This document shows, piece by piece, positions 1 through 64,000 of a stretch of DNA of 64,000 nucleotides (position 1 is the first letter of the stretch; each line of letters starts with the position of its first letter). The DNA is from Lachnospiraceae bacterium. GTDB lineage: Bacteria; Bacillota; Clostridia; Lachnospirales; Lachnospiraceae. The notes under the pieces were generated by a model, which saw nothing but the letters and a program-made list of their open reading frames with translations, was not told where the DNA came from and ran no database searches. The position numbers and the translations under genes were made by a program. Location: assembly GCA_902363665.1 (NCBI GenBank), contig CABJAW010000008.1:1-64000 (forward strand). Direction: 5' to 3'.

Positions 1-247
1 GTTCATAAACCTGTTTGCACAAATCATCAACAAAATCTTCATGTTCTTTCAAGACAATTAATTTATCTGGAACAACGCTAATAATAATATACTCTTGACG
101 ATGATCAGGCAAATGATATGTAAAAGCCCATTCCTTTTGAAATGAAACAGAAGCAACTTTAAGCGCCTCCACCACCTCATCTTTATGCTCATAATCACTC
201 ATCTTTGCTGTTGCTATCAATAAATCCTTATACTGCTGTTCTGTCAT
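1..247 (-). CDS. Unknown small protein, C-terminus cut by window edge
   Basis: An open frame of 82 codons begins with ATG at 247 and runs off the left edge. A purine-rich ribosome binding site (AGGGGG) lies just upstream of the ATG. The visible part starts MTEQQYKDLLIATAKM and is rich in charged and aromatic residues with no signal peptide or membrane segment. I do not recognise the family. It follows another unknown small gene on the same strand by about 10 bases, so the two are probably co-transcribed. The local DNA is more AT-rich than the rest of the window, consistent with accessory DNA. Confidence 0.55.
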   Translation of the reverse strand, partial: MTEQQYKDLLIATAKMSDYEHKDEVVEALKVASVSFQKEWAFTYHLPDHRQEYIIISVVPDKLIVLKEHEDFVDDLCKQVYE

Positions 248-256
248 AACATCCCC

Positions 257-365
257 CTATAGCTTTATATATATCGCAATGCTATGAGCAATTTCTTTAT
301 CACTACTCATTATTGTGTCATTTCCTAACAAAATTCGATTTCTACCACTAATGATATCATATTTT
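257..365 (-). pseudogene. Possible out-of-frame C-terminal tail of the preceding gene
   Basis: Reading from about 365 to the TAG at 257 in the frame shifted from the upstream gene gives about 36 sense codons with ordinary amino-acid composition (includes SGRNRILLGNDTIMSSD). It has no convincing start codon or ribosome binding site of its own except an internal ATG that would leave 17 residues. The best explanation is a frameshifted extension of the gene ending at 366. Ten bases after its stop comes the ATG of the next gene. Confidence 0.3.
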
Positions 366-716
366 TTATTTATAATCTAGGTCTTGTATCCACTCTCCGA
401 TCTCTTTTGGTGTGCTTTTGCAAAAATCCTGAATCCACATCTCATGGAGTTTAACTTCTGATTCTGTACTATCTATGTTTCCAACACGCCCACCTGTTTC
501 CTGAAGTGCTTCCAGGCAATCCCATTCCTTTTGGAAGTCCCCAGCAAATTCCATCCATACTTTTATATGATATTCCTTAAAACCTAAATGGTAAATCAAG
601 TAGGTCAACCTGTCAAAATCAACTAACGGCATTTTTTCTTTTTTCAGCAATAACCTTTTATCATGCTCGCTGCATAAATATAAAAATGCAAGCTGTTCTA
701 TTTTTGCCTGCTCCAT
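366..716 (-). CDS. Unknown 116-residue protein, possibly frameshifted at its C-terminus
   Basis: The frame is open back to a TTG at 776, but the better start is the ATG at 716, which has GGGAG six bases upstream, giving 116 residues. The product (starts MEQAKIEQLAFLYLCSEHDK) is soluble and charged; I do not recognise it. After its TAA stop at 366 the next frame stays open to 257 and encodes a protein-like tail (SGRNRILLGNDTIMSSDKEI...), so the gene may have suffered a one-base loss in the A-rich stretch around the stop, or a separate tiny gene may follow. No function can be assigned. Confidence 0.5.
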   Translation of the reverse strand: MEQAKIEQLAFLYLCSEHDKRLLLKKEKMPLVDFDRLTYLIYHLGFKEYHIKVWMEFAGDFQKEWDCLEALQETGGRVGNIDSTESEVKLHEMWIQDFCKSTPKEIGEWIQDLDYK

Positions 717-848
717 ATATTTCTCCCTTCTCTTCTGTCTTTGTCTCACTTTTACAACCGATTCTACCTTGTCCAATCGTTAAAATCAATACAGATGGTG
801 CAAAAAGTGAGACAAACCATCTTTTTACCAGAGAGGAAGAGATTTAAG

Positions 849-1100
849 ATGCCAAAGCCAAGGACACAGTCTGGTGAGAAGAATCTGATTAGCCAGCGAT
901 TGATTGAACTTCGCAAGACCCACAATATGTCTCAGCGTGATCTTGCCTATAAACTCCAGTTAGCTGGTTACGATATGGATAAAAATGTAATCACCAGAAT
1001 CGAAACAAACAAGCGTTATGTCACTGATCTTGAATTAAAAGCCATTGCTGAAATCTTTCAGGTTTCATACATATTTCTCATTGATGGCAAAGATGAATAG
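849..1100 (+). CDS. XRE-family helix-turn-helix regulator, 83 aa
   Basis: This small single-domain DNA-binding protein belongs to the Cro/C1 type: LISQRLIELRKTHNMSQRDLAYKLQ is the first part of the fold and the recognition helix region reads YDMDKNVITRIETNKRYVT, followed by ELKAIAEIFQVS. The frame is open back to 741, but the ATG at 849 is preferred because AGGAAG lies about 12 bases upstream and the domain starts shortly after. It lies divergently from the unknown genes at 1-716 and may regulate them; that is inference. The strand ends in a strong hairpin terminator at 1108-1140. Proteins of this kind are common in integrated elements and toxin-antitoxin or phage-like modules, but no partner is identifiable here. 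Confidence 0.85.
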   Translation: MPKPRTQSGEKNLISQRLIELRKTHNMSQRDLAYKLQLAGYDMDKNVITRIETNKRYVTDLELKAIAEIFQVSYIFLIDGKDE

Positions 1101-1107
1101 AAGTGAC

Positions 1108-1140
1108 AAATGGGGAAGTGTCTTTCGTGCTTCCCCATTT
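1108..1140. terminator. Bidirectional rho-independent terminator
   Basis: Perfect 11-bp inverted repeat AAATGGGGAAG (1108-1118) and CTTCCCCATTT (1130-1140), flanked by A- and T-rich bases on the two sides. It sits between the convergent XRE gene (+) and the 202-residue gene (-), so it can serve both. Confidence 0.8.
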
Positions 1141-1152
1141 TATCCGTCTCTT

Positions 1153-1761
1153 TTACAGATTCAGTAATTCCAGGATTTTCTGCATACCAGCCTGATACAA
1201 GGATTCCGCATATAGAATCCATCTCTCATTTACTTTCGTAACGTATGCATCTATCATTTTTCGTTTTTCTTTTTCAAGTCCCATTGCCTGAACCTGATCT
1301 TCATATTTTGATATTTTTTCGAGCATTTTCTGGTACACTGCATTTTCTTTCAGTTCATTTTCTACCTCATCAATCCAGGTATCCATTAGCAGTTCCAGTA
1401 ATTTCTTTGTATCACTTTCGTCCTTTCCTGACACTGCTTTTTTGATTTTTCCAAGCATGGCACCATACGAAATCATCTGTGCCTGTCCCATATAGAAATG
1501 ATATTCTTCTTCTATCATTTCCTTTCCGTTCTCCAGTTGGAAATATTGGTGCAGTGCCTGATGTTCGTCTGCTGTCAGACTGATTGACTGAGCCGCTTCC
1601 ATAAATGTTTCTATCACTGGATACTTCTCTATAAGTTCCAGTATTTTCTTTTGCAGTCTCTGGTATTCCGCATTATGCTTTTTCAGATAGATACATACCT
1701 GTTCTCCTATCCGTATCCCCAGACATTGCTCGTTCCAGATGATATCTGGCTGTACTGACAT
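1153..1761 (-). CDS. Unknown 202-residue, probably coiled-coil cytoplasmic protein
   Basis: The ATG at 1761 has GAAAGGAGA just upstream. The product begins MSVQPDIIWNEQCLG and is highly charged and helical, with likely coiled-coil stretches at about residues 28-45 and 120-165; there is no signal peptide or membrane helix. The central segment (EYHFYMGQAQMISYGAMLGKI) resembles short helical proteins often seen in Lachnospiraceae, but I cannot name a family with confidence. It stands alone between two terminators, so it is probably a single-gene unit. Confidence 0.6.
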   Translation of the reverse strand: MSVQPDIIWNEQCLGIRIGEQVCIYLKKHNAEYQRLQKKILELIEKYPVIETFMEAAQSISLTADEHQALHQYFQLENGKEMIEEEYHFYMGQAQMISYGAMLGKIKKAVSGKDESDTKKLLELLMDTWIDEVENELKENAVYQKMLEKISKYEDQVQAMGLEKEKRKMIDAYVTKVNERWILYAESLYQAGMQKILELLNL

Positions 1762-1893
1762 ATCGTTTTCTCCTTTCTGTGTCGTTTCCCTGTTCCAAGC
1801 ACAAGACTATACCACACTTCCGGGAGAAAGCTATTCAGCAGATCTGCTAAAATGACCGGGCGGATACTGTGCAACCTATCCTTTCTTTATAAT

Positions 1894-1929
1894 AAAAAAA
1901 GGCATGGAAGAATCTTATTCTTTCATACC
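1894..1929 (-). terminator. Rho-independent terminator of the truncated ABC operon
   Basis: On the minus strand, an imperfect stem formed by 1917-1929 and 1901-1913 is followed by seven T residues (1894-1900). It lies about 120 bases beyond the end of the truncated ATPase gene. The rest of 1762-2047 shows no gene. This may be the original operon terminator left behind by the deletion that removed the downstream transporter genes. Confidence 0.7.
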
Positions 1930-2047
1930 TACTACTTATTTCTATATTCAACTGAATACACATTCTTTTCCATTATCTGTGTATCATGTACCTATTTTCC
2001 TCTAAAAGCAAACTGTATACACTCCATACACGCCTACCATCTATACC

Positions 2048-2572
2048 TCATTTTACATCGAGAATAATGATCCTTGCATTGAAGGATAAACACTTTGCAA
2101 TCTCAAGCAACTGCTTAAAACCAACGCTTAAATCGCTCACTTTCGATTTCGGATCTATATCCAGGTGTACTTTATCCAGCCATTTTTTTGCATCCGCATA
2201 CATTTTCTTTTTGTCGATACAATGTTTTCTATCTACTGGTTCTCTTCCCAGAAAAATATTTTCCGCAATATCCATATTGTCCAGAAGATTAAACTCCTGA
2301 AACACCATGCTAATACCTAAATGCTGTGCCTGAAGTGGTGTCTTTATTTCTACTTCCTTCAGACTTCCATCCTCACTTGCCAGTTTTATCGTGCCGCTGT
2401 CTTTGCTGTAAACACCCGTCAGGATTTTCATAAGAGTGGATTTTCCCGCACCATTCTCTCCCATAAGAGCATGCAGCTCTCCTTCTCTTAAGTCAAGATG
2501 TACATCATTCAGCGCTTTAATTCCGGCAAACGATTTCACAATATTATCCATCTCAACAATCGTTCTATTCAC
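2048..2572 (-). pseudogene. Truncated sugar ABC transporter ATPase (RbsA/MglA type)
   Basis: Only the first 174 residues of a protein that is normally about 500 residues remain. The start is a GTG at 2572 with GAGG eight bases upstream. Walker A (GENGAGKST), the Q-loop region (MVFQEFNLLDNMDIAENIFLG) and the signature LSVGFKQLLEIAKCL are intact, but the frame ends as ILDVK at exactly the point where Walker B should read LDEPT. The second ATPase half and a permease gene are absent downstream, which points to a deletion rather than a point mutation. With the binding protein at 2759-3784 it would have formed a ribose-family importer. It is very unlikely to support transport on its own. Confidence 0.85.
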
Positions 2573-2620
2573 TTTTTCTACCTCACTTCAGAGAAGAGTG
2601 GTGCTGATCATCCTTTTTAT

Positions 2621-2653
2621 GATCCGTATCTCTGTGAAAAAGAGATACGGATC
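2621..2653. other. Strong intercistronic hairpin after the binding-protein gene
   Basis: A perfect 13-bp inverted repeat (2621-2633 and 2641-2653) with a 7-base loop lies in the 186-base gap between the binding-protein gene and the ATPase fragment. Neither side has a good T-run, so it is more likely an mRNA-stabilising or processing hairpin than a terminator, as known after binding-protein genes in sugar transport operons. Confidence 0.7.
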
Positions 2654-2758
2654 ACATCAATTTCTATGACAGCCTCTTCCTTATTTTCAGATTGCCGCAT
2701 GTCACGCGGTCATCCACAACTGATTTTTATTTCTGTTTTCGCCATGGACGCCCCCGCT

Positions 2759-3784
2759 TTATTCATTGTAAGCAGCTTCACGCTCAATATAGTAATCGAT
2801 ATTATCTGCCGTCATGTATTCGCAGTCAAGCTGGATGACCGGATCTACCTCCTCGCCATTGTAAACCTTGATTGCATCCTGTACAGACATATATCCCATC
2901 TGATAAGGATTCTGTGCTACGCCGTATGCGATGTAGCCGTCCTTGATTCCGTTCATGACATCTTCCGTAGAGTCAACGCCTGTTACGATGATTCCCTGAT
3001 CAGAAAGTCCTGCAGACTGAATCGCACTTGCAATACCCATTGCCGAGTTCTCATTGATGCCTACAAATGCCTGGATATCAGAGTGTGCCTGAAGTACCGT
3101 CTCTGCTGCTTCCAGTGCATCGGTTCTCTCGATTGCGCCGAGCTGCTCTGCTACGATTTCGATGCCCGTATTGTCCTTGATGTAGCCTTCAAAACCCGCC
3201 TGTCTGTCCTTCAGAGAAGAGACAGATGGCTCAACCAGGATTGCGATCTTTCCTTCTCCTCCAAGCTCCTCATCCAGTTTCTGTGCGAGCAATTCTCCGA
3301 TTTTCTTGTTGTCAGATGCGACATGGTAGGTCGGCTCTGCACCGGAAATACTAATGTCCATGGAAAATACGCTTACGCCTGCATTGATTGCATCCTGCAC
3401 TGCCACGGAAACCCCTTCAGAATCATATGGATTTACCAGAAGGGAGGTAATGCCACTTGTGGTCAGATTCTCAATCTGCGTCACCTGCTTTTCAAGAGAG
3501 CTATCTGCAGACTGAATGGAGATCTTCTCAATGCCATAATCTGCGCATGCATCCTCAATACCCTTCTGCATTGCCTTGAAGAACGGATGCACGTTCTGTC
3601 CGAAAGAAACGCCAATTGACATGCCGTCTACTTTATATGCAGACATATCTTCGTCTTTATATGCGTCCGTATTTTCTGCTGCTGCCTCGGTTGCTGCTTC
3701 TGTTGCTTCCTCTGCATATGCCATTCCTGAAATCATACTAACTGCAAGTGCTGCACTCATAGCTGCTGCGATCATTTTTTTCAT
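2759..3784 (-). CDS. Ribose-type sugar-binding protein of an ABC importer
   Basis: A periplasmic-binding-protein-like domain (type 1, RbsB family) of 341 residues. Residues 1-25 form a signal peptide ending AYA|EE; there is no lipobox cysteine. The mature N-terminus is an acidic, alanine-rich linker (EEATEAATEAAAENT), then the fold begins near GMSIGVSFGQNVHPFFKAMQKGIEDA. Further family marks are LLVNPYDSEGVSVAVQDAINAGVSVFSMD and FVGINENSAMGIASAIQSAG. Start ATG at 3784 follows GGGGG. The gene lies 104 bases behind the AnmK-type kinase and before the broken ATPase, so its substrate may be an anhydrosugar or another sugar acted on by that kinase (inference). With the ATPase truncated and no permease nearby it must borrow other components or is a relic. 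Confidence 0.85.
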   Translation of the reverse strand: MKKMIAAAMSAALAVSMISGMAYAEEATEAATEAAAENTDAYKDEDMSAYKVDGMSIGVSFGQNVHPFFKAMQKGIEDACADYGIEKISIQSADSSLEKQVTQIENLTTSGITSLLVNPYDSEGVSVAVQDAINAGVSVFSMDISISGAEPTYHVASDNKKIGELLAQKLDEELGGEGKIAILVEPSVSSLKDRQAGFEGYIKDNTGIEIVAEQLGAIERTDALEAAETVLQAHSDIQAFVGINENSAMGIASAIQSAGLSDQGIIVTGVDSTEDVMNGIKDGYIAYGVAQNPYQMGYMSVQDAIKVYNGEEVDPVIQLDCEYMTADNIDYYIEREAAYNE

Positions 3785-3888
3785 TGTAAAGCCCCCGCTT
3801 TCTTATATAGTCTGTATTTTATATTCCGGTTCTGCGTCATACCGCACAGGACCTTCTGTTTTCCTTCTTTCTTCTCAGTCGTTGCTTC

Positions 3889-5121
3889 TCAATCGATCAG
3901 TTTTTTATCAATATTTCTCGGTGCAAGTGCGATCTTGCCAAGGATTGCATACTGGGATGCATGGCCTGCTGCCGGAATATTTCCCGGTACGTGATGCATT
4001 GTCGAGTAAGCGATCGTTGCAAACTTCACTGCCTCTTTGTATGCCGGCGGGATTCCGATATCATCGGAGGTTGTCAACTTGATATTCTGCGGAATCCTCT
4101 TCTGGATCTCTCGCATGATCGTAGGATTTCTCACTCCGCCACCACTTGCATACAGATACTTAGTCTGATCAATCAGCTCCTTCGGAATATTGTCAACCAT
4201 CGATCTTGCTACTGCTGCACCGGTAAATGCATCTGCAGTTGCGATGATATCTTCCTTCGGCAGGTAGCTGAATTTTGCAAGTACGCTGTCGATGTACTCC
4301 GGGCTGTAGTCTGCAATCCATCCCGATCTCGGAACCGGACGGTCGAAGAACGGATGATGCATGAAGAAATCAAGAAGTCCTTCGTCCACCTTTCCACTTG
4401 CACCGATCTCACCGTCTTTATCGTAATCCTTTCCATACAGCTTCTTTGTCATGTAGTTGGAAATTACGTTACCCGGACCGGTATCGAAGCCGAACATCTG
4501 TCTTCTGTCCTTGCATGCCAGATGCAGGTTTGCGATACCGCCGATGTTTAATGTCATTGCCGGATGATCTTCCTTACGGAAAAGAATGAAATCCAAATAC
4601 GGCATCAGCGGAGCTGCACTTCCACCGAATGTGTGGTCAGCTGCACGGAAATGAGTCACTGTATCAATGTTTAACAGATTCGCAATAACGGAGGTATTTC
4701 CCATCTGAAGACCTGCCGGATATGCCTTTGACAACCATCTTCCTACCCAGTCATCTTTCTGTTCGTCAGTCATCTCTTCGATTGCTTTGTGATCCGGCTG
4801 TTCCTGATAGATCGTCTGTGTATCAAGACCGAGTACATAAATATCCTCTGACTTGATGTTGTTCTCCTGCATGAATTGTCTTGCTTTTGATGCAAATACT
4901 GCACCACACAGATAGTCCAGTCTGTTCAGTCCAATCATATCTACCTTATTGACAAAGGAATCACGTACGATAGAAGCGACCTCTTCCGGCCATTCATAAG
5001 AACCTCCTGCGATAAATTTTGGAGCGGTCGGAAATCCGTCCTCATCCATGTTGATCTCACACAGAACAACGTCAATACCATCGAACGAGGAACCGCTGTT
5101 CATACCTAAAACAAGTGCCAT
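3889..5121 (-). CDS. anmK: Anhydro-N-acetylmuramic acid kinase family protein
   Basis: AnmK-family enzymes open the 1,6-anhydro ring of a sugar and phosphorylate it; the classical substrate is anhydro-N-acetylmuramic acid from peptidoglycan turnover, and yeast relatives use levoglucosan. Family motifs are visible: the N-terminal phosphate loop GMNSGSSFDGID (residues 6-17, compare GxMSGTSxDGxD), LNIGGIANL (191-199), and GFDTGPGN (211-218) with Asp213 as the likely general base. The C-terminal YASGGGVRNPTIMREIQKR matches the family too. At 410 residues it is about 40 longer than usual. It is first in an operon with a ribose-type binding protein and a truncated ABC ATPase, behind a promoter overlapped by a LacI-type operator. 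An exact substrate cannot be read from sequence; an anhydrosugar taken up from outside is a reasonable inference. Confidence 0.88.
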   Translation of the reverse strand: MALVLGMNSGSSFDGIDVVLCEINMDEDGFPTAPKFIAGGSYEWPEEVASIVRDSFVNKVDMIGLNRLDYLCGAVFASKARQFMQENNIKSEDIYVLGLDTQTIYQEQPDHKAIEEMTDEQKDDWVGRWLSKAYPAGLQMGNTSVIANLLNIDTVTHFRAADHTFGGSAAPLMPYLDFILFRKEDHPAMTLNIGGIANLHLACKDRRQMFGFDTGPGNVISNYMTKKLYGKDYDKDGEIGASGKVDEGLLDFFMHHPFFDRPVPRSGWIADYSPEYIDSVLAKFSYLPKEDIIATADAFTGAAVARSMVDNIPKELIDQTKYLYASGGGVRNPTIMREIQKRIPQNIKLTTSDDIGIPPAYKEAVKFATIAYSTMHHVPGNIPAAGHASQYAILGKIALAPRNIDKKLID

Positions 5122-5168
5122 AGAAATTATCCTCCTTTAATTTTCTTATGTAATTCTCACTATTTTGT

Positions 5169-5180
5169 GAGAACGTTTTC
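5169..5180. promoter_or_regulatory. LacI-type operator in the anmK promoter
   Basis: GAGAACGTTTTC, an imperfect palindrome centred on the CpG typical of LacI-family sites, just downstream of the -10 element. A second GAACGTTTTC occurs at 5355-5364, 186 bp away, which could allow looping. The likely binder is the LacI regulator encoded at 5608-6648; CcpA is an alternative because the motif also resembles a cre site. Confidence 0.65.
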
Positions 5181-5190
5181 TTTAGTTGAA

Positions 5191-5219
5191 ATCATACTAC
5201 AACATTAATTTTCTGTCAA
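5191..5219 (-). promoter_or_regulatory. Sigma-A promoter of the anmK operon
   Basis: On the minus strand TTGACA (5214-5219), a 17-base spacer and TATGAT (5191-5196) are near-consensus. The LacI-type operator at 5169-5180 lies right where transcription should start, so a bound repressor would block the promoter. Confidence 0.8.
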
Positions 5220-5352
5220 CATCTTTCTGTATAATCGTGTTTTTTACTATTTTCTGATGTATTTTTTTGTCGAATCTGAACAAAGACCGAATTTGTCCCA
5301 TATTAAATCGCCTTCACGTAACCGTTTTATGATACTATTTTCTAAAAATAAA

Positions 5353-5366
5353 GCGAACGTTTTCAC
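5353..5366. promoter_or_regulatory. Second LacI-type operator-like site
   Basis: GCGAACGTTTTCAC shares the GAACGTTTTC core with the site at 5169-5180 and lies upstream of the promoter. The remainder of 5222-5550 is AT-rich and holds no convincing gene. Confidence 0.45.
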
Positions 5367-5543
5367 ATATCTGATTAAAGGAGCATCCATACGCCATTTT
5401 TTAACTGCTCTGTTTCCTCACCTATATCAAAAAAACAATTTATGCTGCTCCATCATACAGGAAATCCTCTTCCTGCTTATTGATTCCGTAATTGAAGCAG
5501 GTGAGTGTCTGATCTGCTTAAGCAGACAGTTTACCTGCATTGG

Positions 5544-5581
5544 CAAAAAAAGAACGCTGCTCCTTCTTCTGGCAACGTTCT
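5544..5581 (-). terminator. Terminator of the lacI-type gene
   Basis: On the minus strand a stem of AGAACGTTGC (5572-5581) and GCAGCGTTCT (5551-5560) with a short loop is followed by a run of seven T residues. It lies just after the regulator's stop at 5608. Confidence 0.75.
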
Positions 5582-5607
5582 CTTTGTTCTTTTTATTCTT
5601 TTTGTTT

Positions 5608-6648
5608 TCAGTACGTTTTATTAATCCGGCATGACTCTCTTTTCACAAGTGTCTGGTTCAGTGTAATTGTCAGCTCCTCCGGATGCGGCTCCTCCGCCTC
5701 GATTTGCTCGATCAGACTCGCCGCCGCAAGCTCACCCATCTTCCTGCACGGCTGCCGCACAGATGTCATCTTCATGTAAATATTGTGTTCCTCATCGTCC
5801 CAGGTCACAACTGAGATCTGATCCGGAAAACTCATTTTCCTCTCATCAAGTACATTCAGAAACTCTCCGACGATCGAGTTGTTGAGCACGATAACTGCCG
5901 TAATCCGGTGATAATCCAGCAAAATATCGATCCGTTTCTTTGTCTCTGCTGCTTTCTGCCAGTCAACTGTGATGCACATTCCGTCATGGCTGATTCCCGC
6001 TTCACGCAGTGCTGCCCGGTAACCCTCTTCTCGCTCACGAACTGTATTGGAAACCGCTTTTTCCTTCTCTGAACCAATTGTCGCAATCCCATCATGGCCA
6101 AGCCCGATCAGATACTTCGTCACTGTATATGCCATCGCATAATTATCCGTGAGAACGGAGGTAAATGGGAAGCCATTGATTTTCCGGTCAAACGTCACAA
6201 TTGGAAATTTTTCAAATACCGTCTTCACGTATTTTGTCGGTATCTCTTTTCGATCGGTAAACGTCGATGCAAGCAAAATTCCATCCACCTGTTTGGAAGC
6301 CAGCATTTCCAAGCATTCCAGTTCCAGTTCACGCTTCTCGTTTGAATTACAGATCAGAACTGCATAGCCTTTTTCCCGTGCCTTCTGCTCAATCGCTGCT
6401 ACGATCGCGCCAAAAAAGTTGTTCTGGATATCAGCCACCACCACAGCGATCGTCTTTGTACTATGGCTTCGCATGCTTTGCGCCAGCTTGTTCGGAATAT
6501 AATGCAGCTCCTCCGCTGCCGCGAGCACCTTCTGTTTCGTCTCATCTGATATTTTTCCATAGTTTCCGAGCGCCCGCCCTGCAGATGCCACAGAAACGCC
6601 TGCTCTTTTTGCTACATCCTTGATTGTTGCCTGATTTTCTCTCCCCAT
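5608..6648 (-). CDS. LacI/GalR-family transcription regulator
   Basis: A 346-residue repressor with the standard layout: helix-turn-helix and hinge at 1-62 (ATIKDVAKRAGVSVASAGRAL, then EELHYIPNKLAQSMRSHST) and a sugar-binding domain from about 65 (TIAVVVADIQNNFFGAIVAAIE, DGILLAS, GHDGIATIG, AVIVLNNSIVG, SVVTWDDE). It lies directly upstream of the anmK operon on the same strand, and two CpG-centred palindromes sit in the intervening 486 bases, so it most likely controls that operon in response to the imported sugar. It has its own promoter at 6844-6873 and its own terminator at 5544-5581. The effector is unknown. Confidence 0.92.
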   Translation of the reverse strand: MGRENQATIKDVAKRAGVSVASAGRALGNYGKISDETKQKVLAAAEELHYIPNKLAQSMRSHSTKTIAVVVADIQNNFFGAIVAAIEQKAREKGYAVLICNSNEKRELELECLEMLASKQVDGILLASTFTDRKEIPTKYVKTVFEKFPIVTFDRKINGFPFTSVLTDNYAMAYTVTKYLIGLGHDGIATIGSEKEKAVSNTVREREEGYRAALREAGISHDGMCITVDWQKAAETKKRIDILLDYHRITAVIVLNNSIVGEFLNVLDERKMSFPDQISVVTWDDEEHNIYMKMTSVRQPCRKMGELAAASLIEQIEAEEPHPEELTITLNQTLVKRESCRINKTY

Positions 6649-6843
6649 AATCCCGCCTGTTTATCTCTTTGTTTTTTCTTTCATTTTTGCGCTGCTGTGG
6701 CGTGCCATATCCTGCTTTTCTACTCATTCTCTTCTTAACCAAATCGCAAATCAGATTGTAAATGTCCAAATTGACTGACCTGACAGAGCACTGATATTCT
6801 TTTATATCGCATCACCACAGTACAAGTTTTGTTGCTTTTTCCT

Positions 6844-6873
6844 ATTATACGCAGAAAATCAGGCGTTTTGCAA
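6844..6873 (-). promoter_or_regulatory. Sigma-A promoter of the LacI-family gene
   Basis: TTGCAA (6868-6873), 18-base spacer, TATAAT (6844-6849) on the minus strand. The leader to the start codon is about 190 bases and contains a degenerate copy of the AAGCGGAT repeat near 6745-6770; nothing else was seen in 6649-6950. Confidence 0.65.
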
Positions 6874-6950
6874 CTCTTCTGTTTCAGTTTGTATAAAAAA
6901 GAATCCCATTTCAGGAACTTTTTTTGCTTCACTAACTGAATTTTTCCATG

Positions 6951-6977
6951 AAAAACGGCAGATGACCACTCTGCCGT
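6951..6977 (-). terminator. Terminator of the glycerol dehydrogenase gene
   Basis: ACGGCAGA (6955-6962) and TCTGCCGT (6970-6977) form an 8-bp stem with a 7-base loop; on the minus strand TTTTT follows. It lies 25 bases beyond the gene's stop. Confidence 0.8.
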
Positions 6978-7001
6978 CTGCCGCAGTATATGTTTTTCTT
7001 T

Positions 7002-8102
7002 TTATTCCTCTCCGAGGTAATATCTTCCGTATGCATCCGCTGCCTTGAGCGCTGCAGCCACGGTTTCCGGCGTTACCTCAAACGGCATGTTGTGAAGTGT
7101 ATCGTTCTCTGCGCATGCTGCTTTCGCCACTTCCATGATCTGCTCGTCTGTGATATGTTCTGCCCCAAGCTCTTTCCAGGTAACCGGAAGGCCCACCTCG
7201 ATACAGAAATCAATGACCTCTTCCAGTTCTTCCTGTGGAACATTTTCCAGTACCAGCTGTGTGATCGTACCAAACGCTACCTTTTCACCGTGGTACATAT
7301 GGTGGCACTCCTCCAGAACGGTCATGCCGTTGTGGATTGCGTGTGCACCTGCAAGTCCTGCACTCTCAAAGCCGATTCCGGACAGCAGTGTATTTGCCTC
7401 GATGACCTTCTCCACAGCCTCGGTACACGCACCTGCCTCCAGCGCGATTTTTGCCTTTATGCCCTCCTCCATCAGAGTATCAAAGCAGAGCTTTGCCAGT
7501 GCCATCGCTGCGCCGGTTGTTTTTCCGCCTGCACAGGAGGTAGCACCGCTGCGCTTGCACGCTCTCGCCTCAAAGTAGGTCGCAAGTGCGTCGCCCATTC
7601 CTGCAACAGTAAGGCGAACCGGGGATTTCGTGATGATATCGGTATCCATCAATACCACATTCGGGTTTGCCGGAAGGAACAGATACTCCTCGAAAACACC
7701 CTCATCGGTATAGATAACTGAAAGTGCACTGCACGGTGCATCGGTCGACGCAATCGTAGGGCAGATGAGTACCGGTGTCTTCTGATAATGTGCTACCGCC
7801 TTTGCCGTATCAAAAATCTTACCTCCGCCAATGCCGATGACAAGATCGCACTCTTTTTCTTTCATGATTTCAATCAGACGGTTGATCTCATTTTTACTGC
7901 ATTCGCCGTTAAAATAGTCAAACTCTGCGCTGCACTCGCTCTGTTTAAAGCTCTCCTCAAGCTCTGCACCGATCCGCTTATAGCCACCCTTACTGATGAG
8001 AATCAGTGCCTTTTTTCCGTATGCCTGTGCGTAAGTTCCGAGTTTTTTCATTTCTCCCGCTCCCTGAATATATTTGGACGGGCTGATCAATATTCTTGCC
8101 AT
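7002..8102 (-). CDS. gldA: Glycerol dehydrogenase, NAD and metal dependent
   Basis: Oxidises glycerol to dihydroxyacetone (or reduces the ketone) with NAD in the cytoplasm. At 366 residues it has the normal length of GldA in the iron/zinc polyol dehydrogenase family. Seen in sequence: NAD-binding loop IGIGGGKIFDTAKAVAH (about 90-106), PTIASTDAPCSALSVIYT, and the metal-binding set Asp in AGMGDALATYFEARAC, His in LAGAHAIHNGMT and His in MYHGEKVAFGT. It is monocistronic: its own promoter at 8239-8267 and terminator at 6951-6977. The neighbours (LacI regulator, metallo-hydrolase) give no pathway clue. Confidence 0.93.
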   Translation of the reverse strand: MARILISPSKYIQGAGEMKKLGTYAQAYGKKALILISKGGYKRIGAELEESFKQSECSAEFDYFNGECSKNEINRLIEIMKEKECDLVIGIGGGKIFDTAKAVAHYQKTPVLICPTIASTDAPCSALSVIYTDEGVFEEYLFLPANPNVVLMDTDIITKSPVRLTVAGMGDALATYFEARACKRSGATSCAGGKTTGAAMALAKLCFDTLMEEGIKAKIALEAGACTEAVEKVIEANTLLSGIGFESAGLAGAHAIHNGMTVLEECHHMYHGEKVAFGTITQLVLENVPQEELEEVIDFCIEVGLPVTWKELGAEHITDEQIMEVAKAACAENDTLHNMPFEVTPETVAAALKAADAYGRYYLGEE

Positions 8103-8238
8103 TACTATCTCCTTTCATACACTGCTGCCATCCATCCCAAATACCTCCCGTTTGTTCCGGACGATTTTTCCAGGTTGTGTATCCGCAGCACAACAAGCTG
8201 AAAGCAGGTCTCTATATTGTTATTTTTTTAACGTGTAC

Positions 8239-8267
8239 AGTTTAACACATCACTTTCTTTCTGTCCA
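8239..8267 (-). promoter_or_regulatory. Likely sigma-A promoter of gldA
   Basis: TGGACA (8262-8267), 17-base spacer, TAAACT (8239-8244) on the minus strand, about 135 bases ahead of the start codon. The rest of 8103-8359 contains no gene that I can support. Confidence 0.55.
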
Positions 8268-8359
8268 GAAGGGTAATCTGGATTTATTTTCAGTTAATGA
8301 AGCTGTAGATTTTCGTTTATCAAACTATATTTTCTGTGCTTTCAGTGCCCGCAGCAAAA

Positions 8360-8400
8360 AAACGAATACAGAAAACACTTTTTGCTTTCCGCATTCGTTT
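8360..8400 (-). terminator. Terminator of the metallo-hydrolase gene
   Basis: AAACGAAT (8360-8367) and ATTCGTTT (8393-8400) pair with further partial pairing inside; on the minus strand the stem runs into seven T residues. Confidence 0.75.
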
Positions 8401-8410
8401 CCAATATACA

Positions 8411-9211
8411 TTACAGTTCAAACGTCTCCATATCATCCGGAATAAACAGATTTCCCTGATATACCGCACTGCCCTCCCGGCCGTACAGTTCCTTCCGCTG
8501 CGTAATCGTATCATCCTCGGTATGATACAGAAGCAGATTTTTTACGTGCAGACGCTCGGCCAACTCACAGGCATCTTTTACCGTCGAATGATGTTTTTCA
8601 TATGGCTGATATTTGTCTGCCTGCGAATAAAGGCAGAATGCTTCATGCAGCAGCCAGGTGCTGTCTTTTACGTACGCTTCGTCCGCCTCGTTGTACGGCT
8701 CATCACCGCAGCAGGTCAGCTTTTCTCCGTTTCCAAGCTGCATCGTAAATCCAAATTGCTTTGCCTTTGTCGAGTGAATATCGAAAAACGTCGTTTCACG
8801 CCCAAGAATTTCTTTTTTCTCTCCATCCTTCACCTCGATCAGATGCAGCTTTTCGTCCAGAAATCTGGCATGCTTTCCGGGCAGCAACGTCTTCGTCAGA
8901 TCACGCAGTAAAGTGATCAGCTCGTCGTGCGCGTACAGCGTCACATCATGTGTGATCGCGCCCTTCGTCATCTTCTGACAGATCATCCGCATCACCCACA
9001 GGATTCCGAAAAGATGATCCATGTGCTTGTGTGTCACAAAGATCGTGCGGATATCATTTAAAGAAACACCGGCCTCCTCCAACCGCGAAAGAATCGTATT
9101 TCCTCCACCTCCATCCACCAGAAAGCAGTCTTTACCTTCCTGCAGCACAAAGCAGGTGTTGTATATTTTTGTCACGGCAGCGTTTCCGGTGCCAAGAATT
9201 GTAAGGTTCAT
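8411..9211 (-). CDS. MBL-fold metallo-hydrolase, RNase Z-like
   Basis: A 266-residue metallo-beta-lactamase-fold protein of the RNase Z/ElaC-like branch. The N-terminal strand-loop (MNLTILGTGNAAVTKIYNTC) and the zinc site THKHMDH (residues 60-66: His61, His63, Asp65, His66) are clear; GDEPY near residue 170 and LYHTEDD near 238 fit the later metal ligands. Many relatives of this size act on phosphodiesters or are uncharacterised; a true tRNA 3' processing role is not assured because the protein is shorter than RNase Z and the usual flexible arm is not obvious. It is followed by its own terminator and preceded by the dihydrouridine synthase gene 110 bases upstream. Confidence 0.85.
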   Translation of the reverse strand: MNLTILGTGNAAVTKIYNTCFVLQEGKDCFLVDGGGGNTILSRLEEAGVSLNDIRTIFVTHKHMDHLFGILWVMRMICQKMTKGAITHDVTLYAHDELITLLRDLTKTLLPGKHARFLDEKLHLIEVKDGEKKEILGRETTFFDIHSTKAKQFGFTMQLGNGEKLTCCGDEPYNEADEAYVKDSTWLLHEAFCLYSQADKYQPYEKHHSTVKDACELAERLHVKNLLLYHTEDDTITQRKELYGREGSAVYQGNLFIPDDMETFEL

Positions 9212-9321
9212 GGTGTGTCCTCCTGTGTGTTATTTCTGATTTTCTGCTTTCAGTATACTTCCAAACCTGACATCCCGCAACCAAAAGCTTTTTATCCCTA
9301 TCCGCTGCATAAAACAAGATG

Positions 9322-10335
9322 TTAACTCTGCATCGTCAGCCCACGAGCCTCCGGTCCATCCGCACGCAGGTTGCACTCGCGGAACAGGCGGTCCACCTCG
9401 CAGAGGTATTCCGTTACTTTGGAAGCTTTGCGGATCTTTTTTCCGATTTTCTCGCTGTGCTCAAAATTCTGAAGCATGTAGCTCCAAAGTTCTTTCATGT
9501 GGAACACGGCGTTGCGGTCCTCACCGAAAATTTCACGGTACTGCGCAAAGATCTCAGCATGAAACTCGCGGAGAAGCTTCTTTTCTGCAGCCAGATCTCG
9601 ATTGGCAGTGCCTGGCAAATCCATTTCGTTTTGCTGCTTGTTCAACCGCCCGATCAGCCCTGGATCCGCAATCACACCACGTCCAAGCATCACCCGCTCT
9701 GTCTGTGGAAACGCTGCATGAAACGCTTCATAATCCCGCGCCGTCAGCAGATTTCCGTTGTAGCAGACCGGTGCATGGCTTACTGCCGAAAGCTGTGCGT
9801 AAAGATCCAGATGCGGCTCGCCTTTGTAAAATTCTTCCCGCGTGCGCGGATGGATAATCAGTTCCGATAACGGATACTGATTGTAGATTTCAAGCAGACG
9901 AAAGCCCTCCTCCGGGTCTTTCATACCGATTCGTGTTTTAAGAGAAATACACACCTCGTTTTCTGAAAAGATACGGTCTAAAAATTGGTTCAGTTCCTCC
10001 GGATATGCAAGAAATCCGGCTCCTTTTTTCCGCGCTGTGACCGTACCGGACGGACATCCGAGATTCAGGTTGACCTCCCGGTAGCCATATGCCTGCAACT
10101 CCTGCACCGCCTCATGAAACCGGTCGGCATCGTTTGTCAGGATCTGCGGCACCAGGTTTTTCACGTGATTGTTTTCCGGCAGGATATCCCGCAGCTCTTT
10201 TTTGCGCAGCGGATGCTTCTGATCCGGTACAATGAACGGGGTAAAATAGCAATTCGCTCCCGGAAAATATTTTTCCAGTGCGTTTCAGTAAATGTATCCG
10301 GTGACACCCTCAAGTGGGGCAACATAAAATTTCAT
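9322..10335 (-). pseudogene. tRNA-dihydrouridine synthase gene with in-frame TGA at codon 17
   Basis: Dus enzymes reduce uridines in tRNA D-loops with FMN. The reading frame starts at ATG 10335 with MKFYVAPLEGVTGYIY, meets TGA at 10285-10287, and continues unbroken in the same frame for 320 codons to 9322. The downstream part has the catalytic cysteine motif NLNLGCPSGTVTARKKGAGFL, LKTRIGM, LIIHPRTREEFYKG, and the FMN phosphate loop MLGRGVIADPGLIGR. At the TGA position this family usually has an arginine (TGYIYRNA), so one C-to-T change of CGA explains it. The next downstream start (10164) would remove the first barrel strand. Either the gene is freshly inactivated, or the base is a sequencing error; readthrough is possible but unsupported. 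Confidence 0.85.
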
Positions 10336-10519
10336 TTTCTTTCTCCTGTTTTTCCTTTTGTTTAACCGAGCCGGGCAAATCTCCTGCATGGTCGCACGAA
10401 GCAATAAGCAGCGGAATGAAAACTGCTTGTATCCAGCTCGTGATAAGCTGCGAAGCTGCTGCTCGGTCATGAAATATCACAAGAATGGGGCTGGATTCCT
10501 TATGAGTCTATAACTAACG

Positions 10520-10542
10520 AAGCGGATTACGAATTTCCGCTT
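10520..10542 (+). repeat. AAGCGGAT-family intergenic palindrome, copy
   Basis: AAGCGGAT, 7-base loop, TTCCGCTT (one mismatch in the stem). It lies in the 474-base gene-free gap 10336-10809, which also holds a half copy at about 10784-10808 and the hairpin at 10674-10716 but no supportable gene. Confidence 0.7.
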
Positions 10543-10673
10543 TGATCCATGTGTTCTGCATTTCGTATTGTACAAGTATTTACGCTAAAACACAATGACG
10601 ATTTACGCGATTATTTCCGGGCATACAATGTCATTCTCATTTATAAATGTGTTACAGATTTCTGCTTTCATGC

Positions 10674-10716
10674 AAAGAGGACCCGCTGATCAATTTCGAC
10701 CAGCCAGGTCCTCTTT
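10674..10716. terminator. Terminator-like hairpin downstream of the FGGY kinase gene
   Basis: A perfect 10-bp inverted repeat AAAGAGGACC (10674-10683) and GGTCCTCTTT (10707-10716) with a 23-base loop. It lies about 95 bases beyond the kinase stop; the T-run is modest on both strands. Confidence 0.55.
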
Positions 10717-10809
10717 CTTTCGCGAAGCATGGCGTAAGCCCGCCCTGCGTCTGATATTAATTTCTCGAACCAGGAAACTGCGCAACGGACTGTGAATATC
10801 CGCTTCGAC

Positions 10810-12411
10810 TTATTTTAGTGATTCCACTGCTGCCTTCTCGATCGGAAGTCCTGCCTTGTAGCGCTCGATAAATGCGTCAAAGCCTGCCACATCCTCTGCC
10901 TTCGGCTGCATTTCAAGACCTTCGCTTCCTGCAAATACCTGATCTGCCAAGAACTGATCGAGTGTCTCGCCCTCTTTCTTATTTACCATATAGGAAGCAA
11001 GAAGTGCGATACCCCATGCGCCGCCCTCACCTGCGGTCTCCATAACGGATACCGGAGAATTGAGTGCTGCTGCCAGGATGCCCTGTCCCACGCCCTTTGT
11101 CTTGAACAGACCGCCGTGTCCGTAAATCTTGTCGATCTTTACATCCTCGTTCTTCAGAAGGATGTCAAAGCCGACCTTCAGTGCGCCAAGTGCTGTAAAC
11201 AGGTTGACACGCATGAAGTTTGCAAGGTTGAATTTGCTGTCCGGTTTTCTTGCAAAGAGCGGACGGCCCTCGTTGAAGCCTGTGATATGCTCGCCGGAAA
11301 AATAGTTGTATGCCAGGAGTCCGCCGCAGTCTGCGTCACCCTCAAGTGCCTTGTTGTAAAGTGTGCCGAACAGCTTGCCCATATCGACTTCCACGCCGAA
11401 TGCTTCTGCAAACTCTTTGAAAATATTTACCCATGCATTCAGATCGGACGTGCAGTTGTTGCAGTGTACCATTGCTACCTGATGTCCTGCCGGTGTCGTC
11501 ACGATATCAATTGCATCGTACGGCTTGGAAAGGTCTTTTTCCAGTACGATCATGCCGAATACGGAAGTACCTGCGGACACGTTTCCGGTACGTACTGCTA
11601 CGCTGTTTGTTGCTGCCATACCGGTGCCTGCATCTCCTTCCGGCGGGCAAACCGGGATGCCTGCCTGCAGCTTGCCGGATACGTCAAGCTTCTTTGCGCC
11701 CTCTGCAGTCAGTGTGCCTGCGCTCTCGCCTGCTACCAGTACCTTCGGGAAGATCTCTGAGAGCTTCCAGCCAAAGCCCTTCGGCGCTACGAGCTCATCG
11801 AATTTCTTTACCATCTCTGCGTTGTAATCTTTTGTCGCAGTATCGATCGGGAACATACCGGATGCCTCGCCGACACCTGCCACCTTCTCACCGGTCAGCT
11901 GCCAGTGAATGTACTCTGCCAGGGTCGATACGAATGCGATATCCTTTACGTGCTCCTCGCCGTTTAAGATTGCCTGATACAGATGTGCGATTGTCCATCT
12001 CTGCGGAATGTGGAACTGGAACAGCTCGGTCAGCTCCTCCGATGCCTGCTCTGTGATCGTATTTCTCCAGGTGCGGAACGGTACCATCAGCTCGCCTGCT
12101 GCATTGAACGGCATGTAGCCGTGCATCATGGCACTGAAACCGATGCCTGCCAGAGAGGTTACTTCCACTCCATATTTTGCCTTTACATCCTCTGTCATAT
12201 CACGGTAGCAGTCCTGCAGTCCGTTCCAGATTGCATCCAGACTGTACGTCCAGATTCCGTCTACCAGCTGATTTTCCCACTCGTGGCTTCCTGAAGCGAT
12301 CGGCGCGTTCGCCTCATCCACCAGTACTGCTTTGATTCGTGTGGAACCAAACTCAATACCAAGTACGGCTTTGCCGCTCTCAATCGTATTTTTTGTTGCT
12401 TCTACTCCCAT
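10810..12411 (-). CDS. FGGY-family carbohydrate kinase, ribulokinase-like
   Basis: A 533-residue sugar kinase of the ASKHA/FGGY superfamily, which phosphorylates a pentose, ketose or polyol with ATP. Visible marks: N-terminal phosphate loop [17 protein letters not shown] (about 16-32), catalytic region [29 protein letters not shown], and the C-terminal ATP loop [20 protein letters not shown] followed by [17 protein letters not shown]. The length and the MMHGYMPF and WRNT segments fit the ribulokinase-like proteins of clostridia that accompany AraA and AraD, but neither is present here, so the substrate remains open. It has a -10 element TATAAT in the 166-base gap shared with the divergent membrane-protein gene. 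Confidence 0.85.
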
Positions 12412-12577
12412 GTTCTGATCCTCCTATCAACTTCACGTGTTTTTTTGCGCTCACGTAAAATCATTATAGCATTCTTTCCTAAACAACGCCACTCATTTTT
12501 CCGGAATCTATGCAATTCTGACAATTGACTTGCGTGGTACAATAGTGAAAAAGAGAATCAGGGAAGTGATTTTATTT

Positions 12578-13363
12578 ATGAACAATTACTATATTGCTCA
12601 TTATTTTAATTTTGAAAATGCCGGCATTTTCATGCTGCTCGCATTTGCCGGTCTGCTCATCGTACTGGCAATCGTACTCGGCGTCGCCCGGATGCAGATG
12701 CATTACCATCTCCAGACAGAGGATCTCTCACCGCGCCGTGAGCGTCAGATCCGTTCCTTTCACCTCGCCCGTGAATACAACACGATCGAAAGCTTTTTCG
12801 AAATGGTATTCAGCAGCACCTCCATCCTTTTGTTTCTTTCACTCTACTACGTGATCGATGCACGGATTCCGGAAGCCGCTTTCTACTGGCAGAAATATCA
12901 GGACTTCTTTCTCCTGCTGTTTCTTCTGTGTTCCGTCGTGTTAAACGGATACCTGGATCGCGCATTTGTGCCGCTGCGCAGGATCTCCCCGGGTCAGAAG
13001 GCTTCCGTGCGTCTTGTCTCCTCATTTTACATCGTCCTGATCCTGCTGTATATCAAATTTATTTATCTCGATAACAACTACGATGCACTGATCATGTATT
13101 TCGTCACGCTTGCAGTCGGCCGTTTTATTTATTTTGACTTTACATGGAAGGATTTTCTTGGCACGCTGCGCGGTGTGCTGCAAAATCTTCCGCTGCTGAT
13201 CCTGATGGGCGGCTACTCTGCCTTCGTGTGCTGGTTTGGTTTTCATACCGGTTTTCTTCTGACCTCAAACGGAGTTATTCTAAGTACGCTGCTTGCCCAC
13301 CTGTTTATGGATGCTTCCATTTTTATCCTCGATAAAACAAAATTGCTGCGGCTGTTTCTCTGA
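12578..13363 (+). CDS. Polytopic membrane protein of unknown function, 261 aa
   Basis: The frame is open from 12530 but ATG 12578 is preferred: GGGAAGTG lies eight bases upstream. The product has about seven hydrophobic segments (roughly residues 14-36, 72-90, 103-120, 138-158, 161-180, 195-220 and 222-245) and a basic cytoplasmic loop RRERQIRSFHLAREYN after the first. I do not recognise a family. It is divergent from the FGGY kinase and convergent with the TetM-like fusion gene; the stop codon lies inside a small hairpin shared with that gene's 3' end. Confidence 0.7.
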   Translation: MNNYYIAHYFNFENAGIFMLLAFAGLLIVLAIVLGVARMQMHYHLQTEDLSPRRERQIRSFHLAREYNTIESFFEMVFSSTSILLFLSLYYVIDARIPEAAFYWQKYQDFFLLLFLLCSVVLNGYLDRAFVPLRRISPGQKASVRLVSSFYIVLILLYIKFIYLDNNYDALIMYFVTLAVGRFIYFDFTWKDFLGTLRGVLQNLPLLILMGGYSAFVCWFGFHTGFLLTSNGVILSTLLAHLFMDASIFILDKTKLLRLFL

Positions 13364-13375
13364 CAACCGCAGCAA
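13343..13375. terminator. Hairpin between convergent genes
   Basis: TTGCTGCGG (13343-13351) and CCGCAGCAA (13367-13375) form a perfect 9-bp stem that includes the stop codon of the + gene and ends two bases from the stop of the - gene. No long T-run follows, so termination efficiency is uncertain. Confidence 0.5.
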
Positions 13376-13377
13376 CA

Positions 13378-16125
13378 TTACAATGTTTTCTTTCCCAGCC
13401 GCACATCTTCCATCAGATCACTCATTTCATCATTCAAATGATCAAACAGATAATTTTTTCCTTCTGCCCTTTTCTCCGTATACTGCTCACGGATTTCTCT
13501 GCGCATTGCTGCGATCTCCTCTTCCAGATCATGTGCCGACATTCTCCGGCCGCCCTGCCCGAGGATGATGACCTGCTCCAGCGCATCGGACGTCGCCACC
13601 GTGACATTATACTTTCTTCCGATTGCATGGACCGTTTTTTCAATGTACTGGTCCGCTGTCTCCGCTTCCTTCGTGTAGACTACATAAATATTGTGATACT
13701 TCTGTACACTTCCCTGTCCGCCTTCCACGCGATATGCGTCAAAGACGAGAATCAGATTCATTTTTTTGTATCCCTGATAATTACTCAGAATATCCATCAG
13801 CTTCGTCCGAGCAGACTCCACATTGACCTTTGCAAGCTCGTTTAATTCTTCCCAGGAAAAAATGATGTTGTAGCCATCGACCAGAAGGTATTCGTCTCGC
13901 ACCTCCTGCTTTTTCGCAGGTGCCGATGAAGCCGATTCGCTGTAATCCATGCGCCGGCTTTTTTGCCAGCCGCTCTTTTCCCGCTTGATCGGGCCATAGG
14001 TGCGGGTAAAGATTTCTTCCAGTTCGTCATTCGTGATCGTCAGATTGGAACGGTCGTAACGGCTTGTCGGCCCGGCCGGTACGTCAGTACGCGGCTCATA
14101 TTCATTTTCGACTATATCCTGATCATCATCATTCTTTTTCTGTCCAATCACTCCGCTCGTATCCAGATGCGCATACTCCGGCACCAGATCCCAGTCGACC
14201 ACAAACCCTGCACCGTGTGCACAGAACACAGATCCCGTTGGATTCTCCAAATCCCCCTCTGGATCGTAGCCTCGTGCTTCGATCACTTCCTCCGCATTGT
14301 GGCATGGCTGATAGCTGCTGACGCTGCACGTCATCCGTCCTTTTCCCTTTGTATAGGAAATCAGCTCCGTCTGGTAGCCGCGCATTGTTACAACCGGTGC
14401 TGTTCCTTTCAAAACTGCATTTTCTCCTTCGATCTCCATCGGCGAAAAGCTGCCGTGCATTTTCTGGATATCCGTCATCGCGCGGCCCGCGCAGTCCAGC
14501 GGAAGCTCCAGCCGAAACTCATAGACCGGCTCTAACAGGACATTTTCCGCGCTCCGCAGTCCCTGCCGCAGCGCCCGGTACGTCGCCTGACGGAAATCTC
14601 CGCCCTCGGTGTGCTTCTGATGCGCACGCCCGGCGATCAGTGTGATCTTCATATCGGTAATCTCCGATCCGGTCAGTACGCCGATATGCTGTTTTTCCGC
14701 CAGATGCGTCAGGATCAGTCTCTGCCAGTTGCGATCCAGCACATCCTCACTGCAGGCCGTCTCAAACTGCAGACCGCTGCCCGGCTCCCCCGGCTCCATC
14801 AGAAGATGCACCTCCGCGTAATGGCGCAGCGGTTCAAAATGTCCGATTCCGATCATCGGCTTCACGATCGTCTCCTTGTAGACAATGCTGCCTGCGCCAA
14901 ATTCCACAGCAATGCCAAACCGTTCGGAAATCATATTTTTCAGGACTTCCGTCTGCACTTCTCCCATCAACTGCGCATAGATCTCTCCCAGCTCCTTGTT
15001 CCATGTGATATGCAGCTCCGGCTCTTCCTCCTCAAGCTGAAGAAACTTTCGATACGTCTGATGTACATCACAGTCCTCCGGAATCCGGATCTGATAGGAA
15101 AGCACCGGTTCCAGTACCGGAAGATGCACGCCGCATTCCGTTCCGAGTCCTTCTCCTGCCTTCGTATGATTCAGCCCGGTCACCGCACACACCATACCGG
15201 CCTGTGCCTCATTTACCGCCCGGAAAGATGATCCGGAACAGACACGGATCTGATTAACCTTTTCCTCCCACGCGTCCTCTCCGTCGCCGCCACGCAGCAC
15301 TGCTTTTACCTTCAGGCTGCCGCCCGTGATCTTCATATGCGTCAGGCGGTTGCCCTGCTCGTCACGTGAAATCTTGTAGACCCGCGCTGCAAATTCCTCC
15401 GGATAGCTTTTCTGCACACTGTATTCACGCAAAGCATCCAGCAGCTCCTGTACACCCTGAAGCTTCAGTGCCGAGCCAAAGTAGCACGGAAAGATCTTCC
15501 GCCGTGCGATCATCCGCGCGGCATCTTCCTTTCGGATTTCCCCCGTTTCCAGATACTGCTCCAGAAGTGATTCCTCACAAAGTGCTATTGCCTCTGCCGT
15601 CTCACCATCTGAAAGCGGATCGTCGGCCGCTGAAAAATCAATACAGTGCTCGTCCAGCTTTTTCTGCAGCTCCAAAAGCAGACTCGTCCGGTCCGTTCCC
15701 TGCTGATCCATCTTGTTGATAAACAGAAACGTCGGAATCTCATATTTTTTCAGCAGCCGCCACAGCGTCTCTACATGACTCTGCACACCATCCGCTCCGC
15801 TTATGAGCAGCACCGCATAATCAAGAATCTGCAGTGTCCGCTCCATTTCTGCCGAAAAATCCACATGACCCGGCGTATCGATCAAAGTCATTTCCATATC
15901 ATCCAGCATTACCTCTGCCTGTTTGGAAAAGATCGTGATGCCGCGTGCACGCTCCATTGCAAAATTATCCAGAAACGCATCCTGATGATCCACGCGCCCG
16001 AGCTTCCGTATTCCTCCGGTCAGGTAAAGGATTGCCTCCGCAAGCGTCGTTTTCCCGGCATCGACATGAGCAAGCAGCGCGGTACAGATATGTTTTTGCA
16101 TCTTATCGCCTTTCTGTGTATTCAT
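13378..16125 (-). CDS. Fusion of TetM-like ribosomal GTPase with Rae1/YacP-type NYN nuclease
   Basis: The 915-residue product has two parts. Residues 1 to about 660 are an EF-G-related GTPase of the ribosomal protection (TetM/TetO) type: P-loop AHVDAGKTT, switch region MERARGITIFS, DTPGHVDF, NKMD, then EF-G domains ending GKGRMTCSVSSYQPC. After a hydrophilic linker, residues 744-915 match a whole NYN-domain endonuclease of the YacP/Rae1 family: VDGYNIIFSW, VFDAYRVEGG, YTKEAETADQYIE and ATSDALEQ carry the acidic active-site residues. Rae1 of Bacillus cleaves mRNA in the ribosomal A site, and TetM-type factors bind at the same place, so a joined function on stalled or drug-bound ribosomes is plausible (inference). 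Start is ATG 16125 (GAGAGG eight bases upstream) or ATG 16101 (GAAAGGCG). Promoter is perfect consensus. Tetracycline resistance itself cannot be assumed. Confidence 0.88.
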   Translation of the reverse strand: MNTQKGDKMQKHICTALLAHVDAGKTTLAEAILYLTGGIRKLGRVDHQDAFLDNFAMERARGITIFSKQAEVMLDDMEMTLIDTPGHVDFSAEMERTLQILDYAVLLISGADGVQSHVETLWRLLKKYEIPTFLFINKMDQQGTDRTSLLLELQKKLDEHCIDFSAADDPLSDGETAEAIALCEESLLEQYLETGEIRKEDAARMIARRKIFPCYFGSALKLQGVQELLDALREYSVQKSYPEEFAARVYKISRDEQGNRLTHMKITGGSLKVKAVLRGGDGEDAWEEKVNQIRVCSGSSFRAVNEAQAGMVCAVTGLNHTKAGEGLGTECGVHLPVLEPVLSYQIRIPEDCDVHQTYRKFLQLEEEEPELHITWNKELGEIYAQLMGEVQTEVLKNMISERFGIAVEFGAGSIVYKETIVKPMIGIGHFEPLRHYAEVHLLMEPGEPGSGLQFETACSEDVLDRNWQRLILTHLAEKQHIGVLTGSEITDMKITLIAGRAHQKHTEGGDFRQATYRALRQGLRSAENVLLEPVYEFRLELPLDCAGRAMTDIQKMHGSFSPMEIEGENAVLKGTAPVVTMRGYQTELISYTKGKGRMTCSVSSYQPCHNAEEVIEARGYDPEGDLENPTGSVFCAHGAGFVVDWDLVPEYAHLDTSGVIGQKKNDDDQDIVENEYEPRTDVPAGPTSRYDRSNLTITNDELEEIFTRTYGPIKREKSGWQKSRRMDYSESASSAPAKKQEVRDEYLLVDGYNIIFSWEELNELAKVNVESARTKLMDILSNYQGYKKMNLILVFDAYRVEGGQGSVQKYHNIYVVYTKEAETADQYIEKTVHAIGRKYNVTVATSDALEQVIILGQGGRRMSAHDLEEEIAAMRREIREQYTEKRAEGKNYLFDHLNDEMSDLMEDVRLGKKTL

Positions 16126-16187
16126 AAATTAATCCTCTCAGATTTCATTTTCTTTCACGTTTATTATCCATCCATTTCATGACGCCC

Positions 16188-16202
16188 GGGGCAAAAGCCC
16201 CC
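16188..16202 (-). other. 5' leader hairpin of the TetM-like fusion transcript
   Basis: GGGGC, AAAA loop, GCCCC pairing close to the predicted transcription start. No T-run, so it is more likely a 5' stabilising structure than a terminator. Confidence 0.45.
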
Positions 16203-16213
16203 GATATCATTCC

Positions 16214-16242
16214 ATTATATTAGCATCCCAGCAGTGTGTCAA
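16214..16242 (-). promoter_or_regulatory. Perfect-consensus sigma-A promoter of the fusion gene
   Basis: TTGACA (16237-16242), 17-base spacer, TATAAT (16214-16219) on the minus strand. Leader of about 80 bases to the start codon. Confidence 0.85.
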
Positions 16243-16276
16243 CGAACCGCACACCAAACAACAAACAGCTGTTGTA

Positions 16277-16299
16277 AAGCGGACATTCGCAATCCGCTC
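16277..16299 (-). repeat. AAGCGGAT-family intergenic palindrome, copy
   Basis: Read on the minus strand: GAGCGGAT, loop TGCGAAT, GTCCGCTT. It lies just upstream of the promoter of the TetM-like fusion gene and ahead of the divergent chromate transporter gene. Confidence 0.75.
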
Positions 16300-16437
16300 T
16301 GGCGCAAATATTTTTCCATACACACAGACGTACGAATGTGATATACTGTATACCGCAAATAATGGTTTGGCAAACCGCAGAATTGTTATTTTACACATTT
16401 GAACACAAAAGGTTATCTTCAAAACGAAAGGTTATTT

Positions 16438-17001
16438 ATGAAAAAATTATGTTCCCTTTTCCTTATGTTTTTTAAAATCGGCGCTTTCACCTTTGGCGGT
16501 GGCTACGCAATGATCGCACTTCTGGAAAATGAATTCATCACACGCCGTCACTGGATGACTCAGGAAGAATTTCTTGACATGACGGCAATCGCCGAGTCCA
16601 CGCCCGGTCCTGTGGCCGTAAACAGCGCCACTTACCTCGGCTACCGCCTTGGCGGTGTGTCAGGTGCGCTCGTATCAACGATTGCTGTCTGTCTTCCGTC
16701 CTTTTTGATCATTTATCTGATCTCTCTTTTTTTCGATCAGTTTCTGAACCTCACGATCGTGGGCAAGGCCTTCCGCGGCATTCAGGTATGCGTGATCTAT
16801 CTGATCTTCTCCGCCGGAATCCGCATGCTGAAAGGTCTGAAACACACCGTATTCAACTACATGATTCTTATTACAGTCATCTGCTCCATGGTGATCTGTA
16901 CCGTATTCTCGGTGAATTTTTCCTCAATTTTTTATGTGCTGATCTGCGGATGCATCGGTATCGGCGGTTTTCTCATGCAGCGGATTTCACAGAGAAAATA
17001 A
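16438..17001 (+). CDS. Chromate-type transporter, first half subunit
   Basis: A short-chain CHR-family membrane protein of 187 residues; such halves work in pairs and export chromate or move related anions, though the physiological substrate in anaerobes is often unknown. The family motifs FFKIGAFTFGGGYAMIALLE and IAESTPGPVAVNSATYLGYRLGG are present, followed by four to five hydrophobic segments. ATG 16438 is chosen over the upstream start at 16399 because GAAAGG lies six bases ahead and the motif is only 12 residues in. The second half begins 117 bases downstream, with a hairpin in between. Confidence 0.9.
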   Translation: MKKLCSLFLMFFKIGAFTFGGGYAMIALLENEFITRRHWMTQEEFLDMTAIAESTPGPVAVNSATYLGYRLGGVSGALVSTIAVCLPSFLIIYLISLFFDQFLNLTIVGKAFRGIQVCVIYLIFSAGIRMLKGLKHTVFNYMILITVICSMVICTVFSVNFSSIFYVLICGCIGIGGFLMQRISQRK

Positions 17002-17026
17002 TCAAACCAAACTTATCTGAAGATTC

Positions 17027-17078
17027 AAAACAGCTATTCTCAATCCACTTTGATCCGGTTCAGGCAAATAGCTGTTTT
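17027..17078 (+). other. Hairpin between the two chromate transporter halves
   Basis: A perfect 12-bp inverted repeat, AAAACAGCTATT (17027-17038) and AATAGCTGTTTT (17067-17078), with a 28-base loop. The arm ends in TTTT, so it could act as a partial terminator or attenuator that reduces expression of the second gene. Confidence 0.6.
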
Positions 17079-17118
17079 CTTCATATAATAGCCATTTTTT
17101 GACATCAGGAGACCTCAA

Positions 17119-17688
17119 ATGGAAAAACTGATTTTTCTTTTTCTTACTTTTCTTGAGATCGGCGCCGTCTCATTCGGCGGCGGCTATGGCATGATCTCGC
17201 TGATCCGCGAAAAGGTTCTGCAATACGGCTGGCTTTCGGAATCAGACTTTCTGAATTTTATCGCAGTATCTGAATCCACACCCGGACCGCTTGCCGTCAA
17301 TATGGCGACCTTTATCGGCTCTTCGCAGGCCGGTCTCGCCGGTGCGGCCGCCGCCACCTTCGGCGTTGTCCTGCCGTCCTTTGTAATCATTTTGATGATC
17401 GCGGCTTTGATCCGCAGCTTCTTAAAATACTCCGGCGTACAGGCCTTTTTATCAGGCGTCCGCCCCTGTGTGGTGGCAATGATTCTCGCCACTGCACTGA
17501 CGATGGCAGGCAGTACACTGCTTGGTTTTTCTTCTCTTTCCGAAAAAATCAGCCCGGATGTGCGCGGCATCGGATTGTTTGCCTGCCTTCTGCTTCTGCA
17601 CGGGCTATCCGTAAAAATATGGAAGAAAAAGCCCTCGCCGATTCTGATGATACTGATTTCGGCGGGGCTGGGGATACTGATTTATTAG
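17119..17688 (+). CDS. Chromate-type transporter, second half subunit
   Basis: A 189-residue CHR-family half protein, partner of the gene upstream. It carries FLEIGAVSFGGGYGMISLIREKV and VSESTPGPLAVNMATFIGSSQAG, which correspond to the duplicated motifs of long CHR proteins, and four or more membrane segments. AGGAGA lies ahead of the ATG. Split pairs of about 190 residues each are the usual arrangement in Firmicutes. It is followed by a palindromic repeat at 17708-17730. Confidence 0.9.
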   Translation: MEKLIFLFLTFLEIGAVSFGGGYGMISLIREKVLQYGWLSESDFLNFIAVSESTPGPLAVNMATFIGSSQAGLAGAAAATFGVVLPSFVIILMIAALIRSFLKYSGVQAFLSGVRPCVVAMILATALTMAGSTLLGFSSLSEKISPDVRGIGLFACLLLLHGLSVKIWKKKPSPILMILISAGLGILIY

Positions 17689-17707
17689 AGCGTATTTGAA
17701 CGCAGCG

Positions 17708-17730
17708 AAGCGGATTGCAAATGTCCGCTT
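17708..17730 (+). repeat. AAGCGGAT-family intergenic palindrome, copy
   Basis: AAGCGGAT, loop TGCAAAT, GTCCGCTT; one G-U pair. Located 20 bases after the second chromate transporter half. Confidence 0.75.
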
Positions 17731-17835
17731 TACAAAGCATTCCCTCGGTCTGCGCTATATTTTGCAGAAAGCATTTTGCAAACATACTCGGAACATTAAT
17801 ACACTCAAAACATTTATAAATGAAGGAGATTTAAC

Positions 17836-18303
17836 ATGAAAGAAACCGTTTTATACTACACCCCGCAGCCCACAAAACAGAGCCGCACTTTAAAGGGAAT
17901 CCTCGTCCGCATGGGGATCCGGATCCGCAACATTTCCCCGCAGCAGGTGAACCAGACCGTCGGAATGCTCGCCGGAGTGCCGGGCTTTGAGGAGAAGACG
18001 GATGCCACAGCCGACACACTGGAAGCAAATAAAACCAACGCAGATGCACTGTCAAGCGCAAATCCCGCCGCTGATACAGTTAAAGCTTCTCCCTCGCAGT
18101 CCATCCCTGAGGAGGTTCTCGTCCTTCATCAGTTTTCCGAGCAGCGTCTAGACGCTCTGCTCCATGCACTTCGGAAGGCAAATGTGCGCATCGCCCTGAA
18201 AGCCATCGTGACCGAGCAGAACTGCGGCTGGACGTTTTATCAGCTGTATGAGGAGATTCGGCAGGAGCATGAGAAGATGCATCAGAACGGAGAACCGAAT
18301 TAA
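17836..18303 (+). CDS. DUF3783-like protein
   Basis: A 155-residue cytoplasmic protein. Start ATG 17836 follows AAGGAG. The N-terminal 55 residues (KETVLYYTPQPTKQSRTLKGILVRMGIRIRNISPQQVNQTVGMLAG) and the C-terminal 60 (VLVLHQFSEQRLDALLHALRKANVRIALKAIVTEQNCGWTF) are joined by an alanine- and threonine-rich linker. The C-terminal part matches the DUF3783 pattern as I know it (SEEQLD..L..L......LKA..T..N..WT). Function unknown. It is 27 bases ahead of the AAA/nuclease gene and could be co-transcribed with it. Confidence 0.75.
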   Translation: MKETVLYYTPQPTKQSRTLKGILVRMGIRIRNISPQQVNQTVGMLAGVPGFEEKTDATADTLEANKTNADALSSANPAADTVKASPSQSIPEEVLVLHQFSEQRLDALLHALRKANVRIALKAIVTEQNCGWTFYQLYEEIRQEHEKMHQNGEPN

Positions 18304-18330
18304 ATCAGATAACAATTAGGAGGTGTATTT

Positions 18331-19923
18331 ATGGGAAGCTATCTCAATCCCGGGAACAAAGGATTTCGGGAAAGTCTGAATTCAGAAATATACGTCGATA
18401 AAACCGGTCTGATCGAACGGACAAACGCGCTTCTTGATACCAGAGAAAAGTATATCTGCGTAAGCCGTCCGAGACGCTTCGGAAAATCCATGGCTGCCGA
18501 CATGCTGGCCGCCTATTATGGGCAGGATACCGATTCGGAAGCGCTGTTTCAAAATCTCTACATTGAAACGTGTCCTTCATTTCGGGAACATCTGAATAAA
18601 TACAATGTAGTGAAACTGAACATGCAGGATTTTCTGAGTGCCTCACACAGTGTTCAGGACATGCTTGGCCGAATCCAAAAATATGTGATTTTTGATCTGA
18701 CAGATGCGTATGAAACAATCCGTTACCGCGACGAAACAGATCTTGTACAGGTCATGAAAGATGTTTATGCTGCCACAAAGCATCCTTTCATCATCCTTAT
18801 TGATGAATGGGACTGTCTGTTTCGTGAATACCAGCAGGATCAGGATGCACAAAAAAAATACCTCGATTTTCTCCGGATGTGGCTGAAAGATAAGGACTAT
18901 GTTTCCCTCGCTTACATGACCGGAATCCTTCCAATTAAGAAATACGGCACACATTCCGCATTAAATATGTTTTCTGAGTATTCCATGATAAATCCGCGGG
19001 AAATGGCAAAATATTTTGGTTTTACAGAAGCAGAAGTGAAAAATCTTTGCGAACGCTATGACCGAAGCTTTGAGGAAACGCGTGCATGGTATGACGGCTA
19101 TGAAGTGTTGACTGTAGAAAATAATACCCAGCAAGTCTGTGAACTTTACAGCCCGAAGTCTGTCGTCGAAGCCATGAAAAGCGGTATTTTTGATAATTAC
19201 TGGAACCAGACAGAAACGTATGAAGCATTAAAGGTCTATGTTCAGCTGAATTTTGATGGTTTAAAGGATGCCGTCGTAAAGATGCTTGCCGGCGAACGGA
19301 TTCCCATTAATACGGGCACTTTCTCCAACGACATGACGACCTTTCAGTGCCGCGACGATGTTCTGACACTCCTGGTGCATCTGGGATACCTTGGCTACCA
19401 CTGGCCGGATAAAACAGTGTTCATTCCGAACAAAGAAATTGCACAGGAATATATCAACGCAATCAGCATGATGGATTGGCACGAGGTAATTGATTCCATT
19501 AACGCATCAAAAAAACTTCTGGAAGCTCTGTGGAACGGAGAGGAAGCCGCTGTTGCCGACGGAATTGACCATGCCCACTCAGAGATTTCCATCCTGCAGT
19601 ATAACGATGAAAATTCCTTAAGCTGCACCATTCATCTCGCGTTTTATTTTGCACGGGAGTACTATACCATTATCCGTGAACTGCCCACAGGAAAAGGCTT
19701 TGCCGATATCTGTTTCCTGCCCAGAAAACTGTACGCAGACAAACCAGCCGTCATTATTGAACTGAAATGGGATCGGGATGTCCATGGCGCAATCGCACAG
19801 ATCCAGGAACGCCGCTACCCGGCCGCGTTAAAAGACTACCACGGCAATCTTATTCTTGCCGGAATCAGTTATGATAAAAAGACCAAGAGACACAGTTGTC
19901 TGATTGAAAAGCTGAATCTCTGA
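18331..19923 (+). CDS. AAA-ATPase-like protein with PD-(D/E)XK nuclease domain
   Basis: A 530-residue protein of the clostridial and Bacteroides AAA-ATPase-like family (the AAA-ATPase_like plus PD-(D/E)XK_9 architecture). The N-terminus GFRESLNSEIYVDKTGLIERT is the family signature; the P-loop is SRPRRFGKS (45-53) and Walker B is FIILIDEWD (153-161). The C-terminal nuclease-like fold has GFADICFLP then PAVIIELKWD, matching D...ExK. Members are often multicopy and their role is unknown; a link to mobile DNA or defence has been suggested from genome context only. The gene has a textbook AGGAGG and is followed by a strong terminator. Confidence 0.88.
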   Translation: MGSYLNPGNKGFRESLNSEIYVDKTGLIERTNALLDTREKYICVSRPRRFGKSMAADMLAAYYGQDTDSEALFQNLYIETCPSFREHLNKYNVVKLNMQDFLSASHSVQDMLGRIQKYVIFDLTDAYETIRYRDETDLVQVMKDVYAATKHPFIILIDEWDCLFREYQQDQDAQKKYLDFLRMWLKDKDYVSLAYMTGILPIKKYGTHSALNMFSEYSMINPREMAKYFGFTEAEVKNLCERYDRSFEETRAWYDGYEVLTVENNTQQVCELYSPKSVVEAMKSGIFDNYWNQTETYEALKVYVQLNFDGLKDAVVKMLAGERIPINTGTFSNDMTTFQCRDDVLTLLVHLGYLGYHWPDKTVFIPNKEIAQEYINAISMMDWHEVIDSINASKKLLEALWNGEEAAVADGIDHAHSEISILQYNDENSLSCTIHLAFYFAREYYTIIRELPTGKGFADICFLPRKLYADKPAVIIELKWDRDVHGAIAQIQERRYPAALKDYHGNLILAGISYDKKTKRHSCLIEKLNL

Positions 19924-19960
19924 TGAAACAGCTTTCATGCTTCGCTTCCTGCACAAAAAA

Positions 19961-20015
19961 GACTATCCCGCACTGTACCTTTCCTGTACGTACGAGATAG
20001 TCGTTTCTTTATTTT
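19961..20015. terminator. Rho-independent terminator of the AAA/nuclease gene
   Basis: GACTATC (19961-19967) and GATAGTC (19996-20002) pair around a loop with further partial pairing, followed by a T-rich run to 20015. A-rich bases on the left side could make it work for the GH3 gene from the other strand. Confidence 0.75.
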
Positions 20016-20136
20016 TTCATCTCCGGTAATACTCCGATTCCCGCTCAAACTGCATACGTTCTTCGTTCAGCCCCCACGCATTGTCCTTGTCGCCTTAGCC
20101 GAGTGGCGAAGCGGATTATAATTTTCTCTGCGTCTG

Positions 20137-22290
20137 CTATCTCCGATACGCAATCTCCACCGCCCGCTTTCCAGCCAGCTCCTCGCTGCGCGCATCCGGC
20201 TGGCTGCAGCCGACATAGAAGGTATAGGATTTTCCGTTGTCACGGCGGATACCGTCCTCTCCGACTACAGTAAGGGCACGGTGTCCTACCGGGATGCGGA
20301 TCTGTTTTTTCTCACCTGCATCCAGATGGATTCGCATAAATGCACACAGCTCAGGGTGTTTGTCCGCATCAGCGCAGTCGTGATTTTTGACGTAGACCTG
20401 GAGCACCTCATCAGTCGCATGAATTCCTGCATTGTGAACATCTGCAAGAATCGTAAGTGCCTGCGGATCAAAGCCTTTTCCGAACGATCTGCTGCCAGAT
20501 TCGCACGCTGCCTCCATGCATGTTGCAATCTCTGCGCCCGTCACACATACATCCCCGTATGTCAGTCCATATCCGAACGGATACTGCGCTTTTCCTTTCA
20601 TGTAGCGGTAGGTTCTGCCTGCCATGCGGTAATCGGTAAACTCCGGAAGTTCGTCCAGGCTCTCGTAGAATGTCACCGGAAGCTTGCCGGACGGCGATAC
20701 CTCTCCGAACAGCACCTTCGCAGCCGCTTTGCCGCCCTGTGCACCCGGATACCACAGCTGCAGTACCGCATCGAAATGTTCCGATGCATAGGAAAGATCG
20801 ATGTCGCTGCCTGCCATCAGGCAAAGAACCACCGGCTTGCCGGTCTCTTTTACCGCCTCCATCAGATCTCTTTGTACCTGCGGAAGCTGAAGATCCATCT
20901 TGTCACCGGATGCATAGCTGTTACCCGTATCGCCCTCTTCTCCTTCCAGTGTCTCATCAAGGCCAACGCAAAGTACAACCACATCACTGTTATCCGCCAC
21001 GATCTTTGCCTCTGACAGGCGGTCTGCCGGGAATGCCAGATTCTCGGTACGGTCGCGGAAAAGCTCACAGCCGGTGCTTGTCAGCACGCGTACATACTCT
21101 CCGAGATAATCCTGTAATCCTTCCAGTATTGTGACATAGCGGCTTGCTGTTCCGTGATAATTCCCTACAAGTGCAGCGCGGCTGTTGGCATTCGGACCGA
21201 TCACGCCGATCGTCTTTATTTTTGACTTTTCAAGCGGAAGAATGCCATTATTTTTCAGAAGAACAAAGCTCTCCTGCGCTGCCTTTTCCGCAAGTGCCAG
21301 ATGTGCAGGCGATTCTACTTCTGTATATGGGATCGCATCGTATTCACTTCCGTCGAACAGCCCGAGCAGGAAGCGCGTCGTAAACAGTCTTACGGCCGCC
21401 TCCGTAATCGTTTCCTCGCTTACCAGTCCGTCCTGCACCGCTCCCAGAATATGCAGATACGTATTTCCGCAATTAAGATCACAGCCATTATTGATTGCAA
21501 GCGCCGCCGACTCTCTTGCATTTTTCGTTACCATATGATGCTCATGAAAGTCCCGGATTGCCCAGCAGTCGGACACGAAATGTCCATCAAAGCCCCAGTC
21601 TTCCCGGAGAATTTTCTGCAGCTTCGGGCTGCCGCAGCACGGTTCTCCGTTTGTGCGGTTATATGCACCCATGACGGCTTCCACACCGGCTTCCTGCACA
21701 AGTGCCTGAAACGCCGGAAGATACGTTTCCTCCATATCCTTCGGTGTCGCCTCCGCATCAAACTCGTGGCGCACTGCCTCCGGTCCGGAATGTACTGCGA
21801 AATGTTTCGCGCATGCAGCCGCCTTCATCGTCTCACTGTCGCCCTGCAGTCCCTCCACAAAAGCAACGCCAAGGCGGCTCGTCAGATACGGGTCCTCCCC
21901 GTACGTCTCATGGCCGCGGCCCCAGCGCGGATCCCGGAAAATATTTACATTCGGCGACCAGAACGTCAGCCCCTTGTAAATGTCGCGGTCATTTTTTCCG
22001 GAATAGGCATTGTATTTCGCGCGTCCCTCAGTCGCAACGACATCCGCCATCTCTTTTACCAGATCGGTGTCAAAGGTCGCTGCCATGCCGATGGCCTGCG
22101 GGAAAACCGTTGCCTGACCGGCACGCGCCACGCCATGCAGTCCCTCATTCCACCAGTTGTAGGCCGGAATGCCCAGACGCTTTAAGGCAGGCGCGCCGTA
22201 CTTAAGCTGCTCCGCCTTCTCCTCCAGTGTCATTTTTTCTACAAGGGCTTCCGCCTTTTTCTTTGCCTCTTCTCTATTCATCTCGGTCAT
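20137..22290 (-). CDS. Glycoside hydrolase family 3, beta-xylosidase/beta-glucosidase type
   Basis: A 717-residue GH3 enzyme that releases beta-linked sugars from oligosaccharides; no signal peptide, so it acts in the cytoplasm on imported oligosaccharides. Domain order is the (beta/alpha)8 barrel (about 15-330), the sandwich domain (350-560) and a fibronectin III-like C-terminus. Marks: NWWNEGLHGVAR (45-56), typical of xylosidase-type members, GRGHETYGEDPYL, KHFAVHSGPE, and the nucleophile Asp241 in FVSDCWA. It is the last gene of an operon with a MalEFG-type importer (binding protein at 24499-25788, permeases at 22456-24212), so the transporter probably feeds it a beta-linked oligosaccharide such as a xylo- or cello-oligomer. 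The exact specificity is not readable here. Confidence 0.9.
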   Translation of the reverse strand: MTEMNREEAKKKAEALVEKMTLEEKAEQLKYGAPALKRLGIPAYNWWNEGLHGVARAGQATVFPQAIGMAATFDTDLVKEMADVVATEGRAKYNAYSGKNDRDIYKGLTFWSPNVNIFRDPRWGRGHETYGEDPYLTSRLGVAFVEGLQGDSETMKAAACAKHFAVHSGPEAVRHEFDAEATPKDMEETYLPAFQALVQEAGVEAVMGAYNRTNGEPCCGSPKLQKILREDWGFDGHFVSDCWAIRDFHEHHMVTKNARESAALAINNGCDLNCGNTYLHILGAVQDGLVSEETITEAAVRLFTTRFLLGLFDGSEYDAIPYTEVESPAHLALAEKAAQESFVLLKNNGILPLEKSKIKTIGVIGPNANSRAALVGNYHGTASRYVTILEGLQDYLGEYVRVLTSTGCELFRDRTENLAFPADRLSEAKIVADNSDVVVLCVGLDETLEGEEGDTGNSYASGDKMDLQLPQVQRDLMEAVKETGKPVVLCLMAGSDIDLSYASEHFDAVLQLWYPGAQGGKAAAKVLFGEVSPSGKLPVTFYESLDELPEFTDYRMAGRTYRYMKGKAQYPFGYGLTYGDVCVTGAEIATCMEAACESGSRSFGKGFDPQALTILADVHNAGIHATDEVLQVYVKNHDCADADKHPELCAFMRIHLDAGEKKQIRIPVGHRALTVVGEDGIRRDNGKSYTFYVGCSQPDARSEELAGKRAVEIAYRR

Positions 22291-22455
22291 CTGCCTTTCT
22301 GTTTCCCTGTATTTTCAGGCGGTTCCTGTACCTCCGCCTTTTATCCAATGTACGATTCCCATTTCGCCAAAGCAAATATTTACAAGCCGCTGCAGCCCTT
22401 TACGATGGCGGTTGTTTCACCGTATCACCTTTTACTGAATTTCTGTTTTTCTGTC

Positions 22456-23313
22456 TTATCCTTTCACCGCTCCCGTCGTAAGCCCCTCTACGATCTGGTT
22501 GCTGAACAGACAGTATACAATAACGGTCGGTGCGATTGCAATGATAATCGCCGCAAACATCTGCACGTAGTTTGTCGCATACGGACCTACAAAGTACGTC
22601 AGCGTAACCGGAAGCGTTTTCTTTGCCGGGTCAGAAATGAATACCATCGCGAGCAGCAGCTCGTTCCAGTTGCCGACAAATGTCATCAGACCTGATACGA
22701 AAAGTCCGGTCCGGCACAGCGGCAGTGCGATCTTAAAGAAAATCCGGTAAATGCCACAGCCGTCGATTGCTGCCGCCTCGATCAGTTCACCCGGCATCGA
22801 TTTAAAAAATCCGGTCAGAAGGAAGATCGTCATCGGAAGGGAAAACGTGATGTATGGAAGCATCAGGCCGAATCTGGAGTTGGTCAGCCCAAGCTTCGCA
22901 AAACGGACAAACAGAGGAATCAGGATACAGTGTACCGGCACCATCATTCCAATCAGGAAAAATGTATGCGCTGCCTCTGCCAGTTTCCATCTCATTCTCG
23001 CAATCGCGAACGCCGCCATTGCGCCGAAGAACAGGCTGACAAGCAGTGTCACGCCGCAGACCAGTGTGGAGTTGACAAGCGCTGTGCCCAGCTTGCCAAG
23101 CGACCATGCCTGCGTGTAGTTTTCCAAGTGAAAGGTCTCTGGCAGTGCAAACGGCGCTGCCATCACGCCTGCGTTGTCCTTTAACGATACGGAAAGCATC
23201 CACAGAAGCGGAGCCAGATACAGTACGGCCAGCAGCACCAGAAATACGTAAATGACCACGATGACCGGGCTGACCGCTTTTTTTCTTTTTTTGATTACAG
23301 CACTCTCTTTCAT
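22456..23313 (-). CDS. Carbohydrate ABC transporter permease, MalG type
   Basis: A 285-residue inner-membrane subunit with six predicted helices. The coupling EAA loop ELIEAAAIDGCGIYRIFFKIALPLCR sits near residues 185-210, where it docks to the ATPase. The N-terminus is basic (MKESAVIKKRKKAVSP) and the C-terminus ends in GLTTGAVKG, typical of the family. It starts 11 bases after the MalF-type permease gene, so translation is probably coupled. No ATPase gene is in the operon; such importers in Firmicutes commonly share an MsmK/MalK-type ATPase encoded elsewhere. Confidence 0.92.
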   Translation of the reverse strand: MKESAVIKKRKKAVSPVIVVIYVFLVLLAVLYLAPLLWMLSVSLKDNAGVMAAPFALPETFHLENYTQAWSLGKLGTALVNSTLVCGVTLLVSLFFGAMAAFAIARMRWKLAEAAHTFFLIGMMVPVHCILIPLFVRFAKLGLTNSRFGLMLPYITFSLPMTIFLLTGFFKSMPGELIEAAAIDGCGIYRIFFKIALPLCRTGLFVSGLMTFVGNWNELLLAMVFISDPAKKTLPVTLTYFVGPYATNYVQMFAAIIIAIAPTVIVYCLFSNQIVEGLTTGAVKG

Positions 23314-23324
23314 CTTCCGCCCTC

Positions 23325-24212
23325 CTATGACTCATACGTCTCTACTTTGATGACCTTCTTGACAAGGAGCGTCACGATCAGGCACATCACAAGCAGCACA
23401 ACGGATATCGCACTCGCATAGCCGTATTTGAAGTAATTGAAGCCCTCCGCGTACAGCTCCGTCGCAAGCACCTCGGTACGATGGTTCGGTCCGCCCTGTG
23501 TCATGTTGTAGACCAAATCGAAGAATTTCAATGAACCGATACAGTTCAGTGACAGGGAGGTGACCATCATCGGCTTGATCAGCGGAAGCGTGATGTAGCG
23601 GAATGCCGCCGGTTTGGAAGCACCGTCCACATAGGATGCCTCATAGATATCTTTCGATATGCCGGTGATCTGCGCCATATAAAGCATCATATTCTGTCCG
23701 ACGTACTGCCACAGTGCCACAAACGCGATGACCCACATCGGAAGCACGATAAATCCCTTGGAATCCATCAGCCACAGCGGTCCCTTGATTCCGAACTGCG
23801 CCAGCAGCTGGTTGATACCGATCTTCGGGTTGAACATGAATGCCCACAAAAGACCGAGCGCTGCGGAGGAAAGTACGGACGGAAGGTAATAAATATTTTT
23901 GAATACGTTGCGTCCCTTCGGGATGTTTGTCAAAAAGACCGCGAGCAAAATACCGATCACCTGCTGTGTCACTGCCGAAAACAGCATGAAGAAAATGGAG
24001 TTTTTCAGTGCAGTGCGGAACGTCGCATCCTTGAAAAACAGTTTTTTATAATTTGCCAGCCCGATAAACTCCGGCGGTGTCAGTGCTGCATAATCGCACA
24101 GCGAATAGTAAACCATCTGAAAGATCGGGATGACGAGGATCAGAATGAACATGATCAGCGCCGGTGCAATGAAAATAAAGATGGCTTTTTTGTCTTTTAA
24201 AATTTTATCCAT
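23325..24212 (-). CDS. Carbohydrate ABC transporter permease, MalF type
   Basis: A 295-residue inner-membrane permease with six helices; EAA loop DIYEASYVDGASKPAAFRYITLPLI at about 190-214. The motifs FIFIAPALIMFILILVIPIFQMVYYSL at the N-terminus and NMTQGGPNHRTEVLATELY near residue 245 are characteristic of sugar permeases of this class. It pairs with the MalG-type protein encoded 11 bases downstream and receives substrate from the binding protein encoded upstream. Confidence 0.92.
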   Translation of the reverse strand: MDKILKDKKAIFIFIAPALIMFILILVIPIFQMVYYSLCDYAALTPPEFIGLANYKKLFFKDATFRTALKNSIFFMLFSAVTQQVIGILLAVFLTNIPKGRNVFKNIYYLPSVLSSAALGLLWAFMFNPKIGINQLLAQFGIKGPLWLMDSKGFIVLPMWVIAFVALWQYVGQNMMLYMAQITGISKDIYEASYVDGASKPAAFRYITLPLIKPMMVTSLSLNCIGSLKFFDLVYNMTQGGPNHRTEVLATELYAEGFNYFKYGYASAISVVLLVMCLIVTLLVKKVIKVETYES

Positions 24213-24322
24213 AGCAGCCTCCTTGTTGTAATCTCTACATACCCTCTCCGCCTGGCGGTATCCACTTTATGAGATTTTGCGCTGTATCCGCCGCGCCGGA
24301 CAGGGCATGTATGGCATAAAAA

Positions 24323-24374
24323 GAGCCGCTGCAGGAACAATGCGTCTTTCCCTGCATTTGTTCCGCAGCGGTTT
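24323..24374 (-). other. Large intercistronic hairpin with T-run after the binding-protein gene
   Basis: In the 286-base gap between binding protein and permease, AACCGCTGC/GGAACAAATGC (24354-24373) pairs with GCATTGTTCC/GCAGCGGCT (24324-24343) with two small bulges; on the minus strand it ends in TTTTT. It should act as a partial terminator, giving more binding protein than permease. Confidence 0.7.
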
Positions 24375-24498
24375 CTGATTATCCGCTGTCGTCAGAACCG
24401 TTGCTTCTGAAATTCATCCGTATGGTTCTATATATAGCAGACATTTTCAATCAATCTCAGGAACGTAATCGCTTTCTGCCCCTGTTCATTTTATTATT

Positions 24499-25788
24499 TT
24501 ATTCCCAGACATTCTCCTCATAGAAGGTCTGAACGGTCTGGAATGCCTCTTCCGGTGTCTGGTTGTCGAGGAAAATGTCAACCATTGCGTTGTCGAAGCA
24601 GTCGCCTGCCTCTACGGATGCGAGAGACTCGTTGTAGAATCCGAATGTGCCGGTTGCGTTTGCCAGGATATCCTGAACGTACTTCAGCTGTGCCGGAGCC
24701 TTGTCATAATCGATCTCAAGGTCTTTTACGATCGGGATCTTTCCGCCGATTTCTGCGGTATACTTCTGAGCGGTCTCATCTGTGAACATCTTCATCAGAG
24801 CGATGACTGCATCCTGATGCTCGGTCGTTGCGCTCATCAGAAGGTTATCTGTCTTAACGATCATACGGTTCGGGTCATTTGCTCCCTCGATGCCCGGAAA
24901 CTGGAATACGCCGCACTTGGACTCGAAGTCCGGATTGTTGCCGTTGATCTGAGCGATTGCCCAGGAACCCTGGATCAGGATTGCAGCTTCGCCGTTGTAG
25001 AAGTTTGCGGTTGCCTGATCGTTGGAGTCACCTGCTGCGGTCTCCTGGAAGTACTGGGAGAGTTCTTTGAGCTTCTTGCCTGCCTCGATGCAATTGTCAT
25101 CGGTCCAGTTTGCGGTGTGGTCTGCGATTGCCGCAAGGTCAACGCCCTGGCGGTCACACAGATAACTGGCTACCATGGACAGGCACCATGCCGTACCCGC
25201 GGAACAGGAAATCGGGGTATAGCCTGCATCTTTGATCTTCTGGCACGCATCGAGCAGCTCGGTATAGGTCGTCGGAACCTCTACGCCTGCCGCGTCAAAG
25301 ATCTCGGTGTTGTAGAAGCAAAGAGCCGCTGCAAAGTTCGTCGGAACTGCCATGATCTTTCCATCGTATGTCATTCTCTCAAAAATACCGTCTGTAAATG
25401 AGGAATACCAGTCTGCTTCCTGATTCGTCAGAATATCGGTCAGGTCTGCTGCAACGCCTGCATTTACGTATACGTCCATGTTCGGTCCCGGATTGCAGAT
25501 GAACATGTCCGGTGTCTGGCCTGCTGCAACGAGCGCGTTCAGCTTTCCATCGTACTCTTCGAGGTTCGTCGTGATCGCGGTCACATGATACTGTCCGTCA
25601 TACGTCTCATTGTAACGGTCGAGTACTTCTTTGTATCCCTTGGAGACCAGGTCCTCGGTTGCCTCCAGATCATCCCAGAACATCCAGGTGATCTCTTCCG
25701 GTCCGTCTGCCTGTACCGGTACTGCTGCAAAAAGGCCCGTTGCCATTGCTGCGGTAAGCGTTACAGAGATGAGTTTCTTCAATTTCAT
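24499..25788 (-). CDS. Extracellular sugar-binding protein of an ABC importer
   Basis: A 429-residue MalE-type solute-binding protein (family 1). The start is ATG 25788, with AGGAGG nine bases upstream; the longer frame to 25905 lacks a ribosome binding site and would hide the signal peptide. The signal peptide (about 1-28, MKLKKLISVTLTAAMATGLF, ending VQA|DGPEE) has no lipobox cysteine. The mature protein shows EITWMFWDDLEATEDLVSKGYKEVLDRYNE and QGSWAIAQINGNNPDFESKCGVFQFPG, typical of the family. It is the first gene of the GH3 operon and faces the AraC regulator; two spaced direct repeats lie at its promoter. Likely ligand: a beta-linked oligosaccharide (inference from the GH3 enzyme). Confidence 0.9.
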   Translation of the reverse strand: MKLKKLISVTLTAAMATGLFAAVPVQADGPEEITWMFWDDLEATEDLVSKGYKEVLDRYNETYDGQYHVTAITTNLEEYDGKLNALVAAGQTPDMFICNPGPNMDVYVNAGVAADLTDILTNQEADWYSSFTDGIFERMTYDGKIMAVPTNFAAALCFYNTEIFDAAGVEVPTTYTELLDACQKIKDAGYTPISCSAGTAWCLSMVASYLCDRQGVDLAAIADHTANWTDDNCIEAGKKLKELSQYFQETAAGDSNDQATANFYNGEAAILIQGSWAIAQINGNNPDFESKCGVFQFPGIEGANDPNRMIVKTDNLLMSATTEHQDAVIALMKMFTDETAQKYTAEIGGKIPIVKDLEIDYDKAPAQLKYVQDILANATGTFGFYNESLASVEAGDCFDNAMVDIFLDNQTPEEAFQTVQTFYEENVWE

Positions 25789-25993
25789 AATGCATATCCT
25801 CCTTTTTTCTGTTCCTGCTGCCGCTTCGGGCTGCATCTTCAAAACCGGAATCAAAACGCTCCGCGTTCGCCAGTTTTTCAAAAACAGTCTTAAAAATGCA
25901 GACATTTTACGTCTGTTTTATGAAAGCTACCGTCTTTGAAGATCAATCCCTGCGCCATTGGGGAACATATTCTTTACGTCTCTTGATGTTTCC

Positions 25994-26022
25994 ATCATAA
26001 CAAAGCAAATTGTATTTATCTT
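25994..26022 (-). promoter_or_regulatory. Activator-type promoter of the GH3/ABC operon
   Basis: On the minus strand TATGAT (25994-25999) is a good -10, but the -35 position 17 bases upstream reads AAGATA, a poor match. A weak -35 next to the direct repeats at 26025-26055 suggests a promoter that needs the AraC protein. Confidence 0.6.
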
Positions 26023-26024
26023 TA

Positions 26025-26055
26025 TAATTATTGCGTTGCAATTTTTAATTATTGC
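26025..26055. promoter_or_regulatory. Direct repeats, predicted AraC-family operator
   Basis: TAATTATTGC occurs at 26025-26034 and again at 26046-26055, 21 bp apart, which is two helical turns. The first copy abuts the -35 region of the transporter operon, the arrangement expected for an AraC-type activator. The encoding gene is about 300 bases away and divergent. The rest of 25789-26356 is very AT-rich and gene-free. Confidence 0.6.
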
Positions 26056-26250
26056 TTTTAATTTTATCATTCTTTTGGCATTTAGTATATTTTTACAGTT
26101 TTTATCAATGATTTTTATGCATATTTTTCTTCTTTCCTTTTTTCTCCTTGTAATAAGCAAAGTTTTGGCGCTTTCATTCTTGTATTTCCTCATCATTTTT
26201 GGTATATTGTAAGAAACAAAAATCGCAATTTTTTGTCACTGTTCAGAAAC

Positions 26251-26317
26251 AGATAAAATTTTATAAGGCAGGCGTAAAATGCTTGCGTTTTTAAGGATGC
26301 CTTATAAAATTTTATCT
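26251..26317 (+). repeat. 20-bp perfect inverted repeat in the AraC gene leader
   Basis: Arms at 26251-26270 and 26298-26317 are perfect reverse complements (AGATAAAATTTTATAAGGCA), separated by 27 bases and ending 39 bases before the AraC start codon. Each arm also contains the palindrome ATAAAATTTTAT. In RNA it would form a very stable hairpin; in DNA it could be an operator or a small inserted element. Confidence 0.85.
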
Positions 26318-26356
26318 GGCAGATACTGCAGCACGAAACCCACGAAAGGACTCCAA

Positions 26357-27214
26357 ATGATTAAGCATCTAACCGGCATCCATGAAACGGTTGCCTATCG
26401 CCCGGACACTCAGATCTGTCTTTATAATAATGATGAAGCAGAAGATTACCCGCCGCACTGGCATACCCCGTTTGAGATCATCATGCCGACGGAAAATTCC
26501 TACCGCGTCCTGTGCGGCCAACAGGAATACCAGATTCGTGAGAGCGACATTCTGATCATCGCACCGGGGACTATCCATCAGCTCTTCGCTCCGGAACATG
26601 GAACGCGCATCATCTTTCAGCCTGCACTCTCTCAGATCGGTATCCGCGAGCTGGAGCTTCTGACTTCAAGGCTCACACCGGCGATCCTGATCACGCCGGA
26701 ATCCTTTCCTCAGATCCACGCACAGGTACACCGCCTGATGCTGGAGATCCGCGATGAATATTTCAGTGAGGATCCCTACTCGGAATCCGCGATCTACGCC
26801 CGTTTTCTTGAGATCCTCGTCTCGGTCGGGCGCTGCCAGGCCGAGCTTACCAGGCACAGCTTTGACGCCAAAAACAACAAACAAAAAGAATATATGGATA
26901 AATTTCTATATATCTGCAATTATATCAACGAACATTTTACAGAAAATCTGACACTGGAACAGATGGCTTCCCTCGCCGGCTTCAGCAAGTATCATTTTAC
27001 AAGGCTGTTCCGCCAGTATGCCGATACTTCTTTCTATAAATATCTGAACCGGAAGCGCATCGATTATGCAAAATCGCTGCTGCTTGATCCGGATCTGTCA
27101 GTCATTGAGGTTGCGCTTGCCTCCGGATTTTCCAGCCTGTCCGCCTTTCTGCGTATGTTCAAACTGATCAACCACTGCACACCGACCGAATACCGAAATA
27201 TGTACGAAGACTGA
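26357..27214 (+). CDS. AraC-family regulator with cupin sensor domain
   Basis: A 285-residue regulator: N-terminal cupin-like sensing domain (ICLYNNDEAEDYPPHWHTPFEIIM, SDILIIAPGTIHQL) and C-terminal double helix-turn-helix (from about 185: YICNYINEHFTENLTLEQMASLAGFSKYHFTRLFRQY, then SVIEVALASGFSSLSAFLRMFK). ATG 26357 with GAAAGGA is preferred over the frame opening at 26279, which would start inside the inverted repeat. It probably activates the divergent GH3/ABC operon through the direct repeats at 26025-26055. Eleven bases downstream begins a large GGDEF/EAL gene, so the regulator and a c-di-GMP enzyme are very likely co-transcribed. Confidence 0.92.
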   Translation: MIKHLTGIHETVAYRPDTQICLYNNDEAEDYPPHWHTPFEIIMPTENSYRVLCGQQEYQIRESDILIIAPGTIHQLFAPEHGTRIIFQPALSQIGIRELELLTSRLTPAILITPESFPQIHAQVHRLMLEIRDEYFSEDPYSESAIYARFLEILVSVGRCQAELTRHSFDAKNNKQKEYMDKFLYICNYINEHFTENLTLEQMASLAGFSKYHFTRLFRQYADTSFYKYLNRKRIDYAKSLLLDPDLSVIEVALASGFSSLSAFLRMFKLINHCTPTEYRNMYED

Positions 27215-27225
27215 CTGGAGGCATC

Positions 27226-30200
27226 ATGAGCGATCCTATTTTTAAAAAAAGGCACCGGAAAATTCTGGAATATCTGCAAATGATCGAAGCGGTAAGTGCA
27301 AGTACCGATGATTATCTGTATCTGATAGAGTCCGATACCGGGCTGATCCACTTTACAAATCAGATCCATTTAAAATATCAGCTGCCGGACGGCGGCAAAA
27401 AAGGATTCCCGGTCGAGGACTGGGTCAAAACAATCTATCCGCGCGACGCGGCTCCTGTCATGGAGGATCTTCAGCGTATCCTTGACGGCACACAGAAAGT
27501 CCACAACATGGAATACCGCCTGCTTGACCGCAAAGGCAACCGCTGCTGGATCAGCTGCCGCGGCGAGATTCAGAATGACGAGGACGGACAGCCTCTGATG
27601 CTGCTCGGCCGCGTTTCCGACACCGTACTCGGGCAGAAAACCGACGTGCTGACCGGATTCTTTAACGGGCGAAAATACGCCGAGGATATCAGCGCCAGTT
27701 TAAACCGCGGCCAGAGCGGCTGCCTGCTGATCTTCGGTCTCGATAACTTCAAGGACATCAATATCAAATACGGCCGCTCCTACGGCAACCACCTGCTCAA
27801 ACAGTTTGCCGAGATACTTGAAGAACACGTCGCAGCAATCCACCCGGCCTATCGCCTCGATGGTGACCGCTTTGCCCTGAACCTGTACGGACGGAACCAG
27901 GAATATGCGCGCCATATCTATGAACAGCTGAAACAGTCCGTCTCCTTCTGCACGCTGTCCGCCGGTGCAGTCCTCTACTCTGCCGACTCTTCCAGTGACG
28001 GAGAAACTCTGTATCAATATGCGGAAAGTGCGCTCGACCGGGCAAAAAAAGACGGCAAAAATCGCCTGTTCTTTTTCTCAATTGACGATTATAAGCAGCA
28101 TCAAAGTTCCCTGGAACTGCTCTCCGAGATGCGTCACAGCATCCAGCATGATTTTGAGGGATTTTTTCTCTGCTACCAGCCGCAGCTGCAGTGTCAGAGC
28201 TGCCGGATCTGCGGAGTGGAGGCACTGCTGCGTTTTCATTCTCCTGCACGCGGCATCGTAAGCCCTGCTGAATTCATCCCCCTGCTTGAGCAGAGCCGAC
28301 TGATCGTTCCGGTTGGTGAATGGGTGCTTCGCACCGCACTTGCTGTCTGCCGGAAATGGAGGCTCTCTCTTCCCTGCCTGCACATCAGCGTCAATCTTTC
28401 TTATATTCAGCTGCTTGAAGAAAACATCACCTCCACGGTTTTGGATATCCTGAAAGAGTCCGGCCTGCCCGGCGATGCGCTGACACTGGAGCTGACAGAG
28501 AGCGTCCAGCTGCAGAATTATGAATATTACAACCGTATTTTTTATCATTGGGAGATTGCCGGAATCCGGATCGCGATTGATGATTTCGGCACCGGCTATT
28601 CAAGCCTTGGTTATCTCAAAAGCCTCTGTCTTGATGAGATCAAGATCGACCGCTGCTTCGTCAGCGGTATCCAGCACAGCTCCTACAATTACCGCCTGAT
28701 GCGCAACACGATCGAACTGGCGCGCAGTTCGCAGATTCACGTCTGCTGTGAAGGTGTTGAAACAATGGATGAACTTGCCATCCTCAAAGAACTGCTTCCG
28801 GATACGCTGCAGGGCTATCTCTTCGCCCCTCCATGCACATCCGATATCTTTGAACAGTTCTATATTGACTCGGATTCCAAAGCTTTTCGCAGCCGGATGC
28901 AGCTTGAGGATCGTTACCGCGCTATCGGCTCCTCCCAGAAAGAAAGCATTCATCCGACACTTTTCAAAAAACTGGATTTTGAGAGCAATCTCACAGACTG
29001 TGCCCATATGTTTGCAGGAGAGCCAGATACAAAAGAAGCGCTTGAGCAGCTGCTTGTGTCTGTTGCCGAATTTTACAATGCAGACCGCGCTTATATTTAC
29101 GAGCCTGTCCACGGCGCCACTATCTGGTGCTGCAGCGCAAGCGCTTCCCTGAAAAAGGCAGCTGCGCCTGCTCTTCCCCAGACACTCTCCACCTCTGTCA
29201 TCGATCGCTGGATCACCTATTTTTCTCTCGGAGAATCCGTGATCATCGAAACGCCAGGTGATATTCTCTCCGGTTCACCGCTTGAGTTCGATCTGCTGCA
29301 CAGGCAGAACATTACCGGACTAATTGCCGTGCCGATCGGCTGGTGCGGACAGGCGATCGGATTCATCGGTGTCAGCAACCCGCTTGAACATCCTGCAAAT
29401 GATGGAATGCTGTTTGCTGCCGCCTGCTTTATTGCGGACCGTCTGAAGCAAAACTCATCTCCGAACCGCGTCTGTGCCGTACCAGGTCTGACCGCCGCCG
29501 ATATCCTTTCCCGGACACAGCTTGGCCTGTGGAGACTTCGGCTCTGCACCGATCCGCTGCAAAATGAGATGTTTGCTGATGATACAATGCTGCGCACGCT
29601 TGGCCTCTCCGAGTCTCAGACTCCACAGCAGCGCTATCATCAATGGCATTCCCGCATCAGCAAAAATTACAGTCACTACGTTGATGCGGCAATCCTCTGC
29701 ATGGAGGAGACCGGGCGGATCGTTCAGGCCGAATATATCTGGGATCATCCACATCTCGGCGAGGTTGTTGTCCGTTTTCTCGGACTGCGCATAAAAGATT
29801 CCACCGGCGCTGTCTCTTTATGTGGTTACCACCGCGTAATCAGCAACATCGAACGTCCCATCCTGTCAGATGAGGACAATGGACAGGCACATATCCTTGA
29901 ACTGGAATCCGCAAGAAAAACAGATTTCTATGAGGCGATGCTCTCGGAGACAATCGCCTACACAGAGCTTGATCTGGAAAACGGGCGGCCACTGACCGCC
30001 GGCGGGCTCTGGGAACATTATGAGGAATACTGCCGCCAGTGGAGCGAATCTTTCCATCAGGCAGCTTCCCACTATATCCCCCGTGTCGTTGCCCCGGAAT
30101 ATCAGGACATCTGCCTGAACTATTTTGATCAGTCTGCAATTCAGAATATGCGCGGCGACACCCGAAAATTCTGCTACCGCCGAAAGGTCGGCGCCGATTT

Positions 30201-30810
30201 TCACTGGGTAGAGCTGAGTATCCATGTCTTCTGCGAGCGGTTCACCGGGCACCACTATGCGCTGCTCTATCTGAAGGATATCGATACCGACAAAAAACGC
30301 GAGCTTGCCCAGGTATCTGCCGCAAACACCGATCCGCTCACCAGGGTCTACAACCGGCGTATGTTCCGGGACGAGGTGGAAACATTTATGGAACGCACTG
30401 ACAAGCCTGCCTGCGGTGCTCTGATCCTCTTTGATATCGATGATTTCAAACAGATCAATGACCAGTACGGCCACCCGCAGGGCGATGCCGCACTGCTGCG
30501 TATGACGGAGGTACTCCAGTCCACATTCCGACAGCGCGATATCATCGGACGGCTTGGCGGGGATGAATTTCTCGCCTTTATCAAGGATGTCACCAGACGT
30601 CAGATCCTCGACCAGCGCATGTCTGAGCTCGCTCAGGTGCTCTCATTCTCGGACGGCATTCCGATTGCTTTCAGCGCCGGTATCACATTCGTCCAGCAGA
30701 AAAATTTTTCTTATGACCGTGCCCTGAAGCAGGCAGACGAGGCGCTGTACCACAGCAAACAGCAGGGCAAAGCGCAGTTCAGCTATTATGCGGACATGAT
30801 TGAAACTTAA
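27226..30810 (+). CDS. Multidomain GGDEF/EAL c-di-GMP signalling protein, 1194 aa
   Basis: Layout by eye: PAS-like domain (about 20-135), degenerate GGDEF (140-290, motif DGDRF at 212-216), EAL phosphodiesterase (300-550; EAL at 332-334, ELTES, AIDDFGTGYSSLGYLK, CEGVET), a GAF-like domain (590-745), one or two PAS-like segments (760-1020), and a C-terminal GGDEF (1025-1190; GGDEF at 1111-1115 with an RxxD inhibitory site, RQRD, five residues before). So the EAL and the last GGDEF both look catalytically competent, while the first GGDEF may act as a GTP sensor. No membrane segments are evident, so it is cytoplasmic. GGAGG precedes the ATG, 11 bases after the AraC gene. Its N-terminal half resembles the protein at 47881-49581. 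Confidence 0.9.
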   Translation: MSDPIFKKRHRKILEYLQMIEAVSASTDDYLYLIESDTGLIHFTNQIHLKYQLPDGGKKGFPVEDWVKTIYPRDAAPVMEDLQRILDGTQKVHNMEYRLLDRKGNRCWISCRGEIQNDEDGQPLMLLGRVSDTVLGQKTDVLTGFFNGRKYAEDISASLNRGQSGCLLIFGLDNFKDINIKYGRSYGNHLLKQFAEILEEHVAAIHPAYRLDGDRFALNLYGRNQEYARHIYEQLKQSVSFCTLSAGAVLYSADSSSDGETLYQYAESALDRAKKDGKNRLFFFSIDDYKQHQSSLELLSEMRHSIQHDFEGFFLCYQPQLQCQSCRICGVEALLRFHSPARGIVSPAEFIPLLEQSRLIVPVGEWVLRTALAVCRKWRLSLPCLHISVNLSYIQLLEENITSTVLDILKESGLPGDALTLELTESVQLQNYEYYNRIFYHWEIAGIRIAIDDFGTGYSSLGYLKSLCLDEIKIDRCFVSGIQHSSYNYRLMRNTIELARSSQIHVCCEGVETMDELAILKELLPDTLQGYLFAPPCTSDIFEQFYIDSDSKAFRSRMQLEDRYRAIGSSQKESIHPTLFKKLDFESNLTDCAHMFAGEPDTKEALEQLLVSVAEFYNADRAYIYEPVHGATIWCCSASASLKKAAAPALPQTLSTSVIDRWITYFSLGESVIIETPGDILSGSPLEFDLLHRQNITGLIAVPIGWCGQAIGFIGVSNPLEHPANDGMLFAAACFIADRLKQNSSPNRVCAVPGLTAADILSRTQLGLWRLRLCTDPLQNEMFADDTMLRTLGLSESQTPQQRYHQWHSRISKNYSHYVDAAILCMEETGRIVQAEYIWDHPHLGEVVVRFLGLRIKDSTGAVSLCGYHRVISNIERPILSDEDNGQAHILELESARKTDFYEAMLSETIAYTELDLENGRPLTAGGLWEHYEEYCRQWSESFHQAASHYIPRVVAPEYQDICLNYFDQSAIQNMRGDTRKFCYRRKVGADFHWVELSIHVFCERFTGHHYALLYLKDIDTDKKRELAQVSAANTDPLTRVYNRRMFRDEVETFMERTDKPACGALILFDIDDFKQINDQYGHPQGDAALLRMTEVLQSTFRQRDIIGRLGGDEFLAFIKDVTRRQILDQRMSELAQVLSFSDGIPIAFSAGITFVQQKNFSYDRALKQADEALYHSKQQGKAQFSYYADMIET

Positions 30811-30811
30811 G

Positions 30812-30834
30812 AAGCGGATTGCGAATATCCGCTT
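30812..30834 (+). repeat. AAGCGGAT-family intergenic palindrome, best copy
   Basis: AAGCGGAT (30812-30819), loop TGCGAAT, ATCCGCTT (30827-30834): a perfect 8-bp stem. It begins two bases after the stop codon of the GGDEF/EAL gene. Confidence 0.85.
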
Positions 30835-30923
30835 TGACAAAGAACTGCAATTTATTTTTTCAGTAAAGAAACCCGTACAGCATATATATTTACAGGGCAT
30901 TTTTCTTTGCCAGCCCGAAAAAA

Positions 30924-30967
30924 CACCGCCCGGTGCTGATTTTACCCAGAACCGGACGGTGCTTTTT
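30924..30967. terminator. Bidirectional terminator between GGDEF/EAL gene and leuS
   Basis: CACCGCCCGGT (30924-30934) and ACCGGACGGTG (30951-30961) pair with one mismatch; CTTTTTT follows on the + strand and a T-run lies on the other side, so it can end both convergent genes. Confidence 0.85.
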
Positions 30968-31016
30968 TGTGCGCGAAGCTGCCGTCTCTTCTACGGCTGC
31001 CGCAAATTTCTTTGTT

Positions 31017-33419
31017 TTATTTTACTACAATATTTACGATCTTGTTCGGTACATAAATCTCTTTTACAACGTTCTTTCCTTCTGTCAGTGCGGCGATTCT
31101 CTTATCTGCATTTGCAATTGCAAGAGCATCCTCCTTTGAACAGCCATTCGGAATGACGATCGTTGTCTTCAGCTTACCATTGATCTGAACGCCGATCTCA
31201 ACCTTCGACTCAACCGTCTTTGTCTCATCGTACTCCGGCCATTTGGAAAGAGACAGGAAGCCTTCACCGCCGACTGATTCCCACATCTCCTCACAAAGAT
31301 GCGGGGCAAACGGGCAGAGCAGCTTGATAAAGATCACAAGGTCATCACGGCTGATAGAACCTGCCGTGTAAATATCGTTGATCAGCGTCATCAGGCATGC
31401 GATCGCCGTGTTGAACTTCATTGCCTCGATATCTGCGGTGACCTTCTTGATCGCCTTATGGAATTTTACTTCCATATCCGGATCTGCCGATGCGTCAGTC
31501 ATGATATCCGTCAGGCCTGCCACGCGCTCCAGGAAACGCTTGCAGCCCTTTACGGAGCTGTCATTCCACGGAGCTGCCGCGCCGTAATCACCCATAAACA
31601 GTACATACGTACGCAGGGTATCAGCGCCGTACTCTTTTACGATATCAAGCGGGTCAACGACATTCCCCTTTGACTTGCTCATCTTATCGCCGTCCGCACC
31701 GAGGATCATACCCTGTGCAGAACGCTTCGCATACGGCTCCGGCGTATTCACTACTCCGATATCATACAGGAAATGATGCCAGAATCTGGAATAGATCATA
31801 TGTCTTGTAACATGCTCCATACCACCGTTGTACCAGTCTACCGGCATCCAGTAGTTCAGCTTGTCCATTGCGGCAAGTTCATTGTCGTTGTGCGGATCGA
31901 TATAGCGCAGGAAATACCAGGAAGAACCTGCCCACTGCGGCATTGTATCAGTCTCACGCTTTGCATCGCCGCCGCACTTCGGGCATTTGCAGTTTACGAA
32001 GGAATCGATCTTTGCAAGAGGTGACTGTCCGTCCTCGCCCGGCTGGAAGTCTTCTACATCCGGCAGACGCAGCGGAAGCTCATCAAACGGAACGGCCACA
32101 TCACCACAGGTCGGGCAATGTACGATCGGAATCGGCTCACCCCAGTATCTCTGACGGTTGAATGCCCAGTCTTTCATCTTATACTGTACACCCTTCTCAC
32201 CGATGCCGCGTTTTTCCAGTTCTTCAAGCATGCGTTCGATAGAATCCTTTTTATTTGTATAGCCATTCAAAAATTCAGAGTTGATCATCTCGCCGTCGCC
32301 GGTGTACGCTTCTTTCCCGATGTCACCGCCTTTGATGACCTGGATGATATCGATACCAAATTTCTTCGCAAAATCGTAGTCTCTCTGGTCATGTGCCGGT
32401 ACTGCCATGATCGCGCCAGTACCGTAACCCATCATTACGTAATCTGCAATAAAGATCGGGATCTTCTTGCCGTTCACCGGATTGATCGCGGTAAGGCCAT
32501 CGATGCAGACACCGGTCTTATCCTTTACAAGCTGAGTACGCTCAAACTCTGTCTTTTTCGCGCACTCATCGCGATATGTCTGGATTGCATCAAAGTTGCC
32601 GATGCGGTCTTTGTATTTGTCGATCAGCGGATGCTCCGGTGCGATTACCATGAAGGTAACACCGTAAAGTGTATCCGGTCTCGTCGTGTAAATGCGAAGC
32701 TGATCTTCAATGCCGTCTACGGAGAAGTTTACAAATGCTCCGGTCGATTTTCCGATCCAGTTTACCTGCTGCTGCTTGATGTTTGCCGGATAATCCACCG
32801 CATCAAGCCCTTCCAGAAGCTTGTCTGCATATTCGGTGATCCGCAGATACCATACATCCTTGGAACGCTGTACGACATCGCTGTGGCAGATATCGCATTT
32901 TCCACCCTGGCTGTCCTCGTTGGAAAGAACCACCTTACAGGACGGGCAGTAGTTTACCAGCGTCTTATCACGGAATACAAGCCCCTTCTCAAACATTTTC
33001 AAAAAGATCCACTGTGTCCATTTATAGAAATCCGGATCTGTTGTGTCGATCACACGGCTCCAGTCAAAGGAGAACCCAACGCTTTTCAGCTGTTCGGAGA
33101 AGCGATGGATGTTTTTGTCTGTGATGATACGCGGATGGGTCGATGTCTTGATCGCATAATTCTCCGTCGGAAGTCCGAAGGCATCAAATCCGATCGGAAA
33201 CAGTACGTTGTAGCCTTCCATGCGGCGCTTTCTCGCAATTACCTCAATACTGGAATATGCTTTGATATGGCCAACGTGCATTCCTGCTCCGCTCGGATAC
33301 GGGAACTCTACCAGACCGTAAAACTTCGGCTTTTCGCTGCCGTCAACTGCTTTGAAGATCTCCTGATCGGCCCATTTTTTCTGCCATTTCGGCTCGATTT
33401 TCTTAAATTCATGTCTCAT
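31017..33419 (-). CDS. leuS: Leucyl-tRNA synthetase
   Basis: Class I aminoacyl-tRNA synthetase that charges tRNA-Leu; 800 residues, normal for the bacterial form. The HIGH motif appears as YPSGAGMHVGH, the zinc-binding insert has CPSC and CDIC, the editing domain carries YTTRPDTLYGVTF and MAVPAHDQRDYDFA, and the KMSKS loop is DKMSKSKGN. The start is ATG 33419: GGAGG lies eight bases upstream, whereas the frame open to 33557 runs into the regulatory leader. Expression is controlled by a leucine T-box leader (33490-33880) that senses uncharged tRNA-Leu. Confidence 0.97.
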   Translation of the reverse strand: MRHEFKKIEPKWQKKWADQEIFKAVDGSEKPKFYGLVEFPYPSGAGMHVGHIKAYSSIEVIARKRRMEGYNVLFPIGFDAFGLPTENYAIKTSTHPRIITDKNIHRFSEQLKSVGFSFDWSRVIDTTDPDFYKWTQWIFLKMFEKGLVFRDKTLVNYCPSCKVVLSNEDSQGGKCDICHSDVVQRSKDVWYLRITEYADKLLEGLDAVDYPANIKQQQVNWIGKSTGAFVNFSVDGIEDQLRIYTTRPDTLYGVTFMVIAPEHPLIDKYKDRIGNFDAIQTYRDECAKKTEFERTQLVKDKTGVCIDGLTAINPVNGKKIPIFIADYVMMGYGTGAIMAVPAHDQRDYDFAKKFGIDIIQVIKGGDIGKEAYTGDGEMINSEFLNGYTNKKDSIERMLEELEKRGIGEKGVQYKMKDWAFNRQRYWGEPIPIVHCPTCGDVAVPFDELPLRLPDVEDFQPGEDGQSPLAKIDSFVNCKCPKCGGDAKRETDTMPQWAGSSWYFLRYIDPHNDNELAAMDKLNYWMPVDWYNGGMEHVTRHMIYSRFWHHFLYDIGVVNTPEPYAKRSAQGMILGADGDKMSKSKGNVVDPLDIVKEYGADTLRTYVLFMGDYGAAAPWNDSSVKGCKRFLERVAGLTDIMTDASADPDMEVKFHKAIKKVTADIEAMKFNTAIACLMTLINDIYTAGSISRDDLVIFIKLLCPFAPHLCEEMWESVGGEGFLSLSKWPEYDETKTVESKVEIGVQINGKLKTTIVIPNGCSKEDALAIANADKRIAALTEGKNVVKEIYVPNKIVNIVVK

Positions 33420-33489
33420 TGTCATTTCCTCCGTTACGGTGTAATGTTCGCTCGGGATCTGAGCGTACATTGTATGAGTGGGAAACTGG

Positions 33490-33880
33490 TGAATCAAAAA
33501 ACGCCCCTCGGGATTTATTCCCAAGAGACGGAAGGATTCATTCTTTCGCGGTACCACTCTTTTTCATGATCTGCATGCGCTCATCGGATACAAATACATT
33601 TATATCCTACCCGGATAACGGTCGGGTGCTCCGTCTGCGTCTACTCTTTCTGTGTGCAATCAAAATGGATATTCACAATCCGCTCTGAAACAGGCCTGCC
33701 CAGCTTAGCTGAACACCGGCAATTTATTTCTGCTTGCAAACTACACAACACTGAAATTTCGGGCAGCCGCTCAGGGGTGAGTTCATCTCATTGCTTCTGA
33801 TGCCTTACACCGACCGGCATCTCTCTGAAAAAAGCGGATAAGTTACTATTCCCCGTCACTGCATTTCTCTTTTTGCTCTA
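33490..33880 (-). promoter_or_regulatory. T-box riboswitch leader of leuS (leucine)
   Basis: On the minus strand the conserved T-box AGAGTGGTACCGCG lies at 33547-33560, followed by a terminator stem (33519-33530 with 33502-33513) and TTTTTT at 33496-33501. Upstream, the context GATGAACTCACC puts a CTC leucine codon at 33779-33781, a good specifier candidate. Uncharged tRNA-Leu would stabilise the antiterminator and allow leuS expression. A degenerate copy of the AAGCGGAT repeat sits inside the leader at about 33664-33688. Confidence 0.9.
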
Positions 33881-33886
33881 TTTTTC

Positions 33887-33915
33887 ACTTTAACATTGAA
33901 GCATTGGTTTGTCAA
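33887..33915 (-). promoter_or_regulatory. Sigma-A promoter of the leuS T-box leader
   Basis: TTGACA (33910-33915), 17-base spacer, TAAAGT (33887-33892) on the minus strand, just upstream of the T-box stem I region. Confidence 0.75.
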
Positions 33916-33958
33916 CCCGTTTTTCGCGGAAAAGCCACATACTCTGCCTGCTATAAAG

Positions 33959-33987
33959 TTGAATTTTATTCGTTTCTTATATATAAT
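33959..33987 (+). promoter_or_regulatory. Sigma-A promoter reading toward the first MATE gene
   Basis: TTGAAT (33959-33964), 17-base spacer, TATAAT (33982-33987) on the plus strand. Transcription would start near 33994, at the left end of the CGGATTGT repeat, giving a leader of about 158 bases before the MATE start codon. Confidence 0.7.
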
Positions 33988-33990
33988 GAG

Positions 33991-34061
33991 GATGTTAAGG
34001 TCAAAGCCCCCGGCTATGATACCTGCGGATTGTTTCGTGCGTTGCACTCCCACAATCCGGC
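33991..34061 (+). repeat. CGGATTGT-family structured intergenic repeat, copy 1
   Basis: Begins GATGTTAAGGTCAAA and contains CGGATTGT (34026-34033) and ACAATCCG (34052-34059) around TTCGTGCGTTGCACTCCC. A second copy with the same order of blocks is at 46507-46567. It forms most of the MATE gene's leader. Confidence 0.7.
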
Positions 34062-34151
34062 CCAGAGCGTGTCGTGAAGCTTGCGCTCCACTTTTATGCT
34101 CAGGTCATCAAGCCATAAAATTCAGCTACAGGAAGGACTCCACGTAAAATC

Positions 34152-35546
34152 ATGAACACATCATCTACCTCCCGCTCCGGTTCATCCGGAAAAAACACCA
34201 CGCTTCAGATGCTGCCCATCATCGTTGCCCTGGCATGGCCGACGATGCTTGAACAGCTGATGCAGACAGCAGTACAGTATATCGATACCGCAATGGTCGG
34301 AACACTCGGTACACAGGCAACGGCAGCAGTCGGCGCAACCAGCACCGTAAACTGGCTCATAAACAGTACCATTTCCGCCATAAGCATCGGTTTTCTCTCT
34401 TATATTTCCCAGGCACTCGGTGCAGCAAAAACGGACCAGGCGAAAAAAGCAGCCAGCCAGGCTGTCCTTGTCTCATTAATCACCGGTATCTTTTTTACAA
34501 TTCTCACTGTTTCCTTAAGCGGCATTGTACCGAAATGGATGCAGGTCGATCCTTCGATCCAAAAAATGGCTTCCTGTTATTTTCTGATCTTGTATCTTCC
34601 AATGCTGCCCCGCACTATGGGAATTATCCTCGGAACGGTACTGCGTGCCGCCGGTGATACGAAAACACCAATGAAGGTCGGCTGCCTGATTAACCTGATC
34701 AATATCATACTGAATTATTTTCTGATCTATGAAACACGTACCGTATCGTTTGGCTCGCTTTCCTTTTTGATGCCAGGCGCCGGGCTTGGGATCATCGGCG
34801 CTGCAGCTGCAAGTGCAATCGCTTATACCTACGGCGGCGTTGCGATCTTTTTCCGCCTGTACCGCCACCAGACGGTCTCGCCGCGCGGGCAGAGCCTGCG
34901 CCCTGCACCGGAGGTACTCCGCCCCTGCATGCGCATTGCTTTTCCAAATATGCTGCAGCGTTTTGCAACCTCCCTTGGCTACGTTGTCTTTGCTTCCATG
35001 ATCAACTCCTTAGGAGAGATCTCCACGGCAGCACATACGATTGCCAACACCGTAGAATCCGCATTTTATATTCCGGGCTGGGGCATGCAGACTGCCGCCG
35101 CCACACTTTCCGGAAACGCAAAGGGCGCAGGCGATGACCGCCGTCTTTCACAGCTCTCCCGTGTGATCATTCCTCTCGAGGTTGGTCTGATGGTATTTTC
35201 CGGCGGTCTGCTGTTTCTCTTTGCTCCGAACCTGATGCGCCTGTTTTCCCATGATCCGGACGTACTCTCCCTTGGCTCCATTGTGCTTCGCATGGTCGCC
35301 GTTTCAGAACCATTCTATGGTGTTCCGATCGTCATTGAGGGTATGATGCAGGGACTCGGAAAAACAAAGGCTCCATTCTTCTTCAACGTACTCGGCATGT
35401 GGTGCATCCGTATTGCAGGCACCTTTCTGTGCACGCAGATGCTTGGCGGCAATCTGATTTCTGCCTGGGGCTGCATGATCGCGCACAACCTGCTACTGTT
35501 TGTACTGTTTGGCGTGCATTATCTGACAGGACGGTGGAAGAAATAA
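34152..35546 (+). CDS. MATE-family multidrug/cation exporter
   Basis: A 464-residue polytopic protein with about 12 hydrophobic segments arranged as two homologous halves, as in NorM/DinF-type sodium- or proton-driven drug exporters. Characteristic segments: PIIVALAWPTMLEQLMQTAVQYIDTAMVG at the N-terminus, GTVLRAAGDTKTPMKVGCLINLINIILNYFLI in the first half and IVIEGMMQGLGKTKAPFFFNVLGMWCIRI in the second. The first 14 residues are serine-rich and cytoplasmic. AGGAAGG lies upstream. The substrate cannot be deduced. The nitroreductase gene follows 53 bases later, so the two may be co-transcribed. Confidence 0.92.
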   Translation: MNTSSTSRSGSSGKNTTLQMLPIIVALAWPTMLEQLMQTAVQYIDTAMVGTLGTQATAAVGATSTVNWLINSTISAISIGFLSYISQALGAAKTDQAKKAASQAVLVSLITGIFFTILTVSLSGIVPKWMQVDPSIQKMASCYFLILYLPMLPRTMGIILGTVLRAAGDTKTPMKVGCLINLINIILNYFLIYETRTVSFGSLSFLMPGAGLGIIGAAAASAIAYTYGGVAIFFRLYRHQTVSPRGQSLRPAPEVLRPCMRIAFPNMLQRFATSLGYVVFASMINSLGEISTAAHTIANTVESAFYIPGWGMQTAAATLSGNAKGAGDDRRLSQLSRVIIPLEVGLMVFSGGLLFLFAPNLMRLFSHDPDVLSLGSIVLRMVAVSEPFYGVPIVIEGMMQGLGKTKAPFFFNVLGMWCIRIAGTFLCTQMLGGNLISAWGCMIAHNLLLFVLFGVHYLTGRWKK

Positions 35547-35599
35547 AATTCGCAATCCTGTTCAACAACTTATTAAAACTTTAGAAAGGACTCACTCTT

Positions 35600-36328
35600 A
35601 TGAACGAAATTTTAAAATCCCTTCACGACCGAAAATCCGTCCGCGTCTTCACAGAAGAACCAATCTCCGACGCAGACAAAACGCAGATTCTTGAGGCTGC
35701 GCTGGCCGCTCCGTCAGCCGGCTGTCAGCTTCTCTACACAATCCTCGATATCACAGATCAGGCAAAAAAAGATCAGCTGGCCGATCTTTGTGACCACCAG
35801 CCGTTTATCGCAAAGGCTCCCATGGTGCTCATCTTCTGTGCCGACTGTCAGAAATGGCTGTCCTTCTATCAGGAGGCCGGACTCACACCGCGAACCCCCG
35901 GCAGCGGAGATCTTCTGCTTGCCGTCGAGGATGCCGTGATCGCCGCTCAAAATGCCGTTACCGCCGCGCAGAGCCTTGCCATCGGTTCCTGCTACATCGG
36001 TGATATCATGGAAAATGTCGAGGGGATCCGTTCCCTGCTCGCTCTCCCTTCCTATGTTTATCCGGCTGCCATGCTTGTCTTCGGCCATCCGACTGCCTCA
36101 CAGCTTGAGCGCAAAAAGCCGGAGCGTTTTGCCCTTTCCGATCTTGTCTGTGAAAATGCATATCAGAAAAAATCCGGTGAAGAGATTCGAAGGATGTTCA
36201 ATGGCCACACCGGAGCGAAAACGTACGATGACTGGATGGAGGCCTTCTGGAAGCGCAAATATGAGTCAGATTTTTCCAGGGAGATGAGCCGGTCGATGGA
36301 TGTGTATCTGAAGGAGTTTCAAGAATAA
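35600..36328 (+). CDS. Nitroreductase-family FMN oxidoreductase
   Basis: A 242-residue NfsA/FRP-like flavoprotein. The N-terminal FMN-binding pattern HDRKSVRVFTEEPISDADKTQILEAALAAPSAGCQLLY is typical, followed by AVEDAVIAAQNAVTAAQSLAIGSCYIGDIM, the conserved helix of the family. Members reduce nitro compounds, quinones or flavins with NAD(P)H. AGAAAGGA precedes the ATG. It follows the MATE exporter gene closely; a joint role in detoxification is possible but inferred from adjacency only. A weak GC-rich hairpin (CGGGCG 36342-36347 with CGCCCG 36361-36366) follows. Confidence 0.9.
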   Translation: MNEILKSLHDRKSVRVFTEEPISDADKTQILEAALAAPSAGCQLLYTILDITDQAKKDQLADLCDHQPFIAKAPMVLIFCADCQKWLSFYQEAGLTPRTPGSGDLLLAVEDAVIAAQNAVTAAQSLAIGSCYIGDIMENVEGIRSLLALPSYVYPAAMLVFGHPTASQLERKKPERFALSDLVCENAYQKKSGEEIRRMFNGHTGAKTYDDWMEAFWKRKYESDFSREMSRSMDVYLKEFQE

Positions 36329-36547
36329 TGCACAAAGCAAGCGGGCGTCCTATTGCAGGCCGCCCGTTATCACAAATGCTTTTCTATGTTGATTTTCTTT
36401 GGTAAGAACCTCCTCCGTCGGACCAAAGCAATGCTTTCCCATCCCCATCATTAAGGTATCATCTGCAAAGTGGGGCATCCAGATTGTGGGAATGATTTTT
36501 CAAACGGAAAAAGAGCGAAAAGAAGCATTTTTACCATCCTCGGAAAT

Positions 36548-37738
36548 TTACTTCTCTGTAAACTCCTTAAATGCCTCAAAATCGGCATCCGCCGTATACG
36601 CCTTCATCACCTTCATCATATCGTTTGCACTGTAGGTATTGTCATACATGCCTACGGACAGTGCATACTGACTGTTGTATTCTTCCGGTGAAGAAGCCTT
36701 CCAGAAGGACTGCTCCAGACGGAAAGCACTTCCGTCCTGACGATACTCGTCTGCAAATCCCTCGTATGCATTTTCGATTGCCACAAAGGACGGAGCTACG
36801 ATTGCGCCGTATTTTCCGACGAGGTAATCCATCTTTTCCTTACCGCCGTACCCGCTCGTGTTGAACAGTTCATAATTTTCCTCGGTAAAGCAGTCGATCG
36901 CTCCTACCTGTACGTCTTTGCTGTTTTCCTGCTCGTACGTATCAATCGTTTTGATAAAATCGTTCACACCAAGTACACTCAGCACTACCTGATTGTCTCC
37001 ACCGGCAAGTGCCGTCTCCAGTCTTTCGTTCAGATTGTCCGTGCTCGGATAGCCCGGTACCAGCGTAATCGAAAGATCTGTGCCGGTTTCAATCTTTTCC
37101 ACATCCTCTGCCAGTACCAGCTCTTCCACCGGTCTGTCATAGGTCAGTCCATAGTCCTCCTGCAGCTGATTCAGGATACCGACCGTTCTGAGTCTGTGCA
37201 TTTCATTTGCTTTTCCGGCACCGCCGGTCATGATCATGTACTGCTTCTGCTTCGCTTCATCCTCAGAAGCAAAATATTCCGTCATCTCTGCCGCTGCTTC
37301 CGACTCCGCTGCCACAGATGGTCCGATTGTTCCCAGAAAATATGGATTATCTTTTACCTTTTCATACATCTCATCACTGATAGTGCCTGAACCCCTTACA
37401 TAGTACATGCCATAGGATTCGCATACCGGAAGTACCTGTTCCAGGTCAGAAGACAAGAAAGAAATGATTCCCTTCACACCTCTTTCATGAAGCTCATCAA
37501 TGAATGCAATTTCCTCCTCTGCGGTAAGGATTCCGGAAGAATACAGGAAATCAACATCAAACGTAACTCCAACATAATTCTCAAGATAGTTTCGAAATGC
37601 CCGCACCTCTGTGTCATTCAGGTTGTAGACCGACACTCCGATCACTGTCTTTTCCGAATTTTCCTCACTTGCCAGCACTGACATGCCCATGCAGATAAGC
37701 AGTGCGGTCAGGGCAATCATACACAACAATTTTTTCAT
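36548..37738 (-). CDS. Type 1 substrate-binding protein, orphan
   Basis: A 396-residue secreted protein with the fold of sugar-binding or LacI-like sensor proteins. Residues 1-23 are a signal peptide (MKKLLCMIALTALLICMGMSVLA|SEENS); the cysteine at 16 follows LLI rather than a proper lipobox, so lipidation is doubtful. The mature protein starts TVIGVSVYNLNDTEVRAFRNYLENY and contains RGVKGIISFLSSDLEQVLPVCESYGMYYV and VAIENAYEGFADEYRQDG, consistent with a periplasmic binding fold. No permease or ATPase is adjacent; its upstream neighbour on the same strand is a MATE exporter 22 bases away. It may serve a sensor or share a transporter elsewhere. Confidence 0.75.
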   Translation of the reverse strand: MKKLLCMIALTALLICMGMSVLASEENSEKTVIGVSVYNLNDTEVRAFRNYLENYVGVTFDVDFLYSSGILTAEEEIAFIDELHERGVKGIISFLSSDLEQVLPVCESYGMYYVRGSGTISDEMYEKVKDNPYFLGTIGPSVAAESEAAAEMTEYFASEDEAKQKQYMIMTGGAGKANEMHRLRTVGILNQLQEDYGLTYDRPVEELVLAEDVEKIETGTDLSITLVPGYPSTDNLNERLETALAGGDNQVVLSVLGVNDFIKTIDTYEQENSKDVQVGAIDCFTEENYELFNTSGYGGKEKMDYLVGKYGAIVAPSFVAIENAYEGFADEYRQDGSAFRLEQSFWKASSPEEYNSQYALSVGMYDNTYSANDMMKVMKAYTADADFEAFKEFTEK

Positions 37739-37760
37739 ATTTATATCCTCATATCAGCAG

Positions 37761-39110
37761 TTATATTTTTTTATGCAGTTTTCTTTCTTTTATAGAATAC
37801 AGAACTACAAATGCGCATCCTGCAAGAATCCACGAGGCAATATAGATCCGGACAATACACTCCATCGTGCCAATTTTCGGCAGAATGGTTAAAATAGCAA
37901 CCACCCGGAACAGGCAGATGGTAAGCAGTGTAGTGATCATCGGAACGAGCGTCTCCCCAAGTCCGCAGCAGGCTCCGGAATACGCTTCCGCAACCGCATA
38001 GAAAACAAAGAACGGCGCCATCATCCGCATATACCGGACAACCAGCGGAATCAGTGCATCTACATCCTTCTTTGCAATAAACCATGGCCCGATCACGCCG
38101 GAACAAAAATAGAGCACAACACTGATCAGGGCTACCACAATTACAGAGATTCCGGTTCCAACCAGTGCCCCCTTCTTTGCCCTGTGCTGTTTGCCGGCAC
38201 CGATATTCTGCGCTGTATACGTGGTAAGTGCCGGTCCCATCGAGTCCGCGATCAGCCAGATCAGAAGATCCAGCTTGTCACAGATCCCCCAGGCAGCGAT
38301 GCTGTCCGTTCCCATCGTATTAACACTTGCCTGTACGATCGAATTGGCAATCGGAAACAGCATCGACTGCAGCGCGAGCGGAAAGCCTTTTCGGATCATC
38401 ATCCCCATATGCTCCTTACAGATCGTCATCCTTGAGAGTACAAGTGTGCCCTCCAGAAAATCCGCTTTCGTCAGCATCACCCACAGTACGGCTACGCTCA
38501 CAGCCTGTGAAAACACAGTTGCCGCTGCGGCTCCGCCAACGCCTGTGTGAAGCACGCCGACAAGAAGAAAATCACCGACAACGTTTGCGACTGCACAGAT
38601 AATCAGTACATAGAGCGGCCGCTTCGAATCCCCAAATGCACGCAGGATCCCCGCCATCATATTGTAGAGGATCATCGCCCATAAGCCTGCAAAATAAATG
38701 CGGCAGTAAATGAGTGATCTACCCTGAACTTCCTCCGGAACAGACATCACATCCAGAAGCCACGGTGAGAGCAGCACACCGCCGATGGAACAGATAATTC
38801 CAAGAAAAAAAGCTACTAAAAGAGCGGTTCTCACCGCACAGTGCAGCCCTTCCCTTTCTTTTGCTCCGAAATATCCGGAAATGATGATCGTCGCACCTGC
38901 CGCCAGACCATTCATAAAATTAATTGGAAACTTGAAAAGTGTATAGACTGAATCGATCGCTGCCAGCCCCATTTTTCCGGTAAACTGGCCGACGATCACT
39001 GCATCTACCGTCGTATACAGCTGCTGGATCAGACTGCCTGCGATAATCGGCAGTACAAAAAACAGCAGCGCCTTTCCAATATTGCCTTCCGTTAAAGAGC
39101 TTTTTTTCAT
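37761..39110 (-). CDS. MATE-family exporter, second copy
   Basis: A 449-residue, 12-helix MATE protein unrelated in detail to the one at 34152 and closer to the clostridial MepA/DinF-like group: ALLFFVLPIIAGSLIQQLYTTVDAVIVGQFTGKMGLAAI at the N-terminus, NMMAGILRAFGDSKRPLYVLIICAVANVVGDFLLV in the first half and YSGACCGLGETLVPMITTL in the second. It lies 87 bases after the last gene of the cobalamin-controlled ABC operon, with a hairpin element at 39128-39198 in between, so read-through from that operon is possible. Substrate unknown. Confidence 0.92.
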   Translation of the reverse strand: MKKSSLTEGNIGKALLFFVLPIIAGSLIQQLYTTVDAVIVGQFTGKMGLAAIDSVYTLFKFPINFMNGLAAGATIIISGYFGAKEREGLHCAVRTALLVAFFLGIICSIGGVLLSPWLLDVMSVPEEVQGRSLIYCRIYFAGLWAMILYNMMAGILRAFGDSKRPLYVLIICAVANVVGDFLLVGVLHTGVGGAAAATVFSQAVSVAVLWVMLTKADFLEGTLVLSRMTICKEHMGMMIRKGFPLALQSMLFPIANSIVQASVNTMGTDSIAAWGICDKLDLLIWLIADSMGPALTTYTAQNIGAGKQHRAKKGALVGTGISVIVVALISVVLYFCSGVIGPWFIAKKDVDALIPLVVRYMRMMAPFFVFYAVAEAYSGACCGLGETLVPMITTLLTICLFRVVAILTILPKIGTMECIVRIYIASWILAGCAFVVLYSIKERKLHKKI

Positions 39111-39127
39111 TTTACATTACCTTATTT

Positions 39128-39198
39128 GTTACCGCTCATCAGCAGACAGCGAACGCAGATTGCAACTGTCCGCTTTGCGGCTGACTCTGAGCGGTAAC
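39128..39198. repeat. Inverted-repeat element between the ABC operon and the MATE gene
   Basis: GTTACCGCTCA (39128-39138) and TGAGCGGTAAC (39188-39198) are perfect 11-bp arms of a 71-base block whose interior is also partly self-complementary and includes a degenerate AAGCGGAT repeat (GCAGAT...TGTCCGCTT, about 39155-39176). The right arm reaches the stop codon of the ATPase gene. It may attenuate transcription into the MATE gene. Confidence 0.7.
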
Positions 39199-40160
39199 TA
39201 TTTTCTGTATAAATGGCAGGCAACGCTGTGCCCCTCTGCCACTTCCACCAGCTGCGGTTTTTCCCGTCTGCAGATGTCCATGCACTGCTCGCACCTTCCC
39301 TGGAACGGACAGCCCTTCGGCAGATCCAGCGGGCTTGGAGCTTCGCTCTCGATACTCTCGATCGGTTTGGAAAAGTCCATGTTGATATCAAACACCGCGC
39401 CCATCAGAGCCTTTGTATACGGATGCATTGCATTTTCAGACAGATTCTTTCCCGGAAGCACTTCTACCAGATTGCCAAGATACATGACAGCTACCTGATG
39501 TGCCACGGACTGAACCAGTGCAATATCGTGACAGATAAATCCGAACGTAATGTTCTTTTCCCGCTGCAGCTTGAGCAGCAGATTGATCACGGTCTTCTGC
39601 ACCGATACGTCCAGCGCGGAGGTCGCCTCATCCAGCACTACAATTTCCGGCTCCAGCGCCAGCGCTCTCGCAATTGCGACACGCTGTCTCTGTCCGCCGC
39701 TCATATTGTGCGGATAGCGGTCTGCAAAATCGCCCGGAAGCTCTACCATCTCCAGAAGCTTTCGGCACACGGCATCCTTTTCGGATTTCTTTATTTTCTT
39801 AAAGTTCAAAAGCGGTTCGCAGACAATATCACGGATCGTCATTTTCGGGTTAAAGGAGAGTGTCGGATCCTGAAATACCATCTGGATATTCTGACGGCTC
39901 TGACGCAGTTCTTCGCCCTTTAACTTTGTGATATCTGTGCCGCGATACAGAATTTCTCCCTCTGAAGGCTTGTCCAGAGAAACCAGAAACCGCATGAAAG
40001 TACTCTTTCCGCAGCCGGACTCTCCTACGAGTCCAAGTGTCTCCCCTTTGTACATCTTCAGGTTGATATCATCATTTGCAAGCAGGGTTCTTCCATGAGA
40101 AGCCTGAAATCTTCTGGTTATATGCTTTGCCTCCAGAATTACTTCTCTTTTTTCAGACAT
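39198..40160 (-). CDS. Oligopeptide/nickel-type ABC ATPase, OppF/DppF-like
   Basis: A 320-residue ATP-binding subunit. Walker A is GESGCGKST, the signature is NMSGGQRQRVAIARALAL and Walker B is IVVLDEATSALDV; the C-terminal oligopeptide extension GCPFQGRCEQCMDICRREKPQLVEV carries the four-cysteine cluster typical of OppF/DppF proteins. The start is ATG 40160 with GGAGG eight bases upstream; it overlaps the end of the preceding ATPase gene by 8 bases, so translation is coupled. Last gene of the operon led by the cobalamin riboswitch. Confidence 0.93.
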   Translation of the reverse strand: MSEKREVILEAKHITRRFQASHGRTLLANDDINLKMYKGETLGLVGESGCGKSTFMRFLVSLDKPSEGEILYRGTDITKLKGEELRQSRQNIQMVFQDPTLSFNPKMTIRDIVCEPLLNFKKIKKSEKDAVCRKLLEMVELPGDFADRYPHNMSGGQRQRVAIARALALEPEIVVLDEATSALDVSVQKTVINLLLKLQREKNITFGFICHDIALVQSVAHQVAVMYLGNLVEVLPGKNLSENAMHPYTKALMGAVFDINMDFSKPIESIESEAPSPLDLPKGCPFQGRCEQCMDICRREKPQLVEVAEGHSVACHLYRK

Positions 40161-40935
40161 AAGCTTCACCTCCAAGAGACGGAACCGCATCCAGAAGCTT
40201 TCTCGTATATTCGTTCTTTGATTCCTTCAGAATATACTCTCTTGCTCCCTGATCTTCGATCTTTCCATGTTTCATCACAATGATATAGTCGGACATATAC
40301 GCAGCGACGCCGAGGTTGTGTGTCACCACGATAATGCTCGTATTATAGTCCTTCCGCAGCTGCATCATCTGCCGTACGATCTGTGCCTGTATCGTCACAT
40401 CGAGTGCGGAGGTCGGCTCATCTGCCAGCAGAAGCTTCGGCTGATAAGTCATACCCATTGCGATGCCTACCCGCTGTCTCATACCACCGGACAGCTGAAA
40501 CGGGTAGGAATTCATGACATTGTCCGCTGCCGGAAGGCGCATCCGCTCCAGCATCATAATTCCCTTTGCCCACGCATCTTTTTTCGAAATCTTTTCATGT
40601 GTCCGAATATACTCGGTAAACACATTTCCAATCTTTTTCGTCGGGTTCATCATCGCACCGCTGTCCTGAAAGATCATGGAAATATCAGAGCCGCGAAGCT
40701 TTCTCCATTTTTCTGCGCTGTAAGACAGAAGATCCTCGCCCTCAAATGTGATTGATCCTGCGGTTACTTTTCCGCCGCCTGCAAGGAGACCTAAAACAGC
40801 GCGGATTACCGTTGTCTTTCCACTTCCGGATTCTCCTACCAGAGAAATGATCTGTCCCTGTTTCATACTCATACTGAAGTGCTCAACCGTCGGAACATTT
40901 TTATAGGAGATCGTTACATCTTTTAATTCCAGCAT
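40153..40935 (-). CDS. Oligopeptide/nickel-type ABC ATPase, OppD/DppD-like
   Basis: A 260-residue ATPase with Walker A GESGSGKTT, signature QLSGGMRQRVGIAMGMTY and Walker B LLLADEPTSALDV. The start is ATG 40935 with AGGAGG close upstream; the frame is open further but without support. At 260 residues it is shorter than OppD or DppD (about 320-330) and ends before the cysteine cluster, which resembles NikD-type subunits more. It works as a heterodimer with the gene product that overlaps its end. Confidence 0.92.
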   Translation of the reverse strand: MLELKDVTISYKNVPTVEHFSMSMKQGQIISLVGESGSGKTTVIRAVLGLLAGGGKVTAGSITFEGEDLLSYSAEKWRKLRGSDISMIFQDSGAMMNPTKKIGNVFTEYIRTHEKISKKDAWAKGIMMLERMRLPAADNVMNSYPFQLSGGMRQRVGIAMGMTYQPKLLLADEPTSALDVTIQAQIVRQMMQLRKDYNTSIIVVTHNLGVAAYMSDYIIVMKHGKIEDQGAREYILKESKNEYTRKLLDAVPSLGGEAYV

Positions 40936-40945
40936 GTCTTTCCTC

Positions 40946-41773
40946 CTATTCATTCTTCGGATCCAGGATATCACGAATGGAATCTCCCAGCATGTTAAAT
41001 ACTACGACTACAACAAAAATAGCAAGACCCGGGAAAATCATCAGCCACGGCGCCGTCTGCATACATGCTCTTCCTTCATTCAGCATGTAGCCCCATTCCG
41101 GTGCAGGCGGCTTTGCTCCAAATCCAAGGAAGGACATCGAAGCCAGCTCCAGCATCATGGAACCCACATCGGTGGCAGCTGTGATGATCAGCGTCGGAAG
41201 TGCATTCGGAAGCATGTAACGAAGCAGCATGTACGGTGTTTTGGAGCCGGTGACGATCGCTGCTGCGACGTAATCGCGGTCGCGGATCTTCATTACCAGG
41301 CTTCGCGCCAGACGTGCATACTTTGTCCAGCTTACGACTACGATCGCGATAATCGCGTTCTTAATGCTGGCTCCCATGATACCTGCTACAGCAAGTGCCA
41401 GTACCAGGCCCGGGAATGCAAGCATCATGTCTGCAATTCGCATGATCACAGCATCTACCACACCGCCGAAATATCCGGAAATAACGCCCAGCACAGAGCC
41501 AAGCACAAAAATAAGCGCAACTACGCCGAAGGTCGCAGACAGCGAAGCGCGCGCACCATAAATGATTCTCGTAAAAATATCACGGCCCATCTTGTCTGTT
41601 CCAAAAATGTGCTCTTTACATGGCGGCAGCAGCGCATCCATCAGAGAACCCTTCAGCGGGTCTACGCCACCGGTAACCACCGGTGCAAATATCGCTGCAA
41701 GGATAATACAAAGTGCCAGAATAGAAAACACGACAAAGGTTTTATTCTGCAAAAATCTGTTTTTCTTCTTCAT
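40946..41773 (-). CDS. Oligopeptide/nickel-type ABC permease, DppC/NikC-like
   Basis: A 275-residue permease with a single N-terminal helix (NKTFVVFSILALCIILAAIFAPVV) and five more. The family hallmarks FGTDKMGRDIFTRIIYGARASL (about 75-96) and the coupling loop DRDYVAAAIVTGSKTPYMLLRYMLPNALPTLI are clear. The ATG lies four bases after the stop of the DppB-type gene. Partner of that permease in the membrane channel. Confidence 0.93.
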   Translation of the reverse strand: MKKKNRFLQNKTFVVFSILALCIILAAIFAPVVTGGVDPLKGSLMDALLPPCKEHIFGTDKMGRDIFTRIIYGARASLSATFGVVALIFVLGSVLGVISGYFGGVVDAVIMRIADMMLAFPGLVLALAVAGIMGASIKNAIIAIVVVSWTKYARLARSLVMKIRDRDYVAAAIVTGSKTPYMLLRYMLPNALPTLIITAATDVGSMMLELASMSFLGFGAKPPAPEWGYMLNEGRACMQTAPWLMIFPGLAIFVVVVVFNMLGDSIRDILDPKNE

Positions 41774-41777
41774 GATC

Positions 41778-42716
41778 CTACTCCTTTAAACGCATACGCG
41801 GATCAATGTAAATATAGGATGCATCCACGATCAGATTAATTACCATATAAATCAGTGCAAGCCATAATACATATCCCTGAATCAGGTTGTAATCACTTGA
41901 AGTAATTGCAGAAACCGCAAGATTGCCAAGACCCGGATAGGAGAAGATGACCTCAACAACACTGGTTCCCCCAAGGAGGGAACCAATGGAAAGGCCAAAC
42001 ATGGTAATCAGCGGAAGCAAGGAATTCGGGAATACATTAAGCCAGATAATTTTTGAGCGTTTTACGCCGCGTGCCTCAGCACCAATCACATAGTCCTGGT
42101 TCAGCTCATCCAGCACCGCGGTCCTTACCTGTCTCGTATACTTTGAAGACATGGCAATCGCCAGTGTCAGAGCCGGAAGGAACAGGCTCTTGAAATCTCC
42201 CGCAGAGCTGATAACCGGAAATGCATTGATATAAACACAAAATACAAGCATCAGAAGAAGTCCAACCCAGAAGTTCGGCATTGCACAGCCGATAAATGTG
42301 ATTCCTCTGACCAGATAGTCGATCCATTTATCCTTATACAGTGCCGAGAGCATACCCAGCGGAACGGAAATTACCAGCATCAGAACCATTGACATCAGAG
42401 TCAGCTTCAGTGTCGGCCAGAGTCTGGCTGCCAGAAGCTCTGTTACCGGTTTGTTTAAGCTGTAGGACTTGCCAAAATCACCACGCAGGCAATTGCCAAG
42501 CCACCTTGTATACTGCGTAAGGAACGGGTCATTCAGTCCAAGTTCATTTCTTGTTTCTTCGACCATTTCTTCTGTCGGCATGACACCGGTCGCCGTGTAC
42601 ATGTTTCGCACAGGATCACCCGGCGACATAAACGTCAGCGCAAACGTAATAAAGCTGATACCAAACAGCACGACTACGATCTGCAGAAGGCGTTTCAAAA
42701 TCTGCTTTTTACCCAA
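41778..42716 (-). CDS. Oligopeptide/nickel-type ABC permease, DppB/NikB-like
   Basis: A 312-residue permease. The start is a TTG at 42716 (reads MGKKQ) with GGAGG seven bases upstream; no better ATG exists near the first helix (LKRLLQIVVVLFGISFITFALTFMSPGDPV). Family marks: NELGLNDPFLTQYTRWLGNCLRGDFGKSY and the coupling loop DYVIGAEARGVKRSKIIWLNVFPNSLLPLI. It follows the binding-protein gene by 27 bases. Confidence 0.93.
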   Translation of the reverse strand: MGKKQILKRLLQIVVVLFGISFITFALTFMSPGDPVRNMYTATGVMPTEEMVEETRNELGLNDPFLTQYTRWLGNCLRGDFGKSYSLNKPVTELLAARLWPTLKLTLMSMVLMLVISVPLGMLSALYKDKWIDYLVRGITFIGCAMPNFWVGLLLMLVFCVYINAFPVISSAGDFKSLFLPALTLAIAMSSKYTRQVRTAVLDELNQDYVIGAEARGVKRSKIIWLNVFPNSLLPLITMFGLSIGSLLGGTSVVEVIFSYPGLGNLAVSAITSSDYNLIQGYVLWLALIYMVINLIVDASYIYIDPRMRLKE

Positions 42717-42743
42717 AACAAATCCTCCCTTTTTGCCCCTGGC

Positions 42744-44294
42744 TTACTCTGCCGGAACAATCTCAGTTGACAGCCAGTAATAATCTGCCGTATGAATATG
42801 TGCGGAACCAACCTTCTTGCTGTAGATCATGGAAGAGTTGTAGTATCCATCGATCAGGACTGCTGCGTCATCGACCAGGATCTGCTGCATCTTGAAGATC
42901 AGGTCTCTTCTTGCATCCGGATCCATCTCGCTCTTCAGCTCATTGAACAGCTCATCGTATTCCGGATTGGAGTATGCACAGTAGCTTGTATCGGTTGCCC
43001 AGTTTGCCATGTAAGCATACGGATCGCCCGTACCAACCGTAATCCAGTTGTTGTTGTTAAAGTCATAGTCAAGTGCAGCAAGCTTGCTCCACTGATCATC
43101 AGAACTGCCGTACTCCGGAATTACACCGATTCCAACTTCTGCCAGATACTGTGCATGTGCGTCGGAGAAGTCATTCAGCAGACGGTTCTCATAGGAAATA
43201 TATCTCAGGTTGATGTTCTGTCCATCCAGTTCACGGATGCCGTCTCCGTCTGTATCAACGATGCCGGCCTCATCCATGATCTCCATTGCCTTTTCCGGAT
43301 TGTACTCATACGGGTTTACCAGCTCGTCATAGCCGTAATTCAGGGTAGACGGCAGTACGGAGAAGCCCGGTGTATACAGTCCGCCGATCGTTCTGGAATT
43401 GCAGATCGTATCATAGTCGATTGCCATCAGGACTGCCTGACGAAGTGTCTTATTGCCCAGCACACCGTTAAAGTTCATCCAGGAAAATCCGCAGCGCACA
43501 CCGGATGCGATATCAACGGTATAGTCTTCGCTGTCTTCAAAATTCTGGATATCTGCAACGTTTGTGATATTCTCTACAAGGTCTACCTGACCGCTCTGAA
43601 GCGCCATCGTCTTTGCGGAGTTGTCACCCATGAACATCAGGTTGACCTTGTCGTACGGGACATCCTCGCGATAGTATTCATTTGCAACCAGGGTATAGCC
43701 TACGCCTACGCCGTTGAATTCCTCAATCTTGTACGGGCCGGTACCGATGATGCCGTTATCAAAGTTCTCGATATGCTCTACATCCGTGATTCCCATGGTC
43801 GGATGGCAGAGCTGTCCCGGAAGGTTGGCATACGGCTGGGTTGTCTTGATAAACAGGGTATTTGCCTCATCATCAGCCGTTACCTCTGCCTCAAACTCCA
43901 GGTATTTCTCCGGCTTTGCAGAACCGGACGGTCCCATTTCCTTCAGATAATCGAAGTAAGCCTTTACCTTGGACGGTGTCAGGTCACATCCGTCAGAAAA
44001 CTTGATGCCATCTTTGAGCTTGATCGTCCACTCGGTATGCTCATCGTTTACTTCATAGCTCTCTGCCAGCCACGGAGTAACCTCCATGCTGTCGTCAAAT
44101 TTGAACAGAGCCTCTGCAATACCGTATCTCATGGCATTCCATCCGCTGTTCTCATCCAGTACGCTGTTTACCATTCCGTCTGTGTACATTGCGCAGCCGA
44201 AGTTCAGTACCTTCTCCTCCGCACTTGCTGTAAATCCGATCGACATCATCGCTGCTGCAGCTGCGATCACTGCCAGTACTTTTGTGTGCTTCAT
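42744..44294 (-). CDS. Family 5 solute-binding protein under cobalamin riboswitch control
   Basis: A 516-residue SBP_bac_5 protein (DppA/NikA/OppA fold). ATG 44294 is chosen: GGAG sits ten bases upstream and the signal peptide follows directly (MKHTKVLAVIAAAAAMMSIGFTASA|EEK). It has no lipobox cysteine. Family marks: ALFKFDDSMEVTPWLAESYEVNDEHTEWTIKLKDGIKFSDGCDLT and IGTGPYKIEEF. Such proteins bind peptides, nickel, haem or other small ligands. The riboswitch 340-510 bases upstream strongly suggests a ligand tied to cobalamin, such as a cobalt chelate or a corrinoid, rather than a peptide; that is inference. First gene of a five-gene operon. Confidence 0.92.
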   Translation of the reverse strand: MKHTKVLAVIAAAAAMMSIGFTASAEEKVLNFGCAMYTDGMVNSVLDENSGWNAMRYGIAEALFKFDDSMEVTPWLAESYEVNDEHTEWTIKLKDGIKFSDGCDLTPSKVKAYFDYLKEMGPSGSAKPEKYLEFEAEVTADDEANTLFIKTTQPYANLPGQLCHPTMGITDVEHIENFDNGIIGTGPYKIEEFNGVGVGYTLVANEYYREDVPYDKVNLMFMGDNSAKTMALQSGQVDLVENITNVADIQNFEDSEDYTVDIASGVRCGFSWMNFNGVLGNKTLRQAVLMAIDYDTICNSRTIGGLYTPGFSVLPSTLNYGYDELVNPYEYNPEKAMEIMDEAGIVDTDGDGIRELDGQNINLRYISYENRLLNDFSDAHAQYLAEVGIGVIPEYGSSDDQWSKLAALDYDFNNNNWITVGTGDPYAYMANWATDTSYCAYSNPEYDELFNELKSEMDPDARRDLIFKMQQILVDDAAVLIDGYYNSSMIYSKKVGSAHIHTADYYWLSTEIVPAE

Positions 44295-44506
44295 ACTCTT
44301 CTTCTCCTTTTTCTTTTCTTCCCTGCAGCTGCTCAGGCCAGTACATCGTTTCATAAATAACGATACCAATCGCGCAGAATGCGGATCTTTGCCTGAGGCT
44401 GTCAATTTTCAGTTGCCTTCTCTACATACGACCAGTAAAGCGGACATTCCCCATCTTCAGATTTCCTTTGCCCGGCTGCGGAATAATTCCGCACATCTGC
44501 CTCAAC

Positions 44507-44540
44507 GAAAAAAAGCGGATGCTTCTGCATCCGCTCTGAA
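44507..44540 (-). terminator. Terminator of the cobalamin riboswitch expression platform
   Basis: On the minus strand AGCGGATGC (44529-44537), loop AGAA, GCATCCGCT (44516-44524) and then TTTTTTT. It lies about 95 bases after the aptamer and 210 before the first gene, so it can switch transcription of the whole operon. Confidence 0.85.
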
Positions 44541-44632
44541 ATCTTATGTAAAAACAAAATACGCCCTCAGACACCGTCAAAGGTCAACTGTTTCATTCCA
44601 GAATTTCTCGTCGTCCGCAAGAATCTTTCACA

Positions 44633-44806
44633 AAAATAAGCAGGTCTCCTGACTTAAGCTTTCACGCTCTTTTGCACCTTCCCAGAATTGCTTCCAGTGG
44701 CATTTTGCAAAGAACTGGCTATCACAGTGACGGGGATCGTACCGGATTTGCACCGGTTTCCCTTTTAATCGTAATAACTATTTATCTAGTATTTTGAACT
44801 TATTTT
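44633..44806 (-). promoter_or_regulatory. Cobalamin (B12) riboswitch aptamer
   Basis: On the minus strand: closing helix P1 AAAATAAG (44799-44806) with CTTATTTT (44633-44640), GGGAAACCGGTGCAAATCCGG, CCCCGTCACTGTGA, GCCACTGG, GGGAAGG and the B12-box AGTCAGGAGACCTG (44641-44654). These are the conserved blocks of the class. B12 binding normally lowers expression. Promoter at 44837-44865 and terminator at 44507-44540 complete the switch. Confidence 0.93.
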
Positions 44807-44836
44807 CGATACGTTTAATAATCGCACGTAGTTTCT

Positions 44837-44865
44837 ACTATCGCACAACAATTACAAAAAGTCAA
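44837..44865 (-). promoter_or_regulatory. Sigma-A promoter of the riboswitch operon
   Basis: TTGACT (44860-44865), 17-base spacer, GATAGT (44837-44842) on the minus strand; transcription would start about 25 bases before the aptamer. Confidence 0.7.
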
Positions 44866-44928
44866 GATTTTTTTTCAAATTTATTCCGCGCACCACTATC
44901 TGCTCAGAAAAAATCACGGTACCTGTTC

Positions 44929-46422
44929 CTATCTCGCCGCAAACTCTGTCACCTGCTTCGGATGAAGACCCAGTCCGCCCACCGAAACGAGTGTGTCATC
45001 GGATTCGATCCTCAGCATATTCCCATCGAACCGGAAAATGATCCTTGAGCCGCTGATCGCATCCACTCTGCGCACCTCCAGCTCCAGTGCGCCAAAGCTC
45101 CTCCAGCCGGCCGTCGCTGCGTATGTGACTCCGTTTGTCTCTGAAACAGCAGGCTCTCCGGTAAAGGAAGCCGTGATCTTTCGGATCTCGCCATCCTCCC
45201 AGACACTCCACTGCAGTGTATCCTGCCCAAAATAGAACGCCATTTTGTCGATCTCTCCCGCATAGAGGTCAAAGATACCTGCGCCTTCGATCAGATATTC
45301 CAGCGAGCAGCAGCTTTTGCCATCTGCCTTCTGCGCCGCATATACCTGTGCGTCAAGTTTTTTCTCCAGATGCGGGCAGCGGTCACCATGTACCATCGGA
45401 AGTGCAAGATGTTCCAGTTCTCCTTTCAGGGATGTGCTCGCGATACTCTCCGGAAGCGGCTGCTCCTTCACAGCCGGAAGCAGATACTTTGCAAGGGAAG
45501 TTAAAAGTGTCTGCGTCTGCTCGGTCGCCGTCGTCATGACCACGATCAGGTCAAGCGCCGGATATACCAGGCCAAACTGACCGTAAGCGCCGTCTGCACG
45601 GAATGAACCGGCCTGCGTGCCCATCCAGCACTGATAGCCGTAACCCATGCCCCAGTCACCGGTATGGTTTTCCGAATCGTGCAGCGTCTCGATCTGCTTG
45701 ACGCAGGCACGGTCAAACCACGATGTGCGCAGCAGCTGTTTTCCTTCCCACTCACCGCGATGCAGCTGGAAATACGTAAATTTCGCCATGTCCTCGGTGC
45801 GAAGTTTCATGCCTCCGCCGCCATGCTCTACTGAGTCTTCACCCGGTGTGCGTGCGCAGTAGATCTCACTGATCCCAAGCGGGTCAAGCAAACGCGGACG
45901 AAGAAATTCAATCAGGTCTTTTCCTGTTTTCTTTTTCAGGGCTGCCGAAAGCATGTTTGTGCCAGCCGTATTATATTTGTAAAATGTACCTGGCTTATGC
46001 AGAAACGGGTTTGCAAGGAACATCCGAACCCAGCCTTCCGTCTCTTTATTTTCAATCTCGGTCTCATGGCCGCAACTCATCGTAAGCAAATGCTCCAGCG
46101 TCACTTCTTTCAGATTGTCAGAGATCTGCTCCGGGAGCTGGTCTGAAAAAATATCCACCAGTTTTTCATCCAGGGAAAGGATTCCCTCCTGCTCCGCAAA
46201 ACCGATCGCGGTCGCGGTCAGAGATTTGCTGAAAGAATACACCGGGTGCAGATACTGCGGTCCATACGGCTTCCACCAGCCCTTTGCACAGCATTTTCCA
46301 TGTCGGATCACCATCATACTGTGCTGCTCGATCCCATGTTTCTTTACGTCATGAATGAAATCCAGAATTCCTTTTGACTCAATGCCGACCGATTCCGGCG
46401 TCACATCTTTAAAATATCCCAT
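44929..46422 (-). CDS. Serine hydrolase of the beta-lactamase/class C fold
   Basis: A 497-residue protein of the Beta-lactamase (PF00144-type) family, which includes esterases, D-aminopeptidases and penicillin-binding-like proteins. The active-site SxxK motif is SFSK (63-66, in VYSFSKSLTATAIG) and the YxN motif is YNT in FYKYNTAGTNMLSAALKKKTG. MKLRTEDMAKFTYFQLHRGEW is also typical. After the catalytic domain (about 1-350) comes a beta-rich C-terminal part of about 140 residues that may set substrate specificity. There is no signal peptide, so it is probably cytoplasmic and not an antibiotic beta-lactamase. Monocistronic. Confidence 0.88.
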   Translation of the reverse strand: MGYFKDVTPESVGIESKGILDFIHDVKKHGIEQHSMMVIRHGKCCAKGWWKPYGPQYLHPVYSFSKSLTATAIGFAEQEGILSLDEKLVDIFSDQLPEQISDNLKEVTLEHLLTMSCGHETEIENKETEGWVRMFLANPFLHKPGTFYKYNTAGTNMLSAALKKKTGKDLIEFLRPRLLDPLGISEIYCARTPGEDSVEHGGGGMKLRTEDMAKFTYFQLHRGEWEGKQLLRTSWFDRACVKQIETLHDSENHTGDWGMGYGYQCWMGTQAGSFRADGAYGQFGLVYPALDLIVVMTTATEQTQTLLTSLAKYLLPAVKEQPLPESIASTSLKGELEHLALPMVHGDRCPHLEKKLDAQVYAAQKADGKSCCSLEYLIEGAGIFDLYAGEIDKMAFYFGQDTLQWSVWEDGEIRKITASFTGEPAVSETNGVTYAATAGWRSFGALELEVRRVDAISGSRIIFRFDGNMLRIESDDTLVSVGGLGLHPKQVTEFAAR

Positions 46423-46506
46423 GTTTTACTTCCTCCGTCTGTTTTTCCTTCTTATGACCTTTCACGTGTATCGCTCTCTTTCATATTTATACTTTCATAT
46501 TTATAA

Positions 46507-46567
46507 GATGTTAAGGTCAAAAAATGCCTTACGGATTGTTCCGTACTTTGTACTCCCACAATCCTGG
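46507..46567 (+). repeat. CGGATTGT-family structured intergenic repeat, copy 2
   Basis: GATGTTAAGGTCAAA then CGGATTGT (46532-46539) and ACAATCC (46558-46564) around TCCGTACTTTGTACTCCC, closely matching the copy at 33991-34061. It lies in the 515-base gap 46423-46937, which has no supportable gene; open frames there are produced by this repeat and AT-rich DNA. Confidence 0.7.
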
Positions 46568-46937
46568 CATCTTTATAATAGAAAGAAAGCGATTTTTTTT
46601 CGATGTCGTCATATGTTTATCATAGCCTTGGCGGGTGATTTTTTCAATACTCGTTTTCCATCTTCCTGTATGCAGATTACCGGCAGGAACATTTTCTTTT
46701 ATATTGTCGCGCGTCAGATAATTTTTCTCATAATTCAGAAAAAAAAGAATCCCGCAAACATTCCAGTCAGTCCCGAAAGCTAAAACATGCACATTGCCTG
46801 TATGTATATCCCTCTTTACCTCTGTCCGTCTCATTTGCGGAATTTCTGATGATACTCTGTTGCGCATCCGATTTTATATTTCTGGCAAACTTTCTTCTGG
46901 CAGAAGCAATCCGCTTCGCTACTTGCTCAGGTCAAAA

Positions 46938-47756
46938 TTATCCGATCTCCTTCGCCCACCGGACCGCCATCTCGATCCAGTTCTGGCACTGTGGGAAGAT
47001 TCCGCCGCCATCGCGATATCTCGTCTCCTCAGTCGCAAGGCTGATGCCATGTCCGCCAATCGGATAAATGTGCATCTCTACCGGGATATGATGCTCATGC
47101 AACGCATTAAAAAACAGAATGGAGTTTTCTACCGGTACCAGATCATCTGTCTCCGTATGCCACAGAAAGGTCGGCGGCACATCCTTATTTACCTGATTTT
47201 CCAAAGACATCGCATCGACCAGCTCATCGTAATGCTCGCCGAGCAGACTTGTAAAGGAATCACGATGTGCCTTTGGTCCGGAAGAAATGACCGGATAACC
47301 AAGGATCTGTCCATTCGGACGAAGCAGCTCTGCATCCACGCCAAGCTCCTTTGCGAGGAACTCATGGTTTTTCCAGAAATCTCCATAGGATGCAGCCAGA
47401 TGACCACCAGCCGAAAAGCCCATTGTGATGATTCGGTTCTTATCAATATGATATTCCTCTGCGTGAGTTCTCAGCCATGCCATCGACCATGCCACCTCGC
47501 GCAGTGCCACCGGATAACGCGCCGGAGCTACGCTGTAACGCAAAATTGCCACATGAAAGCCTGCCGCAAGAAACTGCATTGCGATCGGCTCTGCCTCACG
47601 GTCAGACGTCATCACATAGCCGCCGCCCGGACACAGCAGGATCAGCGGACGGATCCGCTTTGTATCGATCTCCTCTGTGTTGTCCAGAAAATATGTCACA
47701 AGCCTGGCGTACTCCAGGCTTCCTTTTGCCTCTACTTTGATTGTATTGTACTGCAT
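46938..47756 (-). CDS. Alpha/beta hydrolase, acetyl-xylan esterase-like
   Basis: A 272-residue esterase of the BD-FAE/hormone-sensitive-lipase-like group. The oxyanion segment is LLCPGGGYVM (40-49), the nucleophile elbow GFSAGGH puts Ser at 115, Asp is in HTETDDLVPVENS and His in PIGGHGISLA. No signal peptide, so it probably removes acetyl or acyl groups from imported sugars; acetyl-xylan esterases of gut Firmicutes have this size and motif set. No sugar genes are adjacent, so the role is inferred from family only. A GAAAGGAAGA sequence precedes the ATG. Confidence 0.85.
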   Translation of the reverse strand: MQYNTIKVEAKGSLEYARLVTYFLDNTEEIDTKRIRPLILLCPGGGYVMTSDREAEPIAMQFLAAGFHVAILRYSVAPARYPVALREVAWSMAWLRTHAEEYHIDKNRIITMGFSAGGHLAASYGDFWKNHEFLAKELGVDAELLRPNGQILGYPVISSGPKAHRDSFTSLLGEHYDELVDAMSLENQVNKDVPPTFLWHTETDDLVPVENSILFFNALHEHHIPVEMHIYPIGGHGISLATEETRYRDGGGIFPQCQNWIEMAVRWAKEIG

Positions 47757-47880
47757 TTTCTTCCTTTCTGCAGCCGCATTCCGGCTGCCTGTTTTGCCGC
47801 TCTGTCACCCTCAGCAATTTCGCGCTGCCTGTTATACACAACGCCCCGGGGTCTCTATCGGTAAAAATGAATTTTCTATG

Positions 47881-49581
47881 CTACTTTTCGATTTCGTGTT
47901 CCTGGTTCGCGATCAGCCGTTCAAATGCCCTCTTCTCACATGGTCTGCCAAAATAGTATCCCTGTATGTACTCCGGCACCATCTCGCTGACTCTCTGTAG
48001 CTCCTCTTTCGTCTCTGTTCCCTCGATACACAGGCTCAGGTTCAGACTGTGTACCATCTCACTGAACAATACAAGCTGCCTGTAATCAAACTCATGCGTC
48101 ATCGCATTTGCTGTAAACATCCGGTCAATTTTTATGATGTCCGGCCGCATCTCTGTCAGATAGCGGAAATTTGAGTAACCGCTTCCAAAATCGTCCAGCG
48201 CCAGCTGTACACCTTTTTCCTTCAGCCGCTTCCACATCTGCAAAAAGCGCTGGTCTGATTCCAGCAGATCACTCTCCGTTAATTCTATGATCACCTGGGA
48301 CGGCGCAAGACCGTATCGCTCAATCCCTTCCAGGATTTCATCGTCTATACCGCTTTTCATGATCTGAACCGGTGAAAGATTAATACTGATATGAAAATCC
48401 GGAAGCACCTTCTGAAACTGAACGCAGGCCTGAAGTGCCTGATCCAGAATCCAGCGTCCCGCAGGAATGATCAGCCCCGTTTCTTCCAGAATCGGAATAA
48501 ACTCAACCGGACTTACCATACCTGATTCTTCGGAATGAAAACGCATCAGCGTCTCCGCTCCGAAAATCCGACTGCGGTCTGTACTGTAAAGTGGCTGAAA
48601 GTATGCTTCAAACCCTTCACACCCATGCTTCACTGCCTTCCGCAGCTGACGCATCAGCCGCTGTCTGTGCAGGAATTTTCTGTAATCCTCTTCGCAAAAA
48701 GTATAACACGTATTTTTTCCAAGCTTTTTCGCCTGATTTAAGGTAAACTCGGTCAGCTTCAGTAAATTGGCGATCTCAAACTCGCGGATATCACTGCACG
48801 GAAGCAGTCCTGCCGATACGATATACACAACCTGATAATTTTTCTTTTCGATAAACTGCTCTATTTTTTCCTGAATTTTTTTATACTGCTCTCTCGCATC
48901 TTTTTCCGTGCCGCCTGCCAGATTCACAATCAGAAATTCATCGCCTGACATATGATACAGCTGCTCTTCCGGTCTGAGACAGCACTGAATGTATTCCGCA
49001 GTACGGCACAGGAGCAGATCTCCATATTCCATGCCAAGCCTCGCATTGATTCCCTTCAGGCCGTCAATCCCGACACGGAGAAAGAAACCATCCAAAGCCA
49101 CACCCTCTGATGTTTTCCGGACAATGTACTGCTCCAGGCTCGTTTCTCCAAGTAATCCACTGATATTGTCCGCTTTCTGCCTGCCTCCAATCTCATTAAT
49201 ACACCCAACCATATACCACGGCTTCCCGTCTTTCATTGTCACGTTTCCACGGCAGTTGATCCAGACTGGTTTTCTATCTGCTGACATCCAGCGATACATC
49301 CTGTTGTGTGTGGTTCGCTCTCCCCTTGTAAGAATCTCAAATTCCTTCTCCAGCCCCATAATGTCATCCGGATAAACAAACTGCTCATGCGTTTTCATAA
49401 CTTCATGGAACGCGTTGCCCGGCAATAAAAAACGTTTCTTTGCCTGAGGCGAAATATAATAAAAGTCATTCTGAAAGTCACAGATGTATAAATAATCATC
49501 CATTGTATCAGACACCAGATCAATCATCCGGCAGATTTCTTCAACTGTGCCAACCCCAGCAGATACATCTGTTCTTCCCAT
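47881..49581 (-). CDS. PAS-GGDEF-EAL c-di-GMP protein
   Basis: A 566-residue cytoplasmic protein: PAS-like domain (about 10-135), degenerate GGDEF (140-300; SGDEF at 212-216) and EAL phosphodiesterase (305-560). The EAL motif reads ETL (343-345), and ELTES, ALDDFGSGYSNFRYL, DIIKIDR and CIEGTET are retained, so hydrolysis of c-di-GMP is likely. The N-terminal 135 residues share clear landmarks (DDYLY, WINCRG or WISCRG) with the protein at 27226-30810, indicating paralogy. A 12-bp palindrome centred on CpG lies 80 bases upstream. Monocistronic; no membrane segment. Confidence 0.9.
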   Translation of the reverse strand: MGRTDVSAGVGTVEEICRMIDLVSDTMDDYLYICDFQNDFYYISPQAKKRFLLPGNAFHEVMKTHEQFVYPDDIMGLEKEFEILTRGERTTHNRMYRWMSADRKPVWINCRGNVTMKDGKPWYMVGCINEIGGRQKADNISGLLGETSLEQYIVRKTSEGVALDGFFLRVGIDGLKGINARLGMEYGDLLLCRTAEYIQCCLRPEEQLYHMSGDEFLIVNLAGGTEKDAREQYKKIQEKIEQFIEKKNYQVVYIVSAGLLPCSDIREFEIANLLKLTEFTLNQAKKLGKNTCYTFCEEDYRKFLHRQRLMRQLRKAVKHGCEGFEAYFQPLYSTDRSRIFGAETLMRFHSEESGMVSPVEFIPILEETGLIIPAGRWILDQALQACVQFQKVLPDFHISINLSPVQIMKSGIDDEILEGIERYGLAPSQVIIELTESDLLESDQRFLQMWKRLKEKGVQLALDDFGSGYSNFRYLTEMRPDIIKIDRMFTANAMTHEFDYRQLVLFSEMVHSLNLSLCIEGTETKEELQRVSEMVPEYIQGYYFGRPCEKRAFERLIANQEHEIEK

Positions 49582-49660
49582 AATGCACTCACCGGCCTTC
49601 CCTTCAAAGCAAACAACCCAGACCTGTTTGCAGACATCTTTTTCTAATTTATTGTACGCC

Positions 49661-49672
49661 TTAAACGTTTAA
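49661..49672. promoter_or_regulatory. Palindrome upstream of the GGDEF/EAL gene
   Basis: TTAAACGTTTAA is a perfect 12-bp palindrome with the central CpG of LacI-family operators, 80 bases ahead of the start codon. The remaining part of 49673-49868 is AT-rich and gene-free. Confidence 0.4.
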
Positions 49673-49868
49673 AGTGCAACCTTTAGATTTTTTTTCTGAT
49701 ATTTTGAATCATTTTCTATCTTTTCCATCGTCATTATGCACAATTTTCGCAGGCTATTTAGATAAATTTTACCAGTCATCTCGATGAATGAATATTATTA
49801 TACGTAATTGTATATTTATGGGCCTGATTCTGATTCTTATTTCTTACTCGCCCATGAACGACCTCTTC

Positions 49869-52136
49869 CTATCCAAGCGTCTGCTCCAGCACTTCTTTTA
49901 CTTTTTTTACCGGAATAATCTCAAGCTTTTCTTTTACTTCCACCGGCACATCCTCCAGATCCTGCACATTGTCATGCGGGATAAAGACGCGTTTCACACC
50001 GGCACGCACTGCCGCCATCAGCTTTTCCGGCAGTCCGCCGATCGGCATGACAAGACCGCGCAGAGACACTTCCCCCGTCATCGCCACATCAACCGGCACT
50101 TTTTTTCCGGTCACAAGAGAAGAAAGCGCCGTCACAAGCGTGATACCGGCAGACGGTCCATCCTTCGGTACAGCTCCGCTCGGCACGTGAATATGCAGGC
50201 TGTTCTCTTTGAACTTCTCGGCCTTATCCGGATACAGCTCCTTCACGAGCGTAATCGCAATTTTCGCAGATTCCTGCATAACATCACCAAGCTGACCGGT
50301 GATCGTGATTTCGCCGTTTCCCTTTGTAAATGCTGTCTCAATAAACAGAATTTCTCCACCGGCCTGCGTCCATGCAAGTCCGGTTACCACGCCGGTCTGA
50401 GGCGTTGACATGATACGGTCATGACGCAATACATTACGGCCAAGAAATTCCGGTACGCGCTTCGCACTTACCGTGATGGTCTTTTGTTTTCCGCGCACCA
50501 GCTGAACAGCCGCATAGCGGCACAGTGTATCGATCTGTTTTTTCAGTCCGCGCACACCTGCTTCAGCAGTATACTCAGAAATTATTCTTGCCACTGCTTT
50601 GTCTGACACCTTCAGCTCTTTTGGCTGAATTCCGGTACTCTCCATTGCACGTGGCAGCAGATGACGCTTCGCGATCTGTTCCTTTTCCGATGCAGTGTAT
50701 CCCGGAAACTGGATCACTTCCATACGGTTAAGCAATGGTTCCGGTATTGTATCAATCGTATTGGCCGTGCAGACGAACAGCACATTGGAAAGATCATACG
50801 GTACATTCATATAATGGTCGGTAAACGTGCTGTTCTGTTCCGGATCAAGCACTTCCAGAAGTGCACTTGCCGGATCCCCGCCGTAATCCTTTGCCAGCTT
50901 ATCCACCTCATCAAGTACCATAACCGGATTCGAAGCACCGCTTCGCTTCATGCCTTCCATAATCCGACCGGGCATTGCCCCTATATACGTCCGGCGATGG
51001 CCGCGGATCTCTGCCTCATCACGGATGCCGCCAAGACTGATCCGTACGTAGCTGCGATGCAGCGCCTTCGCGATACTCTGACCAATACTCGTTTTTCCGG
51101 TACCAGGTGCCCCTACAAAAAGCAGGATCGATCCGGACTGTTTTTTATTGAGCGCCATAACTGCGATCTGCTGAATGATACGCTCCTTTACCTTTTTCAA
51201 TCCGTAATGATCCTCCTCCAGAATCTGTTCTGCCTCGTCCAGATCGATCGGCACCATTTCTTCCGGCTTCCACGACAGGCTCGTCACAAAATCAAGATAG
51301 TCATAAAGCATTCCGTACTCATGACCGTCTTTGCCCTCCTGTTTCATCCTGTTCAGAACCTTTTCTGCTTCTCTTTTTGCTTCCTCATTCATACCGGATT
51401 CCGCAATTTTCGTCTCAAAACGGCGTACATCTGAAATATTTTCCGGATGCATTTCATCAAGCTGTTTCTGCAGAAACTCAATCTGCTTCTTCAGGGCCGA
51501 TTCCCGGTAAAGCTGGCTGTTTGAGTCCTTCTGCGCCGTCTCCGCCTCCTCACCTACCTGATAAACGGCAATCAGCTCATAAACGGCACGCTCGATTTTT
51601 TCCATCCGCGCCTTCCGCGAATTTTCTTCCATCAGCTCATACTTTTCTTCCCACGGGATGCTCAGATAACCGGCAAGTGCACAGGCAACCTCATCAAAAT
51701 TTTTCCAGCGCAGAATCATTGCACGCGCCCACATACCCCAGTTAAAATTTTTGGTAAAATCAAGCAGTTCTTCCCTGATCCGTGCAAAGTGTTCCTTTTC
51801 TTCCTCTTCATCCAGATCATCGACATCCGGCAAAATGCTGGCTTCTGCCGTAATCGATTCTTCTGTCACTTCAATATCAGAAAGCGAGACCCGTGTCTTT
51901 GCCGTAACCCGAACCGTCCCTTCCTCATCAATTGATTCTATCTTTGCCGACACTCCAATCGGATAAAAATCTTCCGGCACCAGATCCTTTCGATCCTTTT
52001 CCTCTTTCAGAACCAGAAACAAAACGTCCTCTCCGATGTCCTCTGAAGTAATCTTTCTTGCAGGAAACATATCTTTCTTGAAATAAAAGGAAACTCCGGG
52101 CAGTACAAGTAAATCGTATACAGGTATTGTAATCAT
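49869..52136 (-). CDS. lon: ATP-dependent protease Lon
   Basis: A 755-residue LonA: N-terminal substrate-binding domain (1-200) and coiled coil (200-270), AAA+ module with Walker A GAPGTGKTS (342-350) and Walker B VMVLDEVDKL, and a C-terminal peptidase with the Ser-Lys dyad Ser662 (KDGPSAG) and Lys705 (GGLPEKLMAA). It degrades misfolded and regulatory proteins in the cytoplasm. The start ATG 52136 follows GAGGAGG. A CIRCE element at 52160-52186 in the leader indicates HrcA repression and heat-shock induction. N-terminus is slightly divergent (MITIPVYDLLVLPGVSFYF) but complete. Confidence 0.96.
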   Translation of the reverse strand: MITIPVYDLLVLPGVSFYFKKDMFPARKITSEDIGEDVLFLVLKEEKDRKDLVPEDFYPIGVSAKIESIDEEGTVRVTAKTRVSLSDIEVTEESITAEASILPDVDDLDEEEEKEHFARIREELLDFTKNFNWGMWARAMILRWKNFDEVACALAGYLSIPWEEKYELMEENSRKARMEKIERAVYELIAVYQVGEEAETAQKDSNSQLYRESALKKQIEFLQKQLDEMHPENISDVRRFETKIAESGMNEEAKREAEKVLNRMKQEGKDGHEYGMLYDYLDFVTSLSWKPEEMVPIDLDEAEQILEEDHYGLKKVKERIIQQIAVMALNKKQSGSILLFVGAPGTGKTSIGQSIAKALHRSYVRISLGGIRDEAEIRGHRRTYIGAMPGRIMEGMKRSGASNPVMVLDEVDKLAKDYGGDPASALLEVLDPEQNSTFTDHYMNVPYDLSNVLFVCTANTIDTIPEPLLNRMEVIQFPGYTASEKEQIAKRHLLPRAMESTGIQPKELKVSDKAVARIISEYTAEAGVRGLKKQIDTLCRYAAVQLVRGKQKTITVSAKRVPEFLGRNVLRHDRIMSTPQTGVVTGLAWTQAGGEILFIETAFTKGNGEITITGQLGDVMQESAKIAITLVKELYPDKAEKFKENSLHIHVPSGAVPKDGPSAGITLVTALSSLVTGKKVPVDVAMTGEVSLRGLVMPIGGLPEKLMAAVRAGVKRVFIPHDNVQDLEDVPVEVKEKLEIIPVKKVKEVLEQTLG

Positions 52137-52159
52137 TATTTATGTTCCCTCCTCTTTTA

Positions 52160-52186
52160 TCAGCACTCTTTATTATTGAGTGCTAA
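52160..52186. promoter_or_regulatory. CIRCE element (HrcA operator) ahead of lon
   Basis: TCAGCACTC-N9-GAGTGCTAA, one mismatch from the consensus TTAGCACTC-N9-GAGTGCTAA, located 24 bases before the lon start codon. Confidence 0.92.
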
Positions 52187-52236
52187 TCTGTGTTTATAAG
52201 AACAGGCGAATCGCCAGGATCCGCCTGTTTTGTCTT

Positions 52237-52264
52237 ATTGTATCACGAAATGTGGAATTTGCAA
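52237..52264 (-). promoter_or_regulatory. Likely promoter of lon
   Basis: TTGCAA (52259-52264), 16-base spacer, TACAAT (52237-52242) on the minus strand. A hairpin formed by AACAGGCG and GCCTGTT (about 52202-52232) follows in the leader; it may also terminate the upstream kinase gene. Confidence 0.6.
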
Positions 52265-52287
52265 GTATTACTTTTCGGGGTTACGTA

Positions 52288-53394
52288 TTACATTTTCACC
52301 CTTCCTTCCCTCAGCACTTCCAGCCTGCGCCGGAACATCTCTCTCCATTCCGGCTGCGCATCAAAAACAGCCGGATCCACTTCTCTGATCTGGTTCAGGC
52401 CAATCCGCCGGACTGCATCAAGCGCGGCCTCCCGCTGCGTCACGCCCCTTTTTTCGAGTGTCTGACAAAATGCACCGTCCAATGTATCATAGCTGTAAAA
52501 GCTCTGGTTGAAGTCCATCAGCGGATACAACGATACATATCGATTTGTCTCATGATCAATCAGAAAGCCCCAGTTTTCCGGATGGCGGTCGGTATTTCCG
52601 ACCAGATAGTCCAGAATATTCATGCCGTAATACGTCTTCGCATCGACTCTCATACACTCCTCCAGCGTATCAAGGTCATGGTTGCACGCATAAATATCAA
52701 ATGCCATCTTCGAAACAATCCCGTATCGCTTTGACGTAATCAGACGGCTCTTTGTCACTCTCTGACCTTCATAAATGCCCGCTTCGTAAAGCACCTGCCG
52801 AAAATCAAAGCAGCGGCAGATCTGGCTTGCAATCAGCTCCCGGTCCACAGCATCGCCTCCGTCCTTCAGCAGTACAAATCCTTCCTCTTGTCGAATCCAC
52901 GCTTTCGGAAAACAGCCCCTTGTCGAAAGATCCGGCGCCAGCTCCTCATTCGTCACCGTCATCTGCCTGCCGCGAAGAGAAAGTGCCACAATTGCATCAT
53001 TTAAGGAATGGTCGTACAGATTCAGTTGCGCAAACGTCACATCTTCTTCTGCCTGCCGCACCCAGTAGACATCCGTCAGCGATACGCAGTGATAGGACAG
53101 CGCGATCTGCGCACGATCACGGTCTGTCACGGCCTGCGCCATTCCGATGCTGTTTAAAATATCCTTTGCGTATTTCCGGTCGAGCGAGAGCACACGGGAT
53201 GCACACCAGTAATAAAAATTGCCCAGATTGTTGATACACGTATCCAGGTCTTCCTCTTCCTCCAGATAGAGATCATAGGGAAGAAATTGTTCCTTCAGAA
53301 TACGTGCCTTGCCAAGTGTATCGATCTGTGCAGTGATTTGATCCATGTGCATGATCTGATATGTGATTTTGTTTTTTCTTCCGGAATGATTCAT
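52288..53394 (-). CDS. HipA-like kinase domain protein, no visible antitoxin
   Basis: A 368-residue protein whose C-terminal half has the HipA/CtkA kinase core: LDYLVGNTDRHPENWGFLID (catalytic Asp269 and Asn274) and PLMDFNQSF (Mg-binding Asp294). The N-terminal half (DQITAQIDTLGKARILKEQFLPYDLY...) is unlike the HipA N-terminal subdomain. ATG 53394 with AGAGGG upstream is preferred to the longer frame opening at 53550, which crosses the neighbouring terminator. HipA proteins phosphorylate tRNA synthetases or other targets and usually pair with an HTH antitoxin HipB; none is adjacent here. Function therefore open. Confidence 0.78.
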   Translation of the reverse strand: MNHSGRKNKITYQIMHMDQITAQIDTLGKARILKEQFLPYDLYLEEEEDLDTCINNLGNFYYWCASRVLSLDRKYAKDILNSIGMAQAVTDRDRAQIALSYHCVSLTDVYWVRQAEEDVTFAQLNLYDHSLNDAIVALSLRGRQMTVTNEELAPDLSTRGCFPKAWIRQEEGFVLLKDGGDAVDRELIASQICRCFDFRQVLYEAGIYEGQRVTKSRLITSKRYGIVSKMAFDIYACNHDLDTLEECMRVDAKTYYGMNILDYLVGNTDRHPENWGFLIDHETNRYVSLYPLMDFNQSFYSYDTLDGAFCQTLEKRGVTQREAALDAVRRIGLNQIREVDPAVFDAQPEWREMFRRRLEVLREGRVKM

Positions 53395-53476
53395 GTCGGA
53401 TTCCCTCTTTGTTTTCGATGCTTTCTTTTTCTGTATTATAGCCCACGCACGCTCTCCAGGCAAGGTATCCCAAGCC

Positions 53477-53525
53477 AAAAAACGACCTGTGAAAAAACAT
53501 TTCTGTTTCTTCACAGGTCGTTTTT
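53477..53525. terminator. Strong bidirectional terminator after the ribose-type ABC operon
   Basis: AAAAACGACCTGTGAA (53478-53492) and TTCACAGGTCGTTTTT (53510-53525) make a near-perfect 15-16 bp stem with A/T-runs at both ends, 37 bases beyond the last permease gene's stop. Confidence 0.9.
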
Positions 53526-53562
53526 CCGCCTTATCGACCGGCAGTTCCAAACTTCTTTACTT

Positions 53563-54528
53563 TTACTTCACAATCATACCTGTCTTCCGGTCACTGAACA
53601 ATGCCACTTCTGCGAGGAAGATAATACCGAGGATCAGCTGCTGCAGCTGCGTCGGGATCATCAGCATGACAAGACCACTGGACAGTACCTTATACGTCAT
53701 AACACCAAGAATAATGTTGTAGAAACGCACCTTTGCTCCGCCGTTGACCGGCATTCCGCCAAGCACAAGCGCGATCATGATCTGCGTCTCCAGCTGATTG
53801 CCTGCTGTGGATGTCACAGAACCGACCTTTACAGAGTTGACGAACGCCGCAAGTCCGGTGATGCAGCCTGCGGTCATATAGATCAGCATCTTCGTACGCT
53901 CTACGCGGATACCTGCAAACCGTGCCGCCGTCTCACCTGCTCCGATCGCCTTCAGTCTGGAGCCAAGTCCCGTAAAGGTGAAGATCAGATAAGCTGCCAC
54001 AAAAATGATGATCGTGAAGGTCAGCATAAATGGCAGTGTATTATATTTTGAGATATCGCTGACACCATAGACCGGTGAATTGGTCGTCGCATATGCGCAG
54101 ACTCCGCGGAACAGGTACATGCTGCAGATCGTTACAATAAAGCTCGTGATCTTGCGCTTTACGTTGAAATATCCGTTCATCAGACCGATCAGTCCGCCGG
54201 TCACTACACCGCCGATGACAGCCAGAATGATATTATAATGTGACAGATAACACACAACGATCGAGCAAACGCCAAGCATGGAGCCCTGTGAAAAATCAAG
54301 GCCGCCCATTGTCATGACCATAAATACGCCGATGGATGAGATCAGAAGCATGTAGGACTGGCTGAGCAGCAGCGAAATATTTTTCGGCTTAAACAGCTTT
54401 CCGTCCGTCAGGATCGCGAACAGCACACAGATGATCACAAATCCGGCAATCGGAAGGATGGTCCGCACAATGGACCGCTCCAGGAAAGGAATCTTCTCCG
54501 CCGATTCTTTTTTTACTGTTGGTTCCAT
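53563..54528 (-). CDS. Ribose-type ABC permease (second of two)
   Basis: A 321-residue RbsC-family permease with eight to ten hydrophobic segments. Marks: FSQGSMLGVCSIVVCYLS, GLMNGYFNVKRKITSFIVTICSMYLFRGV, IGAGETAARFAGIRVERTKMLIYMTAGCITGLAAF and VLGGMPVNGGAKVRFYN. It pairs with the permease at 56051-56989 as a heterodimer, an arrangement used by some xylose, ribose or autoinducer-type importers. Last gene of the operon; a strong terminator follows. Starts 13 bases after the ATPase gene. Confidence 0.92.
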   Translation of the reverse strand: MEPTVKKESAEKIPFLERSIVRTILPIAGFVIICVLFAILTDGKLFKPKNISLLLSQSYMLLISSIGVFMVMTMGGLDFSQGSMLGVCSIVVCYLSHYNIILAVIGGVVTGGLIGLMNGYFNVKRKITSFIVTICSMYLFRGVCAYATTNSPVYGVSDISKYNTLPFMLTFTIIIFVAAYLIFTFTGLGSRLKAIGAGETAARFAGIRVERTKMLIYMTAGCITGLAAFVNSVKVGSVTSTAGNQLETQIMIALVLGGMPVNGGAKVRFYNIILGVMTYKVLSSGLVMLMIPTQLQQLILGIIFLAEVALFSDRKTGMIVK

Positions 54529-54541
54529 TCTCTCTACCCCC

Positions 54542-56038
54542 TTAAATCATGTTGTCGATCAGATCGGTATCCTTCAGATCCTCGGAGCGGTAAAATTCGC
54601 CGTTGATCTTTCCGTCCTTCATGATCAGAATCCGGTCTGCCATACCAAGAAGCTCCATGATCTCCTCGGAAATCATAATGATTGATTTGCCGCTCTTGCG
54701 CATGCGGTTCATCATCGCATAAATGTCTGCCTTTACCTTTACATCAATTCCGCGGGTCGGTGAGTCCAGAATGATCAGGTCGGAATCCTTTCCGATCCAG
54801 CGCGCCAGAACGACCTTCTGTTTGTTTCCTCCGGAAAGTGCTGATACAAACTGATCAACCCCCGTCATCTTTGTGCTCATCTGCTTTGCAAACTTATCTG
54901 CAAACTGCTTCATTGTGCTTCCTTTTAAAATACCTCCCTTTTTCAGATCCTCCAGGGACGGAAGACAGATATTCTCGCAGATGGTATCATTAATAACCAG
55001 CGACTCGTTGTCACGGTCCTTCGATGCATATGCCATGCTGTGACGGATTGCATCCGGGATGGAATTAATCGGTGTGCCATCCCCCAACGTTACGCTTCCC
55101 TCACGGAAATACGATGCTCCGAAGATCGCTTTCCCAACCTCATGCATGCCACACTCGGAAAGTCCGCCGATACCAAGGATCTCGCCCTTGTGAAGCTCCA
55201 GAGACAGATTTTCGATCTGCCCCTTTACCGTCAGGTTTTTGACGGAAATCACCACTTCATCCGATACCTTCTCGCCATAATCGGTACGGTAATAGCCGTT
55301 TCCGATCTCGCGGCCTACCATCAGCTGCTTCAGTCTGTCCGGTGTTGCTTCTGCTTTTGTGATCGTTCCGATCATGACACCATCACGCAAAACACTGATG
55401 TTATCTGACTGCTCGATGACCTCTTCCAGGTCATGGGAAATGAAAATAACACAGCTTCCATTGTCACGCATCCGATGCATGACCTTGAACAGCTCCTCGC
55501 GGCCCTTCTGACCGAGCGCCGTTGTTGTCTCATCGACCACAAGCACCTTCGGATTGAAATACGTTGATTTGACGATCTCGATCAGCTTGCGGTCCTCAAA
55601 ATTATAATCATCGATCGTGCGGGAAGCATCGATGTAGCTGAAGCCGTAGCTGTTTAAGTACTCCTGTGCCTGTCGGTTCATTGCCGCCGTATTTTTTACT
55701 CCGTATTTTGTGAAACGGTCCTCGTTTCCAAGAAAGATATTTTCTGCTACTGTCAATCCGGAAAGTGTTCCGATCTCCTGCACAATGATCGCAACGCCCT
55801 GATGGTTTGCTTCTACCTGATTCGTTGCGGTGATTTCTTTTCCTTCCAGTGTAAACGTTCCGGAATCCTTTTTATAAATACCGGTCAGACAGGAGGTCAG
55901 GGTTGATTTTCCTGATCCATTTTCTCCGATCAGCGCATGGATCTCGCCTTTTTCAAACGTAAGAGAAACGTGATCCAGAGCATGCGTGATTCCGAAATGC
56001 TTATCGATCTTATCCGCTCTTAATAATATTTCGCCCAT
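54542..56038 (-). CDS. Ribose-type ABC ATPase (double NBD)
   Basis: A 498-residue two-domain ATPase of the RbsA/MglA/XylG class. First domain: Walker A GENGSGKST (about 37-45), Q-loop IIVQEIGTLSGLTVAENIFLG, but the signature is degenerate (DYNFEDRKLIEIVKST instead of LSVGxxQ) and Walker B reads VVDETTTALG. Second domain: no canonical Walker A (as usual in the class), signature ALSGGNKQKVVLARWIGKD and Walker B IILDSPTRGIDV, in which the catalytic glutamate is replaced by serine. The altered residues are unusual and raise a question about ATP turnover, though the gene is intact and sits in a complete operon between two permease genes. Confidence 0.9.
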   Translation of the reverse strand: MGEILLRADKIDKHFGITHALDHVSLTFEKGEIHALIGENGSGKSTLTSCLTGIYKKDSGTFTLEGKEITATNQVEANHQGVAIIVQEIGTLSGLTVAENIFLGNEDRFTKYGVKNTAAMNRQAQEYLNSYGFSYIDASRTIDDYNFEDRKLIEIVKSTYFNPKVLVVDETTTALGQKGREELFKVMHRMRDNGSCVIFISHDLEEVIEQSDNISVLRDGVMIGTITKAEATPDRLKQLMVGREIGNGYYRTDYGEKVSDEVVISVKNLTVKGQIENLSLELHKGEILGIGGLSECGMHEVGKAIFGASYFREGSVTLGDGTPINSIPDAIRHSMAYASKDRDNESLVINDTICENICLPSLEDLKKGGILKGSTMKQFADKFAKQMSTKMTGVDQFVSALSGGNKQKVVLARWIGKDSDLIILDSPTRGIDVKVKADIYAMMNRMRKSGKSIIMISEEIMELLGMADRILIMKDGKINGEFYRSEDLKDTDLIDNMI

Positions 56039-56050
56039 TGTCGTTCCTCC

Positions 56051-56989
56051 TTATTTCACCACAAGACCCTTGACCGGCTTTGTCGTCAGCGCCACAATCG
56101 CAAGCAGTGCCGCGCCGGTAACGACATTCTGAATCGTTGTCGGTGCTCCAAGCGCTACAAATCCGTTGAACATCAGCTGTATGATCATCTCTCCGATCAC
56201 GATTGCAATGACCGGATGACCATATTTCTTAAATGCAAGTCCGAAGAAGGTTCCCATCAGAGGCGTAAAGTTCCGGCTCATAGAGGAAAGATTTGCTGCG
56301 GACGTCATGGAGGTTCCGAAGCTGATCGTCAGGATCGACTGCAGTCCGAAGAACAGACCTGCCAGCGTAAATGCCACTACCTTATATTTCGCTACGTTCA
56401 CGCCCATATTTTTCGCAACGACCTCGTTGCTTCCGATTGCATACGTGTATGTTCCTACCTTTGTGTATTTCAGAATGAACGCGCACAACAGGTAAGCAAG
56501 CACAGCCAGGATCAGGTTTGCCGGATAATCTCCAAAAGCACGGAAATTAATATCAAGAATAACGTTCTTTCCGTTTGTCGCATAAACGCTGAGTGCCTCA
56601 TAGATCAGAGACAGGGCAACGGTAACGATCAGGGACGAAATGTGCAGCTTGATGTAAACCAGTCCATTAATCAGTCCGATCAGCGTGCCGCACAGAATCG
56701 GTGCAATGATCAGTCCCGCATAGCCAAAGCGGACGCTCGCATTGCAGGCAATGATTGAGGAAAGTACGATGTTCGCACCGACACTCATATCAAACGGTCC
56801 CATAACACAGATAAAATACAGTCCGCAGCCGCCGACCGCATAGATCAGCGCTGACTTCATGTACGTCGCCAGCTTATCCGGAGAACCAAAAGTTGCCGGC
56901 GCAAGAATTTTAAATACAGCCCAGAAGGCCACAAGCAGAACCAGCAGGAGTGCAATTCCGTAATACTGGCTTTGTTTCAGTTTTTTCAT
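56051..56989 (-). CDS. Ribose-type ABC permease (first of two)
   Basis: A 312-residue RbsC-family membrane protein. Marks: VMGPFDMSVGANIVLSSIIACNAS, GLINGLVYIKLHISSLIVTVALSLIYEALSVYATNG and AIGSNEVVAKNMGVNVAKYKVVAFTLAGLFFGLQSIL. It lies 91 bases after the binding-protein gene, with a hairpin at 57018-57067 in the gap, and 12 bases before the ATPase gene. Confidence 0.92.
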   Translation of the reverse strand: MKKLKQSQYYGIALLLVLLVAFWAVFKILAPATFGSPDKLATYMKSALIYAVGGCGLYFICVMGPFDMSVGANIVLSSIIACNASVRFGYAGLIIAPILCGTLIGLINGLVYIKLHISSLIVTVALSLIYEALSVYATNGKNVILDINFRAFGDYPANLILAVLAYLLCAFILKYTKVGTYTYAIGSNEVVAKNMGVNVAKYKVVAFTLAGLFFGLQSILTISFGTSMTSAANLSSMSRNFTPLMGTFFGLAFKKYGHPVIAIVIGEMIIQLMFNGFVALGAPTTIQNVVTGAALLAIVALTTKPVKGLVVK

Positions 56990-57017
56990 ACCCTATCTCC
57001 TTCCTGAACACATATTT

Positions 57018-57067
57018 TGAGCCACGCGCCCATGCTGCAGATTCCCAGCTCTGTGCCGCGTGGCTCA
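57018..57067 (-). other. Intercistronic hairpin after the binding-protein gene
   Basis: TGAGCCACGCG (57018-57028) and CGCGTGGCTCA (57057-57067) form a perfect 11-bp stem between binding-protein and permease genes. The position matches the hairpins in the two other binding-protein operons of this window. Confidence 0.75.
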
Positions 57068-57080
57068 GTCTTTGTTACTG

Positions 57081-58223
57081 TCAGTTGCTGTGTCTTGAAA
57101 TTACGTCATCAATTGACAGTGAAGTTGCTGCCTTGTTCAGATCATCGAAGCTGTAGCCTGCCATCTCAACGATTTCTTCATCTGTATACGGATCTGCATC
57201 TACGAAATACTGCTCGTAGTTTGCATAGTCTTCAGAAGAGGATACGTACAGATACGGGAAGAGGATCTCGTAGCCGAAGGTACCTGCTTCTTTTACGTAG
57301 TTGCCTTTTACTGCATTGTAGGTGGTCAGGAATGCAAACAGCGGGTCGCAGAAGTGTCCGCCGGACTCAGCAAACATTCCGCCGCTCTCGAGCTGCTCAG
57401 CCAGGTCATCCAGGAAGTCGGTTGAAACAACATCGATCTTTCCGGTCAGTCCCTCGTTTGCCAGTGCTCCGATGGAACCTACCAGCGGGTCTCCGCCGCC
57501 GCCTGCAACGATCAGGGCATCCATATCCGGATTGGAGTTGTAAAGGGAAAGTGCTGCTGCAGCGCCCTCCTCAGAAGAGGTGTTTGCGTATACCGGCTCA
57601 GTCATGGTTGCCTGATCATCCGGGTTTGCTTCGTTCCACTCCTCGATTGCTTTCTTGTAGCCTGTCCATCTCTGCTGGAAGGTAGCGTCACCAACCGTCC
57701 ATGCCTCAAGGCCGATGTTGCGGTCGCCGTTCTCCAGAAGGAGATTTACCAGTGTGTAGCCGTTTGTTACCTCGTCCTCATGTACGGCGCCGAGATAATA
57801 CTGGGAATTGCATGCGGTCTGGTATACTTCCGGGCTGTTCTCCTCGGAAATGATGCGGAAGAACTGCATCAGATATACTTCGTTTGCATCACAGGTCTGG
57901 ATTGCGGATGTCATCTCGGAGTCTGCGGAGTTGCAGATGATGATTCCGTCACAGCCTGCTGCGCAGAGCTGCTCTACCGATGCGGTAACCTGCTCTGATA
58001 CGTGGCCCTGGTCTACATACATAACATTTACACCGAGCGCATCTGCTGCTTTGTCGATAACCTTCTTACACTGGCTTCCAAGTACGTCCGTGGAACTCCA
58101 GATCGATACGCCGATCGTGATATCCTCGTCTGCGGATACGTTGATCGCAGTTGCCGTTCCAAGCGATGCAACCATTGCTGCTGACAGGACAGCTGCTGCC
58201 ATTTTCTTCATTCTCTTTTTCAT
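57081..58223 (-). CDS. Ribose-type sugar-binding protein
   Basis: A 380-residue type 1 periplasmic-binding-fold protein. Signal peptide residues 1-31 (MKKRMKKMAAAVLSAAMVAS..., ending VSA|DEDITIG) without lipobox cysteine. The mature part begins ITIGVSIWSSTDVLGSQCKKVIDKAADALGV and has LCAAGCDGIIICNSADSEMTSAIQTCDANEVYLMQFF and DALIVAGGGGDPLVGSIGAL, a ribose/galactose-type pattern. First gene of a complete importer operon (binding protein, permease, ATPase, permease). Directly upstream is the YesMN two-component pair, which probably induces it. Ligand unknown; the aldolase and PfkB kinase further upstream suggest a sugar that is phosphorylated and then cleaved. Confidence 0.9.
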   Translation of the reverse strand: MKKRMKKMAAAVLSAAMVASLGTATAINVSADEDITIGVSIWSSTDVLGSQCKKVIDKAADALGVNVMYVDQGHVSEQVTASVEQLCAAGCDGIIICNSADSEMTSAIQTCDANEVYLMQFFRIISEENSPEVYQTACNSQYYLGAVHEDEVTNGYTLVNLLLENGDRNIGLEAWTVGDATFQQRWTGYKKAIEEWNEANPDDQATMTEPVYANTSSEEGAAAALSLYNSNPDMDALIVAGGGGDPLVGSIGALANEGLTGKIDVVSTDFLDDLAEQLESGGMFAESGGHFCDPLFAFLTTYNAVKGNYVKEAGTFGYEILFPYLYVSSSEDYANYEQYFVDADPYTDEEIVEMAGYSFDDLNKAATSLSIDDVISRHSN

Positions 58224-58268
58224 GTTTTAAAACCCTCCCTTAAATATTTTCGTTCCGTAAAACCTCTT

Positions 58269-58331
58269 CCAGCCGGATTATGATTTTTCGTTCCGACTTG
58301 GTACGAGTTTATTAAACCATAATCCGGCTGG
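58269..58331 (-). other. 14-bp inverted repeat in the leader of the sugar importer operon
   Basis: CCAGCCGGATTATG (58269-58282) and CATAATCCGGCTGG (58318-58331) are perfect reverse complements with a 35-base spacer, between the response-regulator gene and the binding-protein gene. No T-run follows, so it is a leader hairpin or a regulator site rather than a clear terminator. Confidence 0.7.
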
Positions 58332-58400
58332 ATTTTGTTAGGACATATTTGATGCACTTTGTTGTACTTTTTTTACTCTCTTCCACTCTGTTATACAATT

Positions 58401-58550
58401 TTGGTAACTGTTCAAAACCACCTCCAAAATGCTGCGCATTTCGTCGGTGTGGCGTATCCGCCAAATAGATTTCCATGTAAAAGTGTTCATTCATGCAAGC
58501 ATGATTCACACTTTTGCATGAAAATCTGCTTGGCTCTGAACAGTTACCAA
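58401..58550. repeat. MITE-like nested palindrome
   Basis: Outer arms TTGGTAACTGTTCA (58401-58414) and TGAACAGTTACCAA (58537-58550) are perfect 14-bp inverted repeats. Inside, about 58470-58528 forms a second long hairpin (ACACTTTT pairing with AAAAGTGT, flanked by CATG and AGATTT blocks). The 150-base block has no coding capacity and sits just after the response-regulator stop. The size and structure resemble a miniature inverted-repeat element. Confidence 0.7.
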
Positions 58551-58566
58551 TTTTGCACAAAACACT

Positions 58567-60183
58567 TTACAGACGGCTGCGGTATTCACTTGGACTGACG
58601 CCCATCTTTTTTCGAAATACACGGCTGAAATAATGGTAATCGTCATACCCGACAAGAAACGCGATCGCCTCCAGCTTCCGGCTCTCATCGCGCATCAGCT
58701 GCGCAGCCTTTTCCATCCGCACCCGCGTCAGGAAGGAAATGATCGACTCTCCATATTTCCTGCTGAAGATCCGTGACAGATAGCTTGCATCCACATGATA
58801 CTGCTCTGCCAGCGAGGCCAGCGTGATATCTTCCGCATAATCAGTCTCAATCCGGCGGCGGATCCGCTCTATCTGTCCGGCTACGGAATCCGGCTGCTGC
58901 TGCTCTTTCTGCTCCCGCAGTCCTTCCACCATGATCTTGAGCGTCTCCGACAGCTTTTCTCCATTCAGACATTTCAGGTAATAGTCCACGTTATCCATCG
59001 CTTCTTCTATCATGCCATGCAGCTGTGGCTGCTCTTTTTGCACGTAAGAAAAAATGGTGTTTGTGATCCTTCCGACATACTGCCTGACTTCCAGATATGT
59101 CCACCCACGTTCGCCACTGCGTGCCAGATCCGTCTTTTCAAAAATCAGATGTACGGCTCCCGAAATCTGCTGGGTCTTCAGGAGATGATACAGCTCTTCC
59201 TCCAGATGCTCCCCGCTGCTTTGCAGCACCACGTTTTTTTCACCCGATGCCGGATAGCTTACCATACTGTGCTTTCGCTCAAACGGCCGCGTAACAAGCG
59301 CGGCAATCAGCTCCCGGTAAACTGCTCCGATCTCCGATCTCCACTGCTCCTTTTTGCTGTTATGTTCTGCCGTATGGTACAGCACAACCGATACCGGCCC
59401 GTACGTCGCTTCCGGAAAATGCTCCAGAACCTTTCCTGCAAAACGATTCAGCTGTGCTTCATCCGCCTTTCCGATGACAAGAAACTCACTCATCTTACTG
59501 TTGTAATGAAACAGTGTCACCGCGTCCTCTTTGCACAGCCCGCGCAGCTGCTGCTTGATATCAAACGACATCTGCAAAATATCGTGTTCAAACTGTTCCG
59601 CGATCTGCACGATATCATAAAATTTTACAAGTGCCGCCGCGTTTCCTTCCAGGGATACGCCATATTCCGCTATTTCCGTCCCCGCGCCGTAAAGCGCTGC
59701 CGTAAGCAGCGCACTGTACTCTCCGTCCTCCAGAAACGAAGCAATCTTATCCTCCTGATTCAGCTGATGCCGTGCCCGCTGCTTTTCTTCCTCACGTTTT
59801 TCTAAAAGCGCCGCTGCCTTCTCGATTACGCGCTGCAGATCCTCCCGTCCGACCGGCTTTAACAGATAGTCGATTCCACCTGAGATGAAAACACCTTTTA
59901 CTTTATCAAAATCATCATACCCGCTGACTGCAATCGTAATTACCTCCGGATACTCCTCCCTCAGACGCTTCAAAAGCTCCAGTCCGTCCAGAAACGGCAT
60001 GTTGATGTCAGTCAGAAGGATGTCCGGTCGCTCTTCCTCCATCCGTTCCAGCACCTCTTCACCGTCACAGGCCGGTTCCAGGAAAATGTATCCATTCTCC
60101 TCCCATGGAAAAAGGCTGCGCAGGTTTTCCCTGCTCCAGTATTCATCATCCGCTGCCAATACCCGATATCCTGCTTTTTTCAT
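58567..60183 (-). CDS. YesN-type response regulator with AraC output domain
   Basis: A 538-residue regulator: receiver domain 1-125 (phosphoacceptor Asp59 in DILLTDINMP, conserved Lys109 in YLLKPVG), a long helical middle region and a C-terminal AraC double helix-turn-helix (ITLASLAEQYHVDASYLSRIFSRKYGE and KLEAIAFLVGYDDYHYFSRVFRKKMGVSPSEY). The start is ATG 60183, which overlaps the kinase gene's stop by four bases (ATGA), so the two are translationally coupled. Such pairs sense extracellular sugars or their binding proteins and activate adjacent transport operons, here most likely the importer at 53563-58223. Confidence 0.94.
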   Translation of the reverse strand: MKKAGYRVLAADDEYWSRENLRSLFPWEENGYIFLEPACDGEEVLERMEEERPDILLTDINMPFLDGLELLKRLREEYPEVITIAVSGYDDFDKVKGVFISGGIDYLLKPVGREDLQRVIEKAAALLEKREEEKQRARHQLNQEDKIASFLEDGEYSALLTAALYGAGTEIAEYGVSLEGNAAALVKFYDIVQIAEQFEHDILQMSFDIKQQLRGLCKEDAVTLFHYNSKMSEFLVIGKADEAQLNRFAGKVLEHFPEATYGPVSVVLYHTAEHNSKKEQWRSEIGAVYRELIAALVTRPFERKHSMVSYPASGEKNVVLQSSGEHLEEELYHLLKTQQISGAVHLIFEKTDLARSGERGWTYLEVRQYVGRITNTIFSYVQKEQPQLHGMIEEAMDNVDYYLKCLNGEKLSETLKIMVEGLREQKEQQQPDSVAGQIERIRRRIETDYAEDITLASLAEQYHVDASYLSRIFSRKYGESIISFLTRVRMEKAAQLMRDESRKLEAIAFLVGYDDYHYFSRVFRKKMGVSPSEYRSRL

Positions 60184-61982
60184 TTTCCAGCCTCCTCTGC
60201 GGTCTGTGCGGGAACCGTCACCCATACGGCTGTCCCTTCACCCTGACTGCTCTCAATCCGTATTCCGTACTGCGCACCAAACCGCCGTTTCAGCCGCGCA
60301 TTCACATTCAATATTCCAATTGATACACCGGATTCCACTCTTTTTGGATCATTCTTCTCCAAAAGCTCATTCATCTCCCCGGCATCCATTCCCGTTCCGT
60401 TGTCCTGGATAAGAATTAGCAGATTTTCTCCCTCATGCTGCGAACGGATCAGCAGCTTTTTATCCTTTCTGCGCACGTTTCTAAGACCATGCGTAATCGC
60501 ATTTTCAACAATTGGCTGCAGACAGATCCGCGGAAGCTGATCCTCCAGCGTCTCTTCCGCGATCTGATAATCATACGCCACATCTGAGCCGCTGCGCACG
60601 TCCATCACATACAGGTAATTTTTAACGTGCTCCATCTCCTTGCCTACGGTCGAAAACTCATCCGTCATGTTCAGACTGTAGCGAAAGACTGCCGAGAGCG
60701 AATAACACAGGCTGCTCACCAGCGGACAATTCTGCGCATTTGCAATTCCGCTCATCGTATTTAATGTATTATAAAGAAAGTGCGGATTGATCTGTGCCTG
60801 CAGCATCTTATACTCCGTCCGCTCCACTAAAAGCCGGTACTTGTACTCCTCCTGCGCCATTGCCTGCACACGGTCAAGCATTTCATTAAACTCCGTCCCG
60901 AGCACCTTCAGCTCCTCCGACCATCCGATGGGCTCCATCCGAAGCTCCGTCTCTCCGTTTTTGATCCGTTCGATCCGTTCAAGCATCTGCTCAACCGGAC
61001 GGGTCAGCCATTTGGAAAGCAGCAGCACAAGCAGCGTTACCGCTGCAATCATCATGACGAGAATCACAAGCAGAGACCGGTTCAGTGATTTCTGGGTTGC
61101 GGTCAGCAAAGATTGTGATACAAGGGCAAATGCTTCCAGATTACAGTCCTCCTGACCGACCCGGATCAGATAATAATCACCGTACTCTTCTTCCAGCATA
61201 CTGGTATCGTAATAATTTTCGACTACCCTGGTGAGCTGCTTCTGAATGCGCTTCTGATCCTCATTTGCCTCCCCGGTCATCGCAACTGCCCGGTCATCGA
61301 TCGGCTGCAGCCACAGATAAACGTGCGAAAGATCCACATATTTATTCATGATCGCTACGAGCGCAGCACTGTCGATCTCACATATCAGATATCCGATCTG
61401 CTTCCGCTCTGCATCATAATTATGCAGCTTCAGCACAAACCGGATAATATTCTTTTTCTCCAACGGATTGTAATAGCCGGAAATCATCAGGTCGTTGCGT
61501 GCGCTGTGCACATATTCCTTGACACGGTCCTCGTTTGCCTCATATTCGGCTGCATAAATATTGCGCGAAAAGGTCTGGCAATTATATCGGTAGGCACTTA
61601 CCAGCGCATCCTCCGCATCATAAAGATACATCGCAAGCAGCCGGTCCTCCTTCGTAAAACGCTTCCGTCCAAGATACCAGCTTCTCCAGTAATACGCCGT
61701 CAGCGCATCTTTTCCCTCACCTGCCGCCGCGCCTCTGAGCGCTTCGATCAGATCCCTCTCACTGTAAACGGTCAGCATTTCCGAGCGGATCGTATGGATA
61801 AATGAGGAAAGCTCCGACTGCATTTTCGTCAAGGTGTTCTCGTTGTCCGTAATACTCTCAAAGCGGATCTGCCTCCGCAAAGATTCCTGAAAAAGAAGAG
61901 TCTGCAGAAAAAGGGCACTGAGCACGCAGCCGATGCAGAATACCAGAATTGCTTTTCTCATCGTCCAGCCTTTTTTTTTCAT
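60180..61982 (-). CDS. YesM-type sensor histidine kinase
   Basis: A 600-residue membrane kinase. ATG 61982 with GGGAGG upstream is preferred over the longer frame to 62030. Transmembrane helix 1 is at about 8-30 (AILVFCIGCVLSALFLQTLLF), an extracellular sensor of about 260 residues follows, helix 2 is near 300-325 (SLLVILVMMIAAVTLLVLLLS), then HAMP, the His_kinase domain with LQAQINPHFLYNTLNTM, and a HATPase domain (NAITHGLRN, DNGTGM, GVSIGILNVNARLKRRFG). It phosphorylates the response regulator whose gene overlaps its 3' end. It follows the class II aldolase gene by 25 bases, so kinase, regulator and metabolic genes appear to share a transcript. Confidence 0.94.
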   Translation of the reverse strand: MKKKGWTMRKAILVFCIGCVLSALFLQTLLFQESLRRQIRFESITDNENTLTKMQSELSSFIHTIRSEMLTVYSERDLIEALRGAAAGEGKDALTAYYWRSWYLGRKRFTKEDRLLAMYLYDAEDALVSAYRYNCQTFSRNIYAAEYEANEDRVKEYVHSARNDLMISGYYNPLEKKNIIRFVLKLHNYDAERKQIGYLICEIDSAALVAIMNKYVDLSHVYLWLQPIDDRAVAMTGEANEDQKRIQKQLTRVVENYYDTSMLEEEYGDYYLIRVGQEDCNLEAFALVSQSLLTATQKSLNRSLLVILVMMIAAVTLLVLLLSKWLTRPVEQMLERIERIKNGETELRMEPIGWSEELKVLGTEFNEMLDRVQAMAQEEYKYRLLVERTEYKMLQAQINPHFLYNTLNTMSGIANAQNCPLVSSLCYSLSAVFRYSLNMTDEFSTVGKEMEHVKNYLYVMDVRSGSDVAYDYQIAEETLEDQLPRICLQPIVENAITHGLRNVRRKDKKLLIRSQHEGENLLILIQDNGTGMDAGEMNELLEKNDPKRVESGVSIGILNVNARLKRRFGAQYGIRIESSQGEGTAVWVTVPAQTAEEAGK

Positions 61983-62007
61983 TTTGTCCTCCCAGACATA
62001 CTTTGTT

Positions 62008-62853
62008 TCATCCGCGTCCCACGCAGCCAAAAAGCTCCATTTTCGCCTTCGTTGCCTCCGCCACAGCCTCTACCTGATACGGGATAATATCTGTCATTGC
62101 AGTCTTTCCGTCTGCGAGTGCCTTTGCAGCCGCCGATGCCGCAGCGATATTGATATCCGTAAAAATATTAATTTTACTGATTCCGTGCGCGATCGCCGTC
62201 TGAAAATCCGTTCCGGAAAGTCCGGAGCCGCCGTGAAGCACAAGCGGTATCCCGATCGCATTTTTGATCTTTGTAATTCGTTCAAAATCGAGCTTCGGCT
62301 TAAATTTGTACAAGCCATGCGCCGTACCGACCGCAATCGCAAGCGCATCGACCCCGGTATGATCGGTAAAGTCCTTTGCCATGTCCGGATCCGTATAATA
62401 ATCCTCCGGCCGTTCCAGCGCTGAGACGCCCTCGTTATCTCCGACGTGCCCAAGCTCCGCCTCCACGGTCGCACCAAACAGATGCGCAAGCTTCGTGATC
62501 TCCTTTACCTTTCGGATATTTTCTTCATACGAATCCGTTGAACAGTCATACATAATGGAAGAAAATCCCAGCTTCAGAGCCTCCACGCATTTTTCAAAGG
62601 TCAGACCATGATCGTAATGCACCACGACCGGCACATCTGCCTTTTTCGCCATCGGAAGAATCATATCGGAAAGCTCTTCCAGTGGTCCGTACGGAAGCAG
62701 GATTTCCGCAGTTCCGATGATCACAGGCGCGCGCAGCTCCTGTGCTGCCTGCAGTACCCCTCTTGCCATCTCAAAATTCACTGTATTAAATAATCCGACT
62801 CCGTATCCTTTTTCTGCTGCCGGAAGCAGCACATCATTCAAATTTACAAGCAT
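62008..62853 (-). CDS. Class II fructose/tagatose-bisphosphate aldolase family protein
   Basis: A 281-residue zinc-dependent aldolase (FbaA/KbaY/GatY family), which cleaves a ketose bisphosphate into dihydroxyacetone phosphate and an aldehyde. Zinc and catalytic residues are visible: HYDHG with His79, Asp81 and His82, EAELGHVGD, GTAHGLY, LHGGSGLSG and KINIFTDI. The context (PfkB kinase upstream, two-component system and ribose-type importer downstream) suggests a dedicated sugar pathway rather than glycolysis: the kinase makes a phosphosugar that this enzyme splits. The precise substrate is not readable. Confidence 0.92.
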   Translation of the reverse strand: MLVNLNDVLLPAAEKGYGVGLFNTVNFEMARGVLQAAQELRAPVIIGTAEILLPYGPLEELSDMILPMAKKADVPVVVHYDHGLTFEKCVEALKLGFSSIMYDCSTDSYEENIRKVKEITKLAHLFGATVEAELGHVGDNEGVSALERPEDYYTDPDMAKDFTDHTGVDALAIAVGTAHGLYKFKPKLDFERITKIKNAIGIPLVLHGGSGLSGTDFQTAIAHGISKINIFTDINIAAASAAAKALADGKTAMTDIIPYQVEAVAEATKAKMELFGCVGRG

Positions 62854-62884
62854 CCTCTTCCCGCCTTTCTGCTGCTGTCAGATC

Positions 62885-62907
62885 AAGCGGATATTCGCAA
62901 TCCTCTT
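62885..62907 (-). repeat. AAGCGGAT-family intergenic palindrome, copy
   Basis: AAGCGGAT (62885-62892), loop ATTCGCA, ATCCTCTT (one mismatch from ATCCGCTT), in the gap between the PfkB kinase gene and the aldolase gene. Confidence 0.7.
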
Positions 62908-62948
62908 CGCCTGACTCGGTTAAACAGCTCTGCTTTATCAGTAAAAAT

Positions 62949-64000
62949 TTATTCGTCTCGCTTCGCCCAGCCGCGCTCGATTCGCGTATTCAGCTCTTCA
63001 AGTGAACAGATTCCGTCCAGTGCCCCGTACGATGCCACACAGGATGCCCCCTGCGCAGCCGCCAGCTGAATACAGCGCAGAAGCGGATATCCATCCAGCA
63101 TCGCACACAGAAATGCTGCGATCGTCGTATCACCGGCGCCCGTCCCTGACAGTACCTGATCTGGAACATAGCTCCTCTCAAAGCCTTCCTTTGCTCCCCA
63201 GTTCACCGGATCGATCCCGGTAATCGCTGCCAAAGCTCCCAGCTGCCCTGTATCAGCCGTTTTATAATACAGTCCCGGCGCTCCGCACTTGATCAGTACC
63301 ATTTTTGCGCCAAGTGCAATACAACGCTCTGCAAGAGGCCGGACATCCGTTTCCGGATCCAGAAATTCCACCGGATCTCCTCCATCCGCCCGTTTCTGCC
63401 ATGATTCATACCGTGGTCTGTCAAGCATAAAGCAAAGCTCTTCCACACTCGGCACAAAAAAGTCCACATACGGAAGCACTCTTTCCAGTATCGCTTCCCA
63501 GTCTGCCCGGCCGGCCTCTGAATCCGCATCCACAGCAGCCATATCCATCGATGTGGCAATTCCATGCTCTTTCATATATTTCATCATGATTTCCAGCTCT
63601 TCCCCGCCGCGCTCATACATTTTTTTCATAATCGGCGGATAACCGAAATGAAACAGCACCGCATCCTCAAGCTTCTTCTGATCGATATCTGCAAAGGTAA
63701 AGGTATCGTTACACCCAGGGTCGTGCAAAAAAATACGATCAGCTCCCGGTACTGCAATCACTGCGGAATACGAGGTCCGCTCCCCCTGCACCGCAATGAT
63801 TCCATCTGCCGCACCGTATTTCCGATAAATATCGGCCAGAATCTTACCAAATTCATCCATCCCGGTCTTCGCCATCAGACAGACCTCTGCGCCAAGCAGC
63901 CGCATCGCCAGCCCCGTATTGGAAACTGAGCCGCCGCTGCTGATGCTGACGCCCTCCATCTGGATCAGACGCCCCGGCACCAGCACATCCCCGATCCGCC
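62949..64000 (-). CDS. PfkB-family carbohydrate kinase, N-terminus outside window
   Basis: At least 350 residues of a ribokinase/PfkB-type kinase; the frame is open to the right edge (RIGDVLVPGRLIQMEGV), so the true start lies beyond 64000. Family marks: SSGGSVSNTGLAMRLLGAEVCLMAKTGMDEFG (first signature), LIKCGAPGLYYKT, and the catalytic anion hole VLSGTGAGDTTIAAFLCAML, with the general-base Asp in GTGAGD. It phosphorylates a sugar or sugar acid with ATP. It precedes the class II aldolase by 95 bases and is probably in the same operon, consistent with a kinase-then-aldolase route. Confidence 0.92.
   Translation of the reverse strand, partial: RIGDVLVPGRLIQMEGVSISSGGSVSNTGLAMRLLGAEVCLMAKTGMDEFGKILADIYRKYGAADGIIAVQGERTSYSAVIAVPGADRIFLHDPGCNDTFTFADIDQKKLEDAVLFHFGYPPIMKKMYERGGEELEIMMKYMKEHGIATSMDMAAVDADSEAGRADWEAILERVLPYVDFFVPSVEELCFMLDRPRYESWQKRADGGDPVEFLDPETDVRPLAERCIALGAKMVLIKCGAPGLYYKTADTGQLGALAAITGIDPVNWGAKEGFERSYVPDQVLSGTGAGDTTIAAFLCAMLDGYPLLRCIQLAAAQGASCVASYGALDGICSLEELNTRIERGWAKRDE

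Follow-up and report, generated by a model that had tools for sequence, protein, structure and literature searches.

The window, by which we mean the whole stretch of 64,000 nucleotides of Lachnospiraceae DNA that was analysed, carries on its reverse strand an open reading frame (13378-16125) that starts with ATG and runs without internal stops in a single frame to give a protein of 915 amino acids. This is one intact gene with a predicted promoter and terminator of its own, and its features are the following, in the direction of reading:

16214..16242, reverse strand: predicted promoter TTGACA-17-TATAAT, 12/12 match to the consensus
16133..16138, reverse strand: likely ribosome-binding site AGAGGA, picked by eye, with 7 nt between it and the ATG
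13378..16125, reverse strand: GTPase-tether-NYN fusion gene, 915 aa, stop codon included
15421..16095, reverse strand: G domain (residues 11-235), GTPase motifs intact (Pfam GTP_EFTU, 4.3e-50)
15145..15393, reverse strand: EF-G domain 2 (245-327; Pfam EF-G_D2)
14896..15111, reverse strand: EF-G domain III (339-410; Pfam EFG_III)
14548..14889, reverse strand: EF-G domain IV (413-526; Pfam EFG_IV)
14590..14622, reverse strand: domain IV tip HQKHTEGGDFR (502-512), a signature that the unfused relatives share and the Tet-type comparators lack
14296..14541, reverse strand: EF-G domain V (529-610; Pfam EFG_C)
14161..14295, reverse strand: C-terminal segment of the subfamily (611-655), which has the SVFCxHGxG motif; about here the unfused relatives stop
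13897..14136, reverse strand: tether (664-743), mostly at pLDDT < 50
13996..14031, reverse strand: predicted helix in the tether (699-710, NDELEEIFTRTY), from the AlphaFold2 model and the alignment pattern
13399..13887, reverse strand: NYN_YacP / Rae1-type nuclease domain (747-909) with D750, D796, D825 and D847 (Pfam NYN_YacP)
13342..13376, reverse strand: intrinsic terminator, 14-pair stem and T tract, directly 3' of the stop codon

The 451 bases scanned for promoters hold four promoter-like sites, against a mean of 1.4 in shuffled sequence, and only the listed one is a full match; the terminator scan found one, against a mean of 0.0 in shuffles. An upstream drug-induced attenuator was also sought, and 16000-16450 contains no terminator-like site, while an Rfam scan of 12300-17000 gave nothing near the gathering score. 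Among 80 related loci we found no conserved gene neighbourhood, the biggest cluster among neighbouring frames of at least 120 aa being present in 15 of the 80.

The two ends of the protein can each be assigned to a family. The C-terminal part belongs to Rae1/YacP by its whole domain, since NYN_YacP (PF05991) covers residues 747-909 at 1.4e-52 and 178.4 bits, against a curated cut-off of 24.6, and over positions 1-165 of the 166 in the profile. D750, D796, D825 and D847, which align to YacP and which we take to be the catalytic residues of the NYN active site, are each invariant in all of the 110 distinct fused proteins that we aligned (the window protein among them, short or broken frames having been dropped beforehand). 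In addition, the last 176 amino acids match the solved YacP of Bacillus subtilis (5mq9) at 4.9e-26. The N-terminal part is a member of the translational GTPase superfamily, with EF-G domains II-V and intact G motifs, of which G24 K25 T26, T64, D83-G86, N137 K138 and D140 are invariant in the same 110 of 110. Thus, two claims of the preliminary description stand, namely that one uninterrupted frame joins an EF-G-type GTPase to an NYN domain and that the latter has full Rae1 length with its acidic residues; its domain boundary is corrected, as the match starts at 747 and not at about 740. AlphaFold2 models two bodies with confidence and puts residues 664-698 and 710-739 at pLDDT < 50. The pTM of 0.52 means that the relative placement of these bodies is not fixed by the model, which matches the folds of EF-G and TetM (3j9y, target TM 0.81). 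The tether begins where the unfused relatives end. A conserved docking helix within it was considered and rejected, the pattern fitting only 71 of the 110 fusions.

The open frame is not an artefact of assembly that joins two genes, as the 110 distinct fusions, the near-identical proteins and the relatives in other genomes show. At least 120 near-identical proteins exist; the 120 matches listed out of 7977 scored (the window's own included) share 97-100% identity and have lengths of 907-916 aa. Genome contigs were scanned as well, which confirmed 309 relatives, and the best 80, which were kept, align over nearly their whole length with 51-87% identity in the best segment. The fusion is common, and not sporadic, in the Lachnospiraceae sample.

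The next point concerns the copies of YacP in the genomes that carry the fusion. Each of the 18 fusion genomes examined has a single YacP domain above the cut-off, which in 18 of 18 lies in the long frame; four of them (G011, G154, G219 and G260) give extra weak matches, all below the cut-off. The genome of the nearest locus (87%) has one YacP domain, in a frame of 963 codons. Judging from these sequences, the fusion seems to be the only Rae1-type copy that fusion-bearing cells have. In B. subtilis, yacP is co-transcribed with yacO, a homologue of rlmB (PMC6613710), and this is paralleled by the free yacP that follows rlmB in six of eight genomes of the family, the locus order tested being rlmB-yacP-sigH. 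In contrast, the fusion locus is not beside rlmB, and an NYN beside rlmB is absent from 12 of 12 fusion genomes, in 7 of which a SigH-like gene comes directly after rlmB. A YacP in a long frame and a complete free one are not found together in any genome of the class or family sample; G346 has a 139-codon YacP piece at a contig edge.

The trees tell how each half is related to its unfused counterparts. In the GTPase tree, the fusions form one clade (28 rows, and all 110 in FastTree), fused and unfused proteins group with a support of 100, the four Tet-type comparators group with 99, and three EF-Gs fall outside with 100, these supports being SH-aLRT values from a quick tree. The GTPase subfamily therefore lies outside the clade of ribosomal-protection comparators. 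In the NYN tree, the fused domains group with 10 free YacPs (90/99), 8 of which come from the family sample and 6 of these 8 follow rlmB. Of 200 bootstrap trees, 0 have the fused NYNs as a single clade, which counts against the explanation that we favour below, although such a clade is not rejected by the AU test (p 0.51); the NYN tree thus neither shows nor rejects a single origin of the fusion. The distribution of the unfused halves counts against it as well: class-wide, in a table that omits a weak match in G266, the unfused GTPase is found in 10 of 83 genomes with YacP and in 6 of 101 without, a difference that is not significant (Fisher p 0.19) and that includes six sampled genomes with the GTPase and no YacP. 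In the family sample, unfused GTPase and free YacP go together in 5 of 8 against 0 of 15 (p 0.0017), but this contrast was picked after seeing the data, its statistics ignore kinship and one of the five (G406) is a truncated frame of 541 codons. The eight do not include G375 (an NYN frame of 260 codons, and its only GTPase at 33% identity), G349 (a split form), G402 (where the contig breaks) or genomes such as G435 and G346, whose frames are broken or lie at an edge.

The architecture itself has been in print since 2015. In Atkinson 2015 (PMC4342817), one sentence reports that the Tet proteins of ten clostridial species carry a YacP-like NYN domain, places them in the Tet subfamily and suggests a role in antibiotic resistance. 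As far as that one sentence goes, the window protein would belong with these fusions, whose architecture it has in common with its own clostridial relatives. It differs in that its GTPase groups with unfused proteins and away from the Tet-type comparators, and in that the genomes examined have no YacP over the cut-off besides the fusion. As the preliminary description had supposed, no experiment on the fused protein was found in a literature search largely at title and abstract level, with the main Rae1 papers outside it.

On balance, we favour the explanation that this protein is the bacterium's Rae1, which has been rebuilt to form the C-terminal part of a translational GTPase and would act at stalled A sites. 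This is drawn from the complete GTPase, the flexible tether, the complete nuclease, a GTPase subfamily apart from the Tet comparators and the lack of a second YacP over the cut-off in the 18 genomes. The coupling of GTPase-driven access with mRNA cleavage is what we infer from this arrangement. The GTPase in its GTP form would dock on ribosomes with a vacant or blocked A site, its own domain IV tip would probe the decoding centre, and GTP hydrolysis would then pull domain IV back out, so that the nuclease, held close by the tether, could move into the A site and cut the mRNA; the truncated message would be left to the usual pathways of rescue (tmRNA-type) and decay. In this clade, Rae1 activity would thus be a step of ribosome surveillance licensed by a GTPase, rather than that of a freely diffusing nuclease. 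The Rae1 of B. subtilis (5mq8, 5mq9) likewise has a whole NYN domain with the acidic residues, and PMC6613710 and PMC12320835 describe it as an endonuclease that cuts mRNA in the A site. It occurs, however, as a free protein (about 170-180 aa) and not as the tail of a 915-aa GTPase, and this argues against the favoured explanation, as the chemistry can do without a fused GTPase.

An unlikely alternative is that the chain holds two jobs, an unrelated GTPase and a Rae1 that share a promoter without any mechanical coupling. The length and disorder of the tether would suit it, as would the six genomes in which the unfused GTPase occurs without YacP and the lack of a significant class-wide association. 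But a free yacP over the cut-off is missing from all 18 fusion genomes, none of the 12 has one beside rlmB, the long frame and a complete free YacP never occur together in the two samples, and by family both halves work at the ribosome.

We regard as distinctly unlikely the 2015 suggestion that the protein is a resistance factor against tetracycline or another A-site drug, in which the GTPase would expel the drug and the RNase would assist. Besides that published placement, the TetM-like fold speaks for it, and so does the best NCBIfam model, which is tet_protect; its score of 426.2 bits is nevertheless under the curated cut-off of 775, which the controls L101 (853.2 bits) and L104 (831.9 bits) pass. 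The EF-G equivalog model of NCBIfam gives 303.4 bits, under its cut-off of 659.4, so that the protein is not assigned to EF-G either. The domain IV tip also speaks against resistance, the tip loops of Tet proteins being what dislodges tetracycline according to Atkinson 2015 (PMC4342817): the tip H-x-KHT-x-GGDFR is found in 108 of the 110 fusions and in 22 of 22 unfused relatives, whereas all 8 Tet-type comparators (of which two are identical to each other and two fall under NCBI's cut-off) have TPADFR, which occurs in none of the 110 fusions or 22 unfused relatives. Passages of two reviews (PMC8161019, PMC1780047) held nothing decisive on the Tet tip residues or the unfused relatives. TetM and TetO (3j9y, 4v6v) are five-domain EF-G-like GTPases at 26-30% identity, but the window protein, below the cut-off and in a separate clade, has another tip and an additional SVFC-HG segment at its C-terminal end, and the TetM-type label that it had first been given is not supported. 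The comparator clade and the frequency of the fusion in the family also go against resistance. The same is true of the presence of a TetM/W/O-type gene in 4 of 12 fusion genomes, with a Tet-like protein that has the TPADFR tip but is under the cut-off in two more (G012 and G014). The role under antibiotic stress that had been proposed gains no support here from these additional genes, nor from a promoter of full consensus with no terminator-like attenuator in the stretch scanned.

Other relatives of the GTPase are not fused. Bacteroides EF-G2 (8dmf) is an EF-G paralogue whose sequence also bears the molecule name TetQ in entry titles, but it has 718 aa, no nuclease domain and 22% identity. An unfused 'translation factor GTPase family protein' and its relatives occur on Firmicutes replicons such as Ligilactobacillus salivarius megaplasmids and in Paenibacillus, their likeness covering the GTPase alone; among the 30 of 1217 records listed for one unfused relative (L146), full-length matches stand at 41-56%, and 26 of the 30 carry a TetM/W/O/S family annotation.

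We give little credit to the reading in which the NYN would process rRNA or tRNA, the GTPase bringing it to immature or defective ribosomes. This older proposal for YacP is cited in Atkinson 2015 (PMC4342817) and agrees with the position of free yacP next to the 23S rRNA methylase gene rlmB, but the B. subtilis protein is described as an mRNA endonuclease, and the NYN match spans the whole domain with its acids conserved. An anti-phage or toxin-like ribosome nuclease is highly improbable, as its one PADLOC match (ThsB model, E 9.5e-6, residues 738-826) is weak and partial, the loci have no conserved neighbours and the fusion is common in the family sample.

As for annotation, databases give the names of tetracycline-resistance proteins to relatives of this GTPase, most of the plasmid matches listed for L146 among them, and the sequence evidence speaks against such a role for the GTPase group studied here. 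Returning to the rebuilt Rae1 that we favour, a bolder form of it is conceivable but doubtful: the GTPase may serve specifically to load an mRNA endonuclease into the A site and to time its action, GTP hydrolysis on the stalled ribosome handing the A site to the tethered nuclease, and the unfused GTPases with the same tip may pair, as separate proteins, with a free Rae1. If so, a GTPase may assist Rae1 in other Firmicutes too. With a Rae1 bolted to a GTPase that probes the ribosome, how Rae1-type nucleases reach the A site of particular ribosomes becomes directly testable.

The fusion gene lies at 13378-16125 (-) and is, as the preliminary description stated, one uninterrupted frame; it has 915 codons, an ATG start and no internal stops. 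Three signals accompany it:

16242-16214, (-): predicted promoter of the fusion gene, TTGACA-17-TATAAT, full consensus
Seven bases upstream of the ATG, (-): putative ribosome-binding site of the fusion gene, AGAGGA
13376-13342, (-): predicted intrinsic terminator of 14 pairs, after the fusion stop codon

From the predicted promoter and terminator, the gene looks like a single transcription unit, and no attenuator resembling a terminator was found in the scanned stretch upstream. A 277-aa frame (12530-13363, +), by eye a membrane protein and with no Pfam match at 1e-5, is convergent with it, and two adjacent, single-domain chromate transporter genes (16399-17688, +) are divergent from it. A 530-aa protein with AAA-ATPase_like and PDDEXK_9 domains is encoded at 18331-19923 (+); PADLOC gave no match for it at 0.001.

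The fusion is real and widespread. That it is not two genes joined by the assembly is indicated by at least 120 near-identical proteins (97-100%, 907-916 aa). The scan of genome contigs confirmed 309 relatives, and among the best 80 of these, which were kept, 33 titles name Lachnospiraceae and others bear clostridial names. In 291 genomes sampled from the class of Kineothrix (G010), a YacP domain passes the cut-off (24.6 bits) in 188. Among the 150 rows listed, frames of at least 800 codons account for 88, frames of at most 230 for 56 and intermediate ones for 6. For its family, 135 of the 150 genomes sampled have a YacP match, and the frames, counted as rows and not as genomes (n=138), divide into 120, 12 and 6, two of the short ones having only 139 and 56 codons. 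One genome (G151) carries two complete fusions, G151:C16 and G151:C48, whose frames span 894 and 890 codons. In another (G349), a GTPase (711 aa) adjoins an NYN (190 aa) in two overlapping frames (L187:675-3357, -), which is either a split form or an assembly frameshift.

Pfam places the EF-G domains at residues 11-610 and NYN_YacP at 747-909 of the window protein; the latter, together with a match to the solved B. subtilis YacP, bears out the proposed relationship of the C-terminal NYN to YacP. The acidic residues are kept as proposed, since four NYN aspartates are invariant in all 110 distinct fused proteins aligned, and so are the GTPase G motifs. These proteins, the window's included, are the ones among 125 two-half frames that exceed 840 aa, cover the GTPase and remain once duplicates are removed; they have a median identity of 60% to the window protein. 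AlphaFold2 predicts two confident bodies (mean pLDDT 80.4, pTM 0.52) and between them a linker at residues 664-743, mostly below pLDDT 50 except for a helix at 699-710. In Foldseek the model hits EF-G and TetM, with no match for the NYN half among the 50 rows shown; the kinship of this half to YacP rests on sequence.

The label TetM-type does not hold at the sequence level: tet_protect is the best NCBIfam model, but it scores 426 bits against the required 775, and the tip of domain IV differs too. Three unfused relatives, which belong to the same GTPase subfamily and have no NYN, score 408-451 bits, and the controls L101 and L104 score 853 and 832. The tip has the sequence H-x-KHT-x-GGDFR in 108/110 fusions (L140 departs by one change and L185 is divergent) and in 22/22 unfused relatives, whereas all eight Tet-type comparators have TPADFR. 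Among these, L101 and L104 pass the NCBI cut-off, L099 and L100 fall under it, L112 was included without a cut-off score, and L102, L103 and L111 share at least 98% of their residues with L101 (L102 and L111 have the same sequence). In Tet proteins, tetracycline is dislodged by this tip, according to passages of Atkinson 2015 (PMC4342817). A TetM/W/O-type gene is found alongside the fusion in four of 12 fusion genomes (G003, G004, G005 and G013), and G012 and G014 carry the two TPADFR proteins under the cut-off. A resistance reading of the fusion, as suggested in that paper, looks wrong. Megaplasmids of Ligilactobacillus salivarius (e.g. NC_007930.1:226573-228447) encode a GTPase about 41% identical to the unfused L146; most of these matches, among those listed, are annotated as TetM/W/O/S family.

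In the class sample, 17 unfused relatives (645-729 codons, 44-48% identity) occur in 16/291 genomes, and none of these 16 has a fusion. Their C-termini lie no more than about 15 residues from a conserved His located after the SVFC-G motif, the point at which the fused proteins continue; from this motif to the nuclease VDGYN the latter have 75-164 residues (median 100), about 15-20 of which are still GTPase tail. Since the fused proteins run on where the unfused ones end, the fusion is a complete GTPase of this kind, a tether and a complete Rae1. In a 59-row GTPase tree (quick search, SH-aLRT support only), the 28 fused proteins form one clade (99), fused and unfused together another (100), while four Tet-type proteins are a separate clade (99) and EF-G lies outside (100). 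One genome (G139) has two unfused GTPases of the subfamily (L155, L158), about 680 kb apart. L163, L164 and L165 make up another EF-G-like group, at 33-36% identity, with the tip HxxH-S/T-xxxDF, no SVFC tail and frames too short for an NYN; L163, the one scored, reaches 606 of the 775 bits of the NCBI RPP cut-off.

The fusion also appears to stand in for free Rae1. Exactly one YacP domain passes the cut-off, in frames of 884-1006 codons, in each of 18/18 relatives' fusion genomes, chosen from those of the 80 loci, of unstated completeness and apart from the window's own. Second matches in G011 and three class genomes (about 21 bits) are below the cut-off, and G346 has a second piece of 139 codons at a contig edge. 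A free NYN (172-173 aa) directly follows rlmB in six of the eight family-sample genomes examined that have one, with RlmB identified by profile (L200), BLAST (L197, L201) or frame start (L195, L196, L199); L194 and L198 are the exceptions. In L166, L172 and L177, the order is rlmB, free NYN and a SigH-like gene. No NYN lies within about 1.5 kb of rlmB in any of 12 fusion genomes, and in seven the SigH-like gene comes directly next, 4-210 bases on, so that free yacP is gone from its usual place at least in those seven; the remaining five have neither gene after rlmB in the stretch examined. SigH passes the NCBIfam cut-off in L200, L218 and L224. In 11 of the 12, the frame preceding rlmB matches that of L200, which NCBIfam does not name and which, from its position, we take to be mrnC. 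In the NYN tree, the 28 fused domains group with 10 free ones (90/99), eight of them from those family members; the fused NYNs form one clade in 0/200 bootstraps, although the AU test does not reject such a clade (p 0.51).

The fusion itself is not new, because the same architecture, a YacP-like NYN fused to Tet proteins, is reported for ten clostridial species in Atkinson 2015 (PMC4342817). Among the papers listed in the literature searches, the main Rae1 papers aside, titles and abstract starts yielded no experiment on it. New to our knowledge are the separation of this GTPase group from the Tet-type proteins compared, its unfused sisters, the substitution of the fusion for free Rae1, and the vacated site between rlmB and sigH.

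Class-wide, the unfused GTPase occurs in 10/83 genomes with YacP vs 6/101 without (p 0.19), and this lack of significant co-occurrence counts against a functional coupling of the two halves; in the family sample the figures are 5/8 vs 0/15 (p 0.0017), a contrast picked after the fact and ignoring kinship. Translational GTPases of the EF-G fold work at the ribosomal factor site, and an extended chain spans up to about 3.5 A per residue. Passages of two papers describe Rae1 as an A-site endonuclease (PMC6613710, PMC12320835). Domain IV and the nuclease would both need the A site and would thus have to act in turn, and a tether of about 80 residues would let the nuclease extend as far as the decoding centre once domain IV withdraws. 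This shared demand and the reach of the tether favour a reading towards which we lean slightly, both parts being present and conserved: the GTPase would recognise a halted ribosome and hand its A site over to the tethered nuclease.
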